Assembly (NCBI RefSeq): GCF_016595465.1
Contig: NZ_JAENIK010000011.1
Span: 744,001-808,000, forward strand
Direction of reading: 5' to 3'
Length of the DNA: 64,000 bases
Source of the DNA: Luteolibacter yonseiensis
Lineage (GTDB): Bacteria > Verrucomicrobiota > Verrucomicrobiia > Verrucomicrobiales > Akkermansiaceae
This document shows, piece by piece, positions 1 to 64,000 of this stretch. The position numbers and the translations under genes are program-made. Within the stretch, counting starts at the first letter, position 1. Each line of letters begins with the position of its first letter. Below the pieces are notes generated by a model. It was given only the letters and a program-made list of their open reading frames with translations. It had not been told where the DNA came from and ran no database searches.

Positions 1-2
1 CC

Positions 3-977
3 TCGACCACGAACGGATACAACGTGGCCGTGGGCAAATCGGCCTTCGCCAACAACTTCACCTCGAACAACGGCGTTTACATCGGAGCCGGTGCCGCAGA
101 GTTCGCCGATCACACAGGACTCGGAAACACCGTGATAGGTCGTTCCGCCGCAAGATACATGAGCGGGACAGCGGCTTACAATACCTTCATGGGCAACGGC
201 ACCGCCGAGGGAACATCGTTAAATCCGGTCACCGGATCCAACAACTTAGGGCTCGGACGGGAGGCCCTGGTGGCTCTCCGGAGCGCGAACAACGTCACCG
301 CTGTCGGTTCCCAGTCCATGCGGATGCTGACAACGGGGGGAAGTAATACGGCCGTGGGGTATCAGGCCTTGGACAAGCTCACGGTGAACACCGGGAACAC
401 GGCCGTCGGTGCCCAAGCCGGACTGAACATCACGGGACAGCAAAACGTCGCAATCGGTTCGGGTGCCGGCCCCACCACCGGCGCGGAATACAACGTCACG
501 ATTGGCAACGACGCCGGCAGCACCCTGACGGGTAGCAGCAATGTCCTGCTTGGCCACAAGGTCGGTGAAAACCTTCCGGCCGCCACGTTCAACTCCTTCA
601 TCGTTGGGTCGGATTCATCTCCCATTCAAACGGTGGCGTTCGGGAAGGGTCTGCAATCGGCAACGCCGGCATCCGTGAACATCAACACCACCCGAGGCCT
701 CGGCACGAACATCGCCGGCGGCGACATGAACCTACGCCCGGGCGCGGGAACCGGAACCGGCGCGGGCGGCAAGCTCACCATTTTCACCGCCCCGGCCGGA
801 TCGAGCAGTTCGACTTTGAACGGCCTGGTGAACGCCGCGCAATTCGACGCGAGCACCACGGCCGGCGACACGCGATTCCTCCTCTACGACGTCGATTCCG
901 GAACCCTGAAACGCGTCTCCGTCGGTGCCGCGGACTCCGGTGGCTCAGGATTCAAATTGCTCCGCATCCCCAACTGA
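3..977 (+). CDS. Phage tail-fibre/head-like beta-repeat protein, 5'-truncated
   Basis: The frame is open to the left edge of the window, so the true start is missing; about 325 residues are visible. The protein is built from short glycine/asparagine-rich repeats such as NTAVGYQAL, NVAIGSGAG and NVTIGNDAG. These resemble the left-handed beta-roll repeats of YadA-type heads and of phage tail fibres. The last ~90 residues lose the repeat and probably form a C-terminal knob. Two lysis-type genes follow on the same strand, 16 bp to the next start, so I read it as a prophage tail or fibre protein. A non-phage surface adhesin is possible. No chaperone-type intramolecular peptidase motif is visible. 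Confidence 0.6.
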   Translation, partial: STTNGYNVAVGKSAFANNFTSNNGVYIGAGAAEFADHTGLGNTVIGRSAARYMSGTAAYNTFMGNGTAEGTSLNPVTGSNNLGLGREALVALRSANNVTAVGSQSMRMLTTGGSNTAVGYQALDKLTVNTGNTAVGAQAGLNITGQQNVAIGSGAGPTTGAEYNVTIGNDAGSTLTGSSNVLLGHKVGENLPAATFNSFIVGSDSSPIQTVAFGKGLQSATPASVNINTTRGLGTNIAGGDMNLRPGAGTGTGAGGKLTIFTAPAGSSSSTLNGLVNAAQFDASTTAGDTRFLLYDVDSGTLKRVSVGAADSGGSGFKLLRIPN

Positions 978-993
978 TCAGCCACCTGAAACC

Positions 994-1326
994 ATGTCAC
1001 GCGACGAACTCCACGCCATTGCCCAAGCCGACACCCCAGAGGGCGTCCAAGTCCCGAACACCATGCCCGGCCTGATCGCCTGGGGATTCATGCGATTCGG
1101 CACCAACGCCATGATCATGATGATTTGCTTGGGCGTCGGCGGCTATGCCCTCAAAGGCATCTACGCCGATCTCGGCAGGTCAAACATGATCGTGCTCGAG
1201 ATGGTCCGCGCCCAGACCACATCCAACACCCGTCTGGAATCAACCCTCGCGGAGCTTGCCCGTCAGGTCGAGAACAACACCCGGGCCATCACCGATCTCC
1301 AACGCACCACCACCCGAAATCAATAA
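994..1326 (+). CDS. Small membrane protein, probable phage holin-like
   Basis: A 110-residue protein. The ATG at 994 is preferred because an earlier in-frame start at 925 lies inside the upstream gene. One hydrophobic segment (about residues 34-52, with AMIMMICLGVGGYAL) is followed by a polar helical region of about 50 residues that looks like a short coiled coil (TLAELARQVENNTRAI). It sits between a tail-type protein and an M15 endolysin, 17 bp before the endolysin start. That position suggests a holin or other lysis accessory protein. The assignment rests on context and topology only. Confidence 0.5.
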   Translation: MSRDELHAIAQADTPEGVQVPNTMPGLIAWGFMRFGTNAMIMMICLGVGGYALKGIYADLGRSNMIVLEMVRAQTTSNTRLESTLAELARQVENNTRAITDLQRTTTRNQ

Positions 1327-1343
1327 TTCCAACCACCACTCCA

Positions 1344-1784
1344 ATGACCGACTTCCGCACATTTCCCGAATTCTTCGAAACCCTCGACGTGAAACATTTC
1401 CGTGCCGAGGAGTTCACCGAATACTTTGCCACCCGTCGCCGGGGCGTCACAAACTCCACCCCTCCTAGGGAGATCTGGGGGAACATCACGCCAACTATCA
1501 GGATCGTGGACGCTCTCCGCGCTCACTTCGGCCGTCCCATCGTCCTGCTCTCCAGTTATCGCTCTCCGGCCTACAATGCCGCCATCGGCGATGCCGCGCC
1601 CAAGTCGTTCCATATGCAGTTCAAGGCTCTGGACATCGCGGTGAGTGGCAAGACTCCCCGCCAAGTGTTCGCGGTGCTCGACCAGTGGCGCAAGGAAGGC
1701 AAGTTCAAGGGCGGGCTCGGCCTCTACAGCACCTTTGTCCACATCGATACCCGCGGTAACAATGCCACCTGGGGCGACGTCTGA
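1344..1784 (+). CDS. Peptidase M15-family endolysin
   Basis: A 146-residue protein similar to the small M15 (D-Ala-D-Ala carboxypeptidase-like) zinc peptidases that many phages use to cut peptidoglycan cross-links at lysis. The family layout is visible: SSYRSPAYN (residues 70-78), a first ligand His90 and Asp97 in SFHMQFKALDI, and the last ligand His133 in FVHIDTRG. There is no signal peptide, so export would need the adjacent holin-like protein. The ATG at 1344 is used because it gives the usual family length; an earlier start would overlap the upstream gene in another frame. It is the most secure member of the putative lysis cassette. Confidence 0.8.
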   Translation: MTDFRTFPEFFETLDVKHFRAEEFTEYFATRRRGVTNSTPPREIWGNITPTIRIVDALRAHFGRPIVLLSSYRSPAYNAAIGDAAPKSFHMQFKALDIAVSGKTPRQVFAVLDQWRKEGKFKGGLGLYSTFVHIDTRGNNATWGDV

Positions 1785-1815
1785 CCGCCGACGCTAATTT
1801 TCCTACTCGCCCCCG

Positions 1816-1831
1816 GTTAACAAAAGTTAAC
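1816..1831. repeat. Paired GTTAAC hexamers
   Basis: Two copies of the palindromic hexamer GTTAAC are separated by AAAA, so the site is both a direct and an inverted repeat. It lies between the endolysin and the small downstream ORF, next to a terminator. It could be a binding site for a phage regulator or part of a recombination site. Nothing in the window decides this. Confidence 0.3.
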
Positions 1832-1855
1832 ATTTTGGGGGTTCGAAGGGCCTGA

Positions 1856-1882
1856 GCCACCCCTTGACGGGGGTGGCCTTTT
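1856..1882 (+). terminator. Rho-independent terminator after endolysin
   Basis: A perfect 8-bp stem (GCCACCCC at 1856-1863 and GGGGTGGC at 1870-1877) with a 6-base loop is followed by CTTTT. It stands about 70 bp after the endolysin stop and 18 bp before the next small gene. It probably ends the lysis-gene transcript. Confidence 0.65.
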
Positions 1883-1899
1883 GATGTTCATGTGAACGC

Positions 1900-2109
1900 A
1901 TGGACATCCTAGACGCCAAGGACCCGGGGCGCGTCGCGCGGGTCCGCGAGATGCTGCTCCGCACCATCAACAGCGAAAACCCGGCGAAGAAGCACGGCAA
2001 CCGCTACGACGAATGGGAGCAGCGGGTGTACGATGCCAAGGAGGAACTGGCCATCCTGGACAGCCGGCTGTGGGCTCTCGGAATCGACAACGGCGAATAT
2101 CCCTATTGA
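1900..2109 (+). CDS. Small hypothetical protein, prophage-associated
   Basis: A 69-residue, highly charged protein without a signal peptide or membrane segment. It looks largely helical (MDILDAKDPGRVARVREML; AKEELAILDSRLWALG). I do not recognise the family. It is the last gene before the tRNA-Ser and follows a terminator, so it must be transcribed separately or by read-through. It may belong to the same prophage end, but it is not an integrase. Confidence 0.45.
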   Translation: MDILDAKDPGRVARVREMLLRTINSENPAKKHGNRYDEWEQRVYDAKEELAILDSRLWALGIDNGEYPY

Positions 2110-2169
2110 TCCTGCAAATCGGGGCTGTGGTATCAGCGAGGTAACACCCTCGTAACTCACTTAAAATAA

Positions 2170-2259
2170 TGGCGGACAGGGAGGGATTCGAACCCTCGGT
2201 ACGCTTTCACGCACACACGCTTTCCAAGCGTGCTCATTCGACCACTCTGACACCTGCCC
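2170..2259 (-). tRNA. tRNA-Ser (anticodon GGA)
   Basis: The minus strand folds into a class II tRNA. The acceptor GGGCAGG pairs with CCTGTCC with one G-U pair, followed by discriminator G and an encoded CCA. The anticodon stem CACGC/GCGTG holds the loop TTGGAAA, giving anticodon GGA. A long variable arm lies before the T-arm GAGGG-TTCGAAT-CCCTC. The long variable arm and anticodon identify serine. Its 3' end points at the phage-like genes, which is the usual orientation for an integration site. Confidence 0.95.
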
Positions 2260-2335
2260 TTGGAGGGCGGGACGCTAGAAAGACGGCCGCCCGTTGGCAA
2301 TCCATTTTTGTGTTTTTCTCAAAATGAATTTGAAA

Positions 2336-2866
2336 TCAGTCGTTTCCGGCGCGTGCGAGAATCCAGAGAAGGTCGGAAAGACGGTTGAAAAACAGGCGGA
2401 CCACTTCCGGCACCGGCTCGCCGGATTCGTGGAGGGCGAGCACTCCGCGCTCGGCACGGCGGGCGACGGCGCGGGCGAAATCAAGGCCGGCACGGGCCAT
2501 GGAGCCTTCCGCCCCGGGGATGGCCCAGCCGGTGAAACGGATGCCTTGTGCCTCGTAACGGTGGGCTTCCGCGGTGATCCAGGTGAGATCGGCATCCGCG
2601 ATGGCCGCGTATTTTTTCTCAAGGTAGCGCGCCTCGTCTTCGGGTAGGTGGGCGAGCTGCCCCATCAGTCCGATGAGCAGCGATTGGAGGCGGTCGATCA
2701 ATTCGATCCAACTTTCGTCGTGGGAAGCAGCGCGGGCGAGGCCGAGGGCTGCGTTCAGCTCATCCACATTTCCAAGTGCCTCGATGCGCAGGGAGGTTTT
2801 TGCGATGCGCTTTCCAAAGAGAAGATCCGTGCTGCCGGAATCCCCCCGGCCGGTGATGATGCTCAT
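2336..2866 (-). CDS. ATP:cob(I)alamin adenosyltransferase (PduO type)
   Basis: A 176-residue cytosolic enzyme that transfers the adenosyl group of ATP to cob(I)alamin to make coenzyme B12. The PduO-family motifs are in order: an N-terminal phosphate-binding stretch TGRGDSGSTDLLFGKR, RIEALGNVDELNAALG near residue 30-45, the RRAERG motif near residue 135-140, and FFNRLSDLLWILAR at the C-terminus. The length is normal for the family. It stands alone, with no cobalamin riboswitch recognised upstream and no other B12 gene nearby, so it more likely serves B12 salvage than de novo synthesis. The tRNA-Ser lies 76 bp downstream on the same strand. Confidence 0.88.
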   Translation of the reverse strand: MSIITGRGDSGSTDLLFGKRIAKTSLRIEALGNVDELNAALGLARAASHDESWIELIDRLQSLLIGLMGQLAHLPEDEARYLEKKYAAIADADLTWITAEAHRYEAQGIRFTGWAIPGAEGSMARAGLDFARAVARRAERGVLALHESGEPVPEVVRLFFNRLSDLLWILARAGND

Positions 2867-2894
2867 GGGAAAAGGCTAGGCCCGAGAAAAATCA

Positions 2895-2923
2895 ATGTCC
2901 ATCCGCGTTCATCCGTGCTTCCT
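2895..2923. repeat. Dispersed repeat core upstream of queE
   Basis: The sequence ATCCGCGTTCATCCGTG and its flanks match, in the same orientation, the repeat at 23847-23886, and in reverse complement the copies at 23431-23470 and 23983-24020. It ends about 10 bp before the queE start codon. It provides an in-frame upstream ATG at 2895 that is probably not the real start. This is a member of a repeat family that also encloses a GxxExxY gene in this window. Confidence 0.75.
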
Positions 2924-2933
2924 AGGGGCGGCA

Positions 2934-3686
2934 ATGAAACTTGCGAAGCTCGGCGACGGCCCCGAAATTTTCCACACCATCCAAGGGGAGGGGGTGAGCG
3001 TCGGCATGCCCGCGGTTTTCATCCGGGCGTCGCGCTGCAATCTCCATTGTGTCTGGTGCGACACGGACCACACGTGGAATTTCGAGGGAACCCCATGGCC
3101 GCATGAGAAGGATGAGGTTCCGGGATACGCGAAGCACCGCAAGGCGGACGTGACGTTCGAACTCACCCCGCTGGAGGCTGCCGGACGGGTGATGGCTTAC
3201 AATTGCGGACGCACGGTGATCACCGGAGGGGAGCCGCTGTTGCAGGAGAACGCGTTTCTGGAAATGATCGGCCGGATCCGCATGGAAGACCCGGACCATC
3301 AGTTCGAGGTGGAGACGAATGGCACCCGTCTTCCCTCGCCGGCTTTTCATGAGGCGGTGAACCAGTTCAATGTATCGCCCAAGCTGGCGAACGCAGGGAT
3401 GGCGGAGTCGCTGATAAGGAATCCGGCCGCACTGCGGTTTTTCGCCGCTTCGCCGAAGGCGTGGTTCAAATTTGTCGTGGCGGAGCCTGACGACATGCGG
3501 GAAATCGAGGCGCTGTGCGGTTCCCACGGGATTTCCCGGCACCGTGTGCTGCTGATGCCCGAGGGACGGGTTTCGGCGGAGCTGGACCGGAGTTCGGCCT
3601 GGCTGGCGGACGTCTGCCGCGATGGCGGATATCGGTTCTGCGACCGGTTGCACATCCGCATCTGGGGTGACAAGCGGGGAGTCTGA
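2934..3686 (+). CDS. queE: 7-carboxy-7-deazaguanine synthase
   Basis: A 250-residue radical SAM enzyme that converts 6-carboxytetrahydropterin to 7-carboxy-7-deazaguanine in queuosine biosynthesis. FHTIQGEG near the N-terminus and the cluster motif CNLHCVWCDTDHTWNF (CxxxCxxC) are diagnostic. The SAM-binding glycine stretch VITGGEPLLQ follows near residue 97. The ATG at 2934 (MKLAKLGDGPEIFHTI) is chosen because the earlier ATG at 2895 would add 13 residues encoded by a dispersed repeat. No other que genes are in the window. A possible terminator follows at 3737-3774. Confidence 0.92.
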   Translation: MKLAKLGDGPEIFHTIQGEGVSVGMPAVFIRASRCNLHCVWCDTDHTWNFEGTPWPHEKDEVPGYAKHRKADVTFELTPLEAAGRVMAYNCGRTVITGGEPLLQENAFLEMIGRIRMEDPDHQFEVETNGTRLPSPAFHEAVNQFNVSPKLANAGMAESLIRNPAALRFFAASPKAWFKFVVAEPDDMREIEALCGSHGISRHRVLLMPEGRVSAELDRSSAWLADVCRDGGYRFCDRLHIRIWGDKRGV

Positions 3687-3736
3687 ATTCGTACTTCGAG
3701 CCGGATCCCTACCCTCCGCAGGGTTTTGAAATGATT

Positions 3737-3774
3737 TTCGGCTGGCCCCGGCAGGCGGCCGAACCTTAATTTTT
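3737..3774 (+). terminator. Possible terminator after queE
   Basis: TTCGGC (3737-3742) pairs with GCCGAA (3758-3763), with extra G/C pairing inside, followed within a few bases by TTAATTTTT. It lies about 50 bp after the queE stop. The loop region is imperfect, so this is tentative. Confidence 0.45.
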
Positions 3775-3836
3775 GATGAAGAAGCCGCAACTTTCTCTCG
3801 AATGCCGGGTTTTTCCGAGCGTAGAACATCCCCACC

Positions 3837-4226
3837 ATGCACCGCGACCCCCTGCCAACCGACGATTCCTGGGAATCTGATGCCGTTTGGAAGCTGCTTG
3901 ATGAGTCTCCACCGCAGGTCGCAAGTCCCCGTTTCGCGGATGATGTGGTCCGCATGGCGCGGCTCACGGCGGATGAGGTGCCTTGGTGGAAGAAACTGTT
4001 TTCTCCCGCTCCACTCGCCGGGCTGGCCGCCGCTTCAGCAGCGCTCGCCTTCGCGGTGGTGCCGCTTGTCGGACTGTTTCATGAATCCGCATCGCAGACC
4101 GTTTTTCTCGACTCGCCGCAAGCCGTTGCGATCCAGGACATCGCGGAGACCGAAACGCTCATCGCCGCAGCGGACCAGCTTGAAGATTTCAGCGACAACG
4201 AGCTTGTCAGCCTCATCGGGTTTTAA
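3837..4226 (+). CDS. Single-pass membrane protein, anti-sigma-like
   Basis: A 129-residue protein of unknown function. The first ~60 residues are soluble and contain SPRFADDVVRMARL. A basic/tryptophan stretch (WWKKLF) leads into one membrane helix near residues 62-80 (APLAGLAAASAALAFAVVPL). An acidic C-terminus follows. This layout resembles the short membrane proteins encoded after ECF sigma-factor genes in Verrucomicrobia and Planctomycetes, but no sigma factor is adjacent here. The resemblance is by architecture only. The gene ends 39 bp before the HAD phosphatase gene and may share its transcript. Confidence 0.55.
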   Translation: MHRDPLPTDDSWESDAVWKLLDESPPQVASPRFADDVVRMARLTADEVPWWKKLFSPAPLAGLAAASAALAFAVVPLVGLFHESASQTVFLDSPQAVAIQDIAETETLIAAADQLEDFSDNELVSLIGF

Positions 4227-4265
4227 GCGCTTTCCCATCCCGCTCCCGCACGTCAGACTCGCGGC

Positions 4266-4952
4266 GTGAAACATGGTTTGATTTTTGATTTGGACGGGAC
4301 GCTGGTGGATTCGTTGCAGGGAATCGCGGCTTCGGTAAACCATGCACTCGTAGAGGCCGGTCACGCGACGCATTCGCTTGCGGCCGTTCAAGGATTCATC
4401 GGAAACGGTGCCCGCATCCTTCTGGAGCGTGCCGCGCCGGGTGGGGCGGATGAAGCGCTGCTGCTTTCGCTGGAGGAGACATTCAAATCCCACTACGACG
4501 TGTCGTGGCCGAACGGCACCCTGCCCTACGACGGAGTCACCGCCTTGTTGGAAACCCTGCAGAGGCTCGGACATCCGCTCGCTGTTTTGTCGAACAAGCC
4601 GCACCCGTTCACCCAAACCATCGTCTCGCAGATCTTTCCCGGGATCCGCTTTGCGGAGGTCCTCGGACAGCGCGCTGGAATCCACCACAAGCCGGACCCG
4701 GCCGGAGCGTTGGAGATCGCGGAGTCATTCGGCCTCGCTCCGGCGGATTGCATCGTCATTGGCGACTCCACCATGGACATCGAGACCGCGAAGAATGCCG
4801 GCATGAAATCCATCGGAGTGACCTGGGGGTTCCAGGACCGGGCGAAGCTCATCGCCGCAGGGGCGGACGTGCTGGCTGACAACATGGACGACCTGTTGCG
4901 GTTCTGTGGCGGCGGCTTCTCATCCGCGGTGCGACAGGACAATGCGGAATGA
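4266..4952 (+). CDS. gph: HAD-family phosphoglycolate phosphatase
   Basis: A 228-residue HAD superfamily hydrolase, subfamily IA. Motif I is IFDLDGTLVDSL (Asp nucleophile, residues 6-17), motif II is the serine in AVLSNKP, motif III is the lysine in HHKPDP, and motif IV is VIGDSTMDIETAKNAG. A helical cap lies between motif I and II. The sequence is typical of Gph, which removes 2-phosphoglycolate, although substrates of this subfamily vary. The start is an ATG directly preceding KHGLIFDLDG. It is convergent with the TM2 gene, 13 bp from its stop. Confidence 0.82.
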   Translation: MKHGLIFDLDGTLVDSLQGIAASVNHALVEAGHATHSLAAVQGFIGNGARILLERAAPGGADEALLLSLEETFKSHYDVSWPNGTLPYDGVTALLETLQRLGHPLAVLSNKPHPFTQTIVSQIFPGIRFAEVLGQRAGIHHKPDPAGALEIAESFGLAPADCIVIGDSTMDIETAKNAGMKSIGVTWGFQDRAKLIAAGADVLADNMDDLLRFCGGGFSSAVRQDNAE

Positions 4953-4965
4953 GTTTTTCATTCCG

Positions 4966-5355
4966 TCATCCGGGAAGCCGGTTCAATTCATCCACCTGCT
5001 CGTTCAGCGTGCAGAAGTCATAGATATAGCCGATGCCAAGAAGGCCGCCGGTCAGGAGCCACAGGATGCCGGTGCCGATCTTTCCCATGTAAAAACGATG
5101 GATGCCGAACACTCCGAGATATGTCTGGAGGATCCACGCCAATGAATAGTCATATCTTCCGGGCTGGAACCGCGCGTCCGCCTGGCGATCCATGCCGGGA
5201 ATCAGGAAGGCATCGATCAACCATCCCACGCCGAGGAGTCCGAGTGTGAAAAACCAGATCGCTCCCGATATGGGTTTTCCATAATAGAACCGGTGCGCTC
5301 CGGTGAAACCAATGATCCATAAGAGATAACCGATTACGATGCTGTGCGTCTTCAC
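4966..5355 (-). CDS. TM2 domain-containing membrane protein
   Basis: A 129-residue membrane protein with two TM2 units. Each unit has two hydrophobic helices and the family signature around GAHRFYYGK (about residues 19-27) and GIHRFYMGK (about residues 84-92). The helices are linked by GLLGVGWLIDAFLIPG and GLLGIGYIYDFCTL. The role of TM2 proteins in bacteria is not established. The doubled TM2 arrangement is complete, with no truncation. A bidirectional-looking hairpin at 5381-5412 separates it from the upstream reductase gene. Confidence 0.85.
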   Translation of the reverse strand: MKTHSIVIGYLLWIIGFTGAHRFYYGKPISGAIWFFTLGLLGVGWLIDAFLIPGMDRQADARFQPGRYDYSLAWILQTYLGVFGIHRFYMGKIGTGILWLLTGGLLGIGYIYDFCTLNEQVDELNRLPG

Positions 5356-5380
5356 ATCTGCAGTGATGATTCAAACGCGG

Positions 5381-5412
5381 AAATCCCGCCACAAGAATTC
5401 GTGGCGGGATTT
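5381..5412 (-). terminator. Strong hairpin between reductase and TM2 genes
   Basis: AAATCCCGCCAC (5381-5392) pairs perfectly with GTGGCGGGATTT (5401-5412) around an 8-base loop. It stands 15 bp after the stop of the FMN reductase gene on the minus strand. The A/T ends give it terminator character on both strands. Confidence 0.7.
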
Positions 5413-5427
5413 GGAATCGGCAGGACT

Positions 5428-5997
5428 TCAGGACAACTTGGCGACCAATGCCGCTGCCAAGGCTTTGACCGCTGCCTGTTGGGCGGCATCTGCCAGGTTT
5501 CCGTCCGCATCGAATGCTTCGTACGCCTTTGGCACCGATACCTGGTCCGGCAGGACGGAGATATGGATGTTCTCAAGGAACGGCCTGAGCTGGGTCAGGC
5601 TGCGCGCGCCGCCATAACCGCTGGGCGAAGCGGACAGGATCGCCGCCGACTTACCCTTGAGCACCGACAGCGGTTCCTCGTCCGGGGTGTTCGCACGGGA
5701 CACCCAGTCGATCGAGTTCTTCAACGCGGCGGTGATCGTGCTGTTGTATTCGGGTGACGCGATGATGAGCCCGTCGTGCTCCGCGAAGATGGCTTTCAGT
5801 TTTCGCGCATTTTCAGGCATGCCCTCCTCTGTTTCCAGGTCTTCATCGAAGAGTGGAATCCGGAAATCGCGCAGCGCGATGAGGGTGACTTCCGCTCCGG
5901 CCTCGCGTGCTCCCGCAGCGGCGATGGTGGCGAGTTTCTGGTTGTAGGATCCGGCGCGGAGGCTGCCGCCGAAGACAAGGATGCGTGGTGTGCTCAT
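5428..5997 (-). CDS. NADPH-dependent FMN reductase family protein
   Basis: A 189-residue flavodoxin-like oxidoreductase of the NADPH-dependent FMN reductase family (ChrR/YieF/azoreductase relatives). GGSLRAGSYN near residue 10 is the phosphate-binding loop for FMN. ASPEYNSTITAALKNSIDW near residues 78-96 is the family signature. GYGGARS is the second flavin-contacting loop. The true substrate (quinone, chromate, azo compound or FMN) cannot be read from sequence. The old yellow enzyme gene ends 6 bp upstream of this start on the same strand, so the two reductases are probably co-transcribed. Confidence 0.85.
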   Translation of the reverse strand: MSTPRILVFGGSLRAGSYNQKLATIAAAGAREAGAEVTLIALRDFRIPLFDEDLETEEGMPENARKLKAIFAEHDGLIIASPEYNSTITAALKNSIDWVSRANTPDEEPLSVLKGKSAAILSASPSGYGGARSLTQLRPFLENIHISVLPDQVSVPKAYEAFDADGNLADAAQQAAVKALAAALVAKLS

Positions 5998-6003
5998 GAT
6001 TTT

Positions 6004-7071
6004 TCAGGCTGTTGTGGTTTCAAGGGATGCGTAGTCGGTGTAACCCGCGGGACCGTCACCATAGAAGGTGGAGGGATCGGGATCGTTCAGGGGCGCGTTG
6101 CTGCGGAAACGCTCGACGAGGTCGGGATTCGCAATGGCGGTTTTTCCAAACGCCACGGCATCCGCGGTGCCGGAGCGGATCGCCTCGCGCGCGGTGTCCG
6201 CGGTGAAGCCTTCGTTCGCGATGTAAACCCCGCCGAAGGCCTGCTTGAGCGATGGTCCCAGCGCGGGCTGGGCATAGGACTCACGGGCGCAGATGAACGC
6301 GATGTTCCGTTTTCCCAATTCGGCCGCGGCATGATGGAAGACGTCGGAAATATGGGAGTCCCCCATGTCGTGCGCGTCGGCACGCGGAGCGAGATGCACG
6401 CCCACACGATCGGCTCCCCAGACGGAGATGACCGCATCCGTCACTTCGAGCAAAAAGCGCGCGCGGTTTTCGATGGAACCACCGTATCCGTCGGTGCGCT
6501 TGTTGGTGGAGTCCTGGAGGAACTGATCGATGAGATAGCCGTTCGCCCCGTGGATCTCAACCCCGTCGAAACCCGCTGCCTTGGCATTCTCCGCCGCGCG
6601 GCGGTAGTCCCCGACGATGCCGGGGATCTCCGAAATGTCCAGGGCCCGCGGCGTGACGAAGTCCTTGAGCGGACGGATGAGGCTGACATGTCCCGCCGGT
6701 GCGATGGCACTCGGCGCGACAGGCAGCTCTCCATCCAGGTAGCTTGGATCCGAAACGCGTCCGACATGCCAGAGCTGGAGCAGGATCTGGCCACCCGCCT
6801 CGTGAACGGCGCGGGTGACGAGCTTCCAGCCCTCCACTTGTTCGTCGGACCAGATGCCGGGGGTGTTGGGATAGCCGACGCCTTGCGGGCTGATGGAGGT
6901 GGCCTCCGTCAGGATCATGCCGAAGGAGCTACGCTGCACGTAGTAGTCGGCCATCATCGCGTTCGGCACCCTTCCGTCGGACGCACGGCAGCGCGTGAGC
7001 GGAGCCATCATGATCCGGTTGGGGAAGGTGAACGCCCCGGCACGGAGCGGTTGGAAAAGTGGATCGGACAT
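6004..7071 (-). CDS. Old yellow enzyme family alkene reductase (NemA-like)
   Basis: A 355-residue FMN-dependent ene-reductase with a TIM-barrel fold. Visible family features are FPNRIMMAPLTRCRA at the N-terminus, WHVGRVSDPSYL, the substrate-binding pair in HGANGYLIDQFLQ, and STNKRTDGYGGSIENRARF. These match N-ethylmaleimide reductase and xenobiotic reductase members that reduce activated C=C bonds and nitro groups with NADPH. It is complete and of normal length. It precedes the FMN reductase gene by 6 bp and follows a YceI gene by 27 bp, suggesting a redox-stress operon 7725-5428. Confidence 0.88.
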   Translation of the reverse strand: MSDPLFQPLRAGAFTFPNRIMMAPLTRCRASDGRVPNAMMADYYVQRSSFGMILTEATSISPQGVGYPNTPGIWSDEQVEGWKLVTRAVHEAGGQILLQLWHVGRVSDPSYLDGELPVAPSAIAPAGHVSLIRPLKDFVTPRALDISEIPGIVGDYRRAAENAKAAGFDGVEIHGANGYLIDQFLQDSTNKRTDGYGGSIENRARFLLEVTDAVISVWGADRVGVHLAPRADAHDMGDSHISDVFHHAAAELGKRNIAFICARESYAQPALGPSLKQAFGGVYIANEGFTADTAREAIRSGTADAVAFGKTAIANPDLVERFRSNAPLNDPDPSTFYGDGPAGYTDYASLETTTA

Positions 7072-7098
7072 ATGCGGAATGCGGATCGGTTGTTTGCT

Positions 7099-7725
7099 TC
7101 AGGCTTCCGGCTTGGCTTCGAGCTTGAGCTCGATGACGACCTCGTCACGGATCAGGTCGTCCGCCTTGCCGGCATAGACGATGCCGAAATCCTTGCGCTT
7201 GATGTCGAACTTCGCGTCGATCTTCACCGAGCCGGAGCCTTGGCTGACCGTTGCGGGGAAGCTGATGTTCTTGGTCTGGCCGTGGAGCGTGAAGTTGCCG
7301 GAAACGGTGTAGGCGGTGTCCGAGTTTTTCTTGATCTCGGTGACGTCGAAGGTCGATTGCGGGAATTTTTCCACGTCGAAAAAGTCAGGGCTCTTGAGGT
7401 GGCCGGTGAGTTTCTCCGCATCCGAGAAGGTGGAGTTCATGTCGATGACGACCTTGTGATCGTTTCCGACAGGTGCTCCGTCCTTGATCGTGAAGTGACC
7501 GGTGAAGGCCTTGAAGCCTCCGGAATGGCTTCCGGTGACCTTGGAACCGATGAAGTTCACCTGGGATTCCGGCGTGAAGACATACTTCGTGCCGCCTGCT
7601 TCCGCAGAGGTGGATTTCTCAACGGCCGATGAGACCTTGGCGTCCGCGGTCTTGTCCGCGGGGTTTTCGCAGGAGACGAAGATGACCGGAGCTGCGAGGA
7701 CGAGGGCGATGGCTTTGTATTTCAT
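7099..7725 (-). CDS. YceI-family lipoprotein
   Basis: A 208-residue exported protein. A hydrophobic start (MKYKAIALVLAAPVIFVSC) ends in Cys19, which fits a lipoprotein signal although the lipobox FVSC is not ideal. A YceI lipocalin-like beta barrel follows from about residue 47, with VNFIGSKVTGSHSGGFKAFTG, the ATVSQGSGSVKIDAKF region and FDIKRKDFGIVYAGK. YceI proteins bind polyisoprenoid-type lipids in the periplasm and are often stress- or acid-inducible. The same-strand reductase genes follow directly and the pirin gene precedes it by 39 bp. Confidence 0.87.
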   Translation of the reverse strand: MKYKAIALVLAAPVIFVSCENPADKTADAKVSSAVEKSTSAEAGGTKYVFTPESQVNFIGSKVTGSHSGGFKAFTGHFTIKDGAPVGNDHKVVIDMNSTFSDAEKLTGHLKSPDFFDVEKFPQSTFDVTEIKKNSDTAYTVSGNFTLHGQTKNISFPATVSQGSGSVKIDAKFDIKRKDFGIVYAGKADDLIRDEVVIELKLEAKPEA

Positions 7726-7764
7726 ATTTTTGATTTCGGTTAGAGAATGGGAAGTTAGGCGGAT

Positions 7765-8481
7765 TCAGCCAAGGTCAAAGAGAATCGCCTCGGAAAATCC
7801 GTTGTCGGAGGTGATTTCGAGTCCACCGGGTTCTTCGAGGGATACGGCGTCGCCGGCAACCAGGTCGACGCCGTTCACGGTGATTGCTCCCTTGGCGACG
7901 TGCAGCCACAAACCGCGTCCGGCTGCCAGCTCGTGGCGTGCCGGAACACCGGGTTTCAGCTTGAGGAGGTAGATCGAGGCATCTTGTGCGATGGTCGCGG
8001 AATTGTCGCGGCCATCCGATGAAATCACGAGTGTCTTTGCTTCATCCTCACGACCAGGAGCGGGAGTCCACTCGGTGTAGGCCGGTTCCAGTCCGCGGGT
8101 GTCGGGAGTGATCCAGATCTGCAGAAGGTGGGCGGGTTCTGTGGACGAGGGGTTGAACTCCGAATGCCTCACGCCCGATCCGGCGCGCATCAGCTGGATC
8201 TCCCCGGGCTTGAGGACCCGGCTGTTTCCCATGGAGTCCTGGTGGGCGAGATTGCCGGCCAACAGATACGAAAAGATTTCCATGTCCCGGTGCGGGTGGG
8301 TGGGGAAACCTCCGCCGGCGGCGATGCGGTCGTCATTGATGACGCGCAGCGAACGGAAGCCCATGTGGGAGGGGTCGTAGTAGTCGGCGAAGGAGAACGT
8401 GTGCCAGCTGTCAAGCCAGCCGTGGTTGGCATGTCCGCGGTCGCCGGCGCGGCGGACGATCAGATTGAGGTTTGCTGTCAT
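7765..8481 (-). CDS. Pirin family protein (quercetinase-like bicupin)
   Basis: A 238-residue bicupin. The start at 8481 (MTANLNLIVRRAGDRGHANHG) is preferred because the longer form from 8514 adds 11 residues with no family counterpart. The N-terminal cupin carries the metal ligands in FPTHPHRDMEIFSYLL and GVRHSEFN. The C-terminal cupin contains LAAGRGLWLHVAKG. Relatives such as YhhW degrade quercetin in vitro; others are redox-linked regulators. It heads a same-strand group with YceI, the ene-reductase and the FMN reductase, which supports a role in electrophile or oxidative stress. Confidence 0.86.
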   Translation of the reverse strand: MTANLNLIVRRAGDRGHANHGWLDSWHTFSFADYYDPSHMGFRSLRVINDDRIAAGGGFPTHPHRDMEIFSYLLAGNLAHQDSMGNSRVLKPGEIQLMRAGSGVRHSEFNPSSTEPAHLLQIWITPDTRGLEPAYTEWTPAPGREDEAKTLVISSDGRDNSATIAQDASIYLLKLKPGVPARHELAAGRGLWLHVAKGAITVNGVDLVAGDAVSLEEPGGLEITSDNGFSEAILFDLG

Positions 8482-8659
8482 GCCGTCATCATAGCGGATT
8501 CCTCCGTGCCGCATAATGCCATCTCGTCAGTCTGAGCATGCGGAATCGTATGGGCTCGAAAGCCGGAGTGAAACCACCGTCGAAGCCCACCGTTGTGGGA
8601 ACGGAAACGGGGTTTTTTATTCCGGAAATCGCTCCCAACCGGCCAGGCCCCCTGCGTTG

Positions 8660-10426
<1,767 letters not shown>

Positions 10427-10447
10427 GGACTGAGCAGATCATGATTG

Positions 10448-10526
10448 GATCGGGGGAATGGATACAAGACGCAATTTTCCACTCCAAAATGGTGAGAATT
10501 TGGTCAGATCCGCGACTCCCCCGATC
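10448..10526. promoter_or_regulatory. 10-bp inverted repeat in divergent intergenic region
   Basis: GATCGGGGGA (10448-10457) and its exact reverse complement TCCCCCGATC (10517-10526) lie 59 bp apart between the divergent ptsI and peroxiredoxin genes. They could be paired operator half-sites or may arise by chance. A weak promoter-like pair TTGCCA (10540-10545) and TAAACT (10561-10566) lies nearer the peroxiredoxin gene, but with only 15 bp spacing. Confidence 0.3.
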
Positions 10527-10574
10527 GTAGAAATCCCGGTTGCCATTCGGAAATTCCGTGTAAACTCCGGACAA

Positions 10575-11084
10575 ATGAAAAGCATCACCCAGATTTTCAG
10601 CGCGGTCACCGCGACCATCCTCACAGGCGGCGCGCACGCCGAGCCGCTTGCCGTCGGAGCGTCCCTCCCTGTCGTGGAGCAGAAGAACCAGGACGACCAA
10701 CTGGTGAAGCTGGCCGAGGCCGGAGCCAAGGGATACACGCTGGTTTATTTCTACCCGAAGGCCGACACTCCCGGCTGCACCAAGCAGGCGTGCAGTCTGC
10801 GGGATTCCTACACCGCCCTGACGGAAAAGGGCGTGAAAATCTATGGCGTCAGCACGGACAAGGTTGAGGCACAGAAGGCGTTCAAGGAAAAATACAAGCT
10901 CCCCTTCGACCTCCTTGCCGATTCGGACAGCAAGGTGGTCGACGCCTTCGGCGTGCCGAAAAACATGGGCTTTTCCAAGCGGCAGGCGTTCCTTTTCAAG
11001 GACGGAAAGCTGGTCTGGGCGGACCAGAACGCCTCCACTGAAAAGCAGGCGGAGGATGTCCTGAAATTTCTTGCAGGCAGCTGA
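10575..11084 (+). CDS. Exported peroxiredoxin (BCP/PrxQ type)
   Basis: A 169-residue thiol peroxidase with an N-terminal signal peptide (MKSITQIFSAVTATILTGGAHA, cleavage after AHA near residue 22), unlike the cytosolic BCP enzymes. The peroxidatic Cys and the PrxQ resolving Cys five residues later are in KADTPGCTKQACSLRDSY. LLADSDSKVVDAFGV and KNMGFSKRQAFLF complete the family pattern. The ATG at 10575 is chosen because it gives the signal peptide; the frame extends upstream to 10458 without support. It would remove peroxides in the periplasm, presumably reduced by a thioredoxin-like partner not seen here. Confidence 0.88.
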   Translation: MKSITQIFSAVTATILTGGAHAEPLAVGASLPVVEQKNQDDQLVKLAEAGAKGYTLVYFYPKADTPGCTKQACSLRDSYTALTEKGVKIYGVSTDKVEAQKAFKEKYKLPFDLLADSDSKVVDAFGVPKNMGFSKRQAFLFKDGKLVWADQNASTEKQAEDVLKFLAGS

Positions 11085-11114
11085 CCGCCGGTCATCCGAT
11101 TGAGCCGCCCGTCG

Positions 11115-13049
11115 CTATTTCCACTGCTCGTTGAAGAAGCCCGCCGTTTCGATTTTTCCCGGCCAGCGCGGGCCGGGCGGGGTCGAGAGGTCGACAATGG
11201 CCCAGTCGGGGAGTTTTGGTGTTTGCAGGGCGTTGTTGCCATAGCCGTCGGCGCGGAAATCGATCCCGCTGTTCAAGACGACGTAGCGGTCCGGGTTGAG
11301 GGGATTGGGGAAAACAAGGATGGGGGCGTGATCCGCGCCATCGTATTTCCGGTCACGGAAGATGATGTTTTCCCTGGTCCAATGAAGGGGGAGTTTGGGA
11401 AGGATTTTCGCGATCACCCTGTTGGATGAAGGATCGCCCCAGAGGATGAGGTTCTTGTTGGCGATGTCATTGTCGCTGACCGCGGAGTCATCAACGACCG
11501 GCACCTCTCCCCGGAAGACATCGTGCCAGAGCTGGCGTGACGCTGCCAGTTCGTCCGATACCCATCTGCCGAGGGCCGGGGTGAAGGGTTGTCCGGTCGG
11601 TCGGACGAAAACGAAGGAGTCCATGAACGCATCATCCACCGGCCCGGTGAGGCCGGGGCGCTTGTCCGTGGCAGGGGGTGAACCAACCGTTTTCCACACT
11701 CCTTCTTCGCACACGAAATGGTGGGGCTCGGTGGAAACGGGAATGTTCGGGATGCTCCGGCCACCGATGGAGACACTTCCGAATTTCACTCCGCGGATGG
11801 TGAAGGCGGTGATGTTTTTCAGATCGAGGGAGATGTCGCCATTGGCCGAACGTCGCGCGGAAGCATCCGCGCGTTGCCAGTGTTCGCCGAGGCGGTCGAT
11901 CCGGAACCAGGCGCATTCCGGATAACGGAGGGTGTAGGTCGAAAAGCGGATGGATGATGGTGAGGGTTCACGACCTTTGGCGATGGATTCTTCGAGCCGT
12001 GCGGTGAGTTCCGCCTTAGTTTCCGGGTGATACTGGTGGCCGGTTTTCGGTCCGATGAAACGCTCCAGCTTGAGATTTTCCTTGGCCATCGCGGCTTCCA
12101 TCAGATCGGAGGCCTCTTTCTGTCCGTCGGTTTCCCCGGAGTAGGCGAGTGTCGGGACGTTGGAGAGATTTTGTGAAATGCCGGTCGCCTCATATTGCCG
12201 CCAGAGAGTCTGCTCCCAAGCCGGACGGGCTTCTTTCCCGGGATCGCTGGCTTTGGTGAAAATGGGGGTTTCCGCAAAACCGGCTCCCGGGGAGGCGGCG
12301 CACCAGAGGCCGGGGAAATGGGTGGCGAGGTGCCAGGTGCTGCCACCACCCATGGAGAATCCTGCGACCGCGATGCGCTGTGGATCGATCTCATACCGGG
12401 CGCGGACGGCTGCGAGCGCTTCCATCACGTCGGTTTCCCCGGCGAATTTGGTCGCATTACAAAAACGACCGTAAGGGATGACGGTGATGGTTCCTTTCGG
12501 TGTGAGCTGCGGCGGGCCACCTTCCCGCTCGGCGAGGAAGGCGAGTTCGGTGCGCTTTTCGCCCCGCCCGAGCAGCCAGACCATGAGTGGCACCGGTTTC
12601 CTGAGATCCAGATCTTCCGGAACCACCAGACCGTAGGGTTGCACGGAGTTGTCGATCTTCGAGCGATAGCCACGGACGATGAGGCCCTTCGCAGCCAGCC
12701 ACGGTGATTTTTTCAAACTCAGTTGTTTGGCGCGTTCCTGTCCCTCGGAGAGCAGGTGTTTGGCAAAGGCGATCTCCTGTGGAGAATAGATCGTATTGTC
12801 CGCAAGCGACCACGCGACCGCCTTGTGGAAAATCTCCACATCCGGGAGAAGGGCGAGCAGTTCGGGATCCGGGGAAAGCTTGCGGGTGAGCTGTGTGATC
12901 TCCTTTTGCAGCGCCTCGGTTCCGGCTGTCAGTTCGGCGCGATCGGCATCCGGCAGGGTGATGCCGGCCGGAGGGATTTTCGGCGGAGTGCTCTGGGCGA
13001 AGGCTCCGGTGGTGAGAACGAGCGCGATGAAGGTGGATGGCAAGCGCAT
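11115..13049 (-). CDS. Secreted alpha/beta hydrolase (prolyl oligopeptidase/esterase-like)
   Basis: A 644-residue exported protein with a signal peptide (MRLPSTFIALVLTTGAFA). After a helical N-terminal part, residues ~135-365 form an alpha/beta hydrolase. The nucleophile is Ser232 in VAGFSMGGGSTWHL. A likely acid lies in YSGETDGQKEAS and a likely histidine in PKTGHQYHPETK. The remaining ~270 residues form a beta-rich C-terminal region. The pattern matches the peptidase S9/feruloyl-esterase-like proteins common in polysaccharide-degrading Verrucomicrobia. The substrate is unknown. It is convergent with the peroxiredoxin gene. Confidence 0.8.
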   Translation of the reverse strand: MRLPSTFIALVLTTGAFAQSTPPKIPPAGITLPDADRAELTAGTEALQKEITQLTRKLSPDPELLALLPDVEIFHKAVAWSLADNTIYSPQEIAFAKHLLSEGQERAKQLSLKKSPWLAAKGLIVRGYRSKIDNSVQPYGLVVPEDLDLRKPVPLMVWLLGRGEKRTELAFLAEREGGPPQLTPKGTITVIPYGRFCNATKFAGETDVMEALAAVRARYEIDPQRIAVAGFSMGGGSTWHLATHFPGLWCAASPGAGFAETPIFTKASDPGKEARPAWEQTLWRQYEATGISQNLSNVPTLAYSGETDGQKEASDLMEAAMAKENLKLERFIGPKTGHQYHPETKAELTARLEESIAKGREPSPSSIRFSTYTLRYPECAWFRIDRLGEHWQRADASARRSANGDISLDLKNITAFTIRGVKFGSVSIGGRSIPNIPVSTEPHHFVCEEGVWKTVGSPPATDKRPGLTGPVDDAFMDSFVFVRPTGQPFTPALGRWVSDELAASRQLWHDVFRGEVPVVDDSAVSDNDIANKNLILWGDPSSNRVIAKILPKLPLHWTRENIIFRDRKYDGADHAPILVFPNPLNPDRYVVLNSGIDFRADGYGNNALQTPKLPDWAIVDLSTPPGPRWPGKIETAGFFNEQWK

Positions 13050-13313
13050 GGGGAGATGACTTACTGAGGAATGCGTGGGTAACTATCACTCCACGTTCTG
13101 GTCCCGTCCTACCCGGCCACCCGGATGAAGGCTCCATGTGTCCCGGTGCGACCTGCCAAAAAAGTCTGCTAAGAAACCGACGGGCGGCCGCATAACAACG
13201 AAGCGGCAGATCCCTTCCGTAATCCCGCCCCCACGGGAACAGCCTCATTACCTGCTAGTTCAACGTAAATCATGACAAGCCCATCGCGAACCCATCCCTC
13301 CTCTTCATTCCGC

Positions 13314-14210
13314 ATGCATTTGATACCCCTGGCGCTGGTTGCCGCGACAGCGGTTTCCCAAGCGGCGATTCTCGTGAACGAAAGCTTCAGCGGCTACAAT
13401 GTGGGGGCGATCAATGGCCAGGCCGTCTCGGGACTGGGGTTGAGCGGAAGCTGGACGGGAGGCTCGGCCCATCACAATTATCAAAGTCCGGGCTTGTCCC
13501 TCGCGGGCGTCTATTCCGCCGGAGGAAGCCTCAGGTTGGGTTCCGGCGGCAACACCACCTATAGGGCCACCGCAGCCCTGGGCCAGGCCCTGCCGGCCGA
13601 CCAGCTCTATGGAAGCTATCTTTTTTCGACCACCACCCACACCTCGAACGCCAAGACACTTGGATCCTTCGCCGTCGGGGCCGCGAACAACAACACGGAC
13701 AACACCGCGGCTTTCGTGTGGGCGGGCAACGGCTACAACAGTGCCGCGTCCCCTGCCTTGGAGAGCCCGGGAATCCGCGCCCAGCAAACGAACACATGGG
13801 GCACCCCCACCGTGTCGCTGACGGCCAATGAAACCTACCTCATGCTTTTCACGTTCAACGCCACCATGGGAACCACATCGGCATGGGTTTTGAATCAGGG
13901 GCAGCTGACGAACTATCTGGATTCCGACACACTCGACGCCACCGGCCTGGACGGGGCGGCGCTGGGAACCGCGGACACGGAGGTCGTCTGGAAAGGAAGC
14001 GCGACGGCGGCCGCCGCCATTGCTCCGATGTCCTACCTGCACCTGTTCGGACTTCAGAGCAACGGCACCGGAAACAACACCTTCAGTTTCACGTGGGACG
14101 AACTCCGCATTTCTGACACCAGCCTCCTTCAGGCCGCGACCATCCCCGAGCCGTCCGCGGCTGTCTTCGGTGCGATAGGGATGCTCGGTCTCTTGCGCAG
14201 ACGCCGCTGA
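13314..14210 (+). CDS. PEP-CTERM sorting domain protein
   Basis: A 298-residue exported protein from the ATG at 13314, which gives a clean signal peptide (MHLIPLALVAATAVSQAA). An earlier in-frame ATG at 13272 adds 14 residues. The body is rich in Gly, Ser, Thr and Asn and probably forms a beta-sandwich of the LamG type (VNESFSGYNVGAINGQ; SFTWDELRISD). The C-terminus has the PEP-CTERM tripartite signal: IPEP, a short hydrophobic helix (SAAVFGAIGMLGLL) and RRRR. Such proteins are processed by exosortase at the inner membrane and reach the surface or matrix. No exosortase gene is in the window. Confidence 0.87.
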   Translation: MHLIPLALVAATAVSQAAILVNESFSGYNVGAINGQAVSGLGLSGSWTGGSAHHNYQSPGLSLAGVYSAGGSLRLGSGGNTTYRATAALGQALPADQLYGSYLFSTTTHTSNAKTLGSFAVGAANNNTDNTAAFVWAGNGYNSAASPALESPGIRAQQTNTWGTPTVSLTANETYLMLFTFNATMGTTSAWVLNQGQLTNYLDSDTLDATGLDGAALGTADTEVVWKGSATAAAAIAPMSYLHLFGLQSNGTGNNTFSFTWDELRISDTSLLQAATIPEPSAAVFGAIGMLGLLRRRR

Positions 14211-14270
14211 TTTCCGCATGATGTCCGGCCCGTGTCTCGCGCGGCCGGAAATTCCACCGCGGAAAGGGAA

Positions 14271-14867
14271 TCAGGAGATTCTCGACACGCGCAGCCGCTC
14301 GGCGGTGACGAGCGCTTGGAATCTGGAGTAGTCCTCCTCGCGGTCCGAGGACAGCAGACGGTAGGCGTAGCTCCGCCAGTGGCTCATTTCCTCAAGCGCG
14401 TTTGTCATGCGCAAGGCGATGGTTTCCGCGCTGTCCGTACCCCGTCCGGAGAGCCGGGCGTGGAGTTCCTCCTCGCTGGGCGGCATGACGAAAAGGTCGG
14501 TGAAGGCGTTCCGGATGTCCGGATCCTGACAGTTCCTCACCTGCTCGGCTCCCTGGATATCGATGTCCATGACCACGTCCGTACCGGCCTGGAGGTAGGA
14601 GAGAACCTCCGATTTCAAGGACCCGTAGAGATTTCCATGAACCACCGCGTGTTCCAGGAAATCGCCTGCTTCGAGGCGCTGGAAGAAATCCTCCTTGCTG
14701 AGGAAATGGTAGTCCCTGCCGTTTTCCTCACCGGGACGCGGGGGACGGGTGGTGCAGGAGATGGAGTAGTGGACTTCGCCAGACCCGGCGAGTCTCCGGC
14801 AGAGCGTGGTTTTTCCCGACCCGGAAGGGCCTGAGACAACGAGGAGGATGCCGGTGCGTGCGGACAT
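14271..14867 (-). CDS. gmk: Guanylate kinase
   Basis: A 198-residue enzyme that phosphorylates GMP to GDP. The P-loop GPSGSGKTTLCRRLAG lies at residues ~13-28. The GMP-binding region reads SISCTTRPPRPGEENGRDYHFLS. The lid contains LSGRGTDSAETIALRM. All family landmarks are intact and the length is normal. No rpoZ or dfp neighbour is present; it is convergent with the PEP-CTERM gene, 60 bp away. Confidence 0.94.
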   Translation of the reverse strand: MSARTGILLVVSGPSGSGKTTLCRRLAGSGEVHYSISCTTRPPRPGEENGRDYHFLSKEDFFQRLEAGDFLEHAVVHGNLYGSLKSEVLSYLQAGTDVVMDIDIQGAEQVRNCQDPDIRNAFTDLFVMPPSEEELHARLSGRGTDSAETIALRMTNALEEMSHWRSYAYRLLSSDREEDYSRFQALVTAERLRVSRIS

Positions 14868-15057
14868 GGGGCTAGGAGGTAGGACGAATGAAGTTCGGGA
14901 ATCGAGAAGTTTATTCGGTTTTTAGGACGCTTGAAGGTGATCGATCAATAGTTCGGGGCCGGGGCATATTAAAATTTGCACGATCGGGTTTGCGGCTTTA
15001 AACCTCAGATAACCGGGCAAAATCGTTTGATTCCGGCGACAACTAGAAAATCCCACC

Positions 15058-15225
15058 ATGAAAGTCACCCGCATAAAAAGCCTGGGAGTGAAACCAGCCG
15101 CTCTTCCGAAACCCTTTTTTCTGACTTCCTCACTTATGTCCCTGCTGAAACGGGTGGCGGAGGAAGTGGCGAAGGCTGTTCCTCAGCCCGCCCCTGAGCC
15201 GGTTCTCGTGCGGGTGAAACGTTGA
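15058..15225 (+). CDS. Possible small protein of 55 residues
   Basis: An ATG-initiated frame of 55 codons that begins 190 bp upstream of gmk's start and ends 86 bp before the HTH regulator. It encodes a basic peptide with a central amphipathic helix (SLMSLLKRVAEEVAKAV) and a Pro-rich tail. No clear ribosome binding site is seen, which is common in this phylum. I do not recognise it. The G+C of codon third positions and the orderly charge pattern make it plausible, but it could be chance. Confidence 0.35.
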   Translation: MKVTRIKSLGVKPAALPKPFFLTSSLMSLLKRVAEEVAKAVPQPAPEPVLVRVKR

Positions 15226-15311
15226 TTGAAATGCCCGGACAGGCCGGACTCAGGCGAGGAGGAACAGCTTCCTCGGGTGAGGATGGTTCCGGGCAAATCC
15301 AGAGGTGAACC

Positions 15312-15971
15312 ATGCTTCTTCCGGTATTCCAAGACCTGATCAAACCGCAATGGCGTGCGGTTCTTGAAAAACTCAAGTTCTCTGGGGGACTTCCCGTCAG
15401 CGATCTGGCGCGGGCGGTGGACTCGAGCTACATGGCGGTGAAACAACACTGCGAGGAACTCACCGCCCTGGGATACCTAGATCGGTCCAGGGTTCCGCGG
15501 ACGGCAGTCGGTAGGCCGGAGATTTTCTACAGCCTGAGCCTGAAATCAGACGCACTGTTTCCACAGGCGGGGTTGGGGTTCACCCTCGATTTGCTGGAGG
15601 ATGCGAAGCAATTGTTGGGAGAGAGCACTCCGGACAAGCTGTTTTTCCAGCATTTCCAAAAGCTCCACGACAAATGGCTGCCCCTGCTGTCCAAGGAAGA
15701 CACCTTGGTGGAAAAAGCGCTCAAACTCGCCGCGCTGAGGCAGAAAGAGGGCTGTTGCGGGCAGGGTGGGGTGGTGGATGGCGTCTTCCGCATGGAGGAA
15801 CTGCACAACCCCTTGCAGCGGCTTTTTGAAAAATATCCCCGGGCGGTGGCCATGGAGCAGCGGATGATGGAGCAACTGCTGGGCGTGCGTCTGACCAGGA
15901 CCGAGCTCTCCGGCGGACGCACCGGGCAGCCCAGGGTGGTTTTTGAAATATCAGTGCCGGCGGCCGACTGA
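15312..15971 (+). CDS. SufR-like winged-helix transcriptional regulator without Fe-S cysteines
   Basis: A 219-residue regulator. Residues ~15-70 form a winged helix (LPVSDLARAVDSSYMAVKQH; RTAVGRPEIFYSLS). The rest resembles SufR, including LLEDAKQLLG, the EKALKLAALRQKEG segment and a C-terminal domain starting at MEELHNPLQRLFEKYP. In SufR this domain binds an Fe-S cluster through cysteines. Here the equivalent positions in HNPLQ, YPRAVAMEQ and TGQPRVVFEI hold no cysteine. The only cysteines are the adjacent pair in EGCCGQG. No suf genes are near. It may sense something else or regulate its own locus. Confidence 0.7.
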   Translation: MLLPVFQDLIKPQWRAVLEKLKFSGGLPVSDLARAVDSSYMAVKQHCEELTALGYLDRSRVPRTAVGRPEIFYSLSLKSDALFPQAGLGFTLDLLEDAKQLLGESTPDKLFFQHFQKLHDKWLPLLSKEDTLVEKALKLAALRQKEGCCGQGGVVDGVFRMEELHNPLQRLFEKYPRAVAMEQRMMEQLLGVRLTRTELSGGRTGQPRVVFEISVPAAD

Positions 15972-16034
15972 GAAAAATTTTCTGAATGTTCCTCTTGCGG
16001 GTTTCGTCGGAATAAACAGCACTCCAGAAAACTC

Positions 16035-18521
16035 ATGAAGAGCCCACATTTCATCCCCTTCGCCGCGCTGGTCCTGTTTGCCGCAACCGGTTGCGACAAG
16101 AAAGACAGCGGACTGTCCGACAAGCTCGCGGAGCTCGAACGGAAGAATAACGACGCCACCACCCGGCAGCGCGAACTGGAGCGGGAGCTGGAAGAGCAGA
16201 AGCTGGCGGTCGAGCGTGATGCCATCGAACGGGAACGGGCGAGGATCGAAGCCGACCGCGTGGCCTTGGAGCGCGAACAGGGGGAAGCCGCGGCCGCACA
16301 GGCAGAGGCGATCCGCAAGCGCGAGGAGGAGCTGGCTGCCCGGGAGGGAAAGCTGGAGAAATTCCAGATCAGCCTGGATGAGAAACAGGATGATCTTGCG
16401 GCGAAGTCCGCGAAACTCAGCGAGAAGGAGCGGGAAATGGCCGGACGCGAGGCGCTGCCATTCGAGGCGACCGAACAACTCGAACCCGTCGCGGACTATG
16501 GAACTTTTTACGATTCCCTCGCCTCCTATGGTTCCTGGTTCGAAACGGACGACTACGGCTACGTGTGGCAGCCGGTCGCTGTCCGGGACTCGAACTGGCG
16601 GCCTTATTCCCGGGGACGCTGGGCATGCAGCGATCGTGGCTGGACATGGATTTCCGACGAACCTTTCGGCTGGGCGACCTATCACTACGGCAGGTGGGCC
16701 CTGTTGCGCGGGCGCGGCTGGATCTGGGTGCCGGGCACCGAATGGGCGCCAAGCTGGGTTTCCTGGCGGGAAAACGACAACTGCATCGGCTGGGCGCCGC
16801 TGCCGCCCGAAACCCTGGCCTATCGCGACCATGCGTGGGATGCCACGGTGGATGTGCAATTCGGCATCGGCGCGGCGTGGTTCAGTTTCGTGGAGGTCCG
16901 GAATTTCGGAAATCCGGTTTACGATCATTGCCTGCCGCTGAACGTGAACGTGAATTACTATCAGCAGACCACGAACATCACCTACATCCACGTCCAGAAC
17001 CGCCAGGTCATCTGTGGCGGCCCGAGATACAAGCGCGTGAACGAGCGTGCCGGCAGGCCCGTTCCGTTCTACCGGATCGATATGGAGAGGCGCGGTCACT
17101 CCGAGATGCGGTCACGCGTCATCGGTGACCGCCTGAAGGTATCGGCTCCGAATCTGGATGCCCGGTGGAACGAAGGACTGCGCCCGAAGCAGATCCGGGG
17201 TCGCATGGATTCGGTCAATGTGGAACGAGATCGCCAGTTGAGCGGCGAAATCGCCGGTCGTTATCGTCAGAGCCGTCAGGAAGGACGGGAGCGTGCGGAT
17301 GAGACTATCGACAAGCTGGGTGGTGTGGAAAAATTCCAGCAGCGCCGCCGGGAGCAACTCCAGCAAAGCCGCCAGAAGGAGAATCCCAAGGGGGCCCGTG
17401 AGGAAATCCGCGAGGTCGCGGTAGAGCGTGACCGGCCACGGAGAGAAGCTGCGGGAAATCGGGAAGAACAGCGCGATGACCGCGGCACCGGCAACGCCGA
17501 TCGCCAGCCGAATCCGGAGCGCAACCCGCCAAAGGGGCCGGAACGCGTGGGAGGAACCACGCGTCCGTCCCGCCCGGAGATCGGGAGTCGTGAAGGTCAA
17601 CGAGGAGATCAACAAGGAAACCAACGTGGGGATCAGCCTGGAGACCAGCGGGAGGATCAACAAGGCAACCCTCGTGAAGAACAGCGTGAGGATCAAGGCG
17701 GGGACCGCGGACCAAATATCATGCCGGACAAGGATCCGGGACGCCAGGAACAGGAGCGCCAACGACGGCAGGAAGAAGACAACCGTCGGGAGCAACAACG
17801 TCAGACCGATCGTCAGCGCGAAGAAGGCGTGAAGCGTGATCAGGAGCAGCAGTGGCAGAAAACCGAGAAGCAGCAACGTGACTCCGAGCAGGCCCGCAAG
17901 CAAACGCAGGAAAAGGATCGGAACCAACTTCAGCAGCAGGAGGAGAACCAACGTCGCCAGAAGGACGAAAACCAACGCCAGGGGCAGGAGGAAAGCCAGC
18001 GTGAGCGTCAGCAGGAAACGCAACGCCAGCGTCAGCAGGAAGAGAAGCGCCGCCAGCAGGAAGAACTCCGCCAACAGGAGGAGGTCCGCCAGCGCCGCCA
18101 GGAGGAGAACCAACGTCAGCGCCAACAAGAGGAAAGCCAGCGTCAGCGTCAGGAGGAAACGCAACGTCAGCGCCAGCAAGAGGAGAACCGTCGCCAGCAG
18201 GATGAGGCCCGCCAGCGCCAGCAGGAGGAGAACCAGCGTCAACGTCAGGAGGAAATGCAACGCCAGCGCCAGCAAGAGGAGAACCGTCGCCAGCAGGAAG
18301 AGGTCCGCCAGCGGCAACAAGAGGAAAACCAACGGCAGCGTCAGGAGGAAAACCAGCGTCAGCGCCAGCAAGAGGAGAACCAGCGTCAGCGGCAACAGGA
18401 GGAAAACCAACAGCGTCAGCGCCAGCAGGAGGAAAACCAACAACGTCAGCGGCAGCAGCAGGAAAACCAACGCCAACGGCAGCAGAGGGATGACGAAGAG
18501 CGCCGGGGCAGGAATCGTTAG
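16035..18521 (+). CDS. DUF6600-type lipoprotein with long Q/E/R repeat tail
   Basis: An 828-residue exported protein. The signal peptide ends at a lipobox (FAATGC, Cys ~20). Residues ~25-145 are a charged coiled coil. Residues ~155-310 are rich in Trp and Tyr (YGSWFETDDYGYVWQPV; WGWAPLPPE-like turns), the pattern of DUF6600 proteins. After a basic linker, residues ~570-828 consist almost only of Gln, Glu, Arg and Asn in repeats such as RQRQQEENQ. The tail DNA is a near-tandem repeat of 27-51 bp units, so copy number may vary between strains. Function is unknown; a periplasmic or surface structural role is a guess. Confidence 0.75.
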   Translation: MKSPHFIPFAALVLFAATGCDKKDSGLSDKLAELERKNNDATTRQRELERELEEQKLAVERDAIERERARIEADRVALEREQGEAAAAQAEAIRKREEELAAREGKLEKFQISLDEKQDDLAAKSAKLSEKEREMAGREALPFEATEQLEPVADYGTFYDSLASYGSWFETDDYGYVWQPVAVRDSNWRPYSRGRWACSDRGWTWISDEPFGWATYHYGRWALLRGRGWIWVPGTEWAPSWVSWRENDNCIGWAPLPPETLAYRDHAWDATVDVQFGIGAAWFSFVEVRNFGNPVYDHCLPLNVNVNYYQQTTNITYIHVQNRQVICGGPRYKRVNERAGRPVPFYRIDMERRGHSEMRSRVIGDRLKVSAPNLDARWNEGLRPKQIRGRMDSVNVERDRQLSGEIAGRYRQSRQEGRERADETIDKLGGVEKFQQRRREQLQQSRQKENPKGAREEIREVAVERDRPRREAAGNREEQRDDRGTGNADRQPNPERNPPKGPERVGGTTRPSRPEIGSREGQRGDQQGNQRGDQPGDQREDQQGNPREEQREDQGGDRGPNIMPDKDPGRQEQERQRRQEEDNRREQQRQTDRQREEGVKRDQEQQWQKTEKQQRDSEQARKQTQEKDRNQLQQQEENQRRQKDENQRQGQEESQRERQQETQRQRQQEEKRRQQEELRQQEEVRQRRQEENQRQRQQEESQRQRQEETQRQRQQEENRRQQDEARQRQQEENQRQRQEEMQRQRQQEENRRQQEEVRQRQQEENQRQRQEENQRQRQQEENQRQRQQEENQQRQRQQEENQQRQRQQQENQRQRQQRDDEERRGRNR
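17900..18500 (+). repeat. Imperfect tandem repeat array encoding (RQRQQEENQ)n
   Basis: About 600 bp of imperfect repeats inside the DUF6600 gene, with the unit centred on CGTCAGCGCCAGCAAGAGGA. Because the unit lengths are multiples of three and biased in composition, long spurious frames also run through on the other frames and strand. Expansion or contraction by slippage would keep the reading frame. Confidence 0.8.
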
Positions 18522-18887
18522 GTCGAACAGTTCCTCTTCACGATACGTGTTGCGATGGATCGATCCAAGGACCGGGGGGATATGAGAGCATCATTTTCCT
18601 CCCGGTTTTGTGGATCGGCCTCATCCTTGGGGTCCTTCGTCTCCGGCTGCGAGTTTGGTCGCGAAATCCAACACCAAGGGTGCCAGCCTCATGCTGCGGT
18701 TGGTTTTGTCGATGAATTCGCGGAGGGAATCGAGTGTGAAGTATTCGTTCATCCCTGAGATTTTACATACCCAGCCATCATTACAAGGTGTGAGAGAGGC
18801 GGCTTCCTCCCGGAGAAGCCGCAATATCGGCCTCTCCCACCAAAGAAGCCGAAGGTTGCGGCGACAACCGGCAGAGAATTAGCCAGC
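18522..18887. other. Intergenic stretch, no confident gene
   Basis: These 366 bases separate the DUF6600 gene from the convergent ThuA gene. I see no RNA gene or clear terminator. Short frames exist on both strands, of which only the minus-strand one at 18621-18824 has a plausible protein pattern. Confidence 0.5.
18621..18824 (-). CDS. Possible small hypothetical protein
   Basis: A 67-residue frame on the minus strand. Its second half, from an internal Met (MNEYFTLDSLREFIDKTNRS), has a normal globular composition, and the true start may be there, giving 43 residues. I do not recognise the family. No partner gene is adjacent. It could be a remnant or chance. Confidence 0.3.
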   Translation of the reverse strand: MRLLREEAASLTPCNDGWVCKISGMNEYFTLDSLREFIDKTNRSMRLAPLVLDFATKLAAGDEGPQG

Positions 18888-19805
18888 CTATTTGATCTTC
18901 ACGTCATAATCCCCCAGCGCCCACTGGATGCCGGCGAGATAGTGGCGGACCACTTTCGGGTGCCAATACATCTCGTGGTTGTGACCGAGCGAGCAATAGA
19001 AGACACGGCCTTTCCCCCAGTTCCGCACCCATGAGACGCCGAAGTCCTTGTCCTCACGCTTGATGCCGCCGACGCTCATGTCGGACTTCTCCGGATCGAG
19101 GCGCAGCAGCATGTGCACCGCCTTGGAGTCATACGGATCCTTGAGCTGGTAGATCTCTTCCTTGAAATCGACATTCTGGCCGTCGAACATGGCGACGAGC
19201 GGGTGTTTCTCCTGACCGGGCTCCACCTTGATGCTGACCTGCGTGCCGGCCCCCCATGGATGGCCGTCGAAGAAGCCGTTCACCATCTTGCCATATTCCT
19301 CCCATTCATAGAAGGTGTCCGTGGCGGCGTGGATGCCGATGAAGGCTCCGCCGGTTTTGACGAATTTCATGAGGTTGTCCTTGAGCGTCTGTTCATGCTT
19401 GGCGCTCGCCTGCTTCTCCTTGTCCGTCATTTTTTCCAATTCATCCTTGCTGGCGGCGAAGGGGTTCATGGTGGTGCTGAGGAAGAGGATGCCGTCGAAG
19501 GACTTGATTTTCGCGGCTTCGAAGTTCGAGAGATCATCGCTGATCACGGTCTCGAAGGCTCCGGTCTTTTTCCCCATTTCGGTGAAGGCGACCTTGCCGG
19601 TGGCGATGGAGGCGTGGCGGAAGCCCGCGGTCTTGGAAAAGATGAGGACTTTCCGGGCTTTCGCCGGCTTGGCGAAGGGCTTGTCCGGCAGGACGGCGGT
19701 GATTTTTTCAAGCGCTTCCGGCGGGGCCTGCTCGCCACCGGGGTTCTGGGCGACGACGAAGACCGCCAGGGCGGCGACGATGGCGGATGGAATGAGGGTT
19801 TTCAT
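18888..19805 (-). CDS. Secreted ThuA-domain protein
   Basis: A 305-residue exported protein. The start at 19805 gives a signal peptide (MKTLIPSAIVAALAVFVVAQ); the frame continues upstream only through non-coding sequence. The ThuA fold, a glutamine-amidotransferase-like domain, begins at KARKVLIFSKTAGFRHASI. It contains GGAFIGIHAATDTFYEW and ends with WVRNWGKGRVFYCSLGHNHEM. ThuA domains occur in trehalose/disaccharide utilisation loci and in many secreted proteins of Planctomycetes and Verrucomicrobia thought to act on carbohydrates. No sugar transporter is adjacent, so the substrate is unknown. It diverges from purD with 101 bp between. Confidence 0.85.
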   Translation of the reverse strand: MKTLIPSAIVAALAVFVVAQNPGGEQAPPEALEKITAVLPDKPFAKPAKARKVLIFSKTAGFRHASIATGKVAFTEMGKKTGAFETVISDDLSNFEAAKIKSFDGILFLSTTMNPFAASKDELEKMTDKEKQASAKHEQTLKDNLMKFVKTGGAFIGIHAATDTFYEWEEYGKMVNGFFDGHPWGAGTQVSIKVEPGQEKHPLVAMFDGQNVDFKEEIYQLKDPYDSKAVHMLLRLDPEKSDMSVGGIKREDKDFGVSWVRNWGKGRVFYCSLGHNHEMYWHPKVVRHYLAGIQWALGDYDVKIK

Positions 19806-19906
19806 GTAGGATCGGTGAGGATGAAAGCGCTTACCGGGCGAGGATTCAAGTTCTTGCATGGATTCGGGGTTGAGTCCGGGGTCGGATTCCGTCAGAAGGG
19901 GCGCGG

Positions 19907-21157
19907 ATGAGAATTTTGGTCGTAGGCAAAGGTGGGCGCGAGCACGCGCTGGTAAGGGCGTTGGCGGAGTCTCCGGGCAGTCCGGAGTTGTTCTGCTTTC
20001 CCGGCAGCGATGCCATTTTCGAGCTGGCGAAACCGGTGCCTGTGGATGGACTGGAGACTCTCGTCGAGTGGATGGCGGCGAACGCCATCGACCTCTGCGT
20101 GGCGGGCGAGGAGAGTTATCTGGTGAAGGGTGAGGGACTTGCGAATCTGTGCGAGCGCAACGGCATTCCGTGCTGGGGACCGCCGAAGGAGTCCGCGCAA
20201 CTTGAAGCCAGCAAGGAATTTGCAAAAGAGTTTCTAGTCCGAAACGGCATCCCCACGGCCCGTGCGACGGCGACAGACACGCTGGAGGAAGCGGTGGCCG
20301 CCATCGCTGGCGAATATCCGACCGTGTTGAAATTCGACGGCCTCGCCGCAGGAAAAGGCGTGGCGGTTTGTCCCGACGAGGCGTCCGCGCTGGATTTCCT
20401 GGATGAGGTCTTCACCCAGCGGCGTTTCGGTGCCGGACGGGTGCTGGTCGAGCAATGCCTCACCGGCCCGGAGGTTTCCATATTCGCCGCGATCATCGAC
20501 GACCGGTATCTCATCTTCACCCCCGCGCGTGACTACAAGCGGGCGCAGGATGGGGATCTCGGGCCGAACACCGGCGGCATGGGGGCTGTGGCCAGCCGCC
20601 AGCTCGTGTCCCCTGAGCTGCTCGCGCGGATCGAAAAGGAAATCGTCCGGCCTACGGTGGATGGATTGCGCAAGGAAGGATTGCCTTATCGCGGGTTCCT
20701 TTACTTCGGCCTCATGCTCACGCCCGCCGGGCCGCAGGTGATCGAATACAACTGCCGTTTCGGCGATCCCGAGTGCCAGGCGGTGATGCCGCTGGTTCAG
20801 GGCGATCTCGCCGCGTTCTGCCTCGCCGGGGCGAAAGGCGAACTGCAGGAAAACCTCGTGAGCTTCAGCGATGGCTGGAGCGTCTGCGTCATCCTCGCGT
20901 CCGCCGGCTATCCGGAAAGTTCGCGCAGCGGTGATGGGATCTCCGGTTTGGAGAAGGTCACGGATGCCCGGGTCTATCACTCCGGTACGAAACGCACGGC
21001 GGATGGCGCCTGGGAAACGAACGGCGGCCGCGTGCTCGCCATCGTCTCCGGCGGTGACACCCGCGAAGCCGCCGTGGCGGATGCCCATGCGGCGGCGGAT
21101 CTCGTGGATTTCCCCGGCCGGCAGCGCCGTCGGGACATTGGCATCTTCAATTTCTGA
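19907..21157 (+). CDS. purD: Phosphoribosylamine-glycine ligase
   Basis: A 416-residue ATP-grasp enzyme that joins glycine to phosphoribosylamine in de novo purine synthesis. The N-terminal domain begins VVGKGGREHALVRAL. The ATP-grasp centre shows LKFDGLAAGKGVAVC, TPARDYKRAQDGDLGPNTGG with the family motif GGMGA, and metal ligands in VIEYNCRFGDPECQ. It is complete. It begins the nucleotide cluster and ends 6 bp before pyrR, so purine and pyrimidine genes are likely co-transcribed. Confidence 0.94.
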   Translation: MRILVVGKGGREHALVRALAESPGSPELFCFPGSDAIFELAKPVPVDGLETLVEWMAANAIDLCVAGEESYLVKGEGLANLCERNGIPCWGPPKESAQLEASKEFAKEFLVRNGIPTARATATDTLEEAVAAIAGEYPTVLKFDGLAAGKGVAVCPDEASALDFLDEVFTQRRFGAGRVLVEQCLTGPEVSIFAAIIDDRYLIFTPARDYKRAQDGDLGPNTGGMGAVASRQLVSPELLARIEKEIVRPTVDGLRKEGLPYRGFLYFGLMLTPAGPQVIEYNCRFGDPECQAVMPLVQGDLAAFCLAGAKGELQENLVSFSDGWSVCVILASAGYPESSRSGDGISGLEKVTDARVYHSGTKRTADGAWETNGGRVLAIVSGGDTREAAVADAHAAADLVDFPGRQRRRDIGIFNF

Positions 21158-21163
21158 CTCCCC

Positions 21164-21697
21164 ATGGAACACACGCTCGACGCAGAAGAAATCGCCGCCG
21201 GAGTAGGCCGCCTCGCCGCGGCCATCCGTGAGAAACATCTCGGCAAGCCCATCGCCCTTGTCGGCATCCGCAGCCGTGGTGACGAAGTGGCGGAGAGGGT
21301 CCTGACGATCTTGTCTGAAGACGACGATTGGGAACTTTCGTTTGGCGTGCTGGACATCTCCCTCTACCGTGACGACTTCGAGCACCTGCACGCGAATCCG
21401 AGTCTTCAGGAAAGCGACATCGCTTTCACCGTCGAGGGAGCGCACATCATTCTCGTCGACGACGTCCTTTTCACCGGGCGCACCATCCGCGCCGCGCTGG
21501 ACGCGCTTTCTGACTACGGCCGCCCGGCCAAGGTCGAGCTGGCCGTGCTCATCGACCGCGGCCACCGCGAAATGCCGCTCCAGCCCGATTACGTTGGCAT
21601 CTCTCTCGACACGAGGCGATTGGATCATGTATTGGTCTCGCTGGAAGGGGCGGACGGGAAGGACGAGGTCCGGATCGTCTCAAACGAAAATCCATGA
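21164..21697 (+). CDS. pyrR: Bifunctional pyrimidine regulator / uracil phosphoribosyltransferase
   Basis: A 177-residue PRTase-fold protein. The PRPP-binding motif ILVDDVLFTGRTIRAAL lies at residues ~100-116. GIRSRGDEVAERV near residue 37 and VLIDRGHREMPLQPDYVG near residue 127 fit PyrR. In Bacillus PyrR binds pyr mRNA to control attenuation and has weak UPRT activity. No antiterminator/terminator pair with the PyrR-binding consensus is evident in the 6 bp before it or the junctions downstream, so RNA control here is unproven. It overlaps the next gene by 4 bp (ATGA). Confidence 0.9.
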   Translation: MEHTLDAEEIAAGVGRLAAAIREKHLGKPIALVGIRSRGDEVAERVLTILSEDDDWELSFGVLDISLYRDDFEHLHANPSLQESDIAFTVEGAHIILVDDVLFTGRTIRAALDALSDYGRPAKVELAVLIDRGHREMPLQPDYVGISLDTRRLDHVLVSLEGADGKDEVRIVSNENP

Positions 21698-22515
21698 GCT
21701 TACCGCAGCGCAAGAAATCCGCCGAAGAGATCGCGAAACTCCGCGAGTCACTCGGTATTGGCGGATTTCCTGTCGCAGAAGCCCCGGGGGTGGAGAGCCC
21801 TCCGAAGCCCGCCACCGCTGTGGCTGTCCCCGCTCCGGCGGCTGCGCCAGTTGAGCCACCTGTCAGGAAAATGCCGGATCCTCCGGAGGTGGTCGAAGCT
21901 CCGCAAACTCCGGCAGCCACTGCTCCGCCACCGGTCGAGGCGAGGGAACCCAAGGCGGTCCATTCGTTGAAACGCTCGGAACGGGTTCCCGTCCTCTCGG
22001 CGGATCCGACGAAGGCTTCGCCCTCACAGGGTTCGTTCCTGCCGGTGCCAAACCCGATCCTTGCAGTGGATCCGCCGCCCGGGCCAAAAGCTCCGAAAAG
22101 GGTGCGCTCGTTGAGAAAGTCCGAACAAATCCCGCTGCCCGCCGCGCACGCGCCGCCGAAGGATTCCACCCTGCCGATCCATCGTCACAGCGACGAGGAG
22201 CTGGGCGAGATCCGCCGCCGGGAGATGCTGGCCAATTCAGTGGGGGCGGCTCCTCCGCCGGTACTGGCCGCGCATCCGGTTCTCTACGCTCCGGGATATC
22301 TGCTGGTTCTCGGCAGTGCCGCGGGAATCTACTTTTACGATGTGGACAAAATGGTTCCCGCCGGTTGCGTGGTGACCGCTTTTCTCATCGCGACGTTCAT
22401 CTTTGTGAAAAAACCGCTGTCGCGCCACCACGCCGCCTTCATCGCGGTGATGGCGCTCTTTCTCATCATCTTCGGCGCACTCTATTATTTTCCCCAACTC
22501 CAGCATGGCACGTAA
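21694..22515 (+). CDS. Proline-rich membrane protein between pyrR and pyrB
   Basis: A 273-residue protein of unknown function. Residues 1-180 are soluble, rich in Pro and Ala (PPPVEAREPKAVHSLKRSE) with two RSLRKSEQ/HSLKRSER-like repeats. The last ~85 residues hold two or three hydrophobic helices (VLYAPGYLLVLGSAAGIYF; HHAAFIAVMALFLIIFGALYYF). It overlaps pyrR by 4 bp and pyrB by 11 bp, so translation of the three is coupled. I know of no pathway role for such a protein. It may be a lineage-specific passenger or a membrane anchor. Confidence 0.7.
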   Translation: MSLPQRKKSAEEIAKLRESLGIGGFPVAEAPGVESPPKPATAVAVPAPAAAPVEPPVRKMPDPPEVVEAPQTPAATAPPPVEAREPKAVHSLKRSERVPVLSADPTKASPSQGSFLPVPNPILAVDPPPGPKAPKRVRSLRKSEQIPLPAAHAPPKDSTLPIHRHSDEELGEIRRREMLANSVGAAPPPVLAAHPVLYAPGYLLVLGSAAGIYFYDVDKMVPAGCVVTAFLIATFIFVKKPLSRHHAAFIAVMALFLIIFGALYYFPQLQHGT

Positions 22516-23428
22516 AGACCTACTCGACATCGCCTCTCTCGACCGCGAGGAAATCGAACACCTCTTGGAGCAGTCCGCTCCGTTCAAGGATCTCTTCACC
22601 CGCTCGGTGAAAAAAGTCCCCGCGCTGAAAGGCAAGTCGGTGCTCATGCTCTTCTACGAAGCCAGCACCCGCACCCACTCCTCCTTCGAGGTCGCCGCCA
22701 AACGCCTGTCCGCCGATGTCACGAACTTCGATGTCGCGCACTCCTCCATCACCAAGGGCGAGTCCGTCCGGGAAACCGTCGAGACGCTGCAGGCGATGCG
22801 GACCGACTACATCATCGTCCGCCACGGCCGCTCCGGCCTGCCCGGCATGATCGCGAAGCAGACGAAGGCCTCCGTCATCAATGCCGGCGACGGCGCGCAC
22901 GCGCATCCCACCCAGGCCCTGCTGGACGCCTTCACCATCAAGGAAAAGTTTCCGGATCCCACGGGGAAAAAGGTTCTCATCATCGGGGACATCCTGCACT
23001 CCCGCGTCGCCCGCTCCACCAGCACGATCCTGAAAAAGCTCGGCGTGGACGTCGCCTACCTCGGACCCGGCTCTCTCGTCCCGAAGAACGGCCCGGAAAA
23101 CATCCGCCGCTTCACCGACTACAAGGAAGCCATGGCCTGGTCGCCGGACTTCGTCTATCTCCTCCGTGTCCAGATGGAGCGGCAGGACGTGCAATACTTC
23201 CCAAGCGTCCGCGAATACCACCGCCTCTACGGCATCACCGACGCCCGCCTCGCCGACATCCGCGACCGCGGACTCTACCTCATGCACCCCGGCCCCGTGA
23301 ACCGCGGTGTCGAACTCTGCGACGCCGTCATGGACTACGAACGCAGCCTCATCAACGACCAGGTGGAAAACGGAATCGCCGTGAGGATGGCGGTGCTTTA
23401 CTGGCTGAAGCCGGGGCGGGAGGGATAA
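22505..23428 (+). CDS. pyrB: Aspartate carbamoyltransferase, catalytic subunit
   Basis: A 307-residue enzyme that forms N-carbamoyl-aspartate from aspartate and carbamoyl phosphate, the second step of UMP synthesis. The carbamoyl phosphate site is FYEASTRTHSSFEVAAKRLS (residues ~46-65). NAGDGAHAHPTQALLDAFTI and a C-terminal MHPGPVNRGVEL loop are diagnostic. No regulatory chain (pyrI) gene is present, as expected for a class like that of Bacillus. The upstream gene overlaps it by 11 bp. pyrC lies 1.2 kb downstream beyond repeat-bearing accessory DNA. Confidence 0.95.
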   Translation: MARKDLLDIASLDREEIEHLLEQSAPFKDLFTRSVKKVPALKGKSVLMLFYEASTRTHSSFEVAAKRLSADVTNFDVAHSSITKGESVRETVETLQAMRTDYIIVRHGRSGLPGMIAKQTKASVINAGDGAHAHPTQALLDAFTIKEKFPDPTGKKVLIIGDILHSRVARSTSTILKKLGVDVAYLGPGSLVPKNGPENIRRFTDYKEAMAWSPDFVYLLRVQMERQDVQYFPSVREYHRLYGITDARLADIRDRGLYLMHPGPVNRGVELCDAVMDYERSLINDQVENGIAVRMAVLYWLKPGREG

Positions 23429-23430
23429 GC

Positions 23431-23470
23431 AGAAGAGGGAACCACGGATGGACGCGGATGCACACGGATT
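23431..23470. repeat. Left inverted repeat of GxxExxY unit
   Basis: A 40-bp copy with the core ACCACGGATGGACGCGGATG, beginning 3 bp after the pyrB stop. It is the reverse complement of the right copy at 23847-23886 with few differences. It contains the ATG used as the start of the GxxExxY gene, so the repeat encodes the first seven residues of the protein. Confidence 0.85.
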
Positions 23471-23846
23471 GAGATTTGAAGTCGAGACCGGCGAGATCAT
23501 CAATTGCGCATTTGAGGTGCTCAATGCCTTGGGGCACGGACTTCTGGAGAAACCCTATGAGAATTCGCTATGCGTCGAGTTCGGATTGCGCGGCATCCCA
23601 TGGAGCCAGCAGCCCCGGTACGATGTTGTTTATAAAACCGTCAAAGTCGGTGAATACGTTCCCGATCTCATTGTGTTCGGTTTCGTGGTGGTGGACACCA
23701 AAGTCATCGATCGCATCACTTATCACGAGATCGGTCAAATGCTCAATTATCTGAAGATCACGGGTCATCCCGTGGGTCTGATTCTGAATTTCAAACGAGG
23801 TCGTCTGGAGTGGAAACGGGTGATCAACCATTTCCCATCTGCCTGA
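23448..23846 (+). CDS. GxxExxY protein, predicted PD-(D/E)XK nuclease fold
   Basis: A 132-residue protein. It carries the family signature G31-x-x-E34-x-x-Y37 in LGHGLLEKPYENSL. It also shows the PD-(D/E)XK nuclease core: YVPDLIVFGFVVVDTKVID provides Asp73 and Asp83-x-Lys85, and GQMLNYLKITGHPVGLILNF follows as the conserved Q helix and strand. Most relatives have Glu where Asp83 stands; Asp is allowed in this fold. The function of the family is unknown. The gene fits exactly between two inverted repeats: its ATG lies in the left repeat and the right repeat begins immediately after its stop. Nuclease activity is predicted from motif spacing, not shown. Confidence 0.87.
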   Translation: MDADAHGLRFEVETGEIINCAFEVLNALGHGLLEKPYENSLCVEFGLRGIPWSQQPRYDVVYKTVKVGEYVPDLIVFGFVVVDTKVIDRITYHEIGQMLNYLKITGHPVGLILNFKRGRLEWKRVINHFPSA

Positions 23847-23886
23847 AATCCGTGTTCATCCGCGTTCATCCGTGGTTCCTCTTCAT
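23847..23886. repeat. Right inverted repeat of GxxExxY unit
   Basis: Begins at the base after the GxxExxY stop codon and reads AATCCGTGTTCATCCGCGTT onward. Its reverse complement matches the left copy at 23431-23470 and the third copy at 23983-24020 over nearly the whole length. Confidence 0.85.
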
Positions 23887-24186
23887 CTGTGCCAGCGCGA
23901 GCGGCGTCGTCGGAACTCTTGATGACCGTATTGGAACATTATCTGGGCGACAGCATCGAGCCGGAGGGCGATAGTTAAGATCGAAGAGGAACCACGGATG
24001 AACGCGGATGAACACGGATCAAGATTGGAAAGAAAATCTTCCGTCCCACCGTTGTGACTTTCAGGCATCGGGCATGGCTGCGAAAAATTTTGAATTTCCG
24101 TTAAATCTTTGCATATTATGTAGTTGGCGATTTTGCGTATCCCTCAAACTGCTTGATCGGAGCGGATCAGCGGGTATCCTGCCCCC
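23887..24186. other. Repeat-bearing accessory DNA with gene remnants
   Basis: This stretch contains no intact gene. A plus-strand frame ending at about 23976 could be the tail of a lost helical protein (SELLMTVLEHYLGDSIEP). It is enclosed by the right repeat and the third repeat copy. After the third copy, an A/T-richer segment (24060-24140) leads up to a decayed toxin-antitoxin pair. Confidence 0.4.
23983..24020. repeat. Third copy of the dispersed repeat
   Basis: A 38-bp copy (core ACCACGGATGAACGCGGATG) in the same orientation as the left copy at 23431. With the oppositely oriented copy at 23847 it brackets a 96-bp gene-remnant segment, so the three copies alternate in orientation. Confidence 0.85.
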
Positions 24187-24425
24187 ATGACCGCCGTCGC
24201 AGAGAGGCTTTCAACGAGGCCCGGGCTCTCGGTGAAGACGAGCGCATCGCTCTGGCGGAGAAGCTGGTGGAAAGCATTTCCCTTGATGCCGGAATTCTCA
24301 CCGCCCAGTTGGACGAGGTGGAGAGCCGTGCCGCCGATCTTGCTTCGGGGGCGGCGATTACGATCCCCGGCGAAGCCGCATCGCGGATGGTCAGGGCGGC
24401 GGATAAAAAAGGCCGCGTGGAATGA
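24187..24425 (+). pseudogene. Addiction-module antitoxin, frameshifted near the N-terminus
   Basis: The peptide ALGEDERIALAEKLVESI followed by a short C-terminal region is typical of the putative addiction module component family (about 75-80 residues), whose members pair with RelE/ParE toxins. The natural start ATG at 24187 (MTAVAERL) is one frame away from the conserved part, so one base appears to be missing near 24208. The conserved frame can only be opened from an unconvincing TTG at 24153. The downstream toxin remnant overlaps its stop codon as ATGA. I read the pair as a decayed toxin-antitoxin module. Confidence 0.6.
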
Positions 24426-24541
24426 GATTCCATTTTCACGAGAAAACATCTTTCGGATCCAAAGCGCTTTGCTTTTGCCCGGAAAAATTATCAAGTCGCC
24501 CGCGCCCGGCGTTTTCCCTGCTCGATTATCTTCGAGTTTGA
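24422..24541 (+). pseudogene. Truncated toxin remnant (RelE/ParE-like start)
   Basis: A 39-residue frame starting with MRFHFHEKTS, overlapping the antitoxin stop by ATGA as intact modules of this type do. RelE/ParE toxins commonly begin with a similar MRFxFHPEA strand, but after the first few residues the similarity is lost and the frame stops early, far below the usual ~95 residues. This is evidence of deletion or decay. Identification rests on six to eight residues and gene order. Confidence 0.4.
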
Positions 24542-24643
24542 TGAACCCTCTTCCACTGTTTTCATCCATGCGGTTTTCCATCAGAAACGCCAGTCCGGTA
24601 GTTGGTTGAACCGTAAGTCAGACCTTTAAAACCTTTTCAAACC

Positions 24644-25921
24644 ATGCTCCTCATCATCAACGCCCGCATCGCTTCCGAAGACTCGCCTGATCTCACCGAG
24701 GGCGATGTCCTGATTTCCGACGGAAAAATCCAGCAGGTCGGCAAAGGCCTCGTCGCTCCGGATGGCGCGCGCGTCATCGATGCCGCCGGAAAACTCCTGA
24801 TGCCCGGGATGTTCGACGCGCACGTGCATTTCCGCGAGCCGGGTTTCGAGGCGAAGGAAACCATCGCCACCGGCAGCGAGGCGGCGATCAATGGCGGCAT
24901 CACCGGTGTCGTCATGATGCCGAACACCAGTCCGGCGATCGACTCGGCGACGGTGGTGGGCACCGTGCTGGACATCGCCAAGCGGACGGCGCGTATTCCG
25001 GTTTACACCTCCGGCTGTGTCACGATCGGCCGCCATGGCAAGGAGCTGGCGGGCATCGACGGCATGCGCGCGCTCGGCGTGAAGATGCTCACGGACGACG
25101 GCGACACCACGGGCGATCCCGCCGTTCTGCTCCGCGCGATGCAATACGCCACCGAGTTCGGCATGTTCTTCGCCAGTCACTGCGAGGTTCCCGAACTCGC
25201 CGGACCCCGCGCGCTCAATGAAGGTGCGATGAGCTACCGGCTCGGCATCAAGGGTTCGCCCGCCTGTGCCGAGGAGATCATCATCGACCGCGACATCCGC
25301 CTCGCCCATGCGGCCGGAGCACACATCCACATCCAGCACGTCTCCAGCAAGCTCGGCATGGAAACCATCCGCTGGTGGAAACAGCGCGGTGATGTGAAGG
25401 TCACCGCCGAGGTTTCCCCGCACCACCTGCTTTTCACCGACGAGCACATCGGCGACTACGACACGAACTACAAGATGAACCCGCCGCTCCGCACCCAGGC
25501 GGACAACGACGGTTTGCTGCAAGGCCTCATCGACGGCGTCTTCGACCTCATCGCCACCGACCACGCACCCCACACGCCGTTCGAGAAATCCCAGGATTTC
25601 ATCAGCGCGCCGAACGGCATCACCGGTATGGATACCGCGCTGGTCTCGCTCTACCACCACTTCGTCGCCACCGGGAAATTCGGCTGGGATCTCATCGTGA
25701 AGCGCTACAGCGCCGAGCCCCGCCGCCTGATGGGGCTGCCCGCCGTTTCCATCGAAGCCGGCCAACCCGCCGACCTCATCCTCTTCGACACGGAAAAGGA
25801 AACCACCTTCACCAAGGAGTTCATGAAATCCAAATCCCAGAACACGCCCTTCATCGATCAGACGTTGAAGGGGAGTGTGGAGCTGGTGGTGCTGGGGGAT
25901 GAGATTCTGCTGGAGCGGTGA
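24644..25921 (+). CDS. pyrC: Dihydroorotase (class I type)
   Basis: A 425-residue amidohydrolase that cyclises carbamoyl aspartate to dihydroorotate, the step after PyrB. The metal motif is DAHVHFREPGFEAKET (residues ~58-73). MMPNTSPAID, the histidines in FASHCEVPELAG and HIQHVSS, and the catalytic Asp in LIATDHAPHT are present. It resembles the long class I enzymes such as Bacillus PyrC. It is separated from pyrB by the GxxExxY unit and TA remnants, so an ancestral pyrB-pyrC transcript may have been interrupted. It likely has its own promoter in 24542-24643. Confidence 0.93.
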   Translation: MLLIINARIASEDSPDLTEGDVLISDGKIQQVGKGLVAPDGARVIDAAGKLLMPGMFDAHVHFREPGFEAKETIATGSEAAINGGITGVVMMPNTSPAIDSATVVGTVLDIAKRTARIPVYTSGCVTIGRHGKELAGIDGMRALGVKMLTDDGDTTGDPAVLLRAMQYATEFGMFFASHCEVPELAGPRALNEGAMSYRLGIKGSPACAEEIIIDRDIRLAHAAGAHIHIQHVSSKLGMETIRWWKQRGDVKVTAEVSPHHLLFTDEHIGDYDTNYKMNPPLRTQADNDGLLQGLIDGVFDLIATDHAPHTPFEKSQDFISAPNGITGMDTALVSLYHHFVATGKFGWDLIVKRYSAEPRRLMGLPAVSIEAGQPADLILFDTEKETTFTKEFMKSKSQNTPFIDQTLKGSVELVVLGDEILLER

Positions 25922-25942
25922 GGAGAGCTCCAATGGTGGCGG

Positions 25943-25956
25943 GATGGGTACCCATC
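25943..25956. repeat. 14-bp perfect palindrome after pyrC
   Basis: GATGGGTACCCATC stands 22 bp after the pyrC stop and 65 bp before the DUF4328 gene. It lacks a T-tract directly after it. It may be a weak terminator stem or protein-binding site. Confidence 0.3.
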
Positions 25957-26020
25957 ATGGACCAAGCTTCCCGTTTTACCCGTGCATTCCAATGCCGGAT
26001 TTGTAGTTTTGTGATGCCCG

Positions 26021-26755
26021 ATGACAAAAGACGCCTCAGAATTTGATCCCTACCAGCCGCCGACGGTCGTTAACCCACCTTCTCCGGAAATCCAGGCCAA
26101 GGCGTATCTCCAGGATGCCCGCGTAATTGGGAATGCCGCGCTTGTCGCAATTTCAATCCAAGTGCTGGTCAAATTCCTGATGCTGGCCGCCGGTCAGGGC
26201 GACATGCTTGTGATGCTTACCATCATCCATGTCCTGGCATTTCTCGGGTCGGCGGTCTGTTACCTGATCTGGGTCTATCGTGTTTGTTCAAACGCCCTTC
26301 GTATCAATCCTCAGGGGGACACCTCACCGGGCTGGGCCGTGGGTTCCCATTTCATTCCACTTGTTAACTGGGTTGTTCCCATCGTCACCTTGCGGAGGGT
26401 CATCCGAATCAGTTTTCAACGGAAGAACCCTGGCTCGCTTCCTGTTCTCGTCGTTGTCTGGTGGATTTCCTTTTGGTGCAGCAATGTTCTTATCAGGTTG
26501 GGAACAAACCCGGCCGGGTTTGGTTTATGGTGTCTTTCCCTCATTGTTTCATGGGGAGGTGTGATCATTTTGGTAACCAGGATCAGCCGATGCCAATCGG
26601 AGTTTCAGCCTGACCCATCCGAGCGTTCGCGGATGATTCCGTTGTCAACCTCTCCGATTCCGGATTTCCCCGCGATACAAAGCCGCCAGTCGAAGCCACC
26701 AGGACAACCTGCGGCGTCCGATATCGAAGCCGGGTGGGGCGGGGGAGGAGTGTGA
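26021..26755 (+). CDS. DUF4328-like membrane protein
   Basis: A 244-residue protein with four hydrophobic segments (about residues 36-56, 66-90, 145-165 and 170-192). Between them lie LIWVYRVCSNALRI and SPGWAVGSHFIPLVNWVVP, the pattern of DUF4328 membrane proteins. The N-terminal 30 residues are Pro-rich (FDPYQPPTVVNPPSP) and the last 45 residues are low complexity. The function of this family is unknown. It is convergent with the serine dehydratase gene (27 bp between stops) and has no evident partner. Confidence 0.72.
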   Translation: MTKDASEFDPYQPPTVVNPPSPEIQAKAYLQDARVIGNAALVAISIQVLVKFLMLAAGQGDMLVMLTIIHVLAFLGSAVCYLIWVYRVCSNALRINPQGDTSPGWAVGSHFIPLVNWVVPIVTLRRVIRISFQRKNPGSLPVLVVVWWISFWCSNVLIRLGTNPAGFGLWCLSLIVSWGGVIILVTRISRCQSEFQPDPSERSRMIPLSTSPIPDFPAIQSRQSKPPGQPAASDIEAGWGGGGV

Positions 26756-26782
26756 TGCTTGCGGGATATCCAACTCTGATAA

Positions 26783-28153
26783 CTAACACTCCACCACATT
26801 CACCGCCAGTCCTCCCCTTGAGGTCTCCTTGTATTTTGATTTCATGTCGCGGCCGGTGTCGCGCATGGTCTTGATGACCTTGTCCAGCGAGACGAAGTGG
26901 CTGCCATCGCCGGAGAGCGCGAGGCGGGAGGCGTTGATGGCTTTGACGGAACCCATCGCATTGCGCTCGATGCAGGGGACCTGGACAAGTCCTCCGACCG
27001 GATCGCAGGTCAGGCCGAGATTGTGCTCCATGCCGATTTCCGCCGCGTTCTCCACCTGCTTCGGCGTGCCGCCGAGATATTCGACAAGGCCGGCGGCGGC
27101 CATCGAGCAGGCGACGCCGACCTCCCCCTGGCAACCGGCTTCGGCTCCCGAGATGGAGGCGTTGCGCTTGTAGAGCATGCCGATGGCCGCGGCGGTGAGG
27201 AGGAAACGGTGCACGCCATCCGGGTGCGGAGAATTCCGGAATCTGACGGCGTAGTGCAGCACGGCGGGGATGATACCCGCCGCGCCGTTCGTGGGGGCGG
27301 TGACCACCCGGCCACCGGCGGCGTTTTCCTCGTTCACCGCGAGGGCGTAAAGATTGACCCAATCGAGGACGGTGAGGGGATCGGTCAGTGACATTTCCCG
27401 CGAGCCGCAGAGATTTTCATAAATGGCCATGGCACGGCGTTTCACCTTGAGTCCGCCGGGGAGGATGCCGTCCCGCGAGCAGCCGCGTTTCACGCAGTCC
27501 TGCATCGCCTGCCAGATGGCGTCGAGGGCCGCGCGTGTTTCTGCCTCCGGACGGAAAGAAGATTCGTTTTCCAGCATCAGCGAGGAAATGGAGCGACCGG
27601 TGCGCTCGGTGTGCTGCATCAGCTCGGCGGCGTTGGTAAAAGCGTAAGGAAGAGCGATTTCTTTCTGGCTTGGATTTTTCAACTCCTCCTCGCTGGAAAT
27701 GAAGCCGCCGCCGAGCGAGTAGATGACGGCATCGGCGAGAATCGCACCGGTGGCATCGAGGGCGGTGAAGTGCATGCCGTTCGGGTGGAGGGGCAGCGGC
27801 TTGAGCCGCTTGAAATCCAGATCCGTTTTTTCATCGAACGCGAGATCGGTTCCCCAGGGCGCGGCGATGATTCCGCGGCGAATGGCTGCGAGTTTTGCGG
27901 GGATGCTGTCGATGCCGATGCTTTCCGGCTCTTCGCCGAGGAACCCGAGCATGATCGCGGTGCCGGTGCCGTGTCCCTTGCCGGTGGCGGCGAGGGAACC
28001 GTAAAGGTCACAACGGACACGCGCGACCTGCGGCGTGAGATTTCTTCCGGAAAGCTCGCGCATGAACCGGCTCGCGGCGCGCATGGGACCTACCGTGTGG
28101 GACGAGGAGGGGCCGATGCCGATGGTGAAAAGGTCGAGCGCGGAGAGTGTCAT
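26783..28153 (-). CDS. sdaA: L-serine dehydratase (L-serine ammonia-lyase), single chain
   Basis: A 456-residue Fe-S enzyme that deaminates L-serine to pyruvate and ammonia. The N-terminal beta domain starts [20 protein letters not shown]. The C-terminal alpha domain carries cluster cysteines in [17 protein letters not shown] and [19 protein letters not shown]. It is the fused type found in Gram-negative bacteria rather than the split alpha/beta form. The length and all motifs are intact. No serine transporter is adjacent, and folK lies upstream on the same strand with 184 bp between, so they are probably not co-transcribed. Confidence 0.93.
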
Positions 28154-28337
28154 GGAAGAGGTTGAATGTGGGATCCCATGAGGCGGTGTGGGTCACGAAT
28201 CGGCGGAAGCCGTTCTTGTGCCAGTGATTGTGTGTTTCCCGGGATCGAAGATGTGATGCGGGAATGTCATACGTCAACGCATGGATTTTTTTCAGGACGT
28301 GGGATTGCCGCTCATCGTCCCGCAAGCTGCCGACATT

Positions 28338-28847
28338 TTATCGGGCGAGGTCGTCCACGCGGATCAATGGAGGTTCGTCGGAAACAAGGTTTTCAAGCAA
28401 GCCGGCGATGTCCTGCGTTTGTCCGGGCAAGACCAGATCCGGACGGATCTCCGCCAGCGGTTGGAGCACGAAACGTCTCTCGCCGAGACGGGGGTGGGGC
28501 AGCGCGAGTGCCTCGGTATCGATGATGCGGTCGCCGAAATACAGCAGGTCCACATCGATGACGCGCGGAGCGTTTCGCTCCGGTTTTGCTGTGCGGCCCA
28601 ATTCTTTTTCAATCCCCTGGGTGATCTCCAGCAGCTCGAACGGATCTCCTTCGAAGCCGATTTCCACGACAGAGTTGTAGAAAAATGGTGAGCCGGGAGG
28701 GCAGAGAAGAGGTTCCGTCCGGTAGGTCGAAGCCGTCAGGAATGACGCGCCGTCCGCGGAAATTTCCCGCAGCCTCACGCGTGCCGCAAGGAGGTTCGCC
28801 AGGCGGTCTCCGAGATTCGACCCGAGGGCGATGCCGACGCGGAACAT
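28338..28847 (-). CDS. folK: 2-amino-4-hydroxy-6-hydroxymethyldihydropteridine diphosphokinase
   Basis: A 169-residue HPPK that transfers pyrophosphate from ATP to 6-hydroxymethyl-7,8-dihydropterin in folate synthesis. The N-terminal IALGSNLGDRLANL, the YRTEPLLCPPGSPFFYNSV segment and the signature RNAPRVIDVDLLYFGD with two metal-binding aspartates are present. HPRLGERRFVLQPLAEI closes the domain. It is a single HPPK, not fused to folB or folP. It lies 3 bp after the protease gene's stop on the same strand, suggesting co-transcription with it. Confidence 0.92.
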   Translation of the reverse strand: MFRVGIALGSNLGDRLANLLAARVRLREISADGASFLTASTYRTEPLLCPPGSPFFYNSVVEIGFEGDPFELLEITQGIEKELGRTAKPERNAPRVIDVDLLYFGDRIIDTEALALPHPRLGERRFVLQPLAEIRPDLVLPGQTQDIAGLLENLVSDEPPLIRVDDLAR

Positions 28848-28850
28848 GAC

Positions 28851-30311
28851 TCAGTCTTCGAGATTCTCCAGGTTGTCGATGCCGTTGTCCTGCATGCGCT
28901 TGTTCGCCTCGGCGACCTTGGCCGACGGAATGATGATGGGGCGCTCGGCGTCGAACAGTTCGATGACGAAAAACTCCGGCATTTCCTTGGGATGCAGGAG
29001 TTCGTGAGCGTGGTTGAGGTCCTTCACCTCGACTCCATTGATCTTGTCCACCGCGAAGCCCGCGAATCCCCCGAGCTGGCTGGTCACCGGATCGCTCTCC
29101 ACCCGTGTCAGCACGACGATGTCCTTGTGTTTTTCAAACAGGCCTTTCGGCACATAATCCGTGTAGAGGCGGCGCAGGGTGACATCGTTGAATTTCGAAG
29201 CGGCGAAGAGATTGGTGTCCAAAGGCTGGAAAACGAGCCCCGCGAAGACGACGTAGCGGGGCTTCTGCTCGTATTGCACGGCATACATCCGCGACCAGTG
29301 GAGCGGTTTCAGGACGATGTCCACGTCGTTCCAGCCACCCTGGCGGAGGAAGCGCACGGCGACCTTGTCCCCGGCGTACTTGCGCTCGATGATTTCATTG
29401 AGATTCACGTTCTCACCGTCGATGGTGATCATCCCGGCGCTGTCCACCGGCTTGCCATCCAAGGACATGAGCACATCACCCGGCTTGATGATGCCATCAC
29501 TGGAACTGCCGGGGACCACATTGGTGATGAGCACGCCGTTGCCGTCGTTTTCGAGGTTCAGGGCCTTCCGCATCGCCGGGTTGTGAAGGGGGAATTCACT
29601 GACGCCGAGGTCGGCATAATGGTCGTAGTGGCCGTCCTCCACATCCTTGAGGAAACGGCGGACGACCGGAGTGGGGATGATGTAGCCGGTATTGTCGGCC
29701 TGGCGCAGGCCTTGGAACGCGACACCCACGACCTTGTCCTCCTGCACCACAGGTCCCCCCGAGTTGCCGGGATTGATCGCCGCGTCGATCTGGACGACGA
29801 GGTGCGAGTCCGCACGGGAGTGGGAATAGGGTTGGAAATCGATGCGGGAAACGACGCCGCGTGTCACCGACAGGCGCTCGCCACCCACGGGGTAGCCGAT
29901 GACCCGCACCTGAGATTCCAAGGTAGGGACATTTCCGAATTCGAAGGTCGGGAAGGCCTCGAAATCCTTGAAATCCTCCACGGAAAGCAGGGCGAGGTCG
30001 CAGTCATGCGCGATGAACTCCACCTTGGCGGGATACTTTTTCGGGCTGCCGTAAACGGTGATCAGCACGCGCCGGGCATTCGAGACCACGTGGGCGTTGG
30101 TGAGGATCTTGTTTTTCCCGATGAGAAAGCCGGTGCCGATGCCGCCGCTGAACCGCCCGGAATTCCACGGCGTCAGGTAGTCCGGCACCTGGGTGGCCAC
30201 CTCGATGCGGAGCACGGATTTGTAAACGTCGGACGGCAGCGACTTGGTTTGCGCCAGCACCGGCGTGGCGGTCAGGGCAAGCAGGGCGAGGGAGGACAGC
30301 AGACGAATCAT
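28851..30311 (-). CDS. HtrA/Deg-like serine protease with PDZ domain
   Basis: A 486-residue exported protease. The start at 30311 gives a signal peptide (MIRLLSSLALLALTATPVLA). The catalytic triad of the trypsin fold is visible as His in TNAHVVSNA, Asp in HDCDLALLSVEDF and Ser in NPGNSGGPVVQ. A PDZ domain follows (~residues 265-355, GSSSDGIIKPGDVLMSLDGK), then a ~130-residue C-terminal region that resembles the divergent second PDZ of plant-type Deg9/Deg10 proteins. It likely degrades misfolded periplasmic proteins. It diverges from the YqiJ-like gene with 108 bp between. Confidence 0.85.
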   Translation of the reverse strand: MIRLLSSLALLALTATPVLAQTKSLPSDVYKSVLRIEVATQVPDYLTPWNSGRFSGGIGTGFLIGKNKILTNAHVVSNARRVLITVYGSPKKYPAKVEFIAHDCDLALLSVEDFKDFEAFPTFEFGNVPTLESQVRVIGYPVGGERLSVTRGVVSRIDFQPYSHSRADSHLVVQIDAAINPGNSGGPVVQEDKVVGVAFQGLRQADNTGYIIPTPVVRRFLKDVEDGHYDHYADLGVSEFPLHNPAMRKALNLENDGNGVLITNVVPGSSSDGIIKPGDVLMSLDGKPVDSAGMITIDGENVNLNEIIERKYAGDKVAVRFLRQGGWNDVDIVLKPLHWSRMYAVQYEQKPRYVVFAGLVFQPLDTNLFAASKFNDVTLRRLYTDYVPKGLFEKHKDIVVLTRVESDPVTSQLGGFAGFAVDKINGVEVKDLNHAHELLHPKEMPEFFVIELFDAERPIIIPSAKVAEANKRMQDNGIDNLENLED

Positions 30312-30419
30312 GGTGTTGCTGGCGATGGTAGGGCGGGAGCGGCGGGCCGCAAACGAAATCGGGCGCCGGGCTGGAATCATCTTGGGAATTTCCAACCCGG
30401 ATTCTCTTGCCATGAAGAT

Positions 30420-31088
30420 ATGCGAACTCCCATGGTTCCCGTAGTGAAAGAACTTTGGGAACAGGCGATCCTGCCTTGGAACTTGCCGCTCACCGTCCTG
30501 TTAGGACTGGTGATCGTGTTCTGGTCCCTCAAGATCCTCACGGGTGCGGATTTCGCTTCCGGAGATGCGGACATCGACGTGGATGGCGGCCTCGAACACG
30601 CCGGCGGTTTCTCCTCGGATCTCATGCGTGCGGTGAACGCGGGAGCCGTGCCTCTCACCATCGTGCTCAGTGTTCTCATACTCGCCCTGTGGATGGCCTC
30701 CATACTCCTCAATTACTATCTGAATCCGGAAAAGAAGTGGTTCCTGAACGCGGGATTGTTGCTCGCATCACTCGTGATCGCCGTGGTGGCGACGAAGATC
30801 ATCACCCAGCCGCTGGTGCCCGTGATGCGCCGTCTCAAGTCGGCGGAGGATGCCGCTCCGGTCATCGGAGAAACGGGGGTGGTGCGTTCGATCGAGATCG
30901 ACTCGCGATACGGCCAGGTAGAGGTGCGGCGGCCCCAAGGAGCTCCAGCCATTCTGAATTCACGTCTTCTTCCGGATATCGAACCCGTGCCGCGTGGCAC
31001 CACCGTGGCCGTGGTTTCATATGATCAGGCGGCCGGAGTTTATCTCGTCAAACCCATTTCAACCGAATCCAACACACTGAAATCATGA
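30420..31088 (+). CDS. YqiJ-like OB-fold membrane protein
   Basis: A 222-residue protein. The start is the ATG at 30420 (or 30432, MVPVVKEL); the frame is open much further upstream only because it runs antisense to the protease gene. Three hydrophobic segments (about residues 19-38, 72-95 and 105-125) are followed by an OB-fold-like C-terminal domain with APVIGETGVVRSIEIDSRYG and PVPRGTTVAVVSYDQ. This is the layout of YqiJ, the NfeD-like partner of the flotillin YqiK. The flotillin gene overlaps it by 4 bp (ATGA). It is the first gene of the four-gene module 30420-38897. Confidence 0.8.
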   Translation: MRTPMVPVVKELWEQAILPWNLPLTVLLGLVIVFWSLKILTGADFASGDADIDVDGGLEHAGGFSSDLMRAVNAGAVPLTIVLSVLILALWMASILLNYYLNPEKKWFLNAGLLLASLVIAVVATKIITQPLVPVMRRLKSAEDAAPVIGETGVVRSIEIDSRYGQVEVRRPQGAPAILNSRLLPDIEPVPRGTTVAVVSYDQAAGVYLVKPISTESNTLKS

Positions 31089-33196
31089 TACCGAACCAGC
31101 TCGCATCACTGTTGTCCTTGAGGAGCGCATTTCCGCTCGCTGATATATTCCTGGGTCTCGGCATTGTAGGTCTCCTTGTCGGCGCGCTGCTGGTTTTGGG
31201 CATCCTCGGCTACTTCCTGACGTTCTACCGGAAGGTGGAAAAAGGCCGGGCGCTGGTGCGGACCGGAGGCAGCCGGGCAAAGGTGATTCTCAACGGGGGT
31301 TTTGTCTTTCCGGTCGTCCACCGTGTGGACCACATCGACATCTCGGTGAAGCGCATCGAGATCGACCGGACCGGGAAGAACGGCCTCATCTGCCAGGACA
31401 ACATGCGGGCGGACATCAAGGTGGTGTTCTTCGTGCGCATCAACAACGTGGAGGAGGACATCCTCAAGGTCGCGGATTCCATCGGCTGCGTGCGCGCCTC
31501 CAGCGAACCGGAAATCCGCAACCTGTTTGATGCGAAATTCTCCGAAGCGCTCAAGACCGTCGGCAAGCGTTTCATGTTCATCCAGCTCTATGAGGATCGT
31601 GACAAGTTCCGCGAGGCGATCCTCAAGGTCATCGGCACGGACTTGAACGGCTACGTGCTGGAGGACGCCGCCATCGACTATCTGGAGCAGACCCCCATCG
31701 AAATGCTCGACCCGGACAACATCCTCGACTCGGAAGGCATCAAGAAAATCACGCAGCTCACCGCCGAGCAGGCGAAGCTTTCCAACAAGATCCAGCGCGA
31801 CAAGGAGAAGATCATCAAGCAGCAGGACGTCGAGGCCCGGGAGGCGATTCTCGAACTTGAGCGCCAGCTCAAGGAAACCGAAGCCCGCCAGAAGCGCGAG
31901 GTGGAAACCGTGCAGTTCCGCGAAGAGGCGGAGGCCGCGAAGGTGAAGGAAGAGGAACGCAAGAAATCCGAGATCGCGCGCATCGCGGCGGACGAGGAAC
32001 TCGCCATTGCGGACGAGAACAAGCAACGTCAGGTGCTCGTCGCCCAGCGTAACAAGGAGCGCACCGACGGTGTGGAGCTGGAGCGCGTCGAACGCGAGCG
32101 CATGATCGAGCAGATCGAACGCGAGCGGGTCACGCAGATCAAACAGATCGAGGCGGAAAAAGCCATCGAAGTGCAGCGCAAGGAAATCCAGGAAGTCATC
32201 CGCGAGCGGGTGATCGTGGAGAAATCCGTGGTCGAGGAGCAACAGCGGATCAAGGACACCGAAGCCTTCGCCACCGTCGAGCGTGAGAAAAAGGTCACCG
32301 TTACGAATGCGGAAGCCGCCGCACAGGAAAGTCAGATCCAGAAGATCAAGGAGGCGGAAGCTCACAAGCAGGCCGCCCAGTTCAAGGCGGACGAGGATGC
32401 CTACACCCTGACCACCAACGCGGAAGCCTCGCGCCAGGCCGCCAAGCTCCATGCTGAGGAAAAACTCATCATTGCCGAAGCCTTCCAAGCCGCTTCCGAG
32501 AAAGAAGCTGCTGGGAAAATCCTTCTCGCGGAAGCCACGACCAAGGATTCGGCGGCCGTGGGGATCGGCGAGGCGGACATCATCCGCGCCAAGGGAACTG
32601 CCGATGCGGAGATCACCCGTGCCAAGGGGACTGCGGATGCGGAGGCAATCCGTGCGAAGGGAACTGCGGACGCGGAGGCCATCCGCCAGAAGGCGGACGC
32701 CATGAAGCTCTTCGAGGAAGCCGGTCAGGATCACGAGGAGTTCAAGCTCGAACTCGACAAGGAAAAGGTCATCGAACTCGCCCAGATCGACGTGCAGCGC
32801 CAGATCGCCGAGCAGCAGGCGATCGTCATCGGCGAGGCCCTCAAGCATGCGAAGATCGACATCGTGGGTGGCGAGACCGAGTTCTTCGACCGCATCACCC
32901 GTGCCATCACCACCGGCAAGGTGGTGGACCGCACCGTGTCCAACAGCCGGGTCCTGGGCGATGTGAAGGAAACCTTCTTCAACGGAGATCCGGATTACTT
33001 CAAGGCTCAGATGGGCACCTGGATCGAAGACTTCGGTGTCAACACCGAGGATGTGAAGAACCTCAGCGTCTCCGCCCTGTTGGCGAAGCTGGTGGGTTGC
33101 GCGGACGGTGAGAAACGCCAGCGCCTCATCGGCATGCTCGGTGCGGCGGAGCGGTTCGGCCTGGCGGACGCGAAGGCGGCTTCGTTTTTGAAATAA
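31085..33196 (+). CDS. Flotillin family protein (YqiK-like)
   Basis: A 703-residue SPFH protein. One N-terminal membrane segment (~residues 17-45) precedes the SPFH/band-7 domain (~50-230; VHRVDHIDISVKRIEIDRTG; EPEIRNLFDAKFSEALK). A very long charged coiled coil (~230-560) follows with Ala/Glu repeats such as AKGTADAEAIRAKGTADAE. The C-terminal ~120 residues are a globular domain. Flotillins scaffold membrane microdomains. Pairing with an OB-fold YqiJ protein is the conserved arrangement in other bacteria. Four near-identical KGTADAE repeats near residue 500 mark recent duplication. Confidence 0.9.
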   Translation: MIPNQLASLLSLRSAFPLADIFLGLGIVGLLVGALLVLGILGYFLTFYRKVEKGRALVRTGGSRAKVILNGGFVFPVVHRVDHIDISVKRIEIDRTGKNGLICQDNMRADIKVVFFVRINNVEEDILKVADSIGCVRASSEPEIRNLFDAKFSEALKTVGKRFMFIQLYEDRDKFREAILKVIGTDLNGYVLEDAAIDYLEQTPIEMLDPDNILDSEGIKKITQLTAEQAKLSNKIQRDKEKIIKQQDVEAREAILELERQLKETEARQKREVETVQFREEAEAAKVKEEERKKSEIARIAADEELAIADENKQRQVLVAQRNKERTDGVELERVERERMIEQIERERVTQIKQIEAEKAIEVQRKEIQEVIRERVIVEKSVVEEQQRIKDTEAFATVEREKKVTVTNAEAAAQESQIQKIKEAEAHKQAAQFKADEDAYTLTTNAEASRQAAKLHAEEKLIIAEAFQAASEKEAAGKILLAEATTKDSAAVGIGEADIIRAKGTADAEITRAKGTADAEAIRAKGTADAEAIRQKADAMKLFEEAGQDHEEFKLELDKEKVIELAQIDVQRQIAEQQAIVIGEALKHAKIDIVGGETEFFDRITRAITTGKVVDRTVSNSRVLGDVKETFFNGDPDYFKAQMGTWIEDFGVNTEDVKNLSVSALLAKLVGCADGEKRQRLIGMLGAAERFGLADAKAASFLK

Positions 33197-33215
33197 TGGA
33201 TTGCAGACGATCTTC

Positions 33216-33734
33216 ATGAAAACCCGGATCGGTACGTATGCAATCTGTCTGTCCGCATTTGGCCTGGCCGCATGCGGCAGGGTGAATCAATCGAAAACCT
33301 CCGGCGCTGCCGGAAAGGAGCGGAATGTGGCTCAGCCTGTATTCATCACTACGGAAGGGCTTTTTCAGATCACAGGAGATTCATATATCCGGGTATTTCG
33401 AGATGAGAACGGCCTGTTGAATGTCGGGCAACGCATTGGGAAAAATGAACTCACTTGGGCGGCCGGCGTGATCGAACCCGGTTCCGACTGGTTCATATAT
33501 GCGGAAAAATATAACGAAGCGTGGGTGTTTCAGGAAGATCATATTGCGTTATGGTATGAACATGAGGAATCGTCCGGGATTTATGGCCTGTTCGACTCCA
33601 ATGATGACTCGAAATTGAACCCAAAAATATACGGGGCGCTCCCACCTGCCGTGATGGACCGCCTGCCGGACGGAGCGAAGCAGAAGATCCGCAACGCTGT
33701 AAAAAGCAGCGGAGTGGTGGACCGGAATATTTAA
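33216..33734 (+). CDS. Small lipoprotein between flotillin and ATPase genes
   Basis: A 172-residue protein. The start at 33216 gives a lipoprotein signal (MKTRIGTYAICLSAFGLAAC, Cys20). The mature part has no recognised domain. It is beta-rich with aromatic residues (SYIRVFRDENGLLNVGQRIG; GSDWFIYAEKYNEAWVF). It starts 19 bp after the flotillin stop and ends 51 bp before the giant ATPase, so it is inserted in the otherwise recognisable module. Its base composition is more A/T-rich than the neighbours', which hints at a separate origin. Confidence 0.65.
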   Translation: MKTRIGTYAICLSAFGLAACGRVNQSKTSGAAGKERNVAQPVFITTEGLFQITGDSYIRVFRDENGLLNVGQRIGKNELTWAAGVIEPGSDWFIYAEKYNEAWVFQEDHIALWYEHEESSGIYGLFDSNDDSKLNPKIYGALPPAVMDRLPDGAKQKIRNAVKSSGVVDRNI

Positions 33735-33785
33735 TCAACAAATCCCCTTGAGAGCATCTCACAACCATCTTCCAGGACGATAAGG

Positions 33786-36700
33786 ATGAGCGACACACCC
33801 CAACAATTGGAAGGCGGAGCCTATGAGGTGATCCGGGCGCGCCTGGATCAACACGCCGCGGTGCTGCGCGAACGGGTGGACGCGCTGAATGCGGACCGTC
33901 ACGAGGTGTTCGGTGCGATCCCCACGGAGCTGCTTTCCACGGGACATGTCGGCACCGCGCACAGCTGCGTGCCGCGTGATATCGCCTGCCTTGGAAACAA
34001 TCTCTACCTGCTGGGTTACAACATCCAGTTCGGCCTCAAGCAGACCACGGAACCCGCGGATGTTTTCGCATTGTGCCGTCTGGACGAGGAGCGGAATTTC
34101 CATATCGAGGATCTGGCTTCCGTGCTCGGGGACGCGATGTTCAACGAGGATTTCCAATCGCTCTTCCGTTACTACCGCAGCACGGTTTTCACCAAGTTCA
34201 TGCTGATCGGGCCGCACCTCCACATGAAGATGCGGATCGGCAAGTCCGAGGATGATTTCAAGACCTTCAAGTGGCTGGTCAATGGTGACGGGACTCTCGC
34301 CTATCAGGGGAACCGCTCCGAGCACGAGTGCCGTTACCCCGAACCGGTCGAGTTCCAGTGGAAGCGCGCCCACCGGGACATGCACCGCTCCGGGGATCAT
34401 CCCCACATCTCGGTCGGGGATATCGTGTTTGTGGAAACCATCGGTGGGGATCTCACCATCAAGGTGGAGGATAACACCAAGACGGGGCAGGGAATCTATT
34501 CCGAGCCGGTGGATGATGCCGACCAGACGCTCGACGACGCGGAGATCCTCTATGCCATTGTCGGACCGCTGGTGATTCTGCGGATTCTTCCCTATCGGGA
34601 AAGCAAGCACCGGCATCTTGTCTTCAATGGCAAGACCCGCACCGTGCACCGGGTGGATGGAATCGGCCAGTCCTGCGTGCTGCTGCCGGGAGACCAGGGC
34701 ATCCTGTTCGCCAATGGTTACGCGCTGGCGACGGGAGAAGTGAAAACGTTCGAGACGGGGCAGTCCGGCCTGCGCTTCGAACGCCGGATCGCGGCGGGCA
34801 ATGGCGAGGACACGTTGTTTGTTTTCTACCAGCGGACCAGCGGCCACTACGTCCTGTTTTCCTACAATGTCATCGCGCAGAGTGTGGAAACACCGGTCGT
34901 CTGCAACGGCTTCGCGCTTGATCCGGACGGCCGGATGGTGCTTTTCCAAGCCCCGGAGCAGGCGCAGAAACACCACGCGCTGCAGGTCTGGCGGACGCCC
35001 TACGTCGCTGATTCCGCAACCGCGGTGCCGGATGAAAAACGGGGTTCGCTGTTGTTCAAGATCGGGAACTCCACGCTTGTCAGCGGAATGGCCGAGGCGC
35101 GGGAGATCCTCATCCTGTTGGGAAAAGGGGACACCTACGCCGATGTCTATCTGGAGCTCGTCCGTCGCACGCGCGAGGTGTTGGACGGCTACTTCTGGCT
35201 CAAGGATGCCGAGGCGCACAAACTTTCCGAACCGCTGGAGGCGATCAACTCCGCGGCGAATGCGGCGATCGACGAGTTCGACAAGGTGGTCCGCCTGCGC
35301 CAGGCGACCGCCGCCCGTACCGAAGAGGTGCGGGATGCGACGGAAAAACTCCTCAATTCCGTACGGGGCAGCGCGCCGGACGATATCCGTGGTTTTGTCC
35401 GGAATCTGGCGGACCTCCGGCTGCGCCGTGGCGAGATCATCGGCTTGCGGGAATTGCGTTACGCCGACAGCACGGTCATCGACGACCTCGACAAACGCGT
35501 GGCGGACGCCACCGACACGGTCTCCGGCCGCACCGTGGAGTTCCTGCTTCAGGAGCGTGCTCTCGAACCCTACCGGCTGGCCATCGAGACCCAGCGCGAG
35601 TCGCTCGCGAAGATCACCAAGACCACCGAGGCGGATGATACGGCGAAAGGGCTCGACCAGGCGGGTTCGGAACTGGAACTGCTCATCGACATCGTCGGCA
35701 ACCTCCGCATCCAGGACGCCACGCAGACCACGGCGATCATCGAGAGTGTTTCCGCACTCTACGCCACGTTGAACGGCATCCGGGCGGAGTTGAAATCGAA
35801 ACGCCGTGAACTCGCCCGGGTCGAAGGCGTGGCGCAGTTCGGCGCACAGCTGAAGCTGCTCGGCCAGTCGGTCGTCAATTTCCTCGATCTCTGCGACACC
35901 CCAGAAAAATGTGGTGAATACCTGACGAAGGTGATGGTTCAGGTGGAGGACCTCGAAGGCCGGTTCGCCGAGTTCGACGAATACATCGAGGAACTCACGA
36001 TCAAGCGTGAGGAGATCCACGAAGCCTTCGAAGGAAGGAAACAAGCGCTCATCGAGCAGCGCAACCGCCGTGCGGGGAATCTTCTCAAATCCGCCGAGAG
36101 AATCCTTGGCGGGTTGAAAAACCGCGCCGGATCGCTGGAGGACATCAATGCGATCAACGGCTACTTCGCGGGCGATCTCATGGTTGCCAAGCTCCGCGAC
36201 ATCATCACCGAGCTGAGGGACATTGGCGACAGTGTGAAGGCGGACGACCTCCAGACGCGGCTGAAGACCGTGCAGGACGACGCGGTGCGCCAGCTCAAGG
36301 ACCGCAAGGAACTCTTCGCGGACGGCGGGAATGTCCTGAAGTTCGGGCGGCACAACTTCTCGGTGAACACCCAGGAACTGGAGCTGTCCATCATCACCCA
36401 CGACGGCACGCCGTGTTTCCATCTGTCCGGCACGGCTTTCTTCGAACCGGTGGAAAGCGAGGAGTTCCTCGCCACCCGGGCGGTGTGGGATCAGGAGGTC
36501 GTCAGCGAGAACAACCGGATCTACCGCTCGGAGTGGCTTGCTTGGAAATTGTTGGAAAGCGGGATCGAGGGCGATCCCACGTTGGAAGCCGTCCATGCCT
36601 TCATGGCTCCGCGTTATTCGGAAGGCTACACCAAGGGCGTGCATGACGAGGATGCGCTGAAGATCCTGTCCGCTCTCCTGCCCATCCACCGCTCGCTCGG

Positions 36701-38897
36701 CCTGTTGCGCTTCGGACCCAGGGTACGGGCTCTCGCGATGCTTTTTTGGGAAGTTTACCGTACGACGGAGCAAGGCGGATCCATGGAAAGATTGATCTCC
36801 GCGCATGGTGCCATGCGGCGGGCGTTTGGTGCGCCGGTGGAAGAGGCGCACCCGTTGCGGTCCGAGCTGGAGAAAAACCTGTCGGACTTCATTTCCCGCT
36901 CGCAAGCGGCCGGGCTGTTGGTTTCTGACAACGGTCCACAAGCTGCCAGGGATTCCGCGGCCTATTTGTTCGAGCAACTCGCTTCCGGCGGTCCGGTCCC
37001 CGCATCCGCGGAATCGGCGGCAGGCACGGCGGCCTTCAAGCTTGCGCTGAACACCGGCACCGCCGCGTCGGAACTGACGCGTTCGCTCGACCCTCTCGGC
37101 GACGATCCGGAGCGCCGTTTCCTCGTCCTGCTTGACTGGATGAGCGGCCACCTCCGTTTTACGGACGGCCCGGTGACGCATCCGCGCCGCACGCCACCGC
37201 TCGCGTGGGTGGCCGAGTCGGCCGCGCATTGGTTGCGCGGTGGCATCGAGCAGCGTGGAGTCAGTGAAGTTTCATCCTCCATCCGTGTGGAAGGACTGCG
37301 CGGCCAGCATGCGGTCATCCAGGATGGCGGCATTTACGAGACCGATTACCAGGCGTTCCGCGAGCGGTTGTCAGGATTTGAAAATCGCGAGGTGCCCGCC
37401 TTCGAGGCATGCACCCGCCTGAAGCAGAAGCTCATCGAAGTCCGCAAGGAACAGATCCGTCTGGATGAGTTCAAGCCGCGGGTGATGAGTTCGTTTGTTA
37501 GAAACCGCCTCATCAACGACGTCTATCTGCCGCTCATCGGGGAGAACCTGGCGAAGCAGATCGGCACGGCGGGCAGCGACACCCGCACGGACCGCTCGGG
37601 GCTGCTGCTGCTCGTCTCACCGCCCGGCTATGGCAAGACGACCATCATGGAGTATGTGTCGAACAGGCTCGGCCTCACCTTCATGAAGATCAACGGCCCC
37701 GCGCTGGGCCATGCCGTTGTCTCGCTGGATCCGACGGAAGCGCCGAACATGTCCGCGCGTGAGGAAGTGGACAAACTCAACCTCGCGCTGGAGATGGGTG
37801 ACAACGTGATGATCTACGTGGACGACATCCAGCACACCAATCCCGAGTTCCTCCAGCGCTTCATCAGCCTTTGTGACGCGCAACGGAAGATGGAGGGCGT
37901 CTGGCGGGGCAAGGCGCGGACCTATGACCTGCGGGGCAAGAAGGTCGCCGTGGTCATGGCGGGGAATCCCTACACGGAAGGCGGGACCAAGTTCAAGATC
38001 CCCGACATGCTGGCGAACCGCGCGGACACCTACAACCTCGGCGACATCCTCGGCGGCCATCTCGACGCCTTCAAGGCGAGCTACATCGAGAACAGCCTGA
38101 CCGCGAATCCGATTCTGGCCCGCCTCGCCAGCCGTCACCAGGAAGACGTGTATGCCGTGATGAAAGTCGCGGAGACCGGCAGCCAGGAGGGCGTGGATTT
38201 CAAGGGCAACCACGCACCCGCCGAGATCGAGGAAATGGTCACCGTCACCCGGCATCTGTTCGAGGTGCGGGACACGATCCTGCGGGTGAACCAGGAATAC
38301 ATCCGCAGCGCGGCGCAGGAGGACGCGTATCGCACGGAACCTCCGTTCCGTCTTCAAGGCTCCTACCGGAACATGGCCCGCATCGCCGGAAAAGTGCTGC
38401 CCCTGATGAGCAAGGCGGAGATCCGCAGCCTGATCCTCGATCACTACCAGAACGAATCCCAGACCCTTACCCAGGGAGCGGAGGCGAATCTGCTCAAGTT
38501 CAAGGAATTTGAAAACATCTCCAACGACACGGAGAAATCCCGCTGGGTGGACATCAAGAAGGAGTTCATGAAACGCCGTCTGCTCGGCGGTGCGGGTGAG
38601 GAGGATCCCGTGGGACGCGTGGTCGCCCAGTTGTCGGGATTCCAGGATGGTCTGGAGGCGATCAAGGCAGTCATCGCTGACAGCGGCCGCGAGCACGCGA
38701 AACCCCAGAGCCTTTCGGAAACCACCGTGGCGCAGCTCCGTGAGATCATCGCGGGCCTGCGCGCCGTGCCCGTGGAGGTGGACATCAAGGTGGTGCCGGT
38801 TCAGGACGACCGTGGATCGATCCAGAGCGTGGATCAATCCGCACAGGCCCCGCTGGCATTCAGCCCGGAAGTCCGGCAGGGAGGTGACGAGAGTTGA
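33786..38897 (+). CDS. Giant AAA+ ATPase of the DUF3686 'DNA repair ATPase' type
   Basis: A 1703-residue protein. Residues ~40-480 match the DUF3686-type N-terminal region in pattern. A long helical middle section follows (~480-880, with EAINSAANAAIDEFDKVVRL). An AAA+ module lies near the C-terminus: Walker A in SPPGYGKTTIMEYV (~1278-1291), Walker B in NVMIYVDDIQH (~1338-1348) and a possible arginine finger in DMLANRAD. The last ~250 residues are helical. Proteins of this size and layout are named DNA repair ATPases in databases, without experimental proof known to me. It terminates the YqiJ-flotillin module, whose members probably act together at the membrane. Confidence 0.8.
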   Translation: MSDTPQQLEGGAYEVIRARLDQHAAVLRERVDALNADRHEVFGAIPTELLSTGHVGTAHSCVPRDIACLGNNLYLLGYNIQFGLKQTTEPADVFALCRLDEERNFHIEDLASVLGDAMFNEDFQSLFRYYRSTVFTKFMLIGPHLHMKMRIGKSEDDFKTFKWLVNGDGTLAYQGNRSEHECRYPEPVEFQWKRAHRDMHRSGDHPHISVGDIVFVETIGGDLTIKVEDNTKTGQGIYSEPVDDADQTLDDAEILYAIVGPLVILRILPYRESKHRHLVFNGKTRTVHRVDGIGQSCVLLPGDQGILFANGYALATGEVKTFETGQSGLRFERRIAAGNGEDTLFVFYQRTSGHYVLFSYNVIAQSVETPVVCNGFALDPDGRMVLFQAPEQAQKHHALQVWRTPYVADSATAVPDEKRGSLLFKIGNSTLVSGMAEAREILILLGKGDTYADVYLELVRRTREVLDGYFWLKDAEAHKLSEPLEAINSAANAAIDEFDKVVRLRQATAARTEEVRDATEKLLNSVRGSAPDDIRGFVRNLADLRLRRGEIIGLRELRYADSTVIDDLDKRVADATDTVSGRTVEFLLQERALEPYRLAIETQRESLAKITKTTEADDTAKGLDQAGSELELLIDIVGNLRIQDATQTTAIIESVSALYATLNGIRAELKSKRRELARVEGVAQFGAQLKLLGQSVVNFLDLCDTPEKCGEYLTKVMVQVEDLEGRFAEFDEYIEELTIKREEIHEAFEGRKQALIEQRNRRAGNLLKSAERILGGLKNRAGSLEDINAINGYFAGDLMVAKLRDIITELRDIGDSVKADDLQTRLKTVQDDAVRQLKDRKELFADGGNVLKFGRHNFSVNTQELELSIITHDGTPCFHLSGTAFFEPVESEEFLATRAVWDQEVVSENNRIYRSEWLAWKLLESGIEGDPTLEAVHAFMAPRYSEGYTKGVHDEDALKILSALLPIHRSLGLLRFGPRVRALAMLFWEVYRTTEQGGSMERLISAHGAMRRAFGAPVEEAHPLRSELEKNLSDFISRSQAAGLLVSDNGPQAARDSAAYLFEQLASGGPVPASAESAAGTAAFKLALNTGTAASELTRSLDPLGDDPERRFLVLLDWMSGHLRFTDGPVTHPRRTPPLAWVAESAAHWLRGGIEQRGVSEVSSSIRVEGLRGQHAVIQDGGIYETDYQAFRERLSGFENREVPAFEACTRLKQKLIEVRKEQIRLDEFKPRVMSSFVRNRLINDVYLPLIGENLAKQIGTAGSDTRTDRSGLLLLVSPPGYGKTTIMEYVSNRLGLTFMKINGPALGHAVVSLDPTEAPNMSAREEVDKLNLALEMGDNVMIYVDDIQHTNPEFLQRFISLCDAQRKMEGVWRGKARTYDLRGKKVAVVMAGNPYTEGGTKFKIPDMLANRADTYNLGDILGGHLDAFKASYIENSLTANPILARLASRHQEDVYAVMKVAETGSQEGVDFKGNHAPAEIEEMVTVTRHLFEVRDTILRVNQEYIRSAAQEDAYRTEPPFRLQGSYRNMARIAGKVLPLMSKAEIRSLILDHYQNESQTLTQGAEANLLKFKEFENISNDTEKSRWVDIKKEFMKRRLLGGAGEEDPVGRVVAQLSGFQDGLEAIKAVIADSGREHAKPQSLSETTVAQLREIIAGLRAVPVEVDIKVVPVQDDRGSIQSVDQSAQAPLAFSPEVRQGGDES

Positions 38898-39258
38898 GCA
38901 GCGGAGCGCTGGCCGCTGGCTAGAGCCTTGGCTTTGATACACATCTCGTGCCCTGCCGCATGAGCCGTAGGAAACTCGGCCTTCTTCAGCACCAACGGTG
39001 CGAAATGCGAGAGCCCGGGGTGAGCGAAGCGCAACCCCGGGTCATCGACCACCCCATTTCCCAAGTCCTGAAGGGACGAGATCAAGGGGGCTGCGGCGCG
39101 CCAGGGATGCCGTCCTTTCAGGATTTCGGCATCTCTCAAATCTCTTCCCATGGCGCTGCCATGGGCTTTCTCATCCCGCACCGTTGGTGCTGAAGACGCG
39201 TCCACGACAAGCCACCATGCCGCATTCGGAGCCACGATGTTCGGGATGCGCGTCAGGG
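38898..39258. other. Intergenic stretch carrying a palindromic repeat element
   Basis: No gene is supported here. The stretch between the giant ATPase gene and pcp is largely occupied by the nested palindromic element at 38985-39194. Short frames exist on the plus strand but follow the repeat and have no protein-like pattern. Confidence 0.55.
38985..39194. repeat. REP-like nested palindromic element
   Basis: The outer arms TTCAGCACCAACGGTGCG (38985-39002) and its exact complement (39177-39194) enclose three further hairpins. These are CCCGGGGT/ACCCCGGG (39014-39021, 39034-39041), TCCTGAAGGGACG with a one-mismatch partner (39066-39078, 39111-39123), and CCCATGG/CCATGGG (39147-39165). Similar palindromic sequence occurs between genes in Verrucomicrobia and Planctomycetes as I recall them. 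No transposase is adjacent. Confidence 0.8.
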
Positions 39259-39834
39259 CTAAAGACTGCGTCCCGTCATTTCGGAAACCATCAGATCCAA
39301 CGCGGCCACCGACCGCTCTGTTGGATAATCCCGGGCCAGGGGCAGGTGGATGAAACCCGCCGGGCAAGTCATCCGGTTCGCATCAAGATCGTGCCTTGCC
39401 GTGTAAAAAACCTGATTACAGAGATACCGGCCCGGGTCGTCCGAGAAACGTACCGGATGTCCATTTTTCTCCAGCGGTTCCCGGAATGTTTCCAATGGCA
39501 GCGTCGATGAAAGCTGGGATGGCGCTCCCTTGATGATGGCCTTCCCCCTCGGCATTCGTCCGCCGTTGTCCGCAATCCGGAAATCCAGCTCGTTCCATGC
39601 GGTGGTTTCCAAGCGGATTTCCTTACTGCCCGCCGCCTCACCGAGCATGATCAGCGCGTCCGGGCGGATCAGCCGGAGCGCCTGCCTGAGCCGTGCCGGG
39701 GCGATGACGGAATCCACCGGCAGGATGCGGGTGCGGATTTCCGGGTGGAGCCCTTTCAACCCACGCAGTGCGAGCGACGAGGCGTTTTCCAACCGGCCGT
39801 CAAAGGGGACGAACGCGGTGACGAGGATTTTCAC
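39259..39834 (-). CDS. pcp: Pyroglutamyl-peptidase I
   Basis: A 191-residue cysteine peptidase of family C15 that removes N-terminal pyroglutamate. KILVTAFVPFDGRLENASSL matches the family start. The catalytic Cys is in RYLCNQVFYTARH and the His in AGFIHLPLARDY. The catalytic Glu is probably in GSKEIRLETTAWN, in a slightly altered context relative to the usual GL-x-R motif. The protein is about 20 residues shorter than the E. coli-type enzymes. It stands alone, with the palindromic element just beyond its 3' end. Confidence 0.82.
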   Translation of the reverse strand: MKILVTAFVPFDGRLENASSLALRGLKGLHPEIRTRILPVDSVIAPARLRQALRLIRPDALIMLGEAAGSKEIRLETTAWNELDFRIADNGGRMPRGKAIIKGAPSQLSSTLPLETFREPLEKNGHPVRFSDDPGRYLCNQVFYTARHDLDANRMTCPAGFIHLPLARDYPTERSVAALDLMVSEMTGRSL

Positions 39835-39880
39835 GGGCGGAGAATGGCCCGGGTATTGCTAAGAGTGAAGGGTTATGTAG

Positions 39881-40129
39881 ATGCTGAACCCTCGAATGGA
39901 TTGCGAAATGTGCCAGATCTCCACGGAAAACAAGTGTCCGCTTTGCGGAAACTCAAACCACTGCGGCGTCAATGACATCGGCGGCTGCTGGTGCGGGAAA
40001 ATTGAAATTCCCATGGAATTGATCGAACAGCTTCCGGAACAGGGAAAGGCGTGCATCTGCCTGGGGTGCGTGAAGGCGAGCTTGGCCGCCCGTGGCGGGC
40101 AGGTGTCGTTTTGCGCCGACGGCGGCTGA
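39881..40129 (+). CDS. Cysteine-rich CWC family protein
   Basis: An 82-residue protein with ten cysteines arranged in the CWC pattern: KCPLCGNSNHCGVNDIGGCWC and a second part, GKACICLGCVKASL. It may bind zinc or another metal. The function of the family is not known. An internal Met (residue 6) could also be the start. The Dabb gene follows on the same strand after 68 bp. Confidence 0.82.
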   Translation: MLNPRMDCEMCQISTENKCPLCGNSNHCGVNDIGGCWCGKIEIPMELIEQLPEQGKACICLGCVKASLAARGGQVSFCADGG

Positions 40130-40197
40130 TTTGTCCCCCTTTTGTCCCCCATATCGGGGCTTGCGGCGGAACGCCCGGATCTCTATTTCCTTGGTCC

Positions 40198-40497
40198 ATG
40201 GACCACCACGTATATTTCTGGCTGAAGGATGAACGGAAGAACGCCGCCGACCGCGCTGTTTTTGAAAAAGGACTCGCTGACCTGTTGGAAAACGACCTCG
40301 TCGCAGGCGGTCGCTGGGCCGTACCCGCCGCCGTGATGGTGCGCCCGGTCATCGACCAATCATGGGACTACGCCCTCGCGATGCAGTTCGACACCATTGA
40401 GAAGCACGACGCCTATCAGGTGGACCCGAACCACCAGGTCTTCATCGACGGCTTCAAGGACTGGTGGGCCCAGGTGCAGGTGAAGGACCTGGCTTGA
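40198..40497 (+). CDS. Dabb-family stress-responsive barrel protein
   Basis: A 99-residue protein of the stress-responsive alpha/beta-barrel (Dabb) superfamily. It has the ferredoxin-like pattern: HHVYFWLKDERKN, a helix (RAVFEKGLADLL), VMVRPVIDQSWDYALAMQF and the terminal HDAYQVDPNHQVFIDGF. The start at 40198 is used because upstream sequence in frame overlaps the CWC gene. It ends 4 bp before the stop of the convergent lipoprotein gene. Members are usually dimeric and small; some act in stress or polyketide cyclisation, but its own role is unknown. A second Dabb protein is at 48634-49014. Confidence 0.82.
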   Translation: MDHHVYFWLKDERKNAADRAVFEKGLADLLENDLVAGGRWAVPAAVMVRPVIDQSWDYALAMQFDTIEKHDAYQVDPNHQVFIDGFKDWWAQVQVKDLA

Positions 40498-40501
40498 GCT
40501 G

Positions 40502-43207
40502 TTACCGCATGAACTGGCCGAGGGTGAATTTCAGTTCCTCCGGCCAGTCCAGCGTGTCGAGTGTCGCGGTGTCCGCCCATGCCTTGTCGATTCTGAGGAG
40601 GTCTTGGAAATACACCGCAGCATCATCTTGGGCGTCGGATTGAGCCGCTGCGATGGTGAGCAGGGCGGTGGCGTTTTCCAACTTCTCCGCAGGGAAGCCG
40701 ATGCGCTTTCCTGTGAGCAAAAACTGATAGGCCCGCTCGGAATTTCCCGTCAGCAGGGCGACCCAGCCGGCCCGGATGGCGAAGTTTCCATCCTCGGGAA
40801 AACGGTGCATGCCCGCTGTGAGGATTTCCATGGCCTGCTTGGGGTCCATGTTTTCAAAAGCCGTGTAGGCTGCCTCGGCATAGTCGCCGGGAATGGTGGT
40901 TTCAACGGGGTGCTCGGTGATGAGTTCGATCCACAGCTCGTGGGCTTTCGCGTAGTCGCCGAGAACGGTCTGGGCCATGGCTTCCGCCCGGATGCACGGT
41001 TCCGGCGCGACTCCCAGCTCGCGGGCGGTGGAGGCGAGTTGGAAGGTGGTTTGCGCCTCCTCCTTGTGGATTGAGAAGGCCAGCGCCGCCTGCAGGCAGG
41101 CTTCGCCGAAACGGCGCTTGCCCACGGCTTCCACGGTGGCGGGATCTGCCAGACGTTCGGCAACGGCTTTGCGTTCCTCCGGCGCGGCGTTTTCCGGGAT
41201 GCGGATGGTGGCGAGCACTTCGTTCACGCACCCGCGGATGTTGTCGAGGGCGGGCTGGAAATCCGCCTGCTCCCACCCGTCCCAGTCCTCCCGCAGCCGC
41301 ACGTCCGCAAGAACCGGGAAAACCTCCGGCCAGACCGAAAGCGCGTCCGCCTTGCGTCCTTGGAGCCATGCGATGCGGGATAGCGATATCCTCCGGAGCA
41401 GAGGCGGCAGGTCCTTTGCCTGGGTGAGGCAGGCATCGATCCACTCGTGGATGTCAGACTTCAGCGCGAGCGCGAGCGCGGTCGCCGCGGCAGGGCCTTT
41501 TCCGCCTGCTGACTTGATGGCGGCGAGAATGGCAGGGGAGTCGTTGCTGCGGAAAATTTCCTCCATCTTCTCCTGCTCGTGCCATGGGGCGGCTGCCAGA
41601 TTCTGGGAAAGCCCGATGATCTCCTGCCATGACTTCCCGCTCGCATCCGCATGGGTGAGCCGGTCCCAGAGTGGCAGAAGTTCGGCGGCGGGCGCGGTGC
41701 GTTGTTTCGCCGCTTCGAACGCCGCCATGAGTTGGGTGAAATCCAAGCCGGGGAAAACCGAGTTCAGCACATCCTCCCGGCAGGCTGCGAACGCCTTCAT
41801 GCGTTCTTCAAGGGAGAGGCGGGTGAAGGTCCTGTCCTTTTCGTCATAACGGATGCCGGCGAAGGCTTCGCTGAGATTCTCCAACGCTGTCAAAGCTGCC
41901 GTATCCACGGCGGGAGGGGGCGTGGGGTTCTCCGTTTTTGTTGGCAACGGCAGCAGGCGATGGACGGTCAGCATGCCGTTTGCCTCGCCCGTGATGATAC
42001 GCTGTTCGTCGAACGCCGCCGCAGTGATATCGGAGCCTGTTTCCAACAACGCGTGGGAACCTGTCAGATCCTCCAGCGTTTTTCCCTCGACGAAAAAGGG
42101 CGCGTGCTGCGGATCCGCCATCAGGCCTGTCCAGATATTCGGTTGAAGGCTCCACGGAAACCGGTTGATGAGAGCTCTTTCCTCCAGCGAGCCGTCGTCC
42201 GCACCTTGATAGGAAATCACCGCCTGCACCGGTGGCTGGTGTGATCCTTGATTCTGGAGCGTCAGCACGGAATTCCCATCAGTGGAAAATTGCGCTTGAA
42301 GCAGCTTCACCGGCTCCGCCATGGGCTTGTGACGGATTTCCTCAACAGGAGAAACCGGCATCTCCGTGAGACTGCCATCCGAGTGGATCACCCGCAGTTG
42401 TTGCCGGTCCAGCCACGCGGCGAGCGGTTGGGCAGCGGTGGCTGCAACAGGATCCGACGTGCGGATGATCTGGCCCGTTGCCGAATCGCGTAATTTCCAA
42501 ACGATGGAATGGTCCGCTTCCGAAACAAACGCGGGATGCGCCATCAGCAGTCCATCAGGCGAAAACGAGATGACAGAGGCCGGCGTCATGTCGTCCGGCA
42601 GCGGCCCCAGATCGCAGATCGGTTCGAGCGAAACCGCATCGCAGAGCAAGGTGACCGGACCACGCTGGACGACGGCCCGGCGGTGCCCTCCATCAAAGAC
42701 CAGGCTGCGGGTGATATGGCCCTTCGCTGGGAAAAGCACGCTCTCGATTTTCAGCGTGTCGAGATTCCAGCGCAGGGTGGTGTTCGCGCCGCCCTCCAGG
42801 CTGACCCATGCGGAAGAGCCCGCAGTATGAATCTGGCCGATGGGCAGCTTGTGATCGATGGTCAGCTCCGGCAGGTTCCACACCGTATCCAGGAGGATGC
42901 GTTCGATCAGGGAGCGGGCTTCCCCGGACGCCGGATCGGCCTTGATCGCTGTGACCAACAGGGAGAGTGCCTCATCCGGCCGCTTTTGATCGAGTTTGGT
43001 CTTCGCCACATCGATGCGGGCGCCGGCGAGTTCGGTGGCAAGGTGGTTCACCGGCGACTCCACCGGCGCGGAAGGTTTGGATTTTTCCGCCGTCTTTTCC
43101 GCAGGCTTGCAAGCGGTGAGAAAAACAGCGGGAGCCAGAAACGGGACAAGCATCTGCCAGCGGCTGCGATTCCGCGCCGTGGTGGATGGTCTGGATGGCC
43201 CGGGCAT
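40502..43207 (-). CDS. Large lipoprotein with TPR-like and beta-propeller-like regions
   Basis: A 901-residue exported protein. A basic start leads to a hydrophobic segment ending in FLTAC, a likely lipobox (start may be the Met at residue 19). A TPR-like unit (DEALSLLVTAIKADPASGEA) precedes ~350 residues of WD40-like strands (VISFSPDGLLMAHPAF; WNLDTLKIESVLF; QFSTDGNSVLTLQ). The C-terminal ~450 residues are helical repeats, with TPR-like pieces such as DYAKAHELWIELITEHP. Similar chimeras in Planctomycetes and Verrucomicrobia carry a protein kinase; none is present here. Function unknown. Confidence 0.65.
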   Translation of the reverse strand: MPGPSRPSTTARNRSRWQMLVPFLAPAVFLTACKPAEKTAEKSKPSAPVESPVNHLATELAGARIDVAKTKLDQKRPDEALSLLVTAIKADPASGEARSLIERILLDTVWNLPELTIDHKLPIGQIHTAGSSAWVSLEGGANTTLRWNLDTLKIESVLFPAKGHITRSLVFDGGHRRAVVQRGPVTLLCDAVSLEPICDLGPLPDDMTPASVISFSPDGLLMAHPAFVSEADHSIVWKLRDSATGQIIRTSDPVAATAAQPLAAWLDRQQLRVIHSDGSLTEMPVSPVEEIRHKPMAEPVKLLQAQFSTDGNSVLTLQNQGSHQPPVQAVISYQGADDGSLEERALINRFPWSLQPNIWTGLMADPQHAPFFVEGKTLEDLTGSHALLETGSDITAAAFDEQRIITGEANGMLTVHRLLPLPTKTENPTPPPAVDTAALTALENLSEAFAGIRYDEKDRTFTRLSLEERMKAFAACREDVLNSVFPGLDFTQLMAAFEAAKQRTAPAAELLPLWDRLTHADASGKSWQEIIGLSQNLAAAPWHEQEKMEEIFRSNDSPAILAAIKSAGGKGPAAATALALALKSDIHEWIDACLTQAKDLPPLLRRISLSRIAWLQGRKADALSVWPEVFPVLADVRLREDWDGWEQADFQPALDNIRGCVNEVLATIRIPENAAPEERKAVAERLADPATVEAVGKRRFGEACLQAALAFSIHKEEAQTTFQLASTARELGVAPEPCIRAEAMAQTVLGDYAKAHELWIELITEHPVETTIPGDYAEAAYTAFENMDPKQAMEILTAGMHRFPEDGNFAIRAGWVALLTGNSERAYQFLLTGKRIGFPAEKLENATALLTIAAAQSDAQDDAAVYFQDLLRIDKAWADTATLDTLDWPEELKFTLGQFMR

Positions 43208-43268
43208 GTTCTACGGATTCAACGCCGCTGGCGGAGCTTTGTGTCTGTAGGAGCTGCGATGCCTCTCC

Positions 43269-43712
43269 TCAAAGTCCGCTTTTCTGGATCAGGTCGCGAA
43301 GCTGGATCTGGAATTCCTTGATGTCTTCCGGAGTGGGACGGTAGCCCGGCGTGTCGGGATCGAGACCCGGGCGACCGGTCTGGTCGAGCATCCAGACGCC
43401 GGTCTCTCCGTCGCTGAAAGTCACTTTTCCGCTGACCAGCGCGCCGGGCAGTGTCAGGGTGTCCATGGTGGTGGTGACGGTGCCGGTCGGGACAGGCGCG
43501 GGTTTTTCCTCCTCCTCTTTCTTCACAACCTTCGGCTCCTCGATCAGCTCGATGCCGAGGTCGAGAATCAGAAACCGGGTGTCCATGTAGGTGAGGGTAT
43601 GGTCGAAGTCGTCCTTGAGACGGCGTTGGAGGTCGGACATCGTGGCTCCCTCGGCGGCCCATTGTTTGAGGGCTTCTTTTTGTTCCTGAGTGAGTTTGCT
43701 GGCGCTGAACAT
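43269..43712 (-). CDS. Conserved hypothetical protein, charged
   Basis: A 147-residue protein from the ATG at 43712 (MFSASKLTQEQKEALKQW); an earlier start at 43829 would run antisense into recQ. The N-terminal ~50 residues look like a small helical unit (GATMSDLQRRLKDDFDHTLTY). A run of charged residues (VVKKEEEEKPAP) leads into a C-terminal beta-rich part (SGKVTFSDGETGVWMLDQTG) ending in a helix. It has no signal peptide. I recognise the pattern from other Verrucomicrobia but no function. It diverges from recQ with about 106 bp between starts. Confidence 0.6.
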   Translation of the reverse strand: MFSASKLTQEQKEALKQWAAEGATMSDLQRRLKDDFDHTLTYMDTRFLILDLGIELIEEPKVVKKEEEEKPAPVPTGTVTTTMDTLTLPGALVSGKVTFSDGETGVWMLDQTGRPGLDPDTPGYRPTPEDIKEFQIQLRDLIQKSGL

Positions 43713-43818
43713 GCCGTGTTTTCGGATTTGTGCGACGTGTTGCCAAGCCTCAACCATCGGAAAAGGCGCGAGTTCCATTCCCGCTTGCCACCGCGTCGGG
43801 GAAACGGAAACTCGCGGG

Positions 43819-45720
43819 GTGCTTTCCACCCTCCGCGAACACTTCGGCCACGATGATTTCCGTGGTGGACAGGAACCGGTTGTCCGCGCGCTGATGGAGG
43901 GACGCTCCGCCCTCGCGGTTTTTCCGACGGGAGGGGGGAAATCCCTGTGTTACCAGCTCCCGGCGCTGCTGCTGGATGGCCTCACCCTCGTTGTTTCCCC
44001 TTTGATCGCATTGATGCGGGACCAGGTGGACGCGCTCGCTGCGAAAGGGATCCCCGCCGCGCGGCTGGATTCCACCTTGGATGCGGAACAAGTGCGCGAG
44101 GTTTATTCGAGACTGGAAGCGAGCTCGCTCAAATTGCTCTACATCGCGCCCGAGCGATTCGCGAACGAATCATTCCGCAAGAAACTCGGGAAACTGCCCA
44201 TCCGGCTCATCGCCATCGACGAAGCGCATTGTATTTCCGAGTGGGGGCATAATTTCCGGCCGGACTACCTCAAGCTGGCCAAGATCTGCCGCCGCCTGAA
44301 AATTCCACGGGTTCTTTGTCTGACGGCTACCGCGACGCCGAAGGTCGCGCGTGACATCCGCAAGGCATTCCGCATCGCCGCCGCCGACCATGTACAGTTG
44401 AGTTTTCACAGGCAGAACCTCGATCTGCGGGTGACGCCATGCACCGTGGAGGAAAGGAAATCCTTGTTATTGGAGAAATTGAACGTTGTGGATGGTGCGG
44501 CGGTGGTCTACGTCACGCGCCAGGAGACCGCCGAAGAAGTGGCAACCTTTCTGGCGAAAAACGGACTTCCCGCCCGCGCCTATCACGCGGGGTTGCCCGC
44601 CGAATTCCGGGCGGACGCGCAGAACGCGTTCATGGCCGGGAAAACACGCGTCATCGTCGCGACCATCGCGTTCGGCATGGGAATCGACAAGTCGGACATC
44701 CGCGCGGTGTTCCACTACAACCTGCCGAAAAGCCTGGAAAACCACACCCAGGAAATCGGTCGCGCCGGACGGGATGGCGGGTATGCCCTCTGCGAAATGC
44801 TCGCCTGCGGTGATGACCTGACGGTTCTGGAGAATTTCATCCATTCGGACACGCCATCGCCTCGAGCGCTTTCCAATCTTGTAGACAGGGTGCTGCGGCT
44901 CGGTCCGGCGTTCGATGTTTCACCCTACGAACTCTCCACCATTTGCGACATCCGGCCAAGCGTGGTTTCCACTGTCATGACCTATCTGGAAATCGATGGC
45001 ATGATCGAAGCCACTGGAAGTTTCTACGGGAGCTATCGGGCGAAACTGCTCAACACCCGGGACAAGATTCTGGCAGGTCGTTCACCTGCGGAGCGGAAAT
45101 TCATCCGGCAGCTTCTTGATGCCGGAGAAATGAAGCGCTGGTGGCTTTGTTTCCAACCGACCTTGCTCGCCGGAAAGTTCGACTGTTCGCGGGAAAAGGT
45201 GGTGGGCGTGCTCAACGACCTCCACTCCGCCGGAGACATCATGCTCAAGGTCTCGGGCCTGCGGCAGGGATACAAGCTCAGGAAAGATCCGGGCGACATC
45301 AGGGAGCTCACCGCTGGTTTGGTGGAGAAGTTCCAAGCCCGCGAACAATCGGACCTCGCGCGGCTTCGCCAGGTTCTGGGGATCTCGGCCTATCGAGGGT
45401 GCCTGACGGGCTATTTGACCAAGCACTTCGGTGAGACTCTGGCGGAGCCCTGCGGGCATTGCGACCGTTGCCGGGGTGTTCCCGCCAAGACCGTCAAACG
45501 TCCGAAAGTCAGAAGACCCACGGATGAGGAACTGATCGCGGTGAAAACCCTGATGGATGAAAAACACGCGGCGCTCAATACGCCGCGGCAGCTCGCGAAG
45601 TTCCTATGCGGCATGGCAAGTCCCGCCGCCACGCGGGCGCGGCTGACGCGGAACAATGCGTTTGGTTTGCTCGCGGATCTGCCCTTTTCGGACGTGTTGA
45701 TGATCGCGGAGGCCGCGTGA
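43819..45720 (+). CDS. recQ: ATP-dependent DNA helicase RecQ
   Basis: A 633-residue 3'-5' helicase for recombination and fork repair, taken from the GTG at 43819 (LSTLREHFGHDDFRGGQEPV). A longer frame opens at 43690 but overlaps the upstream divergent gene. Motif 0 is FRGGQEPVV, motif I FPTGGGKSLCYQLPAL, motif II IDEAHCISEWGHNF and motif VI QEIGRAGRDGG. The zinc-binding cysteines are in YRGCLTGYL, PCGHCDRCRG, and the winged helix (SPYELSTICDIRPSVVSTVM) is present. The C-terminal HRDC domain is absent or reduced, as in many short RecQ proteins. Confidence 0.9.
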   Translation: MLSTLREHFGHDDFRGGQEPVVRALMEGRSALAVFPTGGGKSLCYQLPALLLDGLTLVVSPLIALMRDQVDALAAKGIPAARLDSTLDAEQVREVYSRLEASSLKLLYIAPERFANESFRKKLGKLPIRLIAIDEAHCISEWGHNFRPDYLKLAKICRRLKIPRVLCLTATATPKVARDIRKAFRIAAADHVQLSFHRQNLDLRVTPCTVEERKSLLLEKLNVVDGAAVVYVTRQETAEEVATFLAKNGLPARAYHAGLPAEFRADAQNAFMAGKTRVIVATIAFGMGIDKSDIRAVFHYNLPKSLENHTQEIGRAGRDGGYALCEMLACGDDLTVLENFIHSDTPSPRALSNLVDRVLRLGPAFDVSPYELSTICDIRPSVVSTVMTYLEIDGMIEATGSFYGSYRAKLLNTRDKILAGRSPAERKFIRQLLDAGEMKRWWLCFQPTLLAGKFDCSREKVVGVLNDLHSAGDIMLKVSGLRQGYKLRKDPGDIRELTAGLVEKFQAREQSDLARLRQVLGISAYRGCLTGYLTKHFGETLAEPCGHCDRCRGVPAKTVKRPKVRRPTDEELIAVKTLMDEKHAALNTPRQLAKFLCGMASPAATRARLTRNNAFGLLADLPFSDVLMIAEAA

Positions 45721-45726
45721 CGGGAG

Positions 45727-46164
45727 TTACTTCGCGTAGCTCGCCTTGTCGTCGGCTTCGAGATAGTCGAAAAGAGTGCTGGTGGCAGGATCAACACCGG
45801 CTTCCTTACAGACGCCGATGAACCATTCCTTTTTCTCCGGATTGTCGTAAGGGCGGGCCGCTTCGGCGCTGTCCGACCACGCGGTTTTCTCCTCTTCTGT
45901 TTTCGGAGTTCCGTTGGCATCCAGCCATGCGGCGATCTCTTCGTTCGAGGCTCCGTCTTCCAGCAATTTTTTCACATCGGAGCCTTGGACGCCTTTGAAC
46001 CCGAAGAGGAAATTGTCGAGCGGGCAATCAAAGTGGAATTCCCCGACGGTTCCGGCGAGGGTGGCGCGCCCCTTGTCCGCCATGCGGGCGAGGATGGCAT
46101 ATCCGGCGGTGCGGACGCGTGGGCTTGTCGGCGCTTCTTTTGTCAGATCTTTTGCAGTGCTCAT
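45727..46164 (-). CDS. DUF5069 domain-containing protein
   Basis: A 145-residue soluble protein. The start at 46164 (MSTAKDLTKEAPTSPRVR) is preferred over 46200. The pattern PRVRTAGYAILARMADKGRA, FHFDCPLDNFLFGFKG and EEIAAWLDANG is that of DUF5069, common in Verrucomicrobia and Planctomycetes. No catalytic motif is known. It ends 6 bp from the stop of the convergent recQ gene and lies 85 bp downstream of thrC on the same strand. It may be transcribed with the threonine genes. Confidence 0.8.
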   Translation of the reverse strand: MSTAKDLTKEAPTSPRVRTAGYAILARMADKGRATLAGTVGEFHFDCPLDNFLFGFKGVQGSDVKKLLEDGASNEEIAAWLDANGTPKTEEEKTAWSDSAEAARPYDNPEKKEWFIGVCKEAGVDPATSTLFDYLEADDKASYAK

Positions 46165-46248
46165 GTTGGTGAGTTGGTTCGTAGGTTGAGCCGTCACCAA
46201 ACGCCGGGTATCCGGGTTGTCAAATGACGAAATCGAAGCGTCGGAACC

Positions 46249-47550
46249 TCATTTGAAGGAGACGAGCCAATCCCGGAACGCGGCCTTGTCGGCAGGCAGG
46301 AGAGTGGCGACCTTTTCGCGCTGGGCGAGGATGGCGAGCCGCGCGGGGATCTCGATGCTGTTCGGCCCAAGCTCGTTTTCCATGACATCAGGGAACTTGG
46401 CCGGGTGTGCGGTTTCCAGCGTGATCGTCGGGCTGGTGGGGTGGGAGGCGCGCCATTTCTGTGCGGCGAGCCAACCGACGGCACCATGCGGGTCGATCTC
46501 ATATTGGTGCAGCGCCTTCACCGTACGGATGGCCGCGCGGGTCTGGTCGTCGGTGAAGGTCATGCCGGAGATGCGGGATTTCATGGCATCCCAGGATCCG
46601 CCGAAGAGGGCCTGCATGCGGACGAAATTGGATGGGGCTCCGACATCCATGGCGTTGGAGATCGTCGGAACGCTGGGGCGTGGATTGTATTGTCCTGAGC
46701 GGAGGAATTCCGGCACCACGTCGTTCTTGTTTGTCGCGGCGACGAAGTGTTCGACCGGCAGGCCCAGCTGCATGGCGAGCAGGCCGGCGGTCAGGTTTCC
46801 GAAATTCCCGGACGGGATGACAAATGTTGGCTTCACGCCCTCCGGCAGTTGGCGCGCCGCGTGGATGTAGTAGAAGCTCTGTGGAACGAGGCGGGCGAGA
46901 TTGATCGAGTTCGCGGAGGTGAGATTGAGGGTTTCCGCCAGCTCACGGTCCAGGAAGGCGGATTTCACCAGCGCCTGGCAATCGTCGAAAGTGCCTTGGA
47001 TTTCCAAGGCCGTGATGTTTCCTCCGAGCGCGGTGAGTTGTTTTTCCTGAAGTCCGGAAACCTTTCCTTGTGGATAGAGGATGATGACACGCGTGCCGGG
47101 GACGTTGTGGAAGGCCGATGCGACGGCTCCGCCGGTGTCTCCGGAAGTCGCCACGAGAACGGTCAGTTCCCGATCGTCATCACGGGTGAGCCAGGCCATG
47201 AGGCGAGCCATGAATCGTGCGCCGAAATCCTTGAACGCGAGGGTCGGGCCATGGAAAAGTTCGAGAATGTGATCGCCCGGTCCGAGCGTGACCAATGGCG
47301 CATCGAATGAAAGCGTGCCTTCGACGATGTCCACGAGCGCCTGTGGCGGCACGTCCTCACCGAAGAACGCATCCGCCACGGCGATGCCGATTTCCTGAAA
47401 ACTCAGTTCGCGCCAGATTTGCCAGAACGAGGAATCCAGCACCGGCAGCGTGTCCGGCATGTAGAGGCCATTGTCCGGCGGCAGCGAGCGGAGGATGGCT
47501 TCCTTGAGGTCGACCTGGTGGGAGGGGTTGTTGGTGGAGTGGTAAAGCAC
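46249..47550 (-). CDS. thrC: Threonine synthase
   Basis: A 433-residue PLP enzyme that converts O-phosphohomoserine to threonine. MLYHSTNNPSHQVDLKEAIL opens the long, bacterial class of ThrC. The PLP lysine is in HGPTLAFKDFGARFMARLM (residues ~104-122). ATSGDTGGAVASAFHNVPG and SGNFGNLTAGLLA are the phosphate-binding and glycine loops. The homoserine kinase gene precedes it by 67 bp on the same strand, giving a thrB-thrC order. No Thr/Ile-rich leader peptide is apparent. Confidence 0.93.
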   Translation of the reverse strand: MLYHSTNNPSHQVDLKEAILRSLPPDNGLYMPDTLPVLDSSFWQIWRELSFQEIGIAVADAFFGEDVPPQALVDIVEGTLSFDAPLVTLGPGDHILELFHGPTLAFKDFGARFMARLMAWLTRDDDRELTVLVATSGDTGGAVASAFHNVPGTRVIILYPQGKVSGLQEKQLTALGGNITALEIQGTFDDCQALVKSAFLDRELAETLNLTSANSINLARLVPQSFYYIHAARQLPEGVKPTFVIPSGNFGNLTAGLLAMQLGLPVEHFVAATNKNDVVPEFLRSGQYNPRPSVPTISNAMDVGAPSNFVRMQALFGGSWDAMKSRISGMTFTDDQTRAAIRTVKALHQYEIDPHGAVGWLAAQKWRASHPTSPTITLETAHPAKFPDVMENELGPNSIEIPARLAILAQREKVATLLPADKAAFRDWLVSFK

Positions 47551-47617
47551 GGTGAAATGAAGTTTGCTGGTTTACAGTGTCCGGTTTTCAGGGGAAATCG
47601 AACACCGTCGGAGTCAT

Positions 47618-48562
47618 TCAACTTTCGATCACATGCACGCCCGTCGGGTTGATCCGCGAGACATAGGCCTGGTTTTCAATCGGAATCGCGTGGAAGACCT
47701 TGCTGATTGCATCGGCGACCTTGTGGGCGATTTCCTCTCCCTCGCAGAGCGCGAAGACGGAGGGGCCGGCACCGGAAATCGAAAAGCCGAGGGCTCCGGC
47801 GGAGATGGCGGCGCGTTTGGCCTTGTAGAAATCCGGGATGAGCTTCTGGCGGCGGGGTTCGGCGATGACGTCGTGGATCGAGCGGGAAATGAGGCCGTAG
47901 TCTTCCTGGATCAGTCCGCACAGCAGTCCGCCGAGGTTGCCGATCTGCTGGGTGGCGTTTTCGAGGGGGATCTCTTTTGGCAGGATTCCCCGGGCCACCT
48001 TGGTCAGAACCTCGATATCGGGGTGGACGACGGCGGCCCAGAGGTTTTTCGGTGCGGGGATCTGGGCGAAGTCGAGTTCGTCGTTCGAGCGGATGAAAAC
48101 GATGCCGCCGAAGAGGCAGGGGGCGACGTTGTCCGCGTGCCAAGCACCGTCCGCGGAGGCTTCACCCGCCATGGCGAATGGCAGGAGCTGTTTTTTCGTA
48201 AGCGGCTCGCCGATGAGTTTGTTCACGGCGAATGCTCCGGCGACCGACGAGGCGGACGACGATCCGAGGCCGGAACCGAAAGGCATCTTCTTGTGGATCT
48301 CCATTTCGATGCCGCGGTCCGTCATGCCGAGATGCTTGAGCAGGTCCAGGGCTGCGACTCCGGCGCAGTTTTGCGTGGGGTTTTTCGGGAGCTTGCCACC
48401 GTCTCCGGTAATTTGCGTGATGTGCAGGCCGGGTTTGTCACAATGGCGGACCACGATTTCATCGCCGGGAGAGTCGATGGCGAAGCCGAGGACATCATAA
48501 CCGCAGGCGACGTTGGCCACCGTGGCGGGGGCGAACACGCGAATTTCTGAAGAATTGGACAT
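47618..48562 (-). CDS. thrB: Homoserine kinase
   Basis: A 314-residue GHMP kinase that phosphorylates homoserine for threonine synthesis. VFAPATVANVACGYDVLGFA is the N-terminal motif. KMPFGSGLGSSSASSVAGA (residues ~93-111) is the ATP-binding glycine/serine loop. SISGAGPSVFALCEG is the third motif. Length and motifs are complete. It is followed by thrC and preceded 71 bp upstream by a Dabb lipoprotein gene, all on the minus strand. Homoserine dehydrogenase is not in the window. Confidence 0.92.
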   Translation of the reverse strand: MSNSSEIRVFAPATVANVACGYDVLGFAIDSPGDEIVVRHCDKPGLHITQITGDGGKLPKNPTQNCAGVAALDLLKHLGMTDRGIEMEIHKKMPFGSGLGSSSASSVAGAFAVNKLIGEPLTKKQLLPFAMAGEASADGAWHADNVAPCLFGGIVFIRSNDELDFAQIPAPKNLWAAVVHPDIEVLTKVARGILPKEIPLENATQQIGNLGGLLCGLIQEDYGLISRSIHDVIAEPRRQKLIPDFYKAKRAAISAGALGFSISGAGPSVFALCEGEEIAHKVADAISKVFHAIPIENQAYVSRINPTGVHVIES

Positions 48563-48633
48563 AGTGGAAGCGCTCCCGAGGAGCGGACGCAGTCTGCGGG
48601 CGGATGTCCGGTTTGTTCAAGTCCGGAAACCTG

Positions 48634-49014
48634 TCACCTGACAATGTCGTAGACCACGATCTTCTTCGTCAGCGGCTTGAGCACCTCGTTCACCTTCTTC
48701 ACGTGGAACGGGTGGGTTTCATACGTGTGCAGGGACTTTTCCGAATCGAAACGAACGGTCAGGCCGACATCGAACGAATCGTCCACCACCGGACGTTCGC
48801 TGGCAAGGGCTGTGCCGGCATCAAGGAACTTGATGCCGGGGATGACCCGCAATTCGGAACATGCATCAAGCAGCGCCTGACGGTCCGCCGTATTTCCAGG
48901 CCGTTTCTGCCACATGAGGACGACGTGATCCACGGTCCCGTGTGAGGCGGGCGGAGAGATGGTGGCGCAGGAAACGAGGGAAAGGGAGGCGGCGAGACAG
49001 AGCGGGAATTTCAT
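48634..49014 (-). CDS. Dabb-family lipoprotein
   Basis: A 126-residue protein with a lipoprotein signal (MKFPLCLAASLSLVSC, Cys16) and a Dabb barrel in the mature part: HGTVDHVVLMWQKRPGN, GIKFLDAGTALASERPVV, SFDVGLTVRFDSEKSL and THPFHVKKVNEVLKPL. Dabb proteins are usually cytosolic, so the lipid anchor is unusual. It lies 39 bp after the rlpA gene, on the same strand as HU, rlpA and thrB. The ligand is unknown. Confidence 0.8.
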   Translation of the reverse strand: MKFPLCLAASLSLVSCATISPPASHGTVDHVVLMWQKRPGNTADRQALLDACSELRVIPGIKFLDAGTALASERPVVDDSFDVGLTVRFDSEKSLHTYETHPFHVKKVNEVLKPLTKKIVVYDIVR

Positions 49015-49053
49015 GGATTTCGCGTTGCTGATACGGACAGGTGCGGATTTTTC

Positions 49054-49581
49054 TTAGAAAAAGAAAAACCGCTTCTTCTTCCGCTTGTAAGAGCCGTCGC
49101 CTACCGAAATGACCTCCATGTGGGTGGTGGTCAGGCCCTGGCCCTTGAAGCCGAGTTTCTTTGCCGCGCGGGGAGAGACATCGAGCACGCGGTTTCCGAT
49201 GAAGGGGCCGCGGTCGTTGATGCGAAGCTTCACGGATTTCCCGTTTTCGACGTTGGTCACTTTCACCAGGCAGGGGAGGGGAAGGGTCTTGTGGGCTCCG
49301 ATCAGATGCCACGGCATGACCTTCTCACCCAGGGAGGTGGTGCCGCGCTTCAGACCGAAGAATTTCGACTCATTATACCACGAGCACGTCCCGGTTTCCT
49401 CGAAGTCGAGGGCCTCCTCCACGCTCATGGGGTGATAGGTCTGGCCGCGCACGGTATAACTGCGCGTCTGGTAACCATCATAGCCTCCGGGACGGGAGAA
49501 ACATGAGGTACAAATGAAAACCGCCGCGCTGCAAACGGCAGCGAGGCGGAGGTTAGGGTTTTTCAAGTGGGTTGAAATCAC
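49054..49581 (-). CDS. RlpA-like septal ring lytic transglycosylase
   Basis: A 175-residue exported protein. A signal with a plausible lipobox (AVFICTSC) precedes a double-psi beta-barrel: TGTCSWYNESKFFGLKRGTT, LPLPCLVKVTNVENGKSVKL and the motif RINDRGPFIGNRVLDVSPRA. These are the RlpA landmarks, including the conserved Asp in NDRGPF. RlpA proteins cleave glycan strands without stem peptides at the septum. No C-terminal SPOR domain is present; the protein ends in a basic/phenylalanine tail. It overlaps the HU gene by 4 bp (ATGA). Confidence 0.83.
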   Translation of the reverse strand: MISTHLKNPNLRLAAVCSAAVFICTSCFSRPGGYDGYQTRSYTVRGQTYHPMSVEEALDFEETGTCSWYNESKFFGLKRGTTSLGEKVMPWHLIGAHKTLPLPCLVKVTNVENGKSVKLRINDRGPFIGNRVLDVSPRAAKKLGFKGQGLTTTHMEVISVGDGSYKRKKKRFFFF

Positions 49582-49910
49582 GCTTTGCGCTCGCGGATGA
49601 CTTGGAGGGTGGTGGCGACTTTTTCCTTCATCTCCTTGCCGGGTTTGAATTTCACCGCGGCGCGGGCGGGGATTGGAACGTCCTTGCCGGGATCCTTCGG
49701 GTTGCGGCCGATCTTGGCTTTCATTTCACGGACTTGGAACGCACCGAAATTCCGCATCACGACGGTGTCGCCATGTGCGAGGGATTCGGTGATCTCGTCG
49801 ATGAGGGTTTGAACCACTTCCAGTACGTCTTGTTGGGTGATTTCGAGACCTTTTGCGCCGAGTTGGTCGGTGATTTTGATAACGAGTTCTCGTTTGGTGA
49901 TGGTTGCCAT
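49578..49910 (-). CDS. HU/IHF family DNA-binding protein
   Basis: A 110-residue nucleoid protein. MATITKRELVIKITDQLGAK is the HU start. GDTVVMRNFGAFQVREMKAK and the arm GRNPKDPGKDVPIPARAAV carry the beta-arm that inserts in the minor groove, followed by VKFKPGKEMKEKV. It is slightly longer than HU and IHF chains and it cannot be assigned to one of these by eye. It overlaps rlpA by 4 bp and leads the minus-strand group ending at 45727. Confidence 0.9.
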   Translation of the reverse strand: MATITKRELVIKITDQLGAKGLEITQQDVLEVVQTLIDEITESLAHGDTVVMRNFGAFQVREMKAKIGRNPKDPGKDVPIPARAAVKFKPGKEMKEKVATTLQVIRERKA

Positions 49911-50058
49911 TTTAAATAGGGACAGTGTTGAGAATTAAGGGTGTGCGCAGATTTAAGCATGCTTCGGGCCGGGTTGTCGCGCCTAAAATCACCTCAATTG
50001 ATGCGATTTTCATGCCAGCGCCCGAACAAACGTCAAACCCTGCATAGATTGCAGGAAA

Positions 50059-50086
50059 ATGACACAAATCGGAACAAATGTGTCAT
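50059..50086 (-). terminator. Possible terminator after rnhC
   Basis: ATGACACA (50059-50066) and TGTGTCAT (50079-50086) form a perfect 8-bp inverted repeat with a 12-base loop. On the minus strand it stands about 30 bp after the rnhC stop and is followed by TTTTCC. The short T-run makes it a moderate candidate; a regulatory site for the HU gene is the alternative. Confidence 0.45.
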
Positions 50087-50116
50087 TTCGCGGACGAGCC
50101 GTCACCAAAAAGGCCG

Positions 50117-51040
50117 TCACTCCGGAGTGCCCAGAATCACCTGGGTCGTTTTGAAATGCAGTTTCGCCACTTTTCCGAGAGCGTCGGGACCGTGTTTCGC
50201 GATCAATTCCCGCGCCGCCGATACCACGGAATCGGAGGCCCCAAGAGGAAGCCTCACCCCGCTGGCGGCCGAGGTTTTATCCATCCAGTCGATGAAGCGT
50301 TCCCGAGCGAGAATGGAGGCCGCGGCGACGGCGGTGTCGGACTCTCCTTTGGTGCGTTGCTCCAGTTGAATGGTCAGGTTCTTCTCCTTGAGAGCGCGTT
50401 GGAGGATTTCCGGGCGGGCGAATTGGTCGCTCAGGGTGCGCGGGCAGTCCGGGCGAGCGGCAGCGAGGTTCTCGATGGCCCGGGCGTGGCCCCATGCGAG
50501 CAGACGGTTGAGATTTCGGAACGACGCATGCATCGAGTTATAGCGCTCGGGACCGATGGCGACGACGGTGGTGGCGCAGCCTGGGGTGGAACGGATGATC
50601 TCCGCGAGCTTGCGGATGCGGGCGGCACTGGTCACACGCTTGGAATCCATGATCCCGGCATCGATCAGGCGGCGGGCGATGATGGCGTCCGTGTAAGCCC
50701 CGGCAATGACCAGCGGACCGAAATAATCTCCTTTTCCGCTCTCATCGATGCCGAAATGTGGTTCGAATTTGTCCGGCTCGAGGATCTCCTCATAACCTAG
50801 CTTCGCCTCGCCGATGATTTCCGGTTCCAGTGTGAAGCGGATGAAGTCCTCAGTTTCCTTGCCTTGGATCAACACCTTCGGTCCCTTTTCGTAGACGGTG
50901 ACGTTCAACTTGCCCTTTTTGGCGGAAAACAGCGCATGTGGTTTCTCCGTGAAATCGAAACCCTGCCGTATCAATGCCTGGCGGAGGAGTTCGGCCTGGG
51001 CGGAGGTGAGCGGCGCGGTGTGGGTGGTCACGGGCGGCAA
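50117..51040 (-). CDS. rnhC: Ribonuclease HIII
   Basis: A 307-residue enzyme that cuts RNA in RNA/DNA hybrids. An N-terminal TBP-like substrate-binding domain (residues ~1-90; LSAKKGKLNVTVYEKGP in the given order ALFSAKKGKL) precedes the RNase H fold. Catalytic residues lie in HFGIDESGKGDYFGPLVIAG, the Asp in GIMDSKRV, and later acidic residues in ALKEKN-to-AAASILARERFID. The DESGKGD motif distinguishes HIII/HII from HI. It lies 68 bp after the phosphodiester glycosidase gene on the same strand. Confidence 0.9.
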   Translation of the reverse strand: MPPVTTHTAPLTSAQAELLRQALIRQGFDFTEKPHALFSAKKGKLNVTVYEKGPKVLIQGKETEDFIRFTLEPEIIGEAKLGYEEILEPDKFEPHFGIDESGKGDYFGPLVIAGAYTDAIIARRLIDAGIMDSKRVTSAARIRKLAEIIRSTPGCATTVVAIGPERYNSMHASFRNLNRLLAWGHARAIENLAAARPDCPRTLSDQFARPEILQRALKEKNLTIQLEQRTKGESDTAVAAASILARERFIDWMDKTSAASGVRLPLGASDSVVSAARELIAKHGPDALGKVAKLHFKTTQVILGTPE

Positions 51041-51108
51041 CCGTCGCGTTTTTGCGGGTTCAAATCAAGGCGTGCGTTTCGGGCCGGCTGAATCCGGCGT
51101 TCCATGCC

Positions 51109-51846
51109 TCACTCCGCCACCACGAACATCGCACCGAAGAGATTGCTGTCGACGGGGCTCGTGGGATTCACCGCCATTTGGGAAATGTCACCGTCGAGAA
51201 AAAGCGCGTTCCGGCATCCGAGCTGGAGGAACAGTCCGGCGAAATTCCAGAAATTCACCACCTCGCCTTTGGCGGTGATGGCGAAGACAAGACGTTTTTC
51301 GTCATCCACTCCCACACCATTGCGAGGCAGCCTGCTGGCGGATCCTTGGTTGAATGCCGGGTGCCGCCTGCCATCGATGAGGAGCAGCGGACCGGATTGA
51401 ATGGCCCAGCCGGGCTTGGGTGCGGGCTCAATTCTGGGAAATGAAGCGGCATCGATGATGGCGGGTTCCGTTTGGCCCACCCCGGAAGCGGTATGGAGGA
51501 CCCCGTTCGGCTTGAGAAAAAAGTTCCCCGGAGCGTCCGCGAGATTGAGCGGATGGAGTGTCTTCTGGTTTTCCACATGCAGCCCGCTGGGAATCCCGCC
51601 AGGCTCGAAGATCCCGGCGTTCATGATGAACTTCACGGTTTGCCCTTTCCGCGAGAAGGCGGATTGCACCTTGTCGAAGCTGCGGTAGGGCTCGCCCTTT
51701 TCATCCTTCCAAACCACTTGCACGCGGGCGGCCGGCACGCGGACAACCCGGAATCTCACTCCGGAAAACAGGATGCTCTCTTCCGTGACCCCGGCACCGA
51801 AGGCGGTGCCGAGGGTGAGGAAGATCAGAAGAGCGGCGCGGATCAT
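51109..51846 (-). CDS. Secreted phosphodiester glycosidase (NAGPA-like) protein
   Basis: A 245-residue exported protein. The start at 51846 gives a signal peptide (MIRAALLIFLTLGTAFGAG). The fold of the phosphodiester glycosidase/NAGPA family is suggested by TVKFIMNAGIFEPGGIPSG, PNGVLHTASGVG and the terminal AMFVVAE with CRNALFLDGDISQM and the Asn-Gly and Asp-Gly-Asp turns. Family members remove GlcNAc from phosphodiesters or act on envelope glycans. The substrate here is unknown. It follows the toroid-repeat protein by 41 bp on the same strand. Confidence 0.75.
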   Translation of the reverse strand: MIRAALLIFLTLGTAFGAGVTEESILFSGVRFRVVRVPAARVQVVWKDEKGEPYRSFDKVQSAFSRKGQTVKFIMNAGIFEPGGIPSGLHVENQKTLHPLNLADAPGNFFLKPNGVLHTASGVGQTEPAIIDAASFPRIEPAPKPGWAIQSGPLLLIDGRRHPAFNQGSASRLPRNGVGVDDEKRLVFAITAKGEVVNFWNFAGLFLQLGCRNALFLDGDISQMAVNPTSPVDSNLFGAMFVVAE

Positions 51847-51887
51847 GGGGTGCCAAAGAGCGGTTCGATCAGGCCGGGCCTGCCATT

Positions 51888-53039
51888 TCATTTCTCCGGG
51901 ATCGCGTCGTAGATTTGCTCGAGCGAGAGCACTGTGTAGGCGGTGACGAGCACAGGGTTGGACTCCATCCAGCGGGCGTTCTCGTTCACCCACGAGCCGT
52001 TCTCACGCTGGGTGGCGAGCAGTTTTTCGCCGAGTTCCTTGCGCCAGTCCGCCTCTTTGCCTCCTTCCAGTTTCAGGGTGGTGACATTCGCGGCGGCGAG
52101 GGCCTTGGACATGGTTTGGTAATAGTAATACAAACCTTGAGCGCCCATGCCGGGGTTTTCCGTGACCGTGTAGTTCTTGCCGAGCCATTCCTTGACGGCG
52201 ACCACGCGGGGATCGTCCGCGCTGACTTTCGCGTAAACGAAGGAGAGCAGGCCGGCGTAGGAAATGGAGCCATACGAACGCAGGGCGGTGCGCCCGTCCG
52301 GCAGCTTGTCTTCACCGGCCTTGCTGTCGCCGGGAGTGTAGATGAAGCCACCCTTGTTTTTCTCGTCATCGGATGCCCATGGCTGGTCGTTGGTTTTGGT
52401 GAGATTCTGGCTGCGGGAAAGGAAGGTCACCGCGGCATCCCAATCGAGATCCGGCTGGTCGCCGTGTTTCCCGTCCTCGATGACCTTTTTCGAAAGCGCG
52501 ATCGCCTCGATGGCGAGGTAGGTGTTCGACATGTCGGTATGGTCGTTCTTCGAGCCGTAGCCGACACCGCCGTCGTTGGGATTGTCCGTTTCCTTTTTCT
52601 TGCCGATGTCCCACTGGTTGTCGATGAGGTGTTTGCGGGCCTTGACGATGGCCGGCTCGTAGCCCTCCCGCCCCGCCGAGACGAGCGCGGTCACGGAGGT
52701 GGCGGTGTTATAGACGGACAAGCCGCGGTTGTAGATCCCGCCGTCATCCTTTTGTTGGCCGAGCAACCAGGTGTAGCCCTTTTCGACCGATTCGGGAAAC
52801 GGGGCCTTGCGGTCGAAATTCGGATCGCGCGTGGCGGCGGTCAGGGCGAGGGCGGTGAAGGCCGGGATGCCTTCGTCGTCCCAGTGGCCCGCGGGCTTTT
52901 GCTGGGATTTCAACCAGGCATTGCCCCGGGCGATGGCCTGGCGCATTTCCTGTTTCAGCGAAAGATAGCGGTTGGGAGCTGTTTCGGCGGCAGAGCCGAG
53001 GGCGGTGCCGAGGATGACGAGGGAGGTGATGAGTTTCAT
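51888..53039 (-). CDS. Secreted alpha/alpha-toroid (prenyltransferase/squalene cyclase-like) protein
   Basis: A 383-residue exported protein with a signal peptide (MKLITSLVILGTALGSAA). It has repeated motifs of the squalene-hopene cyclase/prenyltransferase beta-subunit superfamily: GNAWLKSQQKPAGHWDDEG, KGYTWLLGQQKDDGGIYN, and the C-terminal ATQRENGSWVNEN. The QW-like repeats are those of the alpha/alpha toroid. The catalytic DxDD of triterpene cyclases is not seen, and the location is periplasmic, so a scaffold or protein/sugar-binding role is more likely than terpene synthesis. It overlaps the upstream gene by 4 bp. Confidence 0.78.
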   Translation of the reverse strand: MKLITSLVILGTALGSAAETAPNRYLSLKQEMRQAIARGNAWLKSQQKPAGHWDDEGIPAFTALALTAATRDPNFDRKAPFPESVEKGYTWLLGQQKDDGGIYNRGLSVYNTATSVTALVSAGREGYEPAIVKARKHLIDNQWDIGKKKETDNPNDGGVGYGSKNDHTDMSNTYLAIEAIALSKKVIEDGKHGDQPDLDWDAAVTFLSRSQNLTKTNDQPWASDDEKNKGGFIYTPGDSKAGEDKLPDGRTALRSYGSISYAGLLSFVYAKVSADDPRVVAVKEWLGKNYTVTENPGMGAQGLYYYYQTMSKALAAANVTTLKLEGGKEADWRKELGEKLLATQRENGSWVNENARWMESNPVLVTAYTVLSLEQIYDAIPEK

Positions 53040-53794
53040 GGTTTCGGGATGGGTTTTGCGTTTTGGTAAGGGGTGATGATGACCGTGACCGCGGTGCCTG
53101 CGGCGGGGACGCGTTTCGGGAAAGGCGCCCAGACGTCGTCGTTGTCATAGTCCGTGCCCGGATAGTTCAGGATCGAGGCCATGGACATGAAAATGGAGAC
53201 GATGTCGCCGGATGTCTCCGGAGCATACTTGCCGTTGTTGAAATCCGAACCGCCGTAGACCCACGGGCCTGCGGGCATGGAGGTGGTTTTCACCTCATGT
53301 TGGATCCACTCGTTCACCGGCACGCGGCGGACTTTTTCGCCCTCCTTCCATTCCACATCGATGGCGACACGGGCCGCTGCCTTGATCTCCGGCGGCACGA
53401 CGGGGAGTTCGCCGGAAAGGCCTCCGGTTCCATTCGGCAGGGGATAGAGTTCGCGGGATGGTGGGTAGCGCAGCAGTGTGAACGCGAGATTCAGATGCGT
53501 GGGGGAGATTTCCGTGGCGAGCAGCGCTTCGTGGATTTTGCCGTTCTTGTGAACGACGAGGAATTCCAGCAGACCCTCGGTCATGTTCACCACGGTGGGG
53601 AACCGGATCTCCCGTGTCTTTTCGTCGAAGATGACCTCGCCGATCTGGTAGCGCGTGCCATCAAGTTTCTTCACGGATGGCTTCACCGGTTCCGCGGTCT
53701 TTTCTGCCTCGGGAGAAGGGGCGGGGGGGGGCGCTTCCTGTGCCAGCGCCAGGGTGGCGATCGCCGGGACGAGGATGAAAAGACGTGCGGTCAT
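53036..53794 (-). CDS. Exported hypothetical protein
   Basis: A 252-residue protein with a signal peptide (MTARLFILVPAIATLALAQ), then a Pro/Glu-rich linker. The body is beta-rich with no recognised domain. KKLDGTRYQIGEVIFDEKTR and IRFPTVVNMTEGLLEFLVV suggest a short repeat-like beta unit. GPWVYGGSDFNNGKYAPETS and DIVSIFMSMASILNYPGTDY are conserved-looking patches. It overlaps the toroid protein gene by 4 bp (ATGA), so the two products probably work together in the periplasm. I cannot assign a function. Confidence 0.6.
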   Translation of the reverse strand: MTARLFILVPAIATLALAQEAPPPAPSPEAEKTAEPVKPSVKKLDGTRYQIGEVIFDEKTREIRFPTVVNMTEGLLEFLVVHKNGKIHEALLATEISPTHLNLAFTLLRYPPSRELYPLPNGTGGLSGELPVVPPEIKAAARVAIDVEWKEGEKVRRVPVNEWIQHEVKTTSMPAGPWVYGGSDFNNGKYAPETSGDIVSIFMSMASILNYPGTDYDNDDVWAPFPKRVPAAGTAVTVIITPYQNAKPIPKP

Positions 53795-53850
53795 CGAAGT
53801 GAATGGGAGGTAACGTTCGGTCCGGCCGGGAAATTAGAAAAAATGGCAAC

Positions 53851-54780
53851 TTAGGGTTGTTTTTTCGGAGGAAGATTGAGTCCGGCGGCAAATTCACTCC
53901 AGCAGAGCCGCGTCACCCGGAAGTTCAACGCGCTTTGCGGGTCTTCCCCTTCCGCCAACGCGGCGATGGGAGTGTAGGCGGTGGTGCGGACCAACTGACT
54001 CTGGATCAATAGAAAAGCGGTTTTCAGAATTTCCGCCCTCAGTGTTTCCGGAGACTTCGCCGTGAAGGAGAGAACCTCCGTGGACGACGGCTTTTTCACC
54101 GATCCCGCCAGCCAGAGGGCGACGGGAGCGGGGCCCTTTCCGGACTTGCTGGTTTTTCCCGCATTCACCACGGCCTTCACCTTCACGATGCCGGACGACG
54201 CCGCCTCCAGATCGTGCGCGATCCCGGTGAGGACGGGCGTCAGTGTCTTGACGTTCGTTTTCCCGGTGCTGGCGTAGAGGATGATCGGAATCATCGCCTC
54301 GGGGGTGGTATTCCACTCCGGCAGCGTCGGCCGAAGCCGCCGGATTGAGGAAATGGCACCCGCCGCCTGTGCCGCGTCGGGCCTCGCGAGGTCGATCACC
54401 CGTTCCCATGCGAGCAAGGCTCGTGGAAAATCGCCTTTTTCCTCGAGCGCGTTCGCAAGCTCGATCAGGTGCTCTGTTCCCTGGGGCACTCTCTCTCCAT
54501 ATTGTTGAAGGATTGGCGGGGTGGCCAGATCCCCCAGATCGATCTCCGGCTTCGGCGGCTCGGGGGGCGGGGGAGGAGGTTCGGGTTCCTTCACCACCAC
54601 GGGCGGGACGACTGCCGCGATTTCCTCCGGAGGCAGCTCCGCCTCCACCCGGAGACGCACCTCCTCCAGCTTCGCGGCGGATGGTGGCGTCATGAAGTCC
54701 ATATGCCGGGTGTTCTTCCACCACACCCCGCCACAGACGGTGATGACGAGCAGAATGACGACGGGGATTGGAATTCGCAC
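53851..54780 (-). CDS. Membrane-anchored hypothetical protein with TPR-like segment
   Basis: Taken from the GTG at 54780, giving 309 residues. A longer frame from 54867 begins inside the rplS terminator, so that start is unlikely. A single N-terminal helix (IPIPVVILLVITVCGGVWW) anchors it. A Pro-rich linker (EPEPPPPPPEPPKPEIDLG) leads to one TPR-like unit (HLIELANALEEKGDFPRALL) and a mixed alpha/beta C-terminal domain with many Ala and Thr. I do not recognise the family. It lies 56 bp upstream of the exported protein gene on the same strand and may belong with it. Confidence 0.55.
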   Translation of the reverse strand: MRIPIPVVILLVITVCGGVWWKNTRHMDFMTPPSAAKLEEVRLRVEAELPPEEIAAVVPPVVVKEPEPPPPPPEPPKPEIDLGDLATPPILQQYGERVPQGTEHLIELANALEEKGDFPRALLAWERVIDLARPDAAQAAGAISSIRRLRPTLPEWNTTPEAMIPIILYASTGKTNVKTLTPVLTGIAHDLEAASSGIVKVKAVVNAGKTSKSGKGPAPVALWLAGSVKKPSSTEVLSFTAKSPETLRAEILKTAFLLIQSQLVRTTAYTPIAALAEGEDPQSALNFRVTRLCWSEFAAGLNLPPKKQP

Positions 54781-54837
54781 ACGGGAAACCTGCCCCGGAG
54801 TCCGCCTTCCGAAAAGCGGAAATCTCCGTGACACCTG

Positions 54838-54875
54838 AAAAACAAAACACCCCGCCTGGAAAACCAAGCGGGGCG
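54838..54875 (-). terminator. Rho-independent terminator after rplS
   Basis: On the minus strand CGCCCCGC (54868-54875) pairs with GCGGGGTG (54848-54855) around a 12-base loop. A T-rich tail TTTTGTTTTT follows (54838-54847). It stands 27 bp after the rplS stop and is the strongest terminator in this region. Confidence 0.8.
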
Positions 54876-54901
54876 TCCTGATGAAATTTTTCCGATGCGG
54901 A

Positions 54902-55246
54902 TCAGTCGGCGCTCTTCACGAGGAGGGCGCGCTTGCCCACGCGCTCGCGGAGGTAGTGCAGTTTCGCGCGGCGGACCTTGCCACGGTTCGTGACCTCGAT
55001 CTTGGCGATACGGGGGGTGTGGAGAGGGAAGACGCGCTCGACGCCCTCGCCGTAGGAAATCTTGCGAACGGTGAACGAGGCGTTCACGCCGGAACCGCCA
55101 CGGGCGATCACGAGGCCAGCGAAGATCTGGACACGCTCTTTACCACCTTCAACAACGCGGCAATGAACCTTCACGGTGTCACCGACGTTGAACTCGGCGA
55201 CGTCTTGCTTCAATTGCTCTGACTCGATCTTCTTAATGATGTGCAT
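54902..55246 (-). CDS. rplS: 50S ribosomal protein L19
   Basis: A 114-residue ribosomal protein of the large subunit near the 30S interface. [60 protein letters not shown] and [15 protein letters not shown] are the L19 pattern. The start at 55246 has a strong Shine-Dalgarno AAGGAGG 5-6 bp before it. The usual rpsP-rimM-trmD genes are not adjacent; instead hisI lies upstream on the same strand with 122 bp between. Confidence 0.97.
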
Positions 55247-55368
55247 GGGGTCCTCCTTCGCGGAAAATGAATGTGCTGCCAGCGGTGTCTGTGCGGTGTG
55301 CCCTGACGCGCGGGGCGGGAGAGCTAGTGGATCTGTTTCGGATTTGCAACCGCGAAATTGATCGAATT

Positions 55369-55827
55369 TCAGTGTTTCCCATAAACGGCCGCCGGATCGA
55401 ACGATTTTTCGCCCCCGATCTGCTCCAATTTCGCCGTGCCGCCCGCCGTCGCAGGCACCACTTTCCGGTAAAAACACGAGTTCCGGCCCGTGTGGCAGGC
55501 TCCCGCGCCGATCTGCTCGACGACGACGACCAGGGCGTCCTGATCGCAGTCCGTCCGGATCTCCACGACCCGTTGGATGTGACCGGAGGTCGCTCCCTTG
55601 TGCCAGAATTCCTTGCGCGAGCGGGACCAGTACACCGCTTCGCCGATCTCCAGAGTGCGGCGCAGCGACTCCGCGTTCATGTAAGCCAGCATCAGCGGCT
55701 CCTTCGTCGTCGCATCCACCGCCATCGCAGGGATGAGGCCGTCCGCGTCGAATTTCGGGGCGAAATCAGCGCCTTCCTCGATCTCCGCCTTACCACCCCG
55801 CAGGGCAAACACGTTCTGCGTATCCAT
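55369..55827 (-). CDS. hisI: Phosphoribosyl-AMP cyclohydrolase
   Basis: A 152-residue zinc enzyme that opens the adenine ring of phosphoribosyl-AMP in histidine synthesis. [20 protein letters not shown] opens the domain. [20 protein letters not shown] is the substrate site. The zinc cysteines are in [10 protein letters not shown] and [13 protein letters not shown]. It is HisI alone, without a fused pyrophosphohydrolase (HisE). It has no other his genes beside it. Its start is 93 bp from the 3' end of the RHH antitoxin gene. Confidence 0.94.
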
Positions 55828-55920
55828 GCGGGGACCGTGAAACGGGGCATGCGGCGTGTCCAGTCCAGAGTCTGGAGGGAAACCTGTCCTGAGTTTGTTT
55901 CTGCCGGATTGTGAAAAGTT

Positions 55921-56163
55921 TCAAGATGGAGATTTGTCCGAAGCCGTGGAGAATGCCGCATCCAGCGTATTCAGCACGGCGAGGCCTTTTGCCGCCGAGC
56001 CTCGTGCGGCAATGGCTCGGAAACGGGTTTCCGCATCGAACTCCACAATGCTGATGGTGGCGAGCTCCTCCATCAGCTTGTTGACGCTGATGTCGCGGTG
56101 CTTCGCAAGCTGGCGGAGACGGGCGTGTTTGTCGTCTGGCAGGCGGATGGTGAGCGTGCTCAT
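55921..56163 (-). CDS. Ribbon-helix-helix antitoxin
   Basis: An 80-residue protein starting MSTLTIRLPDDKHARLRQLA, a typical RHH strand and helix, followed by HRDISVNKLMEELATISIVE. The C-terminal part (EFDAETRFRAIAARGSAAKG) would wrap around the toxin. It is translated after the PIN toxin gene with a 4-bp overlap (ATGA at 56160-56163), which is the reverse of the usual antitoxin-first order: here the toxin gene is upstream. It probably binds its own promoter. Confidence 0.82.
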   Translation of the reverse strand: MSTLTIRLPDDKHARLRQLAKHRDISVNKLMEELATISIVEFDAETRFRAIAARGSAAKGLAVLNTLDAAFSTASDKSPS

Positions 56164-56588
56164 GGGAGTGTGGATATGAATTGGGCCGGAGTCTGTATTT
56201 TAAGCTCGGGGAAACGTAACTGTCCGTGAAGGAGACCTTTGAGATTGTGGGTGACGATTGCTTCGGCTGAGCCTGCGAGCGCGAGTTCGATAAGGTGGTT
56301 GTCTGCCTCGTCAGGGAGGTTCGGCCGCCAGAGGTAATACACTTTGATCCAATCCGCCACAGAAAGCAACGCGTCGAAAAGCGCCAACTGCTCATCTTTC
56401 GGAATGGGGCTTTTCGCCATCAGTTCAGGTCGTGAAAGCAAGTCCTCGTATTCATGGAAAAGGGCGGCCCCCATGATCGCACGAACCCTGCCTGAGAGGC
56501 AGGCTCTCAGGATTTCCCGATTTTGGCCAGCCGGGCTCAAGATGGCGCCGATGAAAACATTGGTATCCACAACTATGCGGGGAGGCAT
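56160..56588 (-). CDS. PIN-domain toxin
   Basis: A 142-residue protein from the ATG at 56588 (MPPRIVVDTNVFIGAILSPA). The acidic active site of PIN nucleases is visible as VDTNVF at the start, Glu in FHEYEDLLSRPEL, PDEADNHLIELALAGSAEAI and THN near the end. It matches the 'putative toxin-antitoxin system toxin component, PIN family' group that cleaves RNA. Its gene precedes and overlaps the RHH antitoxin gene. Together they form a complete TA module of ~670 bp between hisI and a GH43 gene. Confidence 0.83.
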   Translation of the reverse strand: MPPRIVVDTNVFIGAILSPAGQNREILRACLSGRVRAIMGAALFHEYEDLLSRPELMAKSPIPKDEQLALFDALLSVADWIKVYYLWRPNLPDEADNHLIELALAGSAEAIVTHNLKGLLHGQLRFPELKIQTPAQFISTLP

Positions 56589-56722
56589 GTGTTTTGATAG
56601 CACATATGATGGCATTATGCCAATATCAAAATTCGAGAGAGACTGCCGGATCCGTTCTTCCCCCCATAAGTGGGAGTTCGAAATTCTTGCCCGGTCCTTG
56701 GCGCATCCGCTATTCCTCAGGG

Positions 56723-57808
56723 ATGAAAAAATTCATCGCCTTCGGGTTTTTAGCTCTTTCTGTCTGTGTTTTCGGGAAAGAAACCAAGCCCGCCACCGCA
56801 ATCCGCCCCGGCGAGGTGTGGCTGGATACCGATGGTAAAATGGTCAACGCCCACGGCGGCGGCATCCTTTTCCATGCGGGCACCTATTACTGGTATGGGG
56901 AGATCAAGGAGGGAAAGACCTACCTTCCCGAGGTGAACAAGTCCTGGGGCGGCACCCGGGTCGATGTCGTCGGGGTCTCCTGCTATTCCTCGAAGGATCT
57001 GCTTGCCTGGAAAAACGAGGGAAACGTCCTGCCTGCCGTCCCCGGTACGGATCTCGACCCGAAGCTCGTGCTCGAACGCCCCAAGGTCGTCTATAATGCC
57101 AAAACGAAGAAATTCGTCCTCTGGTTCCACAGTGATTCCCTGAACTACGCCGCTGCGAAGGCGGGCGTCGCCACCAGTGACTCGCCCACCGGTCCCTTCA
57201 CCTACCATGGCAGTTTCCGGCCGCATGCGAACCAATGGCCGGTCGGCGTCACCGAAGAGCAGAAAGCGGACGAAAAGAGCCAGCTGGTGAAGGATTTCTC
57301 CGTCGGTCAGATGGTCCGCGACCTTACCGTCTTCGTGGATGACGATGGAAAAGCCTACCTTTTCGCCGCGTCCGAGGGGAATCCCACCATGCAGATCTCC
57401 GAACTCACCGAAGACTATTTGAAAACCACCGGAAAATACATCCGCATCTGTGAAGGCCGTTCGATGGAAGCTCCCGCGGTTTTCAAGCGCGAGGGCAAAT
57501 ATCACATGATCGCCTCCGGCTGCACCGCATGGGCGCCGAACGCCGCCCGCTCGGTCGTGGCCGACAGCATCTGGGGTCCGTGGAAGGAACTCGAAAATCC
57601 CTGCAAGGGTGAAAAGGCCGACATTTCCTTTTTCTCCCAATCCACCTACGTCCTTCCCGTCCACGGCAAGCCGGACCAGTTCATCTTCATGGGGGACCGC
57701 TGGATCAAGGACGACCTCGCCGACTCCCGTTATATCTGGCTGCCCATCACGTTCACCGAAAAGGGCCAGCCGGAAATCCGCTGGCATGACTCCTGGAGCA
57801 TCAGGTAA
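56723..57808 (+). CDS. Secreted glycoside hydrolase family 43 enzyme
   Basis: A 361-residue exported protein from the ATG at 56723, which gives a signal peptide (MKKFIAFGFLALSVCVFG). The five-bladed GH43 propeller begins GKMVNAHGGGILFHAGTYYW. LERPKVVYNAKTKKFVLWFH, FVDDDGKAYLFAASEGNPTM and SMEAPAVFKREGKYHMIASG (acid Glu) are typical. NAHGGGIL resembles exo-beta-1,3-galactanase relatives (subfamily 24), whose catalytic base is not the canonical Asp; I infer this by pattern only. The likely substrate is a plant or algal galactan or arabinan. The PIN toxin gene diverges upstream. Confidence 0.85.
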   Translation: MKKFIAFGFLALSVCVFGKETKPATAIRPGEVWLDTDGKMVNAHGGGILFHAGTYYWYGEIKEGKTYLPEVNKSWGGTRVDVVGVSCYSSKDLLAWKNEGNVLPAVPGTDLDPKLVLERPKVVYNAKTKKFVLWFHSDSLNYAAAKAGVATSDSPTGPFTYHGSFRPHANQWPVGVTEEQKADEKSQLVKDFSVGQMVRDLTVFVDDDGKAYLFAASEGNPTMQISELTEDYLKTTGKYIRICEGRSMEAPAVFKREGKYHMIASGCTAWAPNAARSVVADSIWGPWKELENPCKGEKADISFFSQSTYVLPVHGKPDQFIFMGDRWIKDDLADSRYIWLPITFTEKGQPEIRWHDSWSIR

Positions 57809-58223
57809 GGGCACGGGGACGAGGTGTTGGCGCATGATAAATGGCCTGCATGCGGAATTCCTCGAGACGGCCTCCATGATTGTGATTCATCATGGAGGCT
57901 CGTCTCAAGTCAAGCGGCTCATCCCATATCTGGGGAACAAAGATCCTGGCACTTTTAAAGCCCTATGACGTTGTTGCCGGACCCGGGAAACCGGGGTGTC
58001 CTTCTGATTTTATTTCTAACGAAAATAGGATTGGGAAAGATCCGATCATATGATTAGTGATCAGCAAATTGGGTGATAAATTCACCGCATAATAGATGAC
58101 GTTGAAGATGATCCGGCGCTGCGGTGACCGCACTTTCCGTCGTTGGATCCGCCGCTAATGGCATGATAGCTGCATTCTTGGGTTCCGCCTCCAACCACCA
58201 AGAATAATAAAACCAGAGTTATC
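57809..58223. other. Intergenic stretch between GH43 and amidase genes
   Basis: No gene is supported. It contains the long imperfect palindrome at 57864-57906. A second weaker hairpin follows at about 57979-58001 (GGACCCGG-GAAA-CCGGGGTGTCC), with a T-rich tail that could end GH43 transcription. The rest (58020-58220) is A/T-richer and probably holds the amidase promoter. Confidence 0.5.
57864..57906. repeat. Long hairpin/inverted repeat
   Basis: GCCTCCATGAT (57870-57880) pairs exactly with ATCATGGAGGC (57889-57899), and GAGACG (57864-57869) pairs with CGTCTC (57901-57906) with one T bulge. The loop is 8 bases. This 17-bp stem has no T-tract after it. It may be a terminator variant, a recombination site or the end of an old mobile element. 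Confidence 0.7.
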
Positions 58224-60272
58224 ATGATCTTTTTAAAATGCCATCACCTGTGGCGGAACCGTCTTTCCGCGGCCGCTGCGATCGGATTGGGAATCTCCGC
58301 GGCCCATGCGGACAAGACGGTGCCCTTCGTTTTGGAAGACTCCACCATGGAAGATGTCCAGAAAGCCATGGACGCAGGGGCGCTCACCAGCGTGGAGCTG
58401 TCCTTGCTCTATATGAACCGGATCGAGGCATACGACCGCAACGGACTCACGTTGAACACGGTTCCCGCCATCAATCCCCGTCTCATCGCGGAAGCCGCGC
58501 GGGCCGACCGCCTGCGTGCCAACGGTCAAAAACTGGGCCCGTTGCAAGGCATCCCGTTCACCGCGAAAGGCAGCTTCAATTTCGAAGGGCTTCCGAATAC
58601 CGACGGGATCACCGCATGGGCGGACCTGTATCCACAGGAGTCTTGTTTCGTCATCGACAAACTCCAGGATGCGGGAGCGGTGTTCCTCGGCCACGCCAAT
58701 CTCGACGCGTTCCAGTCGTCCACTTCCCAAGCGCTGTCCCAGGTATGGGGACTCGCAAGGAATCCTTATAATCCGGAGTTCCGCACCGGCGGGAGCAGTG
58801 GTGGTTCCGGCGCGGCCACCGGCGGCAACCTTTCCTTCTTCTCTCTCGGTGGCGAGACCGGAGGTTCCGTCCGCAGCCCCTCCGACCGGGGCGGTATCGT
58901 GGGCATCAAGACCAGCAACGCGCTCATCTCGGTGAGAGGGCTCGCTCCCCTCGCGTGGGATCGGGACGTGGTGGGACCGATGGCCCGCCATGCGCAGGAC
59001 ACCGCGCACATCATGGATGCCGCCACGGTCACGGACCCCGATGACATCTGGGCTTCGGTGGACGTGATCCCCGGCCGCGCCAAGCCGACCGGCTACTCCG
59101 CCACCGCCGCTTCCACGACTCTCGCGGGCAAACGCCTCGGCGTCCCGGTGAACATGCTGGGGAACTCCACAGGCAGCGTCGCGGATGAGATCCGCGCCCT
59201 CTTCGCCCAAGCCCGAGCGGACCTCCAGGCCGCGGGCGCGACCATCGTGGAAGTGACGGTGCCGCCCGAACTGGACATCTCCTTCACCGGACGCAGGGCC
59301 TCCGTTCCCCAGTCCGTGCTGGTCCCTCCGACCCGGAAACTCTACTCTCCGGTGAACACCGATCTCACGGGAAACATGGTCGGCAGCTCGCGGGGCTATC
59401 CGTTCAAGACTTTCCTCGAGGCTGTGCTGGCAACTCCGGCCGACACTCCGGAGACCCTCCACAGCAAGGTGGTCGCGAGGATTTCGCCGGTGACCCAGCT
59501 CACCCAGTCCTCGCGTGACGCCATCGCGAACAAGACCACCTTCGGACCGACCGCGCCGGACGCGGTCGAGCATTTCCTCGCGGTCCGCTATCAGATCCTG
59601 GACTACGAGGCGTTCCTCGCCGCGAACAATCTCGACGCGCTCATCATGCCGACGGCTCCGGTCAAGACCAGCACGGGTATCACCCTTCCACCCATCTCGC
59701 GGGCACTGGTGAACTCCTTCTCCAACCCCTTCGTCACCGTCCCCATGGGCACCGTCAACATTCCCTTGAACGCCACCACCACGGCGGAGCCCAGCACGCT
59801 GGGTTTCATGGGACGCTTCTGGGGTGATGACAAGGTGCTGGGAATCGCGGCCGCATATGAGGCCGCCACCCGCCATCGGGTGAATTCGCCACTTGTCCCT
59901 CCCCTTGAAGGTGAGAACTTCAACTATGTGGTGAAGGAGATCGTCCCGCCGATCCATCCTCCGATCATCAACCTCCAGAGCAAGGCGGTTGTCAAAGGCA
60001 AGGGCAAGAACCTGCGGCTGGTGGTTTCCGGCACGATCACCAAGGATGCGTCGCTGAAATCCATCAAGGTCACCATCGGCGGCAAACGTGTTCCTGTCAG
60101 CGGCATGGCCAAATGGAATGCGGTGATCGGTCTGGGTGACCTGCAGAAACGGATCAACTCCCGTTCGAACACCGTCAGCGTCACCGTTCTGGTGAAGGAC
60201 AGCGTGGGCAACACCAGCGCCGTGATCCGCAACGTCAAGCTCCCCAATCTGAAAAAACTGGTCCGTCTTTAA
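58224..60272 (+). CDS. Secreted amidase (amidase signature family) with C-terminal extension
   Basis: A 682-residue enzyme. The Ser-cisSer-Lys triad is visible: Lys115 in FTAKGSFNFEG, the serines of GGSSGGSGAATGG (190-201) and Ser215 in GGETGGSVRSPSDRGG. A hydrophobic start (SAAAAIGLGISAAHAD) indicates export, which is uncommon in this family of mostly cytosolic amidases. The last ~100 residues (after ~590) look like an Ig-like beta-sandwich (LRLVVSGTITKDASLKSIKV; VTVLVKDSVGNTSAV). The amide substrate is unknown. It is not a GatA: no gatB or gatC is near, and the C-terminal domain is foreign to that family. Confidence 0.85.
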   Translation: MIFLKCHHLWRNRLSAAAAIGLGISAAHADKTVPFVLEDSTMEDVQKAMDAGALTSVELSLLYMNRIEAYDRNGLTLNTVPAINPRLIAEAARADRLRANGQKLGPLQGIPFTAKGSFNFEGLPNTDGITAWADLYPQESCFVIDKLQDAGAVFLGHANLDAFQSSTSQALSQVWGLARNPYNPEFRTGGSSGGSGAATGGNLSFFSLGGETGGSVRSPSDRGGIVGIKTSNALISVRGLAPLAWDRDVVGPMARHAQDTAHIMDAATVTDPDDIWASVDVIPGRAKPTGYSATAASTTLAGKRLGVPVNMLGNSTGSVADEIRALFAQARADLQAAGATIVEVTVPPELDISFTGRRASVPQSVLVPPTRKLYSPVNTDLTGNMVGSSRGYPFKTFLEAVLATPADTPETLHSKVVARISPVTQLTQSSRDAIANKTTFGPTAPDAVEHFLAVRYQILDYEAFLAANNLDALIMPTAPVKTSTGITLPPISRALVNSFSNPFVTVPMGTVNIPLNATTTAEPSTLGFMGRFWGDDKVLGIAAAYEAATRHRVNSPLVPPLEGENFNYVVKEIVPPIHPPIINLQSKAVVKGKGKNLRLVVSGTITKDASLKSIKVTIGGKRVPVSGMAKWNAVIGLGDLQKRINSRSNTVSVTVLVKDSVGNTSAVIRNVKLPNLKKLVRL

Positions 60273-60367
60273 CCGGTCCGTGACCCGACTCCAAGGCGGC
60301 GGAAATCCGCCGGGTTCCCGCCGCCTTTACTTCCCCCGGGGATCGACCCGCTTCCGCAAACCAACCC

Positions 60368-61930
60368 ATGTCCCGTTCCAGAAAATTCCGCAAATCCATC
60401 CGCCACACCGCGATCGCGGTCTGTCTGATTCTTGCCACCGCGCTATGGCTCAACCATGGAACCGGTGACCGGCAGGACTCCCGTCCGATCTCCGGTCTCA
60501 AGGATGGATCCGCCCAAACACGTGCCTCTGCCATCGAAACGGAAATGCTCCGGCGCATCGAGGCTTCTCCAGCAAGCGACTATCCCTCGCTGATGCGGAG
60601 CATCCTGCTCGTCAAGGATCCCCGGACACAACAATCGCTGATCGCCAGTCTCATGCGGCGTTGGCTGGAGACGGACATGGAGTCCTTCACCGCATTTCTC
60701 GACGATGCGGAGGTCGAAGGCGAGCAAATCTGGAGTCGTCTCACTCCGGGTTTTCTGGCCTCCCTGGACCAGCTTTCGCCGGAAACCGCCGGCTCATACC
60801 AACTTCGCGACCTCGTCACACGGATTATCTCCAGATATGCCGTCTCGGATCCTTTGAAGGCGCTCGCCGCGGCCAGACAGCATCTCACGGAAAACAATCT
60901 CGACTCCGCGCTGGCAGCCATCGCCACCGAACTGGTCAAGGTCGACCCCGCGGCCGCCATCGCCCTGGTCTCCGAAGTCAGGTCCATGGCGAATCGCATG
61001 GATGCGGCGACCGGTGTGGGCTTGGTCATCGGAGAAACCGATCCGGAGTTCGCGCTGTCCTGGGTCAGGAGTCTGGCCCTTGAATCGGAGCAGGCCTTCG
61101 CGCTGTCGGCCGTTCTTACCGGCATGACCAATCGGGACGTCACCCGGGCGGCGGAGGAATATCAGAATTCGGTAGAGGAGATGAAGGAGGCTTTCCGGGA
61201 ACGTGTGCTCGCGGAGCGTGAGGCATCCGGCACCAGTACCGAAGAGGAATATGAAGGCCTGACCGCAGAGGAAATCCTCAAGGCGGAGCTCGCCAAGCCC
61301 AATCCGAATCTCATCTACATGGAGAAGGCCGCCTATGCCATCGGCTCCTCGCTTGCCCAGGATAGCCCACAAGCGGCGCTCGACTGGGCGAGATCGCTCG
61401 ACATTTCCCAAGGGCGGGTGGTGGCGATGGAAGCCGTTTTCGAGGAGTGGGCCGGCAGCGAACCGGAAGCGGCGTTCCGCAACTATCTTCTGGAACCCGC
61501 ACGCCGCCCCGAACTCATGGAGAGCATCTTCGGGACCTGGGCCGCCATGGATGCCGCGGCGGCATCCACCGCCGCGCTTTCCCTCGTTCCGGGACTTGAA
61601 AGGGACTTCGCGGTCGAAGGAGTCGCGCGCGGGCGGGTCGAAGCGGGAGATTCTCTTGAACAGATCGCCGGATGGTCTGACGAGCTGGCTTCCGCGAGCG
61701 AGAAAGACCGTGTGAGGGCCGTGGTCGCTTCAGAGGCTTCGTTCGACAATCCGGTGTTCGCATGGGAACAGATCCGGCAGATGGGAAACAACGCGAAACG
61801 CGCGGAGCTGTTTGGCGATGTCTTTCCCAGCCTTGTGGAAAACAATCCGAAGGTCGCCCGCAGCGCCCTTTCCAGCATCCGTTTGTCCCAGGTGGAGACT
61901 GAATATTTCGAAACGATGTTGGAACGGTAG
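60368..61930 (+). CDS. Membrane-anchored helical-repeat protein
   Basis: A 520-residue protein. One N-terminal anchor helix (TAIAVCLILATALWL) is followed by Ala/Glu-rich helical repeats of about 30-35 residues. They contain the recurring motifs WLETDMESFTAFL, DPLKALAAARQ, DPAAAIALV, DPEFALSWVRSL, SPQAALDWARSL and EPEAAFRNYL. The D/E-P-x-x-A-L/A spacing recalls repeat families abundant in Verrucomicrobia. It has no known catalytic motif. It may bind proteins at the outer face of the inner membrane; function unknown. It follows the amidase by 95 bp on the same strand. Confidence 0.6.
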   Translation: MSRSRKFRKSIRHTAIAVCLILATALWLNHGTGDRQDSRPISGLKDGSAQTRASAIETEMLRRIEASPASDYPSLMRSILLVKDPRTQQSLIASLMRRWLETDMESFTAFLDDAEVEGEQIWSRLTPGFLASLDQLSPETAGSYQLRDLVTRIISRYAVSDPLKALAAARQHLTENNLDSALAAIATELVKVDPAAAIALVSEVRSMANRMDAATGVGLVIGETDPEFALSWVRSLALESEQAFALSAVLTGMTNRDVTRAAEEYQNSVEEMKEAFRERVLAEREASGTSTEEEYEGLTAEEILKAELAKPNPNLIYMEKAAYAIGSSLAQDSPQAALDWARSLDISQGRVVAMEAVFEEWAGSEPEAAFRNYLLEPARRPELMESIFGTWAAMDAAAASTAALSLVPGLERDFAVEGVARGRVEAGDSLEQIAGWSDELASASEKDRVRAVVASEASFDNPVFAWEQIRQMGNNAKRAELFGDVFPSLVENNPKVARSALSSIRLSQVETEYFETMLER

Positions 61931-62077
61931 GAGCCTTGTGATCCGGAAACATGGCACCGTGTTTCCGGGAAAGTCCCGCCGTTCGCGGTCGCGGTGGAAC
62001 AGAATCACAACCGGGTGTCATTCCTGTTTCCGGATGGAAGCGGGGAGTGTATGGGTGGCCGGAGCATCCGCCCGTTC

Positions 62078-62662
62078 ATGAAAACACAGTATTACACGGC
62101 CACCAGTCTTGATGGATTTCTCGCCACCGAGGATGATTCGTTGGAATGGTTGTTTCCGCTGGGGAACATCAATGATTCCAGCTATCCCGAATTCATTGGA
62201 GAAGTGGGGGCGTTGGCGATGGGTTCCTCCACTTATGAGTGGATGCTGCGCCATGCCGAGCAGGTCACGGCGGAAACAGGATCTCCCTGGCCCTACAGCC
62301 AACCGGTGTGGGTGTTCACAAGCCGCCCGCTTTCTCCGGTCGAAGGAGCGGACATCCGTTTTGTGAAAGGAGATGTGAGGCTGGTTTATTCACAAATGCG
62401 GGAGGCCGCGGCTGGGAAAAACATCTGGGTCGTGGGAGGTGGGGATCTGGCCGGGCAATTTCACGATGCGGGCCTGCTGGATGAAATCATTGTCCAAGTG
62501 GGTTCGGCGACTTTGGGCAAGGGAAAGCCCTTGTTTCCCCGCCGGGTGCTGAGTCCCGTGCTGCGACTGGTATCGGTGCGCCAGATGGGAAGCGGGATGG
62601 CGGAACTACGCTATGAGGTGGCGGGAAAAACGGGAGAGGATGATACGCTCACAACGCCATGA
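62078..62662 (+). CDS. Dihydrofolate reductase family protein
   Basis: A 194-residue protein of the RibD C-terminal/DHFR-like family. MKTQYYTATSLDGFLATEDD resembles the substrate loop of the YyaP-type members. WVFTSRPLSPVEGADIRFVK and NIWVVGGGDLAGQFHDAGLL (NADPH-binding glycine loop) are typical, as is LDEIIVQVGSATLGKGKPLF. It lacks the RibD deaminase domain, so it is a stand-alone reductase of unknown substrate. The start at 62078 is chosen to match the family. The GNAT gene overlaps it by 4 bp (ATGA). Confidence 0.87.
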   Translation: MKTQYYTATSLDGFLATEDDSLEWLFPLGNINDSSYPEFIGEVGALAMGSSTYEWMLRHAEQVTAETGSPWPYSQPVWVFTSRPLSPVEGADIRFVKGDVRLVYSQMREAAAGKNIWVVGGGDLAGQFHDAGLLDEIIVQVGSATLGKGKPLFPRRVLSPVLRLVSVRQMGSGMAELRYEVAGKTGEDDTLTTP

Positions 62663-63120
62663 CGATCCGACGCTACCTGCTTGGGGACGAGCATGACGTG
62701 TGGGATGTCTATTTCCGGGCGACTCACGAATCGAATTCCCGCGACTGCCATCAGGACCTGCTTCACCGGTGGGCTCCTGCCGATCAGGACATGGGGGAGT
62801 GGCGCGAGCGCTGCATCCTGAAAAGTCCGTTCCTCGCGATGGTGGACGACCGTATCGTGGGATTGGCGGAACTGGAGAAAGATGGGTTCGTGGATTATTT
62901 TTATGTGAGCCCTGATTTCCAAGGACAGGGGATCGGTTCCGGATTGCTTGTCAGGCTGGAAGAAGAGGCTCGGGGAATGGGATTGCCGCGACTCACCGCG
63001 GAGGTGAGCCTGACGGCGAAGGACTTTTTCGAGTCGAGGGGTTTCGTGGTTACGGAAGCGAGAATGAACCTGATCATCGGGCACCCTGCTCCGAATTTCG
63101 CGATGACAAAGGAGCTTTGA
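62659..63120 (+). CDS. GNAT-family N-acetyltransferase
   Basis: A 153-residue acetyltransferase. The acetyl-CoA-binding motif A is in DYFYVSPDFQGQGIGSGLLV (residues ~80-99), with Q/R-x-x-G-x-G/A present as QGQGIG. AELEKDGFVD and a C-terminal FFESRGFVVTE motif B complete the fold. The substrate cannot be predicted. It is translationally coupled with the DHFR-family gene and precedes holB by about 120 bp on the same strand. Confidence 0.86.
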   Translation: MTIRRYLLGDEHDVWDVYFRATHESNSRDCHQDLLHRWAPADQDMGEWRERCILKSPFLAMVDDRIVGLAELEKDGFVDYFYVSPDFQGQGIGSGLLVRLEEEARGMGLPRLTAEVSLTAKDFFESRGFVVTEARMNLIIGHPAPNFAMTKEL

Positions 63121-63238
63121 ACTCCTTGGAGTTTTTCTCCCCGTGACGGCCGGGTGGTGAACGATTTGCGGTTTTTCCGTCCCTCCGGCGCACATTTCAG
63201 CATTGCCACGGAAGGGGTTCGGGAGACGATGGCGGCGC

Positions 63239-64000
63239 ATGGCGTATTTGGCTGACAGAGCTTATGAGATGATCTCCTCCGCACACGGGCGGGGCAGGCT
63301 GGCGCACGCGTTCCTCATCAGCGGGGCGCATGGCAGCGGAAAGGAAAATTTGGCAGCCCGCCTGATCCAACTGGTGAACGGGGGGGGCGAGTCGGGAGGC
63401 ATCGACCTTTTCGGCGAGCCGGTGGTTGTGGAGACTCCTCCGCTGGACGAGCTGGAGAGCGGCTGGGTGCGCATCGTGCGGCCCCGCATGAAATCCAGGC
63501 GCATCGGTGTGGATGAGATCCGGGATCTGGAACAAACGCTGCATCTCGCCGCGCCGGGGGGGGCTTTCAAGGTGGGGGTCATCACCGAGGCGGACCGCAT
63601 GAACGACCAGGCGGCGAACGCATTTTTGAAAACACTGGAAGAACCGCCGCAGAATACGCTGCTGCTCCTGCTGACGGCGAATCCACAGCGGCTGCTGCCG
63701 ACGATCCTTTCCCGTTGCGTGCGGCTGCCGTTGCTCGGCGGACGGGCGTTGCTGGCGGACGGCGGTGCGGAGCTTGTCGCCGCCCTGAACGCCGCGGCGT
63801 CGCGGGGCTTCGGCACGCCGGTGGCGGCGCTGCACCTGAAGGCGGTTTTCGCTTCGTTCTTGTCGGACTTCCGCGAGCAGGCGGACGCCGCGGCGAAGGC
63901 GGCGGAGAAAGAAGAGGTCTCCGCGTATCGCGATGGCACGGACGGCAGGTGGTTGAAGGAGCGGGAGGATTTTCACAAGGCCGCCGCGGAGGCGGAATAT
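63239..64000 (+). CDS. holB: DNA polymerase III delta' subunit, 3'-truncated by window end
   Basis: The frame starts at the ATG at 63239 (MAYLADRAYEMISSAHGRG) and is still open at the window end, with 254 residues visible. It is a clamp-loader ATPase-fold protein. The P-loop-like ISGAHGSGKENLAARL is followed by SRRIGVDEIRDLEQTLHLA, GAFKVGVITEADRMNDQAAN, AFLKTLEEPPQNTLLLLLT and ILSRCVRLPLLG (SRC motif). AHAFLISG at the start is the family opening. The zinc-binding cysteines of gamma/tau are absent, as in delta'. The C-terminal collar domain lies beyond the window. Confidence 0.85.
   Translation, partial: MAYLADRAYEMISSAHGRGRLAHAFLISGAHGSGKENLAARLIQLVNGGGESGGIDLFGEPVVVETPPLDELESGWVRIVRPRMKSRRIGVDEIRDLEQTLHLAAPGGAFKVGVITEADRMNDQAANAFLKTLEEPPQNTLLLLLTANPQRLLPTILSRCVRLPLLGGRALLADGGAELVAALNAAASRGFGTPVAALHLKAVFASFLSDFREQADAAAKAAEKEEVSAYRDGTDGRWLKEREDFHKAAAEAEY

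Follow-up and report, generated by a model that had tools for sequence, protein, structure and literature searches.

A small gene of the GxxExxY family (TIGR04256/PF13366), common in bacteria and predicted to encode a PD-(D/E)XK nuclease, usually sits between two inverted copies of its own short DNA repeat, and gene-less pairs of such repeats are scattered through genomes that mostly also carry the gene. Of 76 GxxExxY genes scored from a many-phyla scan, 55 have strong inverted flanks, against 3 of 231 control open reading frames (ORFs) from the same loci. The arrangement looks like an undescribed self-spreading repeat system. We found no stated function for TIGR04256 in the sources searched, and no paper linking GxxExxY to repeats in a literature library that does not cover subscription journals or preprints; of the repeat words searched for in the same library only one appeared, in papers unrelated by their titles.

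The repeat-framed gene between pyrB and pyrC

The starting point was a 64,000-nucleotide stretch of Luteolibacter yonseiensis DNA (the window), in which an initial annotation had described a GxxExxY gene exactly enclosed by inverted repeats of about 40 bp within the pyr cluster, as a unit of 456 bp. That description is correct. The features of the locus are as follows (pyrB and pyrC were named from sequence and the pyr pathway, without a family search):

22505-23428, + strand: pyrB, left neighbour, stop codon at 23426-23428
23432-23470, + strand: repeat arm 1 (R, read inward; GAAGAGGGAACCACGGATGGACGCGGATGCACACGGATT), with outer GAAGAGGG, then ACC and three units CACGGAT / CGCGGAT / CACGGAT; holds the ATG of the gene
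23448-23846, + strand: GxxExxY gene, 132 aa, TIGR04256/PF13366, predicted PD-(D/E)XK fold (start uncertain, ATG 23448 or TTG 23469)
23847-23884, - strand: repeat arm 2, inverted copy of R, beginning at the base after the stop codon
23983-24019, + strand: third copy of R, 98 nt beyond arm 2 and complementary to it over 37 of 37 positions
24644-25921, + strand: pyrC (dihydroorotase-like), right neighbour of the junction

Arm 1 begins three bases after the pyrB stop, and the aligned core of the two arms is 33 nt and 94% complementary. The third copy had not been listed in the initial annotation. A 28-nt core with up to 3 mismatches occurs 3 times in the window and was not found in 100 shuffles. 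The ATG at 23448 does lie inside the repeat, as had been claimed, but an in-frame TTG at the end of arm 1 (23469) is an alternative start; the same geometry (ATG inside the repeat, TTG at its end) was seen in loci L187 and L222, two of the 11 relatives inspected. The repeat carries a GAGG about 10 bases before its internal ATG (window 23432-23450), so R may bring a translation start with it. The whole genome (5.73 Mb, 13 contigs) has two GxxExxY genes and seven strict copies of the repeat, three of them at this locus. The second gene (L001), which we read as lying between two methionine-synthase-like pieces (no family search was run), has a weaker inverted frame of another repeat type. Also in the window, at 24153-24609, a small ORF that by eye resembles an addiction-module antitoxin is frame-broken, while it appears intact in locus L139.

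The protein scored 118.1 bits against TIGR04256 (cut-off 35) and 109.8 bits against PF13366 (cut-off 22), and no other family was matched up to an E-value of 1, including the Rpn profile (PF04754). The residues of the GxxExxY motif (G31, E34 and Y37) are invariant with the window protein in sets of 18 diverse members and of 36 sequences. The nuclease-like residues named by the initial annotation (D73, D83-x-K85 and Q97) are present as described: D73, K85 and Q97 are invariant in both sets and Y101 in the 18 members, while position 83 is Asp here and Glu in at least 90%. An AlphaFold2 model computed from 36 sequences has a pLDDT of 93.5, with helices at 3-28 and 34-48, then strands and a helix at 92-105. 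Structure searches with Foldseek and VIA-align placed the model among PD-(D/E)XK enzymes: SSO0001 (Z 10.1), R.SwaI (8.2 and 8.0), a Spirosoma restriction-like protein (7.6), Hjc resolvase (7.3) and LHK-Exo (7.1), with lambda exonuclease also among the best matches. Only 5 of 981 chains reach Z 8, so these matches show a fold and not a function, and metal-dependent DNA cleavage was not assayed. A profile of one subgroup found no convincing relative among solved chains (one match, E 0.63). The best matches include members of the Cas4/RecB/lambda-exonuclease group (SSO0001 is a Cas4 protein), and Q97-xxx-Y101 resembles the QxxxY motif of that group, but GxxExxY proteins are only about 130 aa long; CRISPR or helicase partners were not looked for.

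Framing and protein-repeat pairing across genomes

To assess how general the framing is, we scanned a collection of genome contigs with a profile of one subgroup, which confirmed 535 relatives, of which the best 80 were kept, from records named as Verrucomicrobia, Bacteroidetes, Planctomycetes, Chloroflexi, Acidobacteria, Proteobacteria, Cyanobacteria and others. Four had flanks too short to score. Of the other 76, the inverted-flank score was ≥ 14 in 55 and ≥ 16 in 49, compared to 3 and 1 of the 231 control ORFs (Mann-Whitney p 6e-29); control ORFs were used because a first null for inverted flanks was inflated, many loci sharing a repeat type. With the loci of the family genomes added, 107 and 99 of 140 scored genes (146 non-identical genes; one locus, L116, gave no profile hit) reached the two thresholds, and 33 of 140 have no clear frame. 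A replicate of 30 loci over the window's phylum gave 23 and 17, with controls at 1 and 0 of 37. In the pyrB loci described below, 1 of 246 ORFs reached 14, and that one is the window gene itself. In locus L048 (Aeoliella straminimaris) the tblastn match to the GxxExxY query contains a stop codon, possibly a decayed copy.

The repeat R is a non-palindromic block of about 26-45 nt, typically three or four units of 8-10 bp (generic form ACC-RCnnAG-n-CRCnnAG-nn-CRCnnAG; window form CACGGAT-GAA repeated), with types including CCAAG, CGAAG, GGAG, CAGAG, GGAT, GAAT, GGAA and others; the CCAAG and GAAT types coexist in one genome. A clear internal period was seen in only 114 of 198 arms, and in 106 of these it is 8, 9 or 10 bp. 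By a motif chosen from these same arms (the ACC-CRCnnA(G/T/A) sense), 175 of 198 arms read inward, 9 outward and 14 were undecided. Arms lie at a median of 23 bp before the profile start and 7 bp after the stop (99 genes).

Repeats differ from gene to gene, but the two arms of one gene match. The mean score of an upstream flank against its own downstream flank was 20.3, compared to 9.4 for permuted partners (sd 0.23; maximum 10.5 in 10,000). The own downstream flank is the single best match in only 67 of 140 genes, and among the top three in 91, because repeat types are shared between loci. Within seven genomes that hold several scored genes, 23 of 25 between-gene arm comparisons score 4-9.5 and the other two 15.0 and 18.5, while own arms score 15-37. 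Protein similarity and repeat similarity correlate over 107 genes (Spearman 0.39, null sd 0.048), whereas mock arms taken 300-500 bp away gave 0.01 (103 genes). In the many-phyla set alone (54 genes of one protein subgroup) the two do not correlate beyond chance (r 0.084, null sd 0.062). On the protein tree, the AG/AT/AA repeat label (86 of 107 genes could be labelled) changes 11 times against 19.1 when shuffled, with a minimum of 15 in 500.

These data bear on a reading in which the two arms are expression signals of the gene (ribosome site and operator in front, terminator or mRNA-stabilising hairpin behind), kept similar by selection for binding of the protein to its own gene. The closeness of the arms to the gene, the GAGG and ATG within the window repeat and the protein-repeat co-variation, which fits autoregulation, agree with it. 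It does not explain the gene-less inward pairs and single copies elsewhere in the genome, their tie to the presence of the gene, or the third copy beyond arm 2 in the window, and we regard it as unlikely.

Dispersed repeats and the age of the insertions

The AG pattern of the repeat occurs in 41 of 145 family genomes, of which 39 carry a GxxExxY gene, compared to 41 of the 104 genomes without it (p 1e-10); the AT pattern occurs in 52, of which 46 carry a gene, compared to 34 of 93 (p 5e-10); and either occurs in 63, of which 56 carry a gene, compared to 24 of 82. In 155 genomes of the phylum set, 24 have the AG pattern, 19 with a gene, compared to 54 of 131 (p 7e-4). A reversed control pattern was found once each in three family genomes for AG, in none for AT, and once each in three phylum genomes. 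Seven repeat-bearing family genomes (G007, G011, G037, G053, G080, G116 and G135) and, by our reading, five phylum genomes (G180, G236, G253, G305 and G310) have no detected gene, though some are incomplete assemblies; G053 has 16 AG-type repeats and one AT-type in a 96% complete genome, either orphan repeats after gene loss or a gap in the assembly.

In the listed portion of the family repeats, neighbours under 500 bp apart are inward 50 times, outward 0 times and in the same direction 8 times. In the listed portion of the phylum set the counts are 22, 4 and 8, with the outward ones in two array-rich genomes, G178 and G264; G264 (C19:53450-53829) holds an alternating R> <R R> <R R> <R array, like the BIME arrangement of REP sequences. 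Twenty gene-less inward pairs were read, and these are 60-176 bp in all, with R at both ends. Three such pairs fold as strong hairpins (z -6.0, -3.1 and -10.0), while two single Rs of the window fold no better than their shuffles (z 0.99 and -0.04). Several 70-bp pairs of the family genome G048 share an outer TGGATGGA on one side, a GAATC on the other, or both. Dispersed copies best match the arms of a gene of their own genome in 20.0 of 40 cases in G048 (ties shared; 1.1 expected), 6.0 of 10 in G101 (0.5 expected) and, weakly, 1.1 of 17 in G039 (0.2 expected), where only one own gene was included. Only part of the copies and part of the genes of each genome were used here, and gene-framing copies were left out.

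We then asked whether the gene and its arms move as one piece, as the initial annotation had inferred in proposing a compact mobile or self-propagating unit whose nuclease acts on the repeats that frame it. None of 29 other pyrB loci of the genus has a GxxExxY gene within the fetched flanks of up to 1.5 kb, by tblastn and by profile (loci were fetched for 30 of the 39 genomes with a pyrB match, the window's own included). Only absence of the gene is claimed, since the pyrB junctions of relatives are too diverged to show a clean junction and a precise empty site was not obtained. Where pyrC was also seen (16 loci) the junction is 34-826 bp, and two of these junctions (L127 and L136) hold a repeat of this kind without a gene. 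A kinase to response-regulator junction was read in 16 genomes (L251-L266): G048 and G101 have R-gene-R units with different R types in both arms; G129 has an inward R pair around a different small ORF (L261); three have inserts of 317-342 bp without the repeat (L262, L263 and L265); two have 101 and 170 bp; and eight have 23-91 bp without an element. The genes of G048 and G101 are sisters (branch support 92, not starred; locus L046 is taken to be contig C215 of G101), and a shared old insertion with joint change of both arms could not be told apart from two insertions. If L259 and L266 are one shared old insertion, both arms changed unit type and spacing together as the protein diverged, a natural case of protein-repeat co-evolution.

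Of the 24 most similar gene pairs examined, 12 share both flanks, among them the six closest, one shares one side and 11 share none. The shared flanks indicate old orthologous insertions, and dN is 0.04-0.10 against dS 0.9-2.3 in the four close pairs for which it was computed (a dN of 2.65 for one pair came from an unaligned codon pairing and was not used). With one family member as query, tblastn matched 8 of 72,556 plasmid records and 0 of 50,697 phage records, and a profile of one subgroup found none among viral contigs. The gene thus behaves mostly like a resident, and the repeat is the part that spreads. Movement of the 456-bp cassette as a whole, by nuclease-driven, homing-like insertion at sites related to R, is unlikely: the absence of the gene at the other pyrB loci, the kinase-regulator junction and the pairs without shared flanks speak for it, but many insertions are old, with one family member as query phage matches are absent and plasmid matches few, and genes of one genome mostly carry different repeats and not copies of one cassette.

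An ordinary insertion sequence with a misannotated transposase is very unlikely. Terminal inverted repeats do surround a single gene, and MITE-like derivatives exist, but the predicted fold is not that of a DDE, HUH, serine or tyrosine recombinase, and arms of different genes in one genome mostly differ; identical multi-copy elements were not searched for systematically. In 27 gene-less pairs the longest shared flank word averaged 5.30, compared to 4.98 between unrelated elements; no target duplication was seen, but no significance test was run and some families lack duplications anyway, so this comparison does not settle the point. Compared to MITEs, which are likewise short gene-less elements with inverted ends, these pairs have no parent transposase and their arms are internally repetitive. 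Transposition itself was not observed, the collections searched holding one genome per species.

Interpretation and comparison with known systems

The interpretation given in the initial annotation is partly supported. The link between GxxExxY genes and framing repeats is real, general and specific, and the PD-(D/E)XK core is predicted with high confidence. Three outcomes had been set out in advance as counting against it, and none occurred: flanks of GxxExxY genes elsewhere exceed chance, relatives do not all carry the gene at this locus without repeats, and the predicted structure does not lack the PD-(D/E)XK core. A compact unit that moves as a whole is not supported.

With moderate confidence, we favour a repeat-plus-enzyme system built like REPIN-RAYT but with unrelated parts. 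What our analysis demonstrates is the frame, the pairing of arms, their orientation, the dispersal of repeats, their co-occurrence with the gene, the predicted fold and purifying selection; that the protein recognises R, acts on inward pairs and relies on host repair for joining is inferred, its action on the repeats from co-variation, and binding, cleavage and movement were not examined. In this view the GxxExxY protein, a minimal RecB/Cas4/lambda-exonuclease-like nuclease, would recognise its own R, whose units lie a little under one helical turn apart, and act in trans on inward R pairs, probably as the hairpin or cruciform they can form, nicking or trimming the DNA so that host repair or template switching copies the pair elsewhere. 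PD-(D/E)XK enzymes only hydrolyse DNA, so joining must come from elsewhere. The gene itself would be kept for long times at one place, as RAYTs are.

REPIN-RAYT is the nearest precedent for the population of inward pairs (PMC3116915, PMC3733652). Shared with it are a chromosomal gene linked to its own repeat class, dispersed non-autonomous inward pairs that form hairpins and are tied to the enzyme gene, singlets and, in one genome, an alternating array. The present system is not a member of REP-RAYT, because the enzyme is not an HUH Y1 tyrosine transposase and the single repeat is not palindromic, but it probably works like one. None of the forms of R seen is tagged GTAG or CGTC at one end, R is a run of 8-10-bp units, and the frame is found at most scored GxxExxY genes over many phyla. 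The nearest precedent for how a bare nuclease could promote copying is the template-switch proposal for the Rpn/YhgA-like recombination-promoting nucleases (PF04754; PMC5350276), which are small PD-(D/E)XK proteins proposed to promote RecA-independent joining, with two independent insertions of rpnC at one intergenic place. They belong to another protein family, RpnA cuts with little sequence specificity, and no framing repeats are described in the text consulted. BrickBuilt elements of Porphyromonas (PMC4596501) were considered and set aside as unrelated, since their ends match ISPg elements.

If this view is true, PD-(D/E)XK nucleases join HUH enzymes as makers of REPIN-like populations. The link to a private repeat gives TIGR04256 a testable substrate at once and gives a frequent kind of unexplained dispersed repeat a candidate enzyme, and the natural set of protein-repeat pairs would be a resource for learning how a very small nuclease reads DNA. 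A bolder reading, which we hold only tentatively, is a separate class of genomic parasite or domesticated repeat system, in which a nuclease of about 130 aa reads a private, roughly helically phased array of three or four short units and, with host repair, spreads inward pairs of that array, each genome being able to hold several mutually exclusive protein-repeat specificities. Four-helix-bundle genes would then be a second, parallel class, and a small gene between inward short-unit arrays would be a general design not yet named.

These four-helix-bundle (S23-like, TIGR02436) genes occur in 58 of 79 family genomes. Of 30 loci in family genomes (L320-L349), 22 have inverted flanks at ≥ 14 by a profile-based analysis, compared to 0 of 33 control ORFs in the same loci; a first, motif-based pass had scored only 9 of 30 and was replaced. 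Framing is thus not unique to nucleases and does not by itself prove that the framed protein mobilises its repeats, while the distinct unit length strengthens the idea that each protein family is matched to its own type of array. The finding also bears on generic framing, in which another host process (replication slippage, template switching or an unknown recombinase) builds inward arrays around small accessory genes, GxxExxY is one of several passengers, and repeat and protein share history only because they stay linked. The orphan repeats and the inward pair around a different ORF (L261) agree with this reading, but unit length is specific to the protein family, R types track the protein tree in the full set, the repeat is strongly tied to gene presence across genomes and other ORFs are rarely framed (3 of 231 and 1 of 37); we consider it unlikely, though the strongest of the alternatives. 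The 23S rRNA intervening sequences with S23 ORFs, as in Coxiella (PMC4990558), are a related case. In such sequences a small ORF lies within inverted repeats, but the protein is unrelated to GxxExxY and the unit length differs, and the loci studied here are not shown to lie in rRNA. Of the 18 four-helix-bundle arms tested, 16 gave a clear period signal and 15 of these have a 7-bp period, with units such as GTAGCGA, AGTTGAG, AATTAGG and AGACATA.
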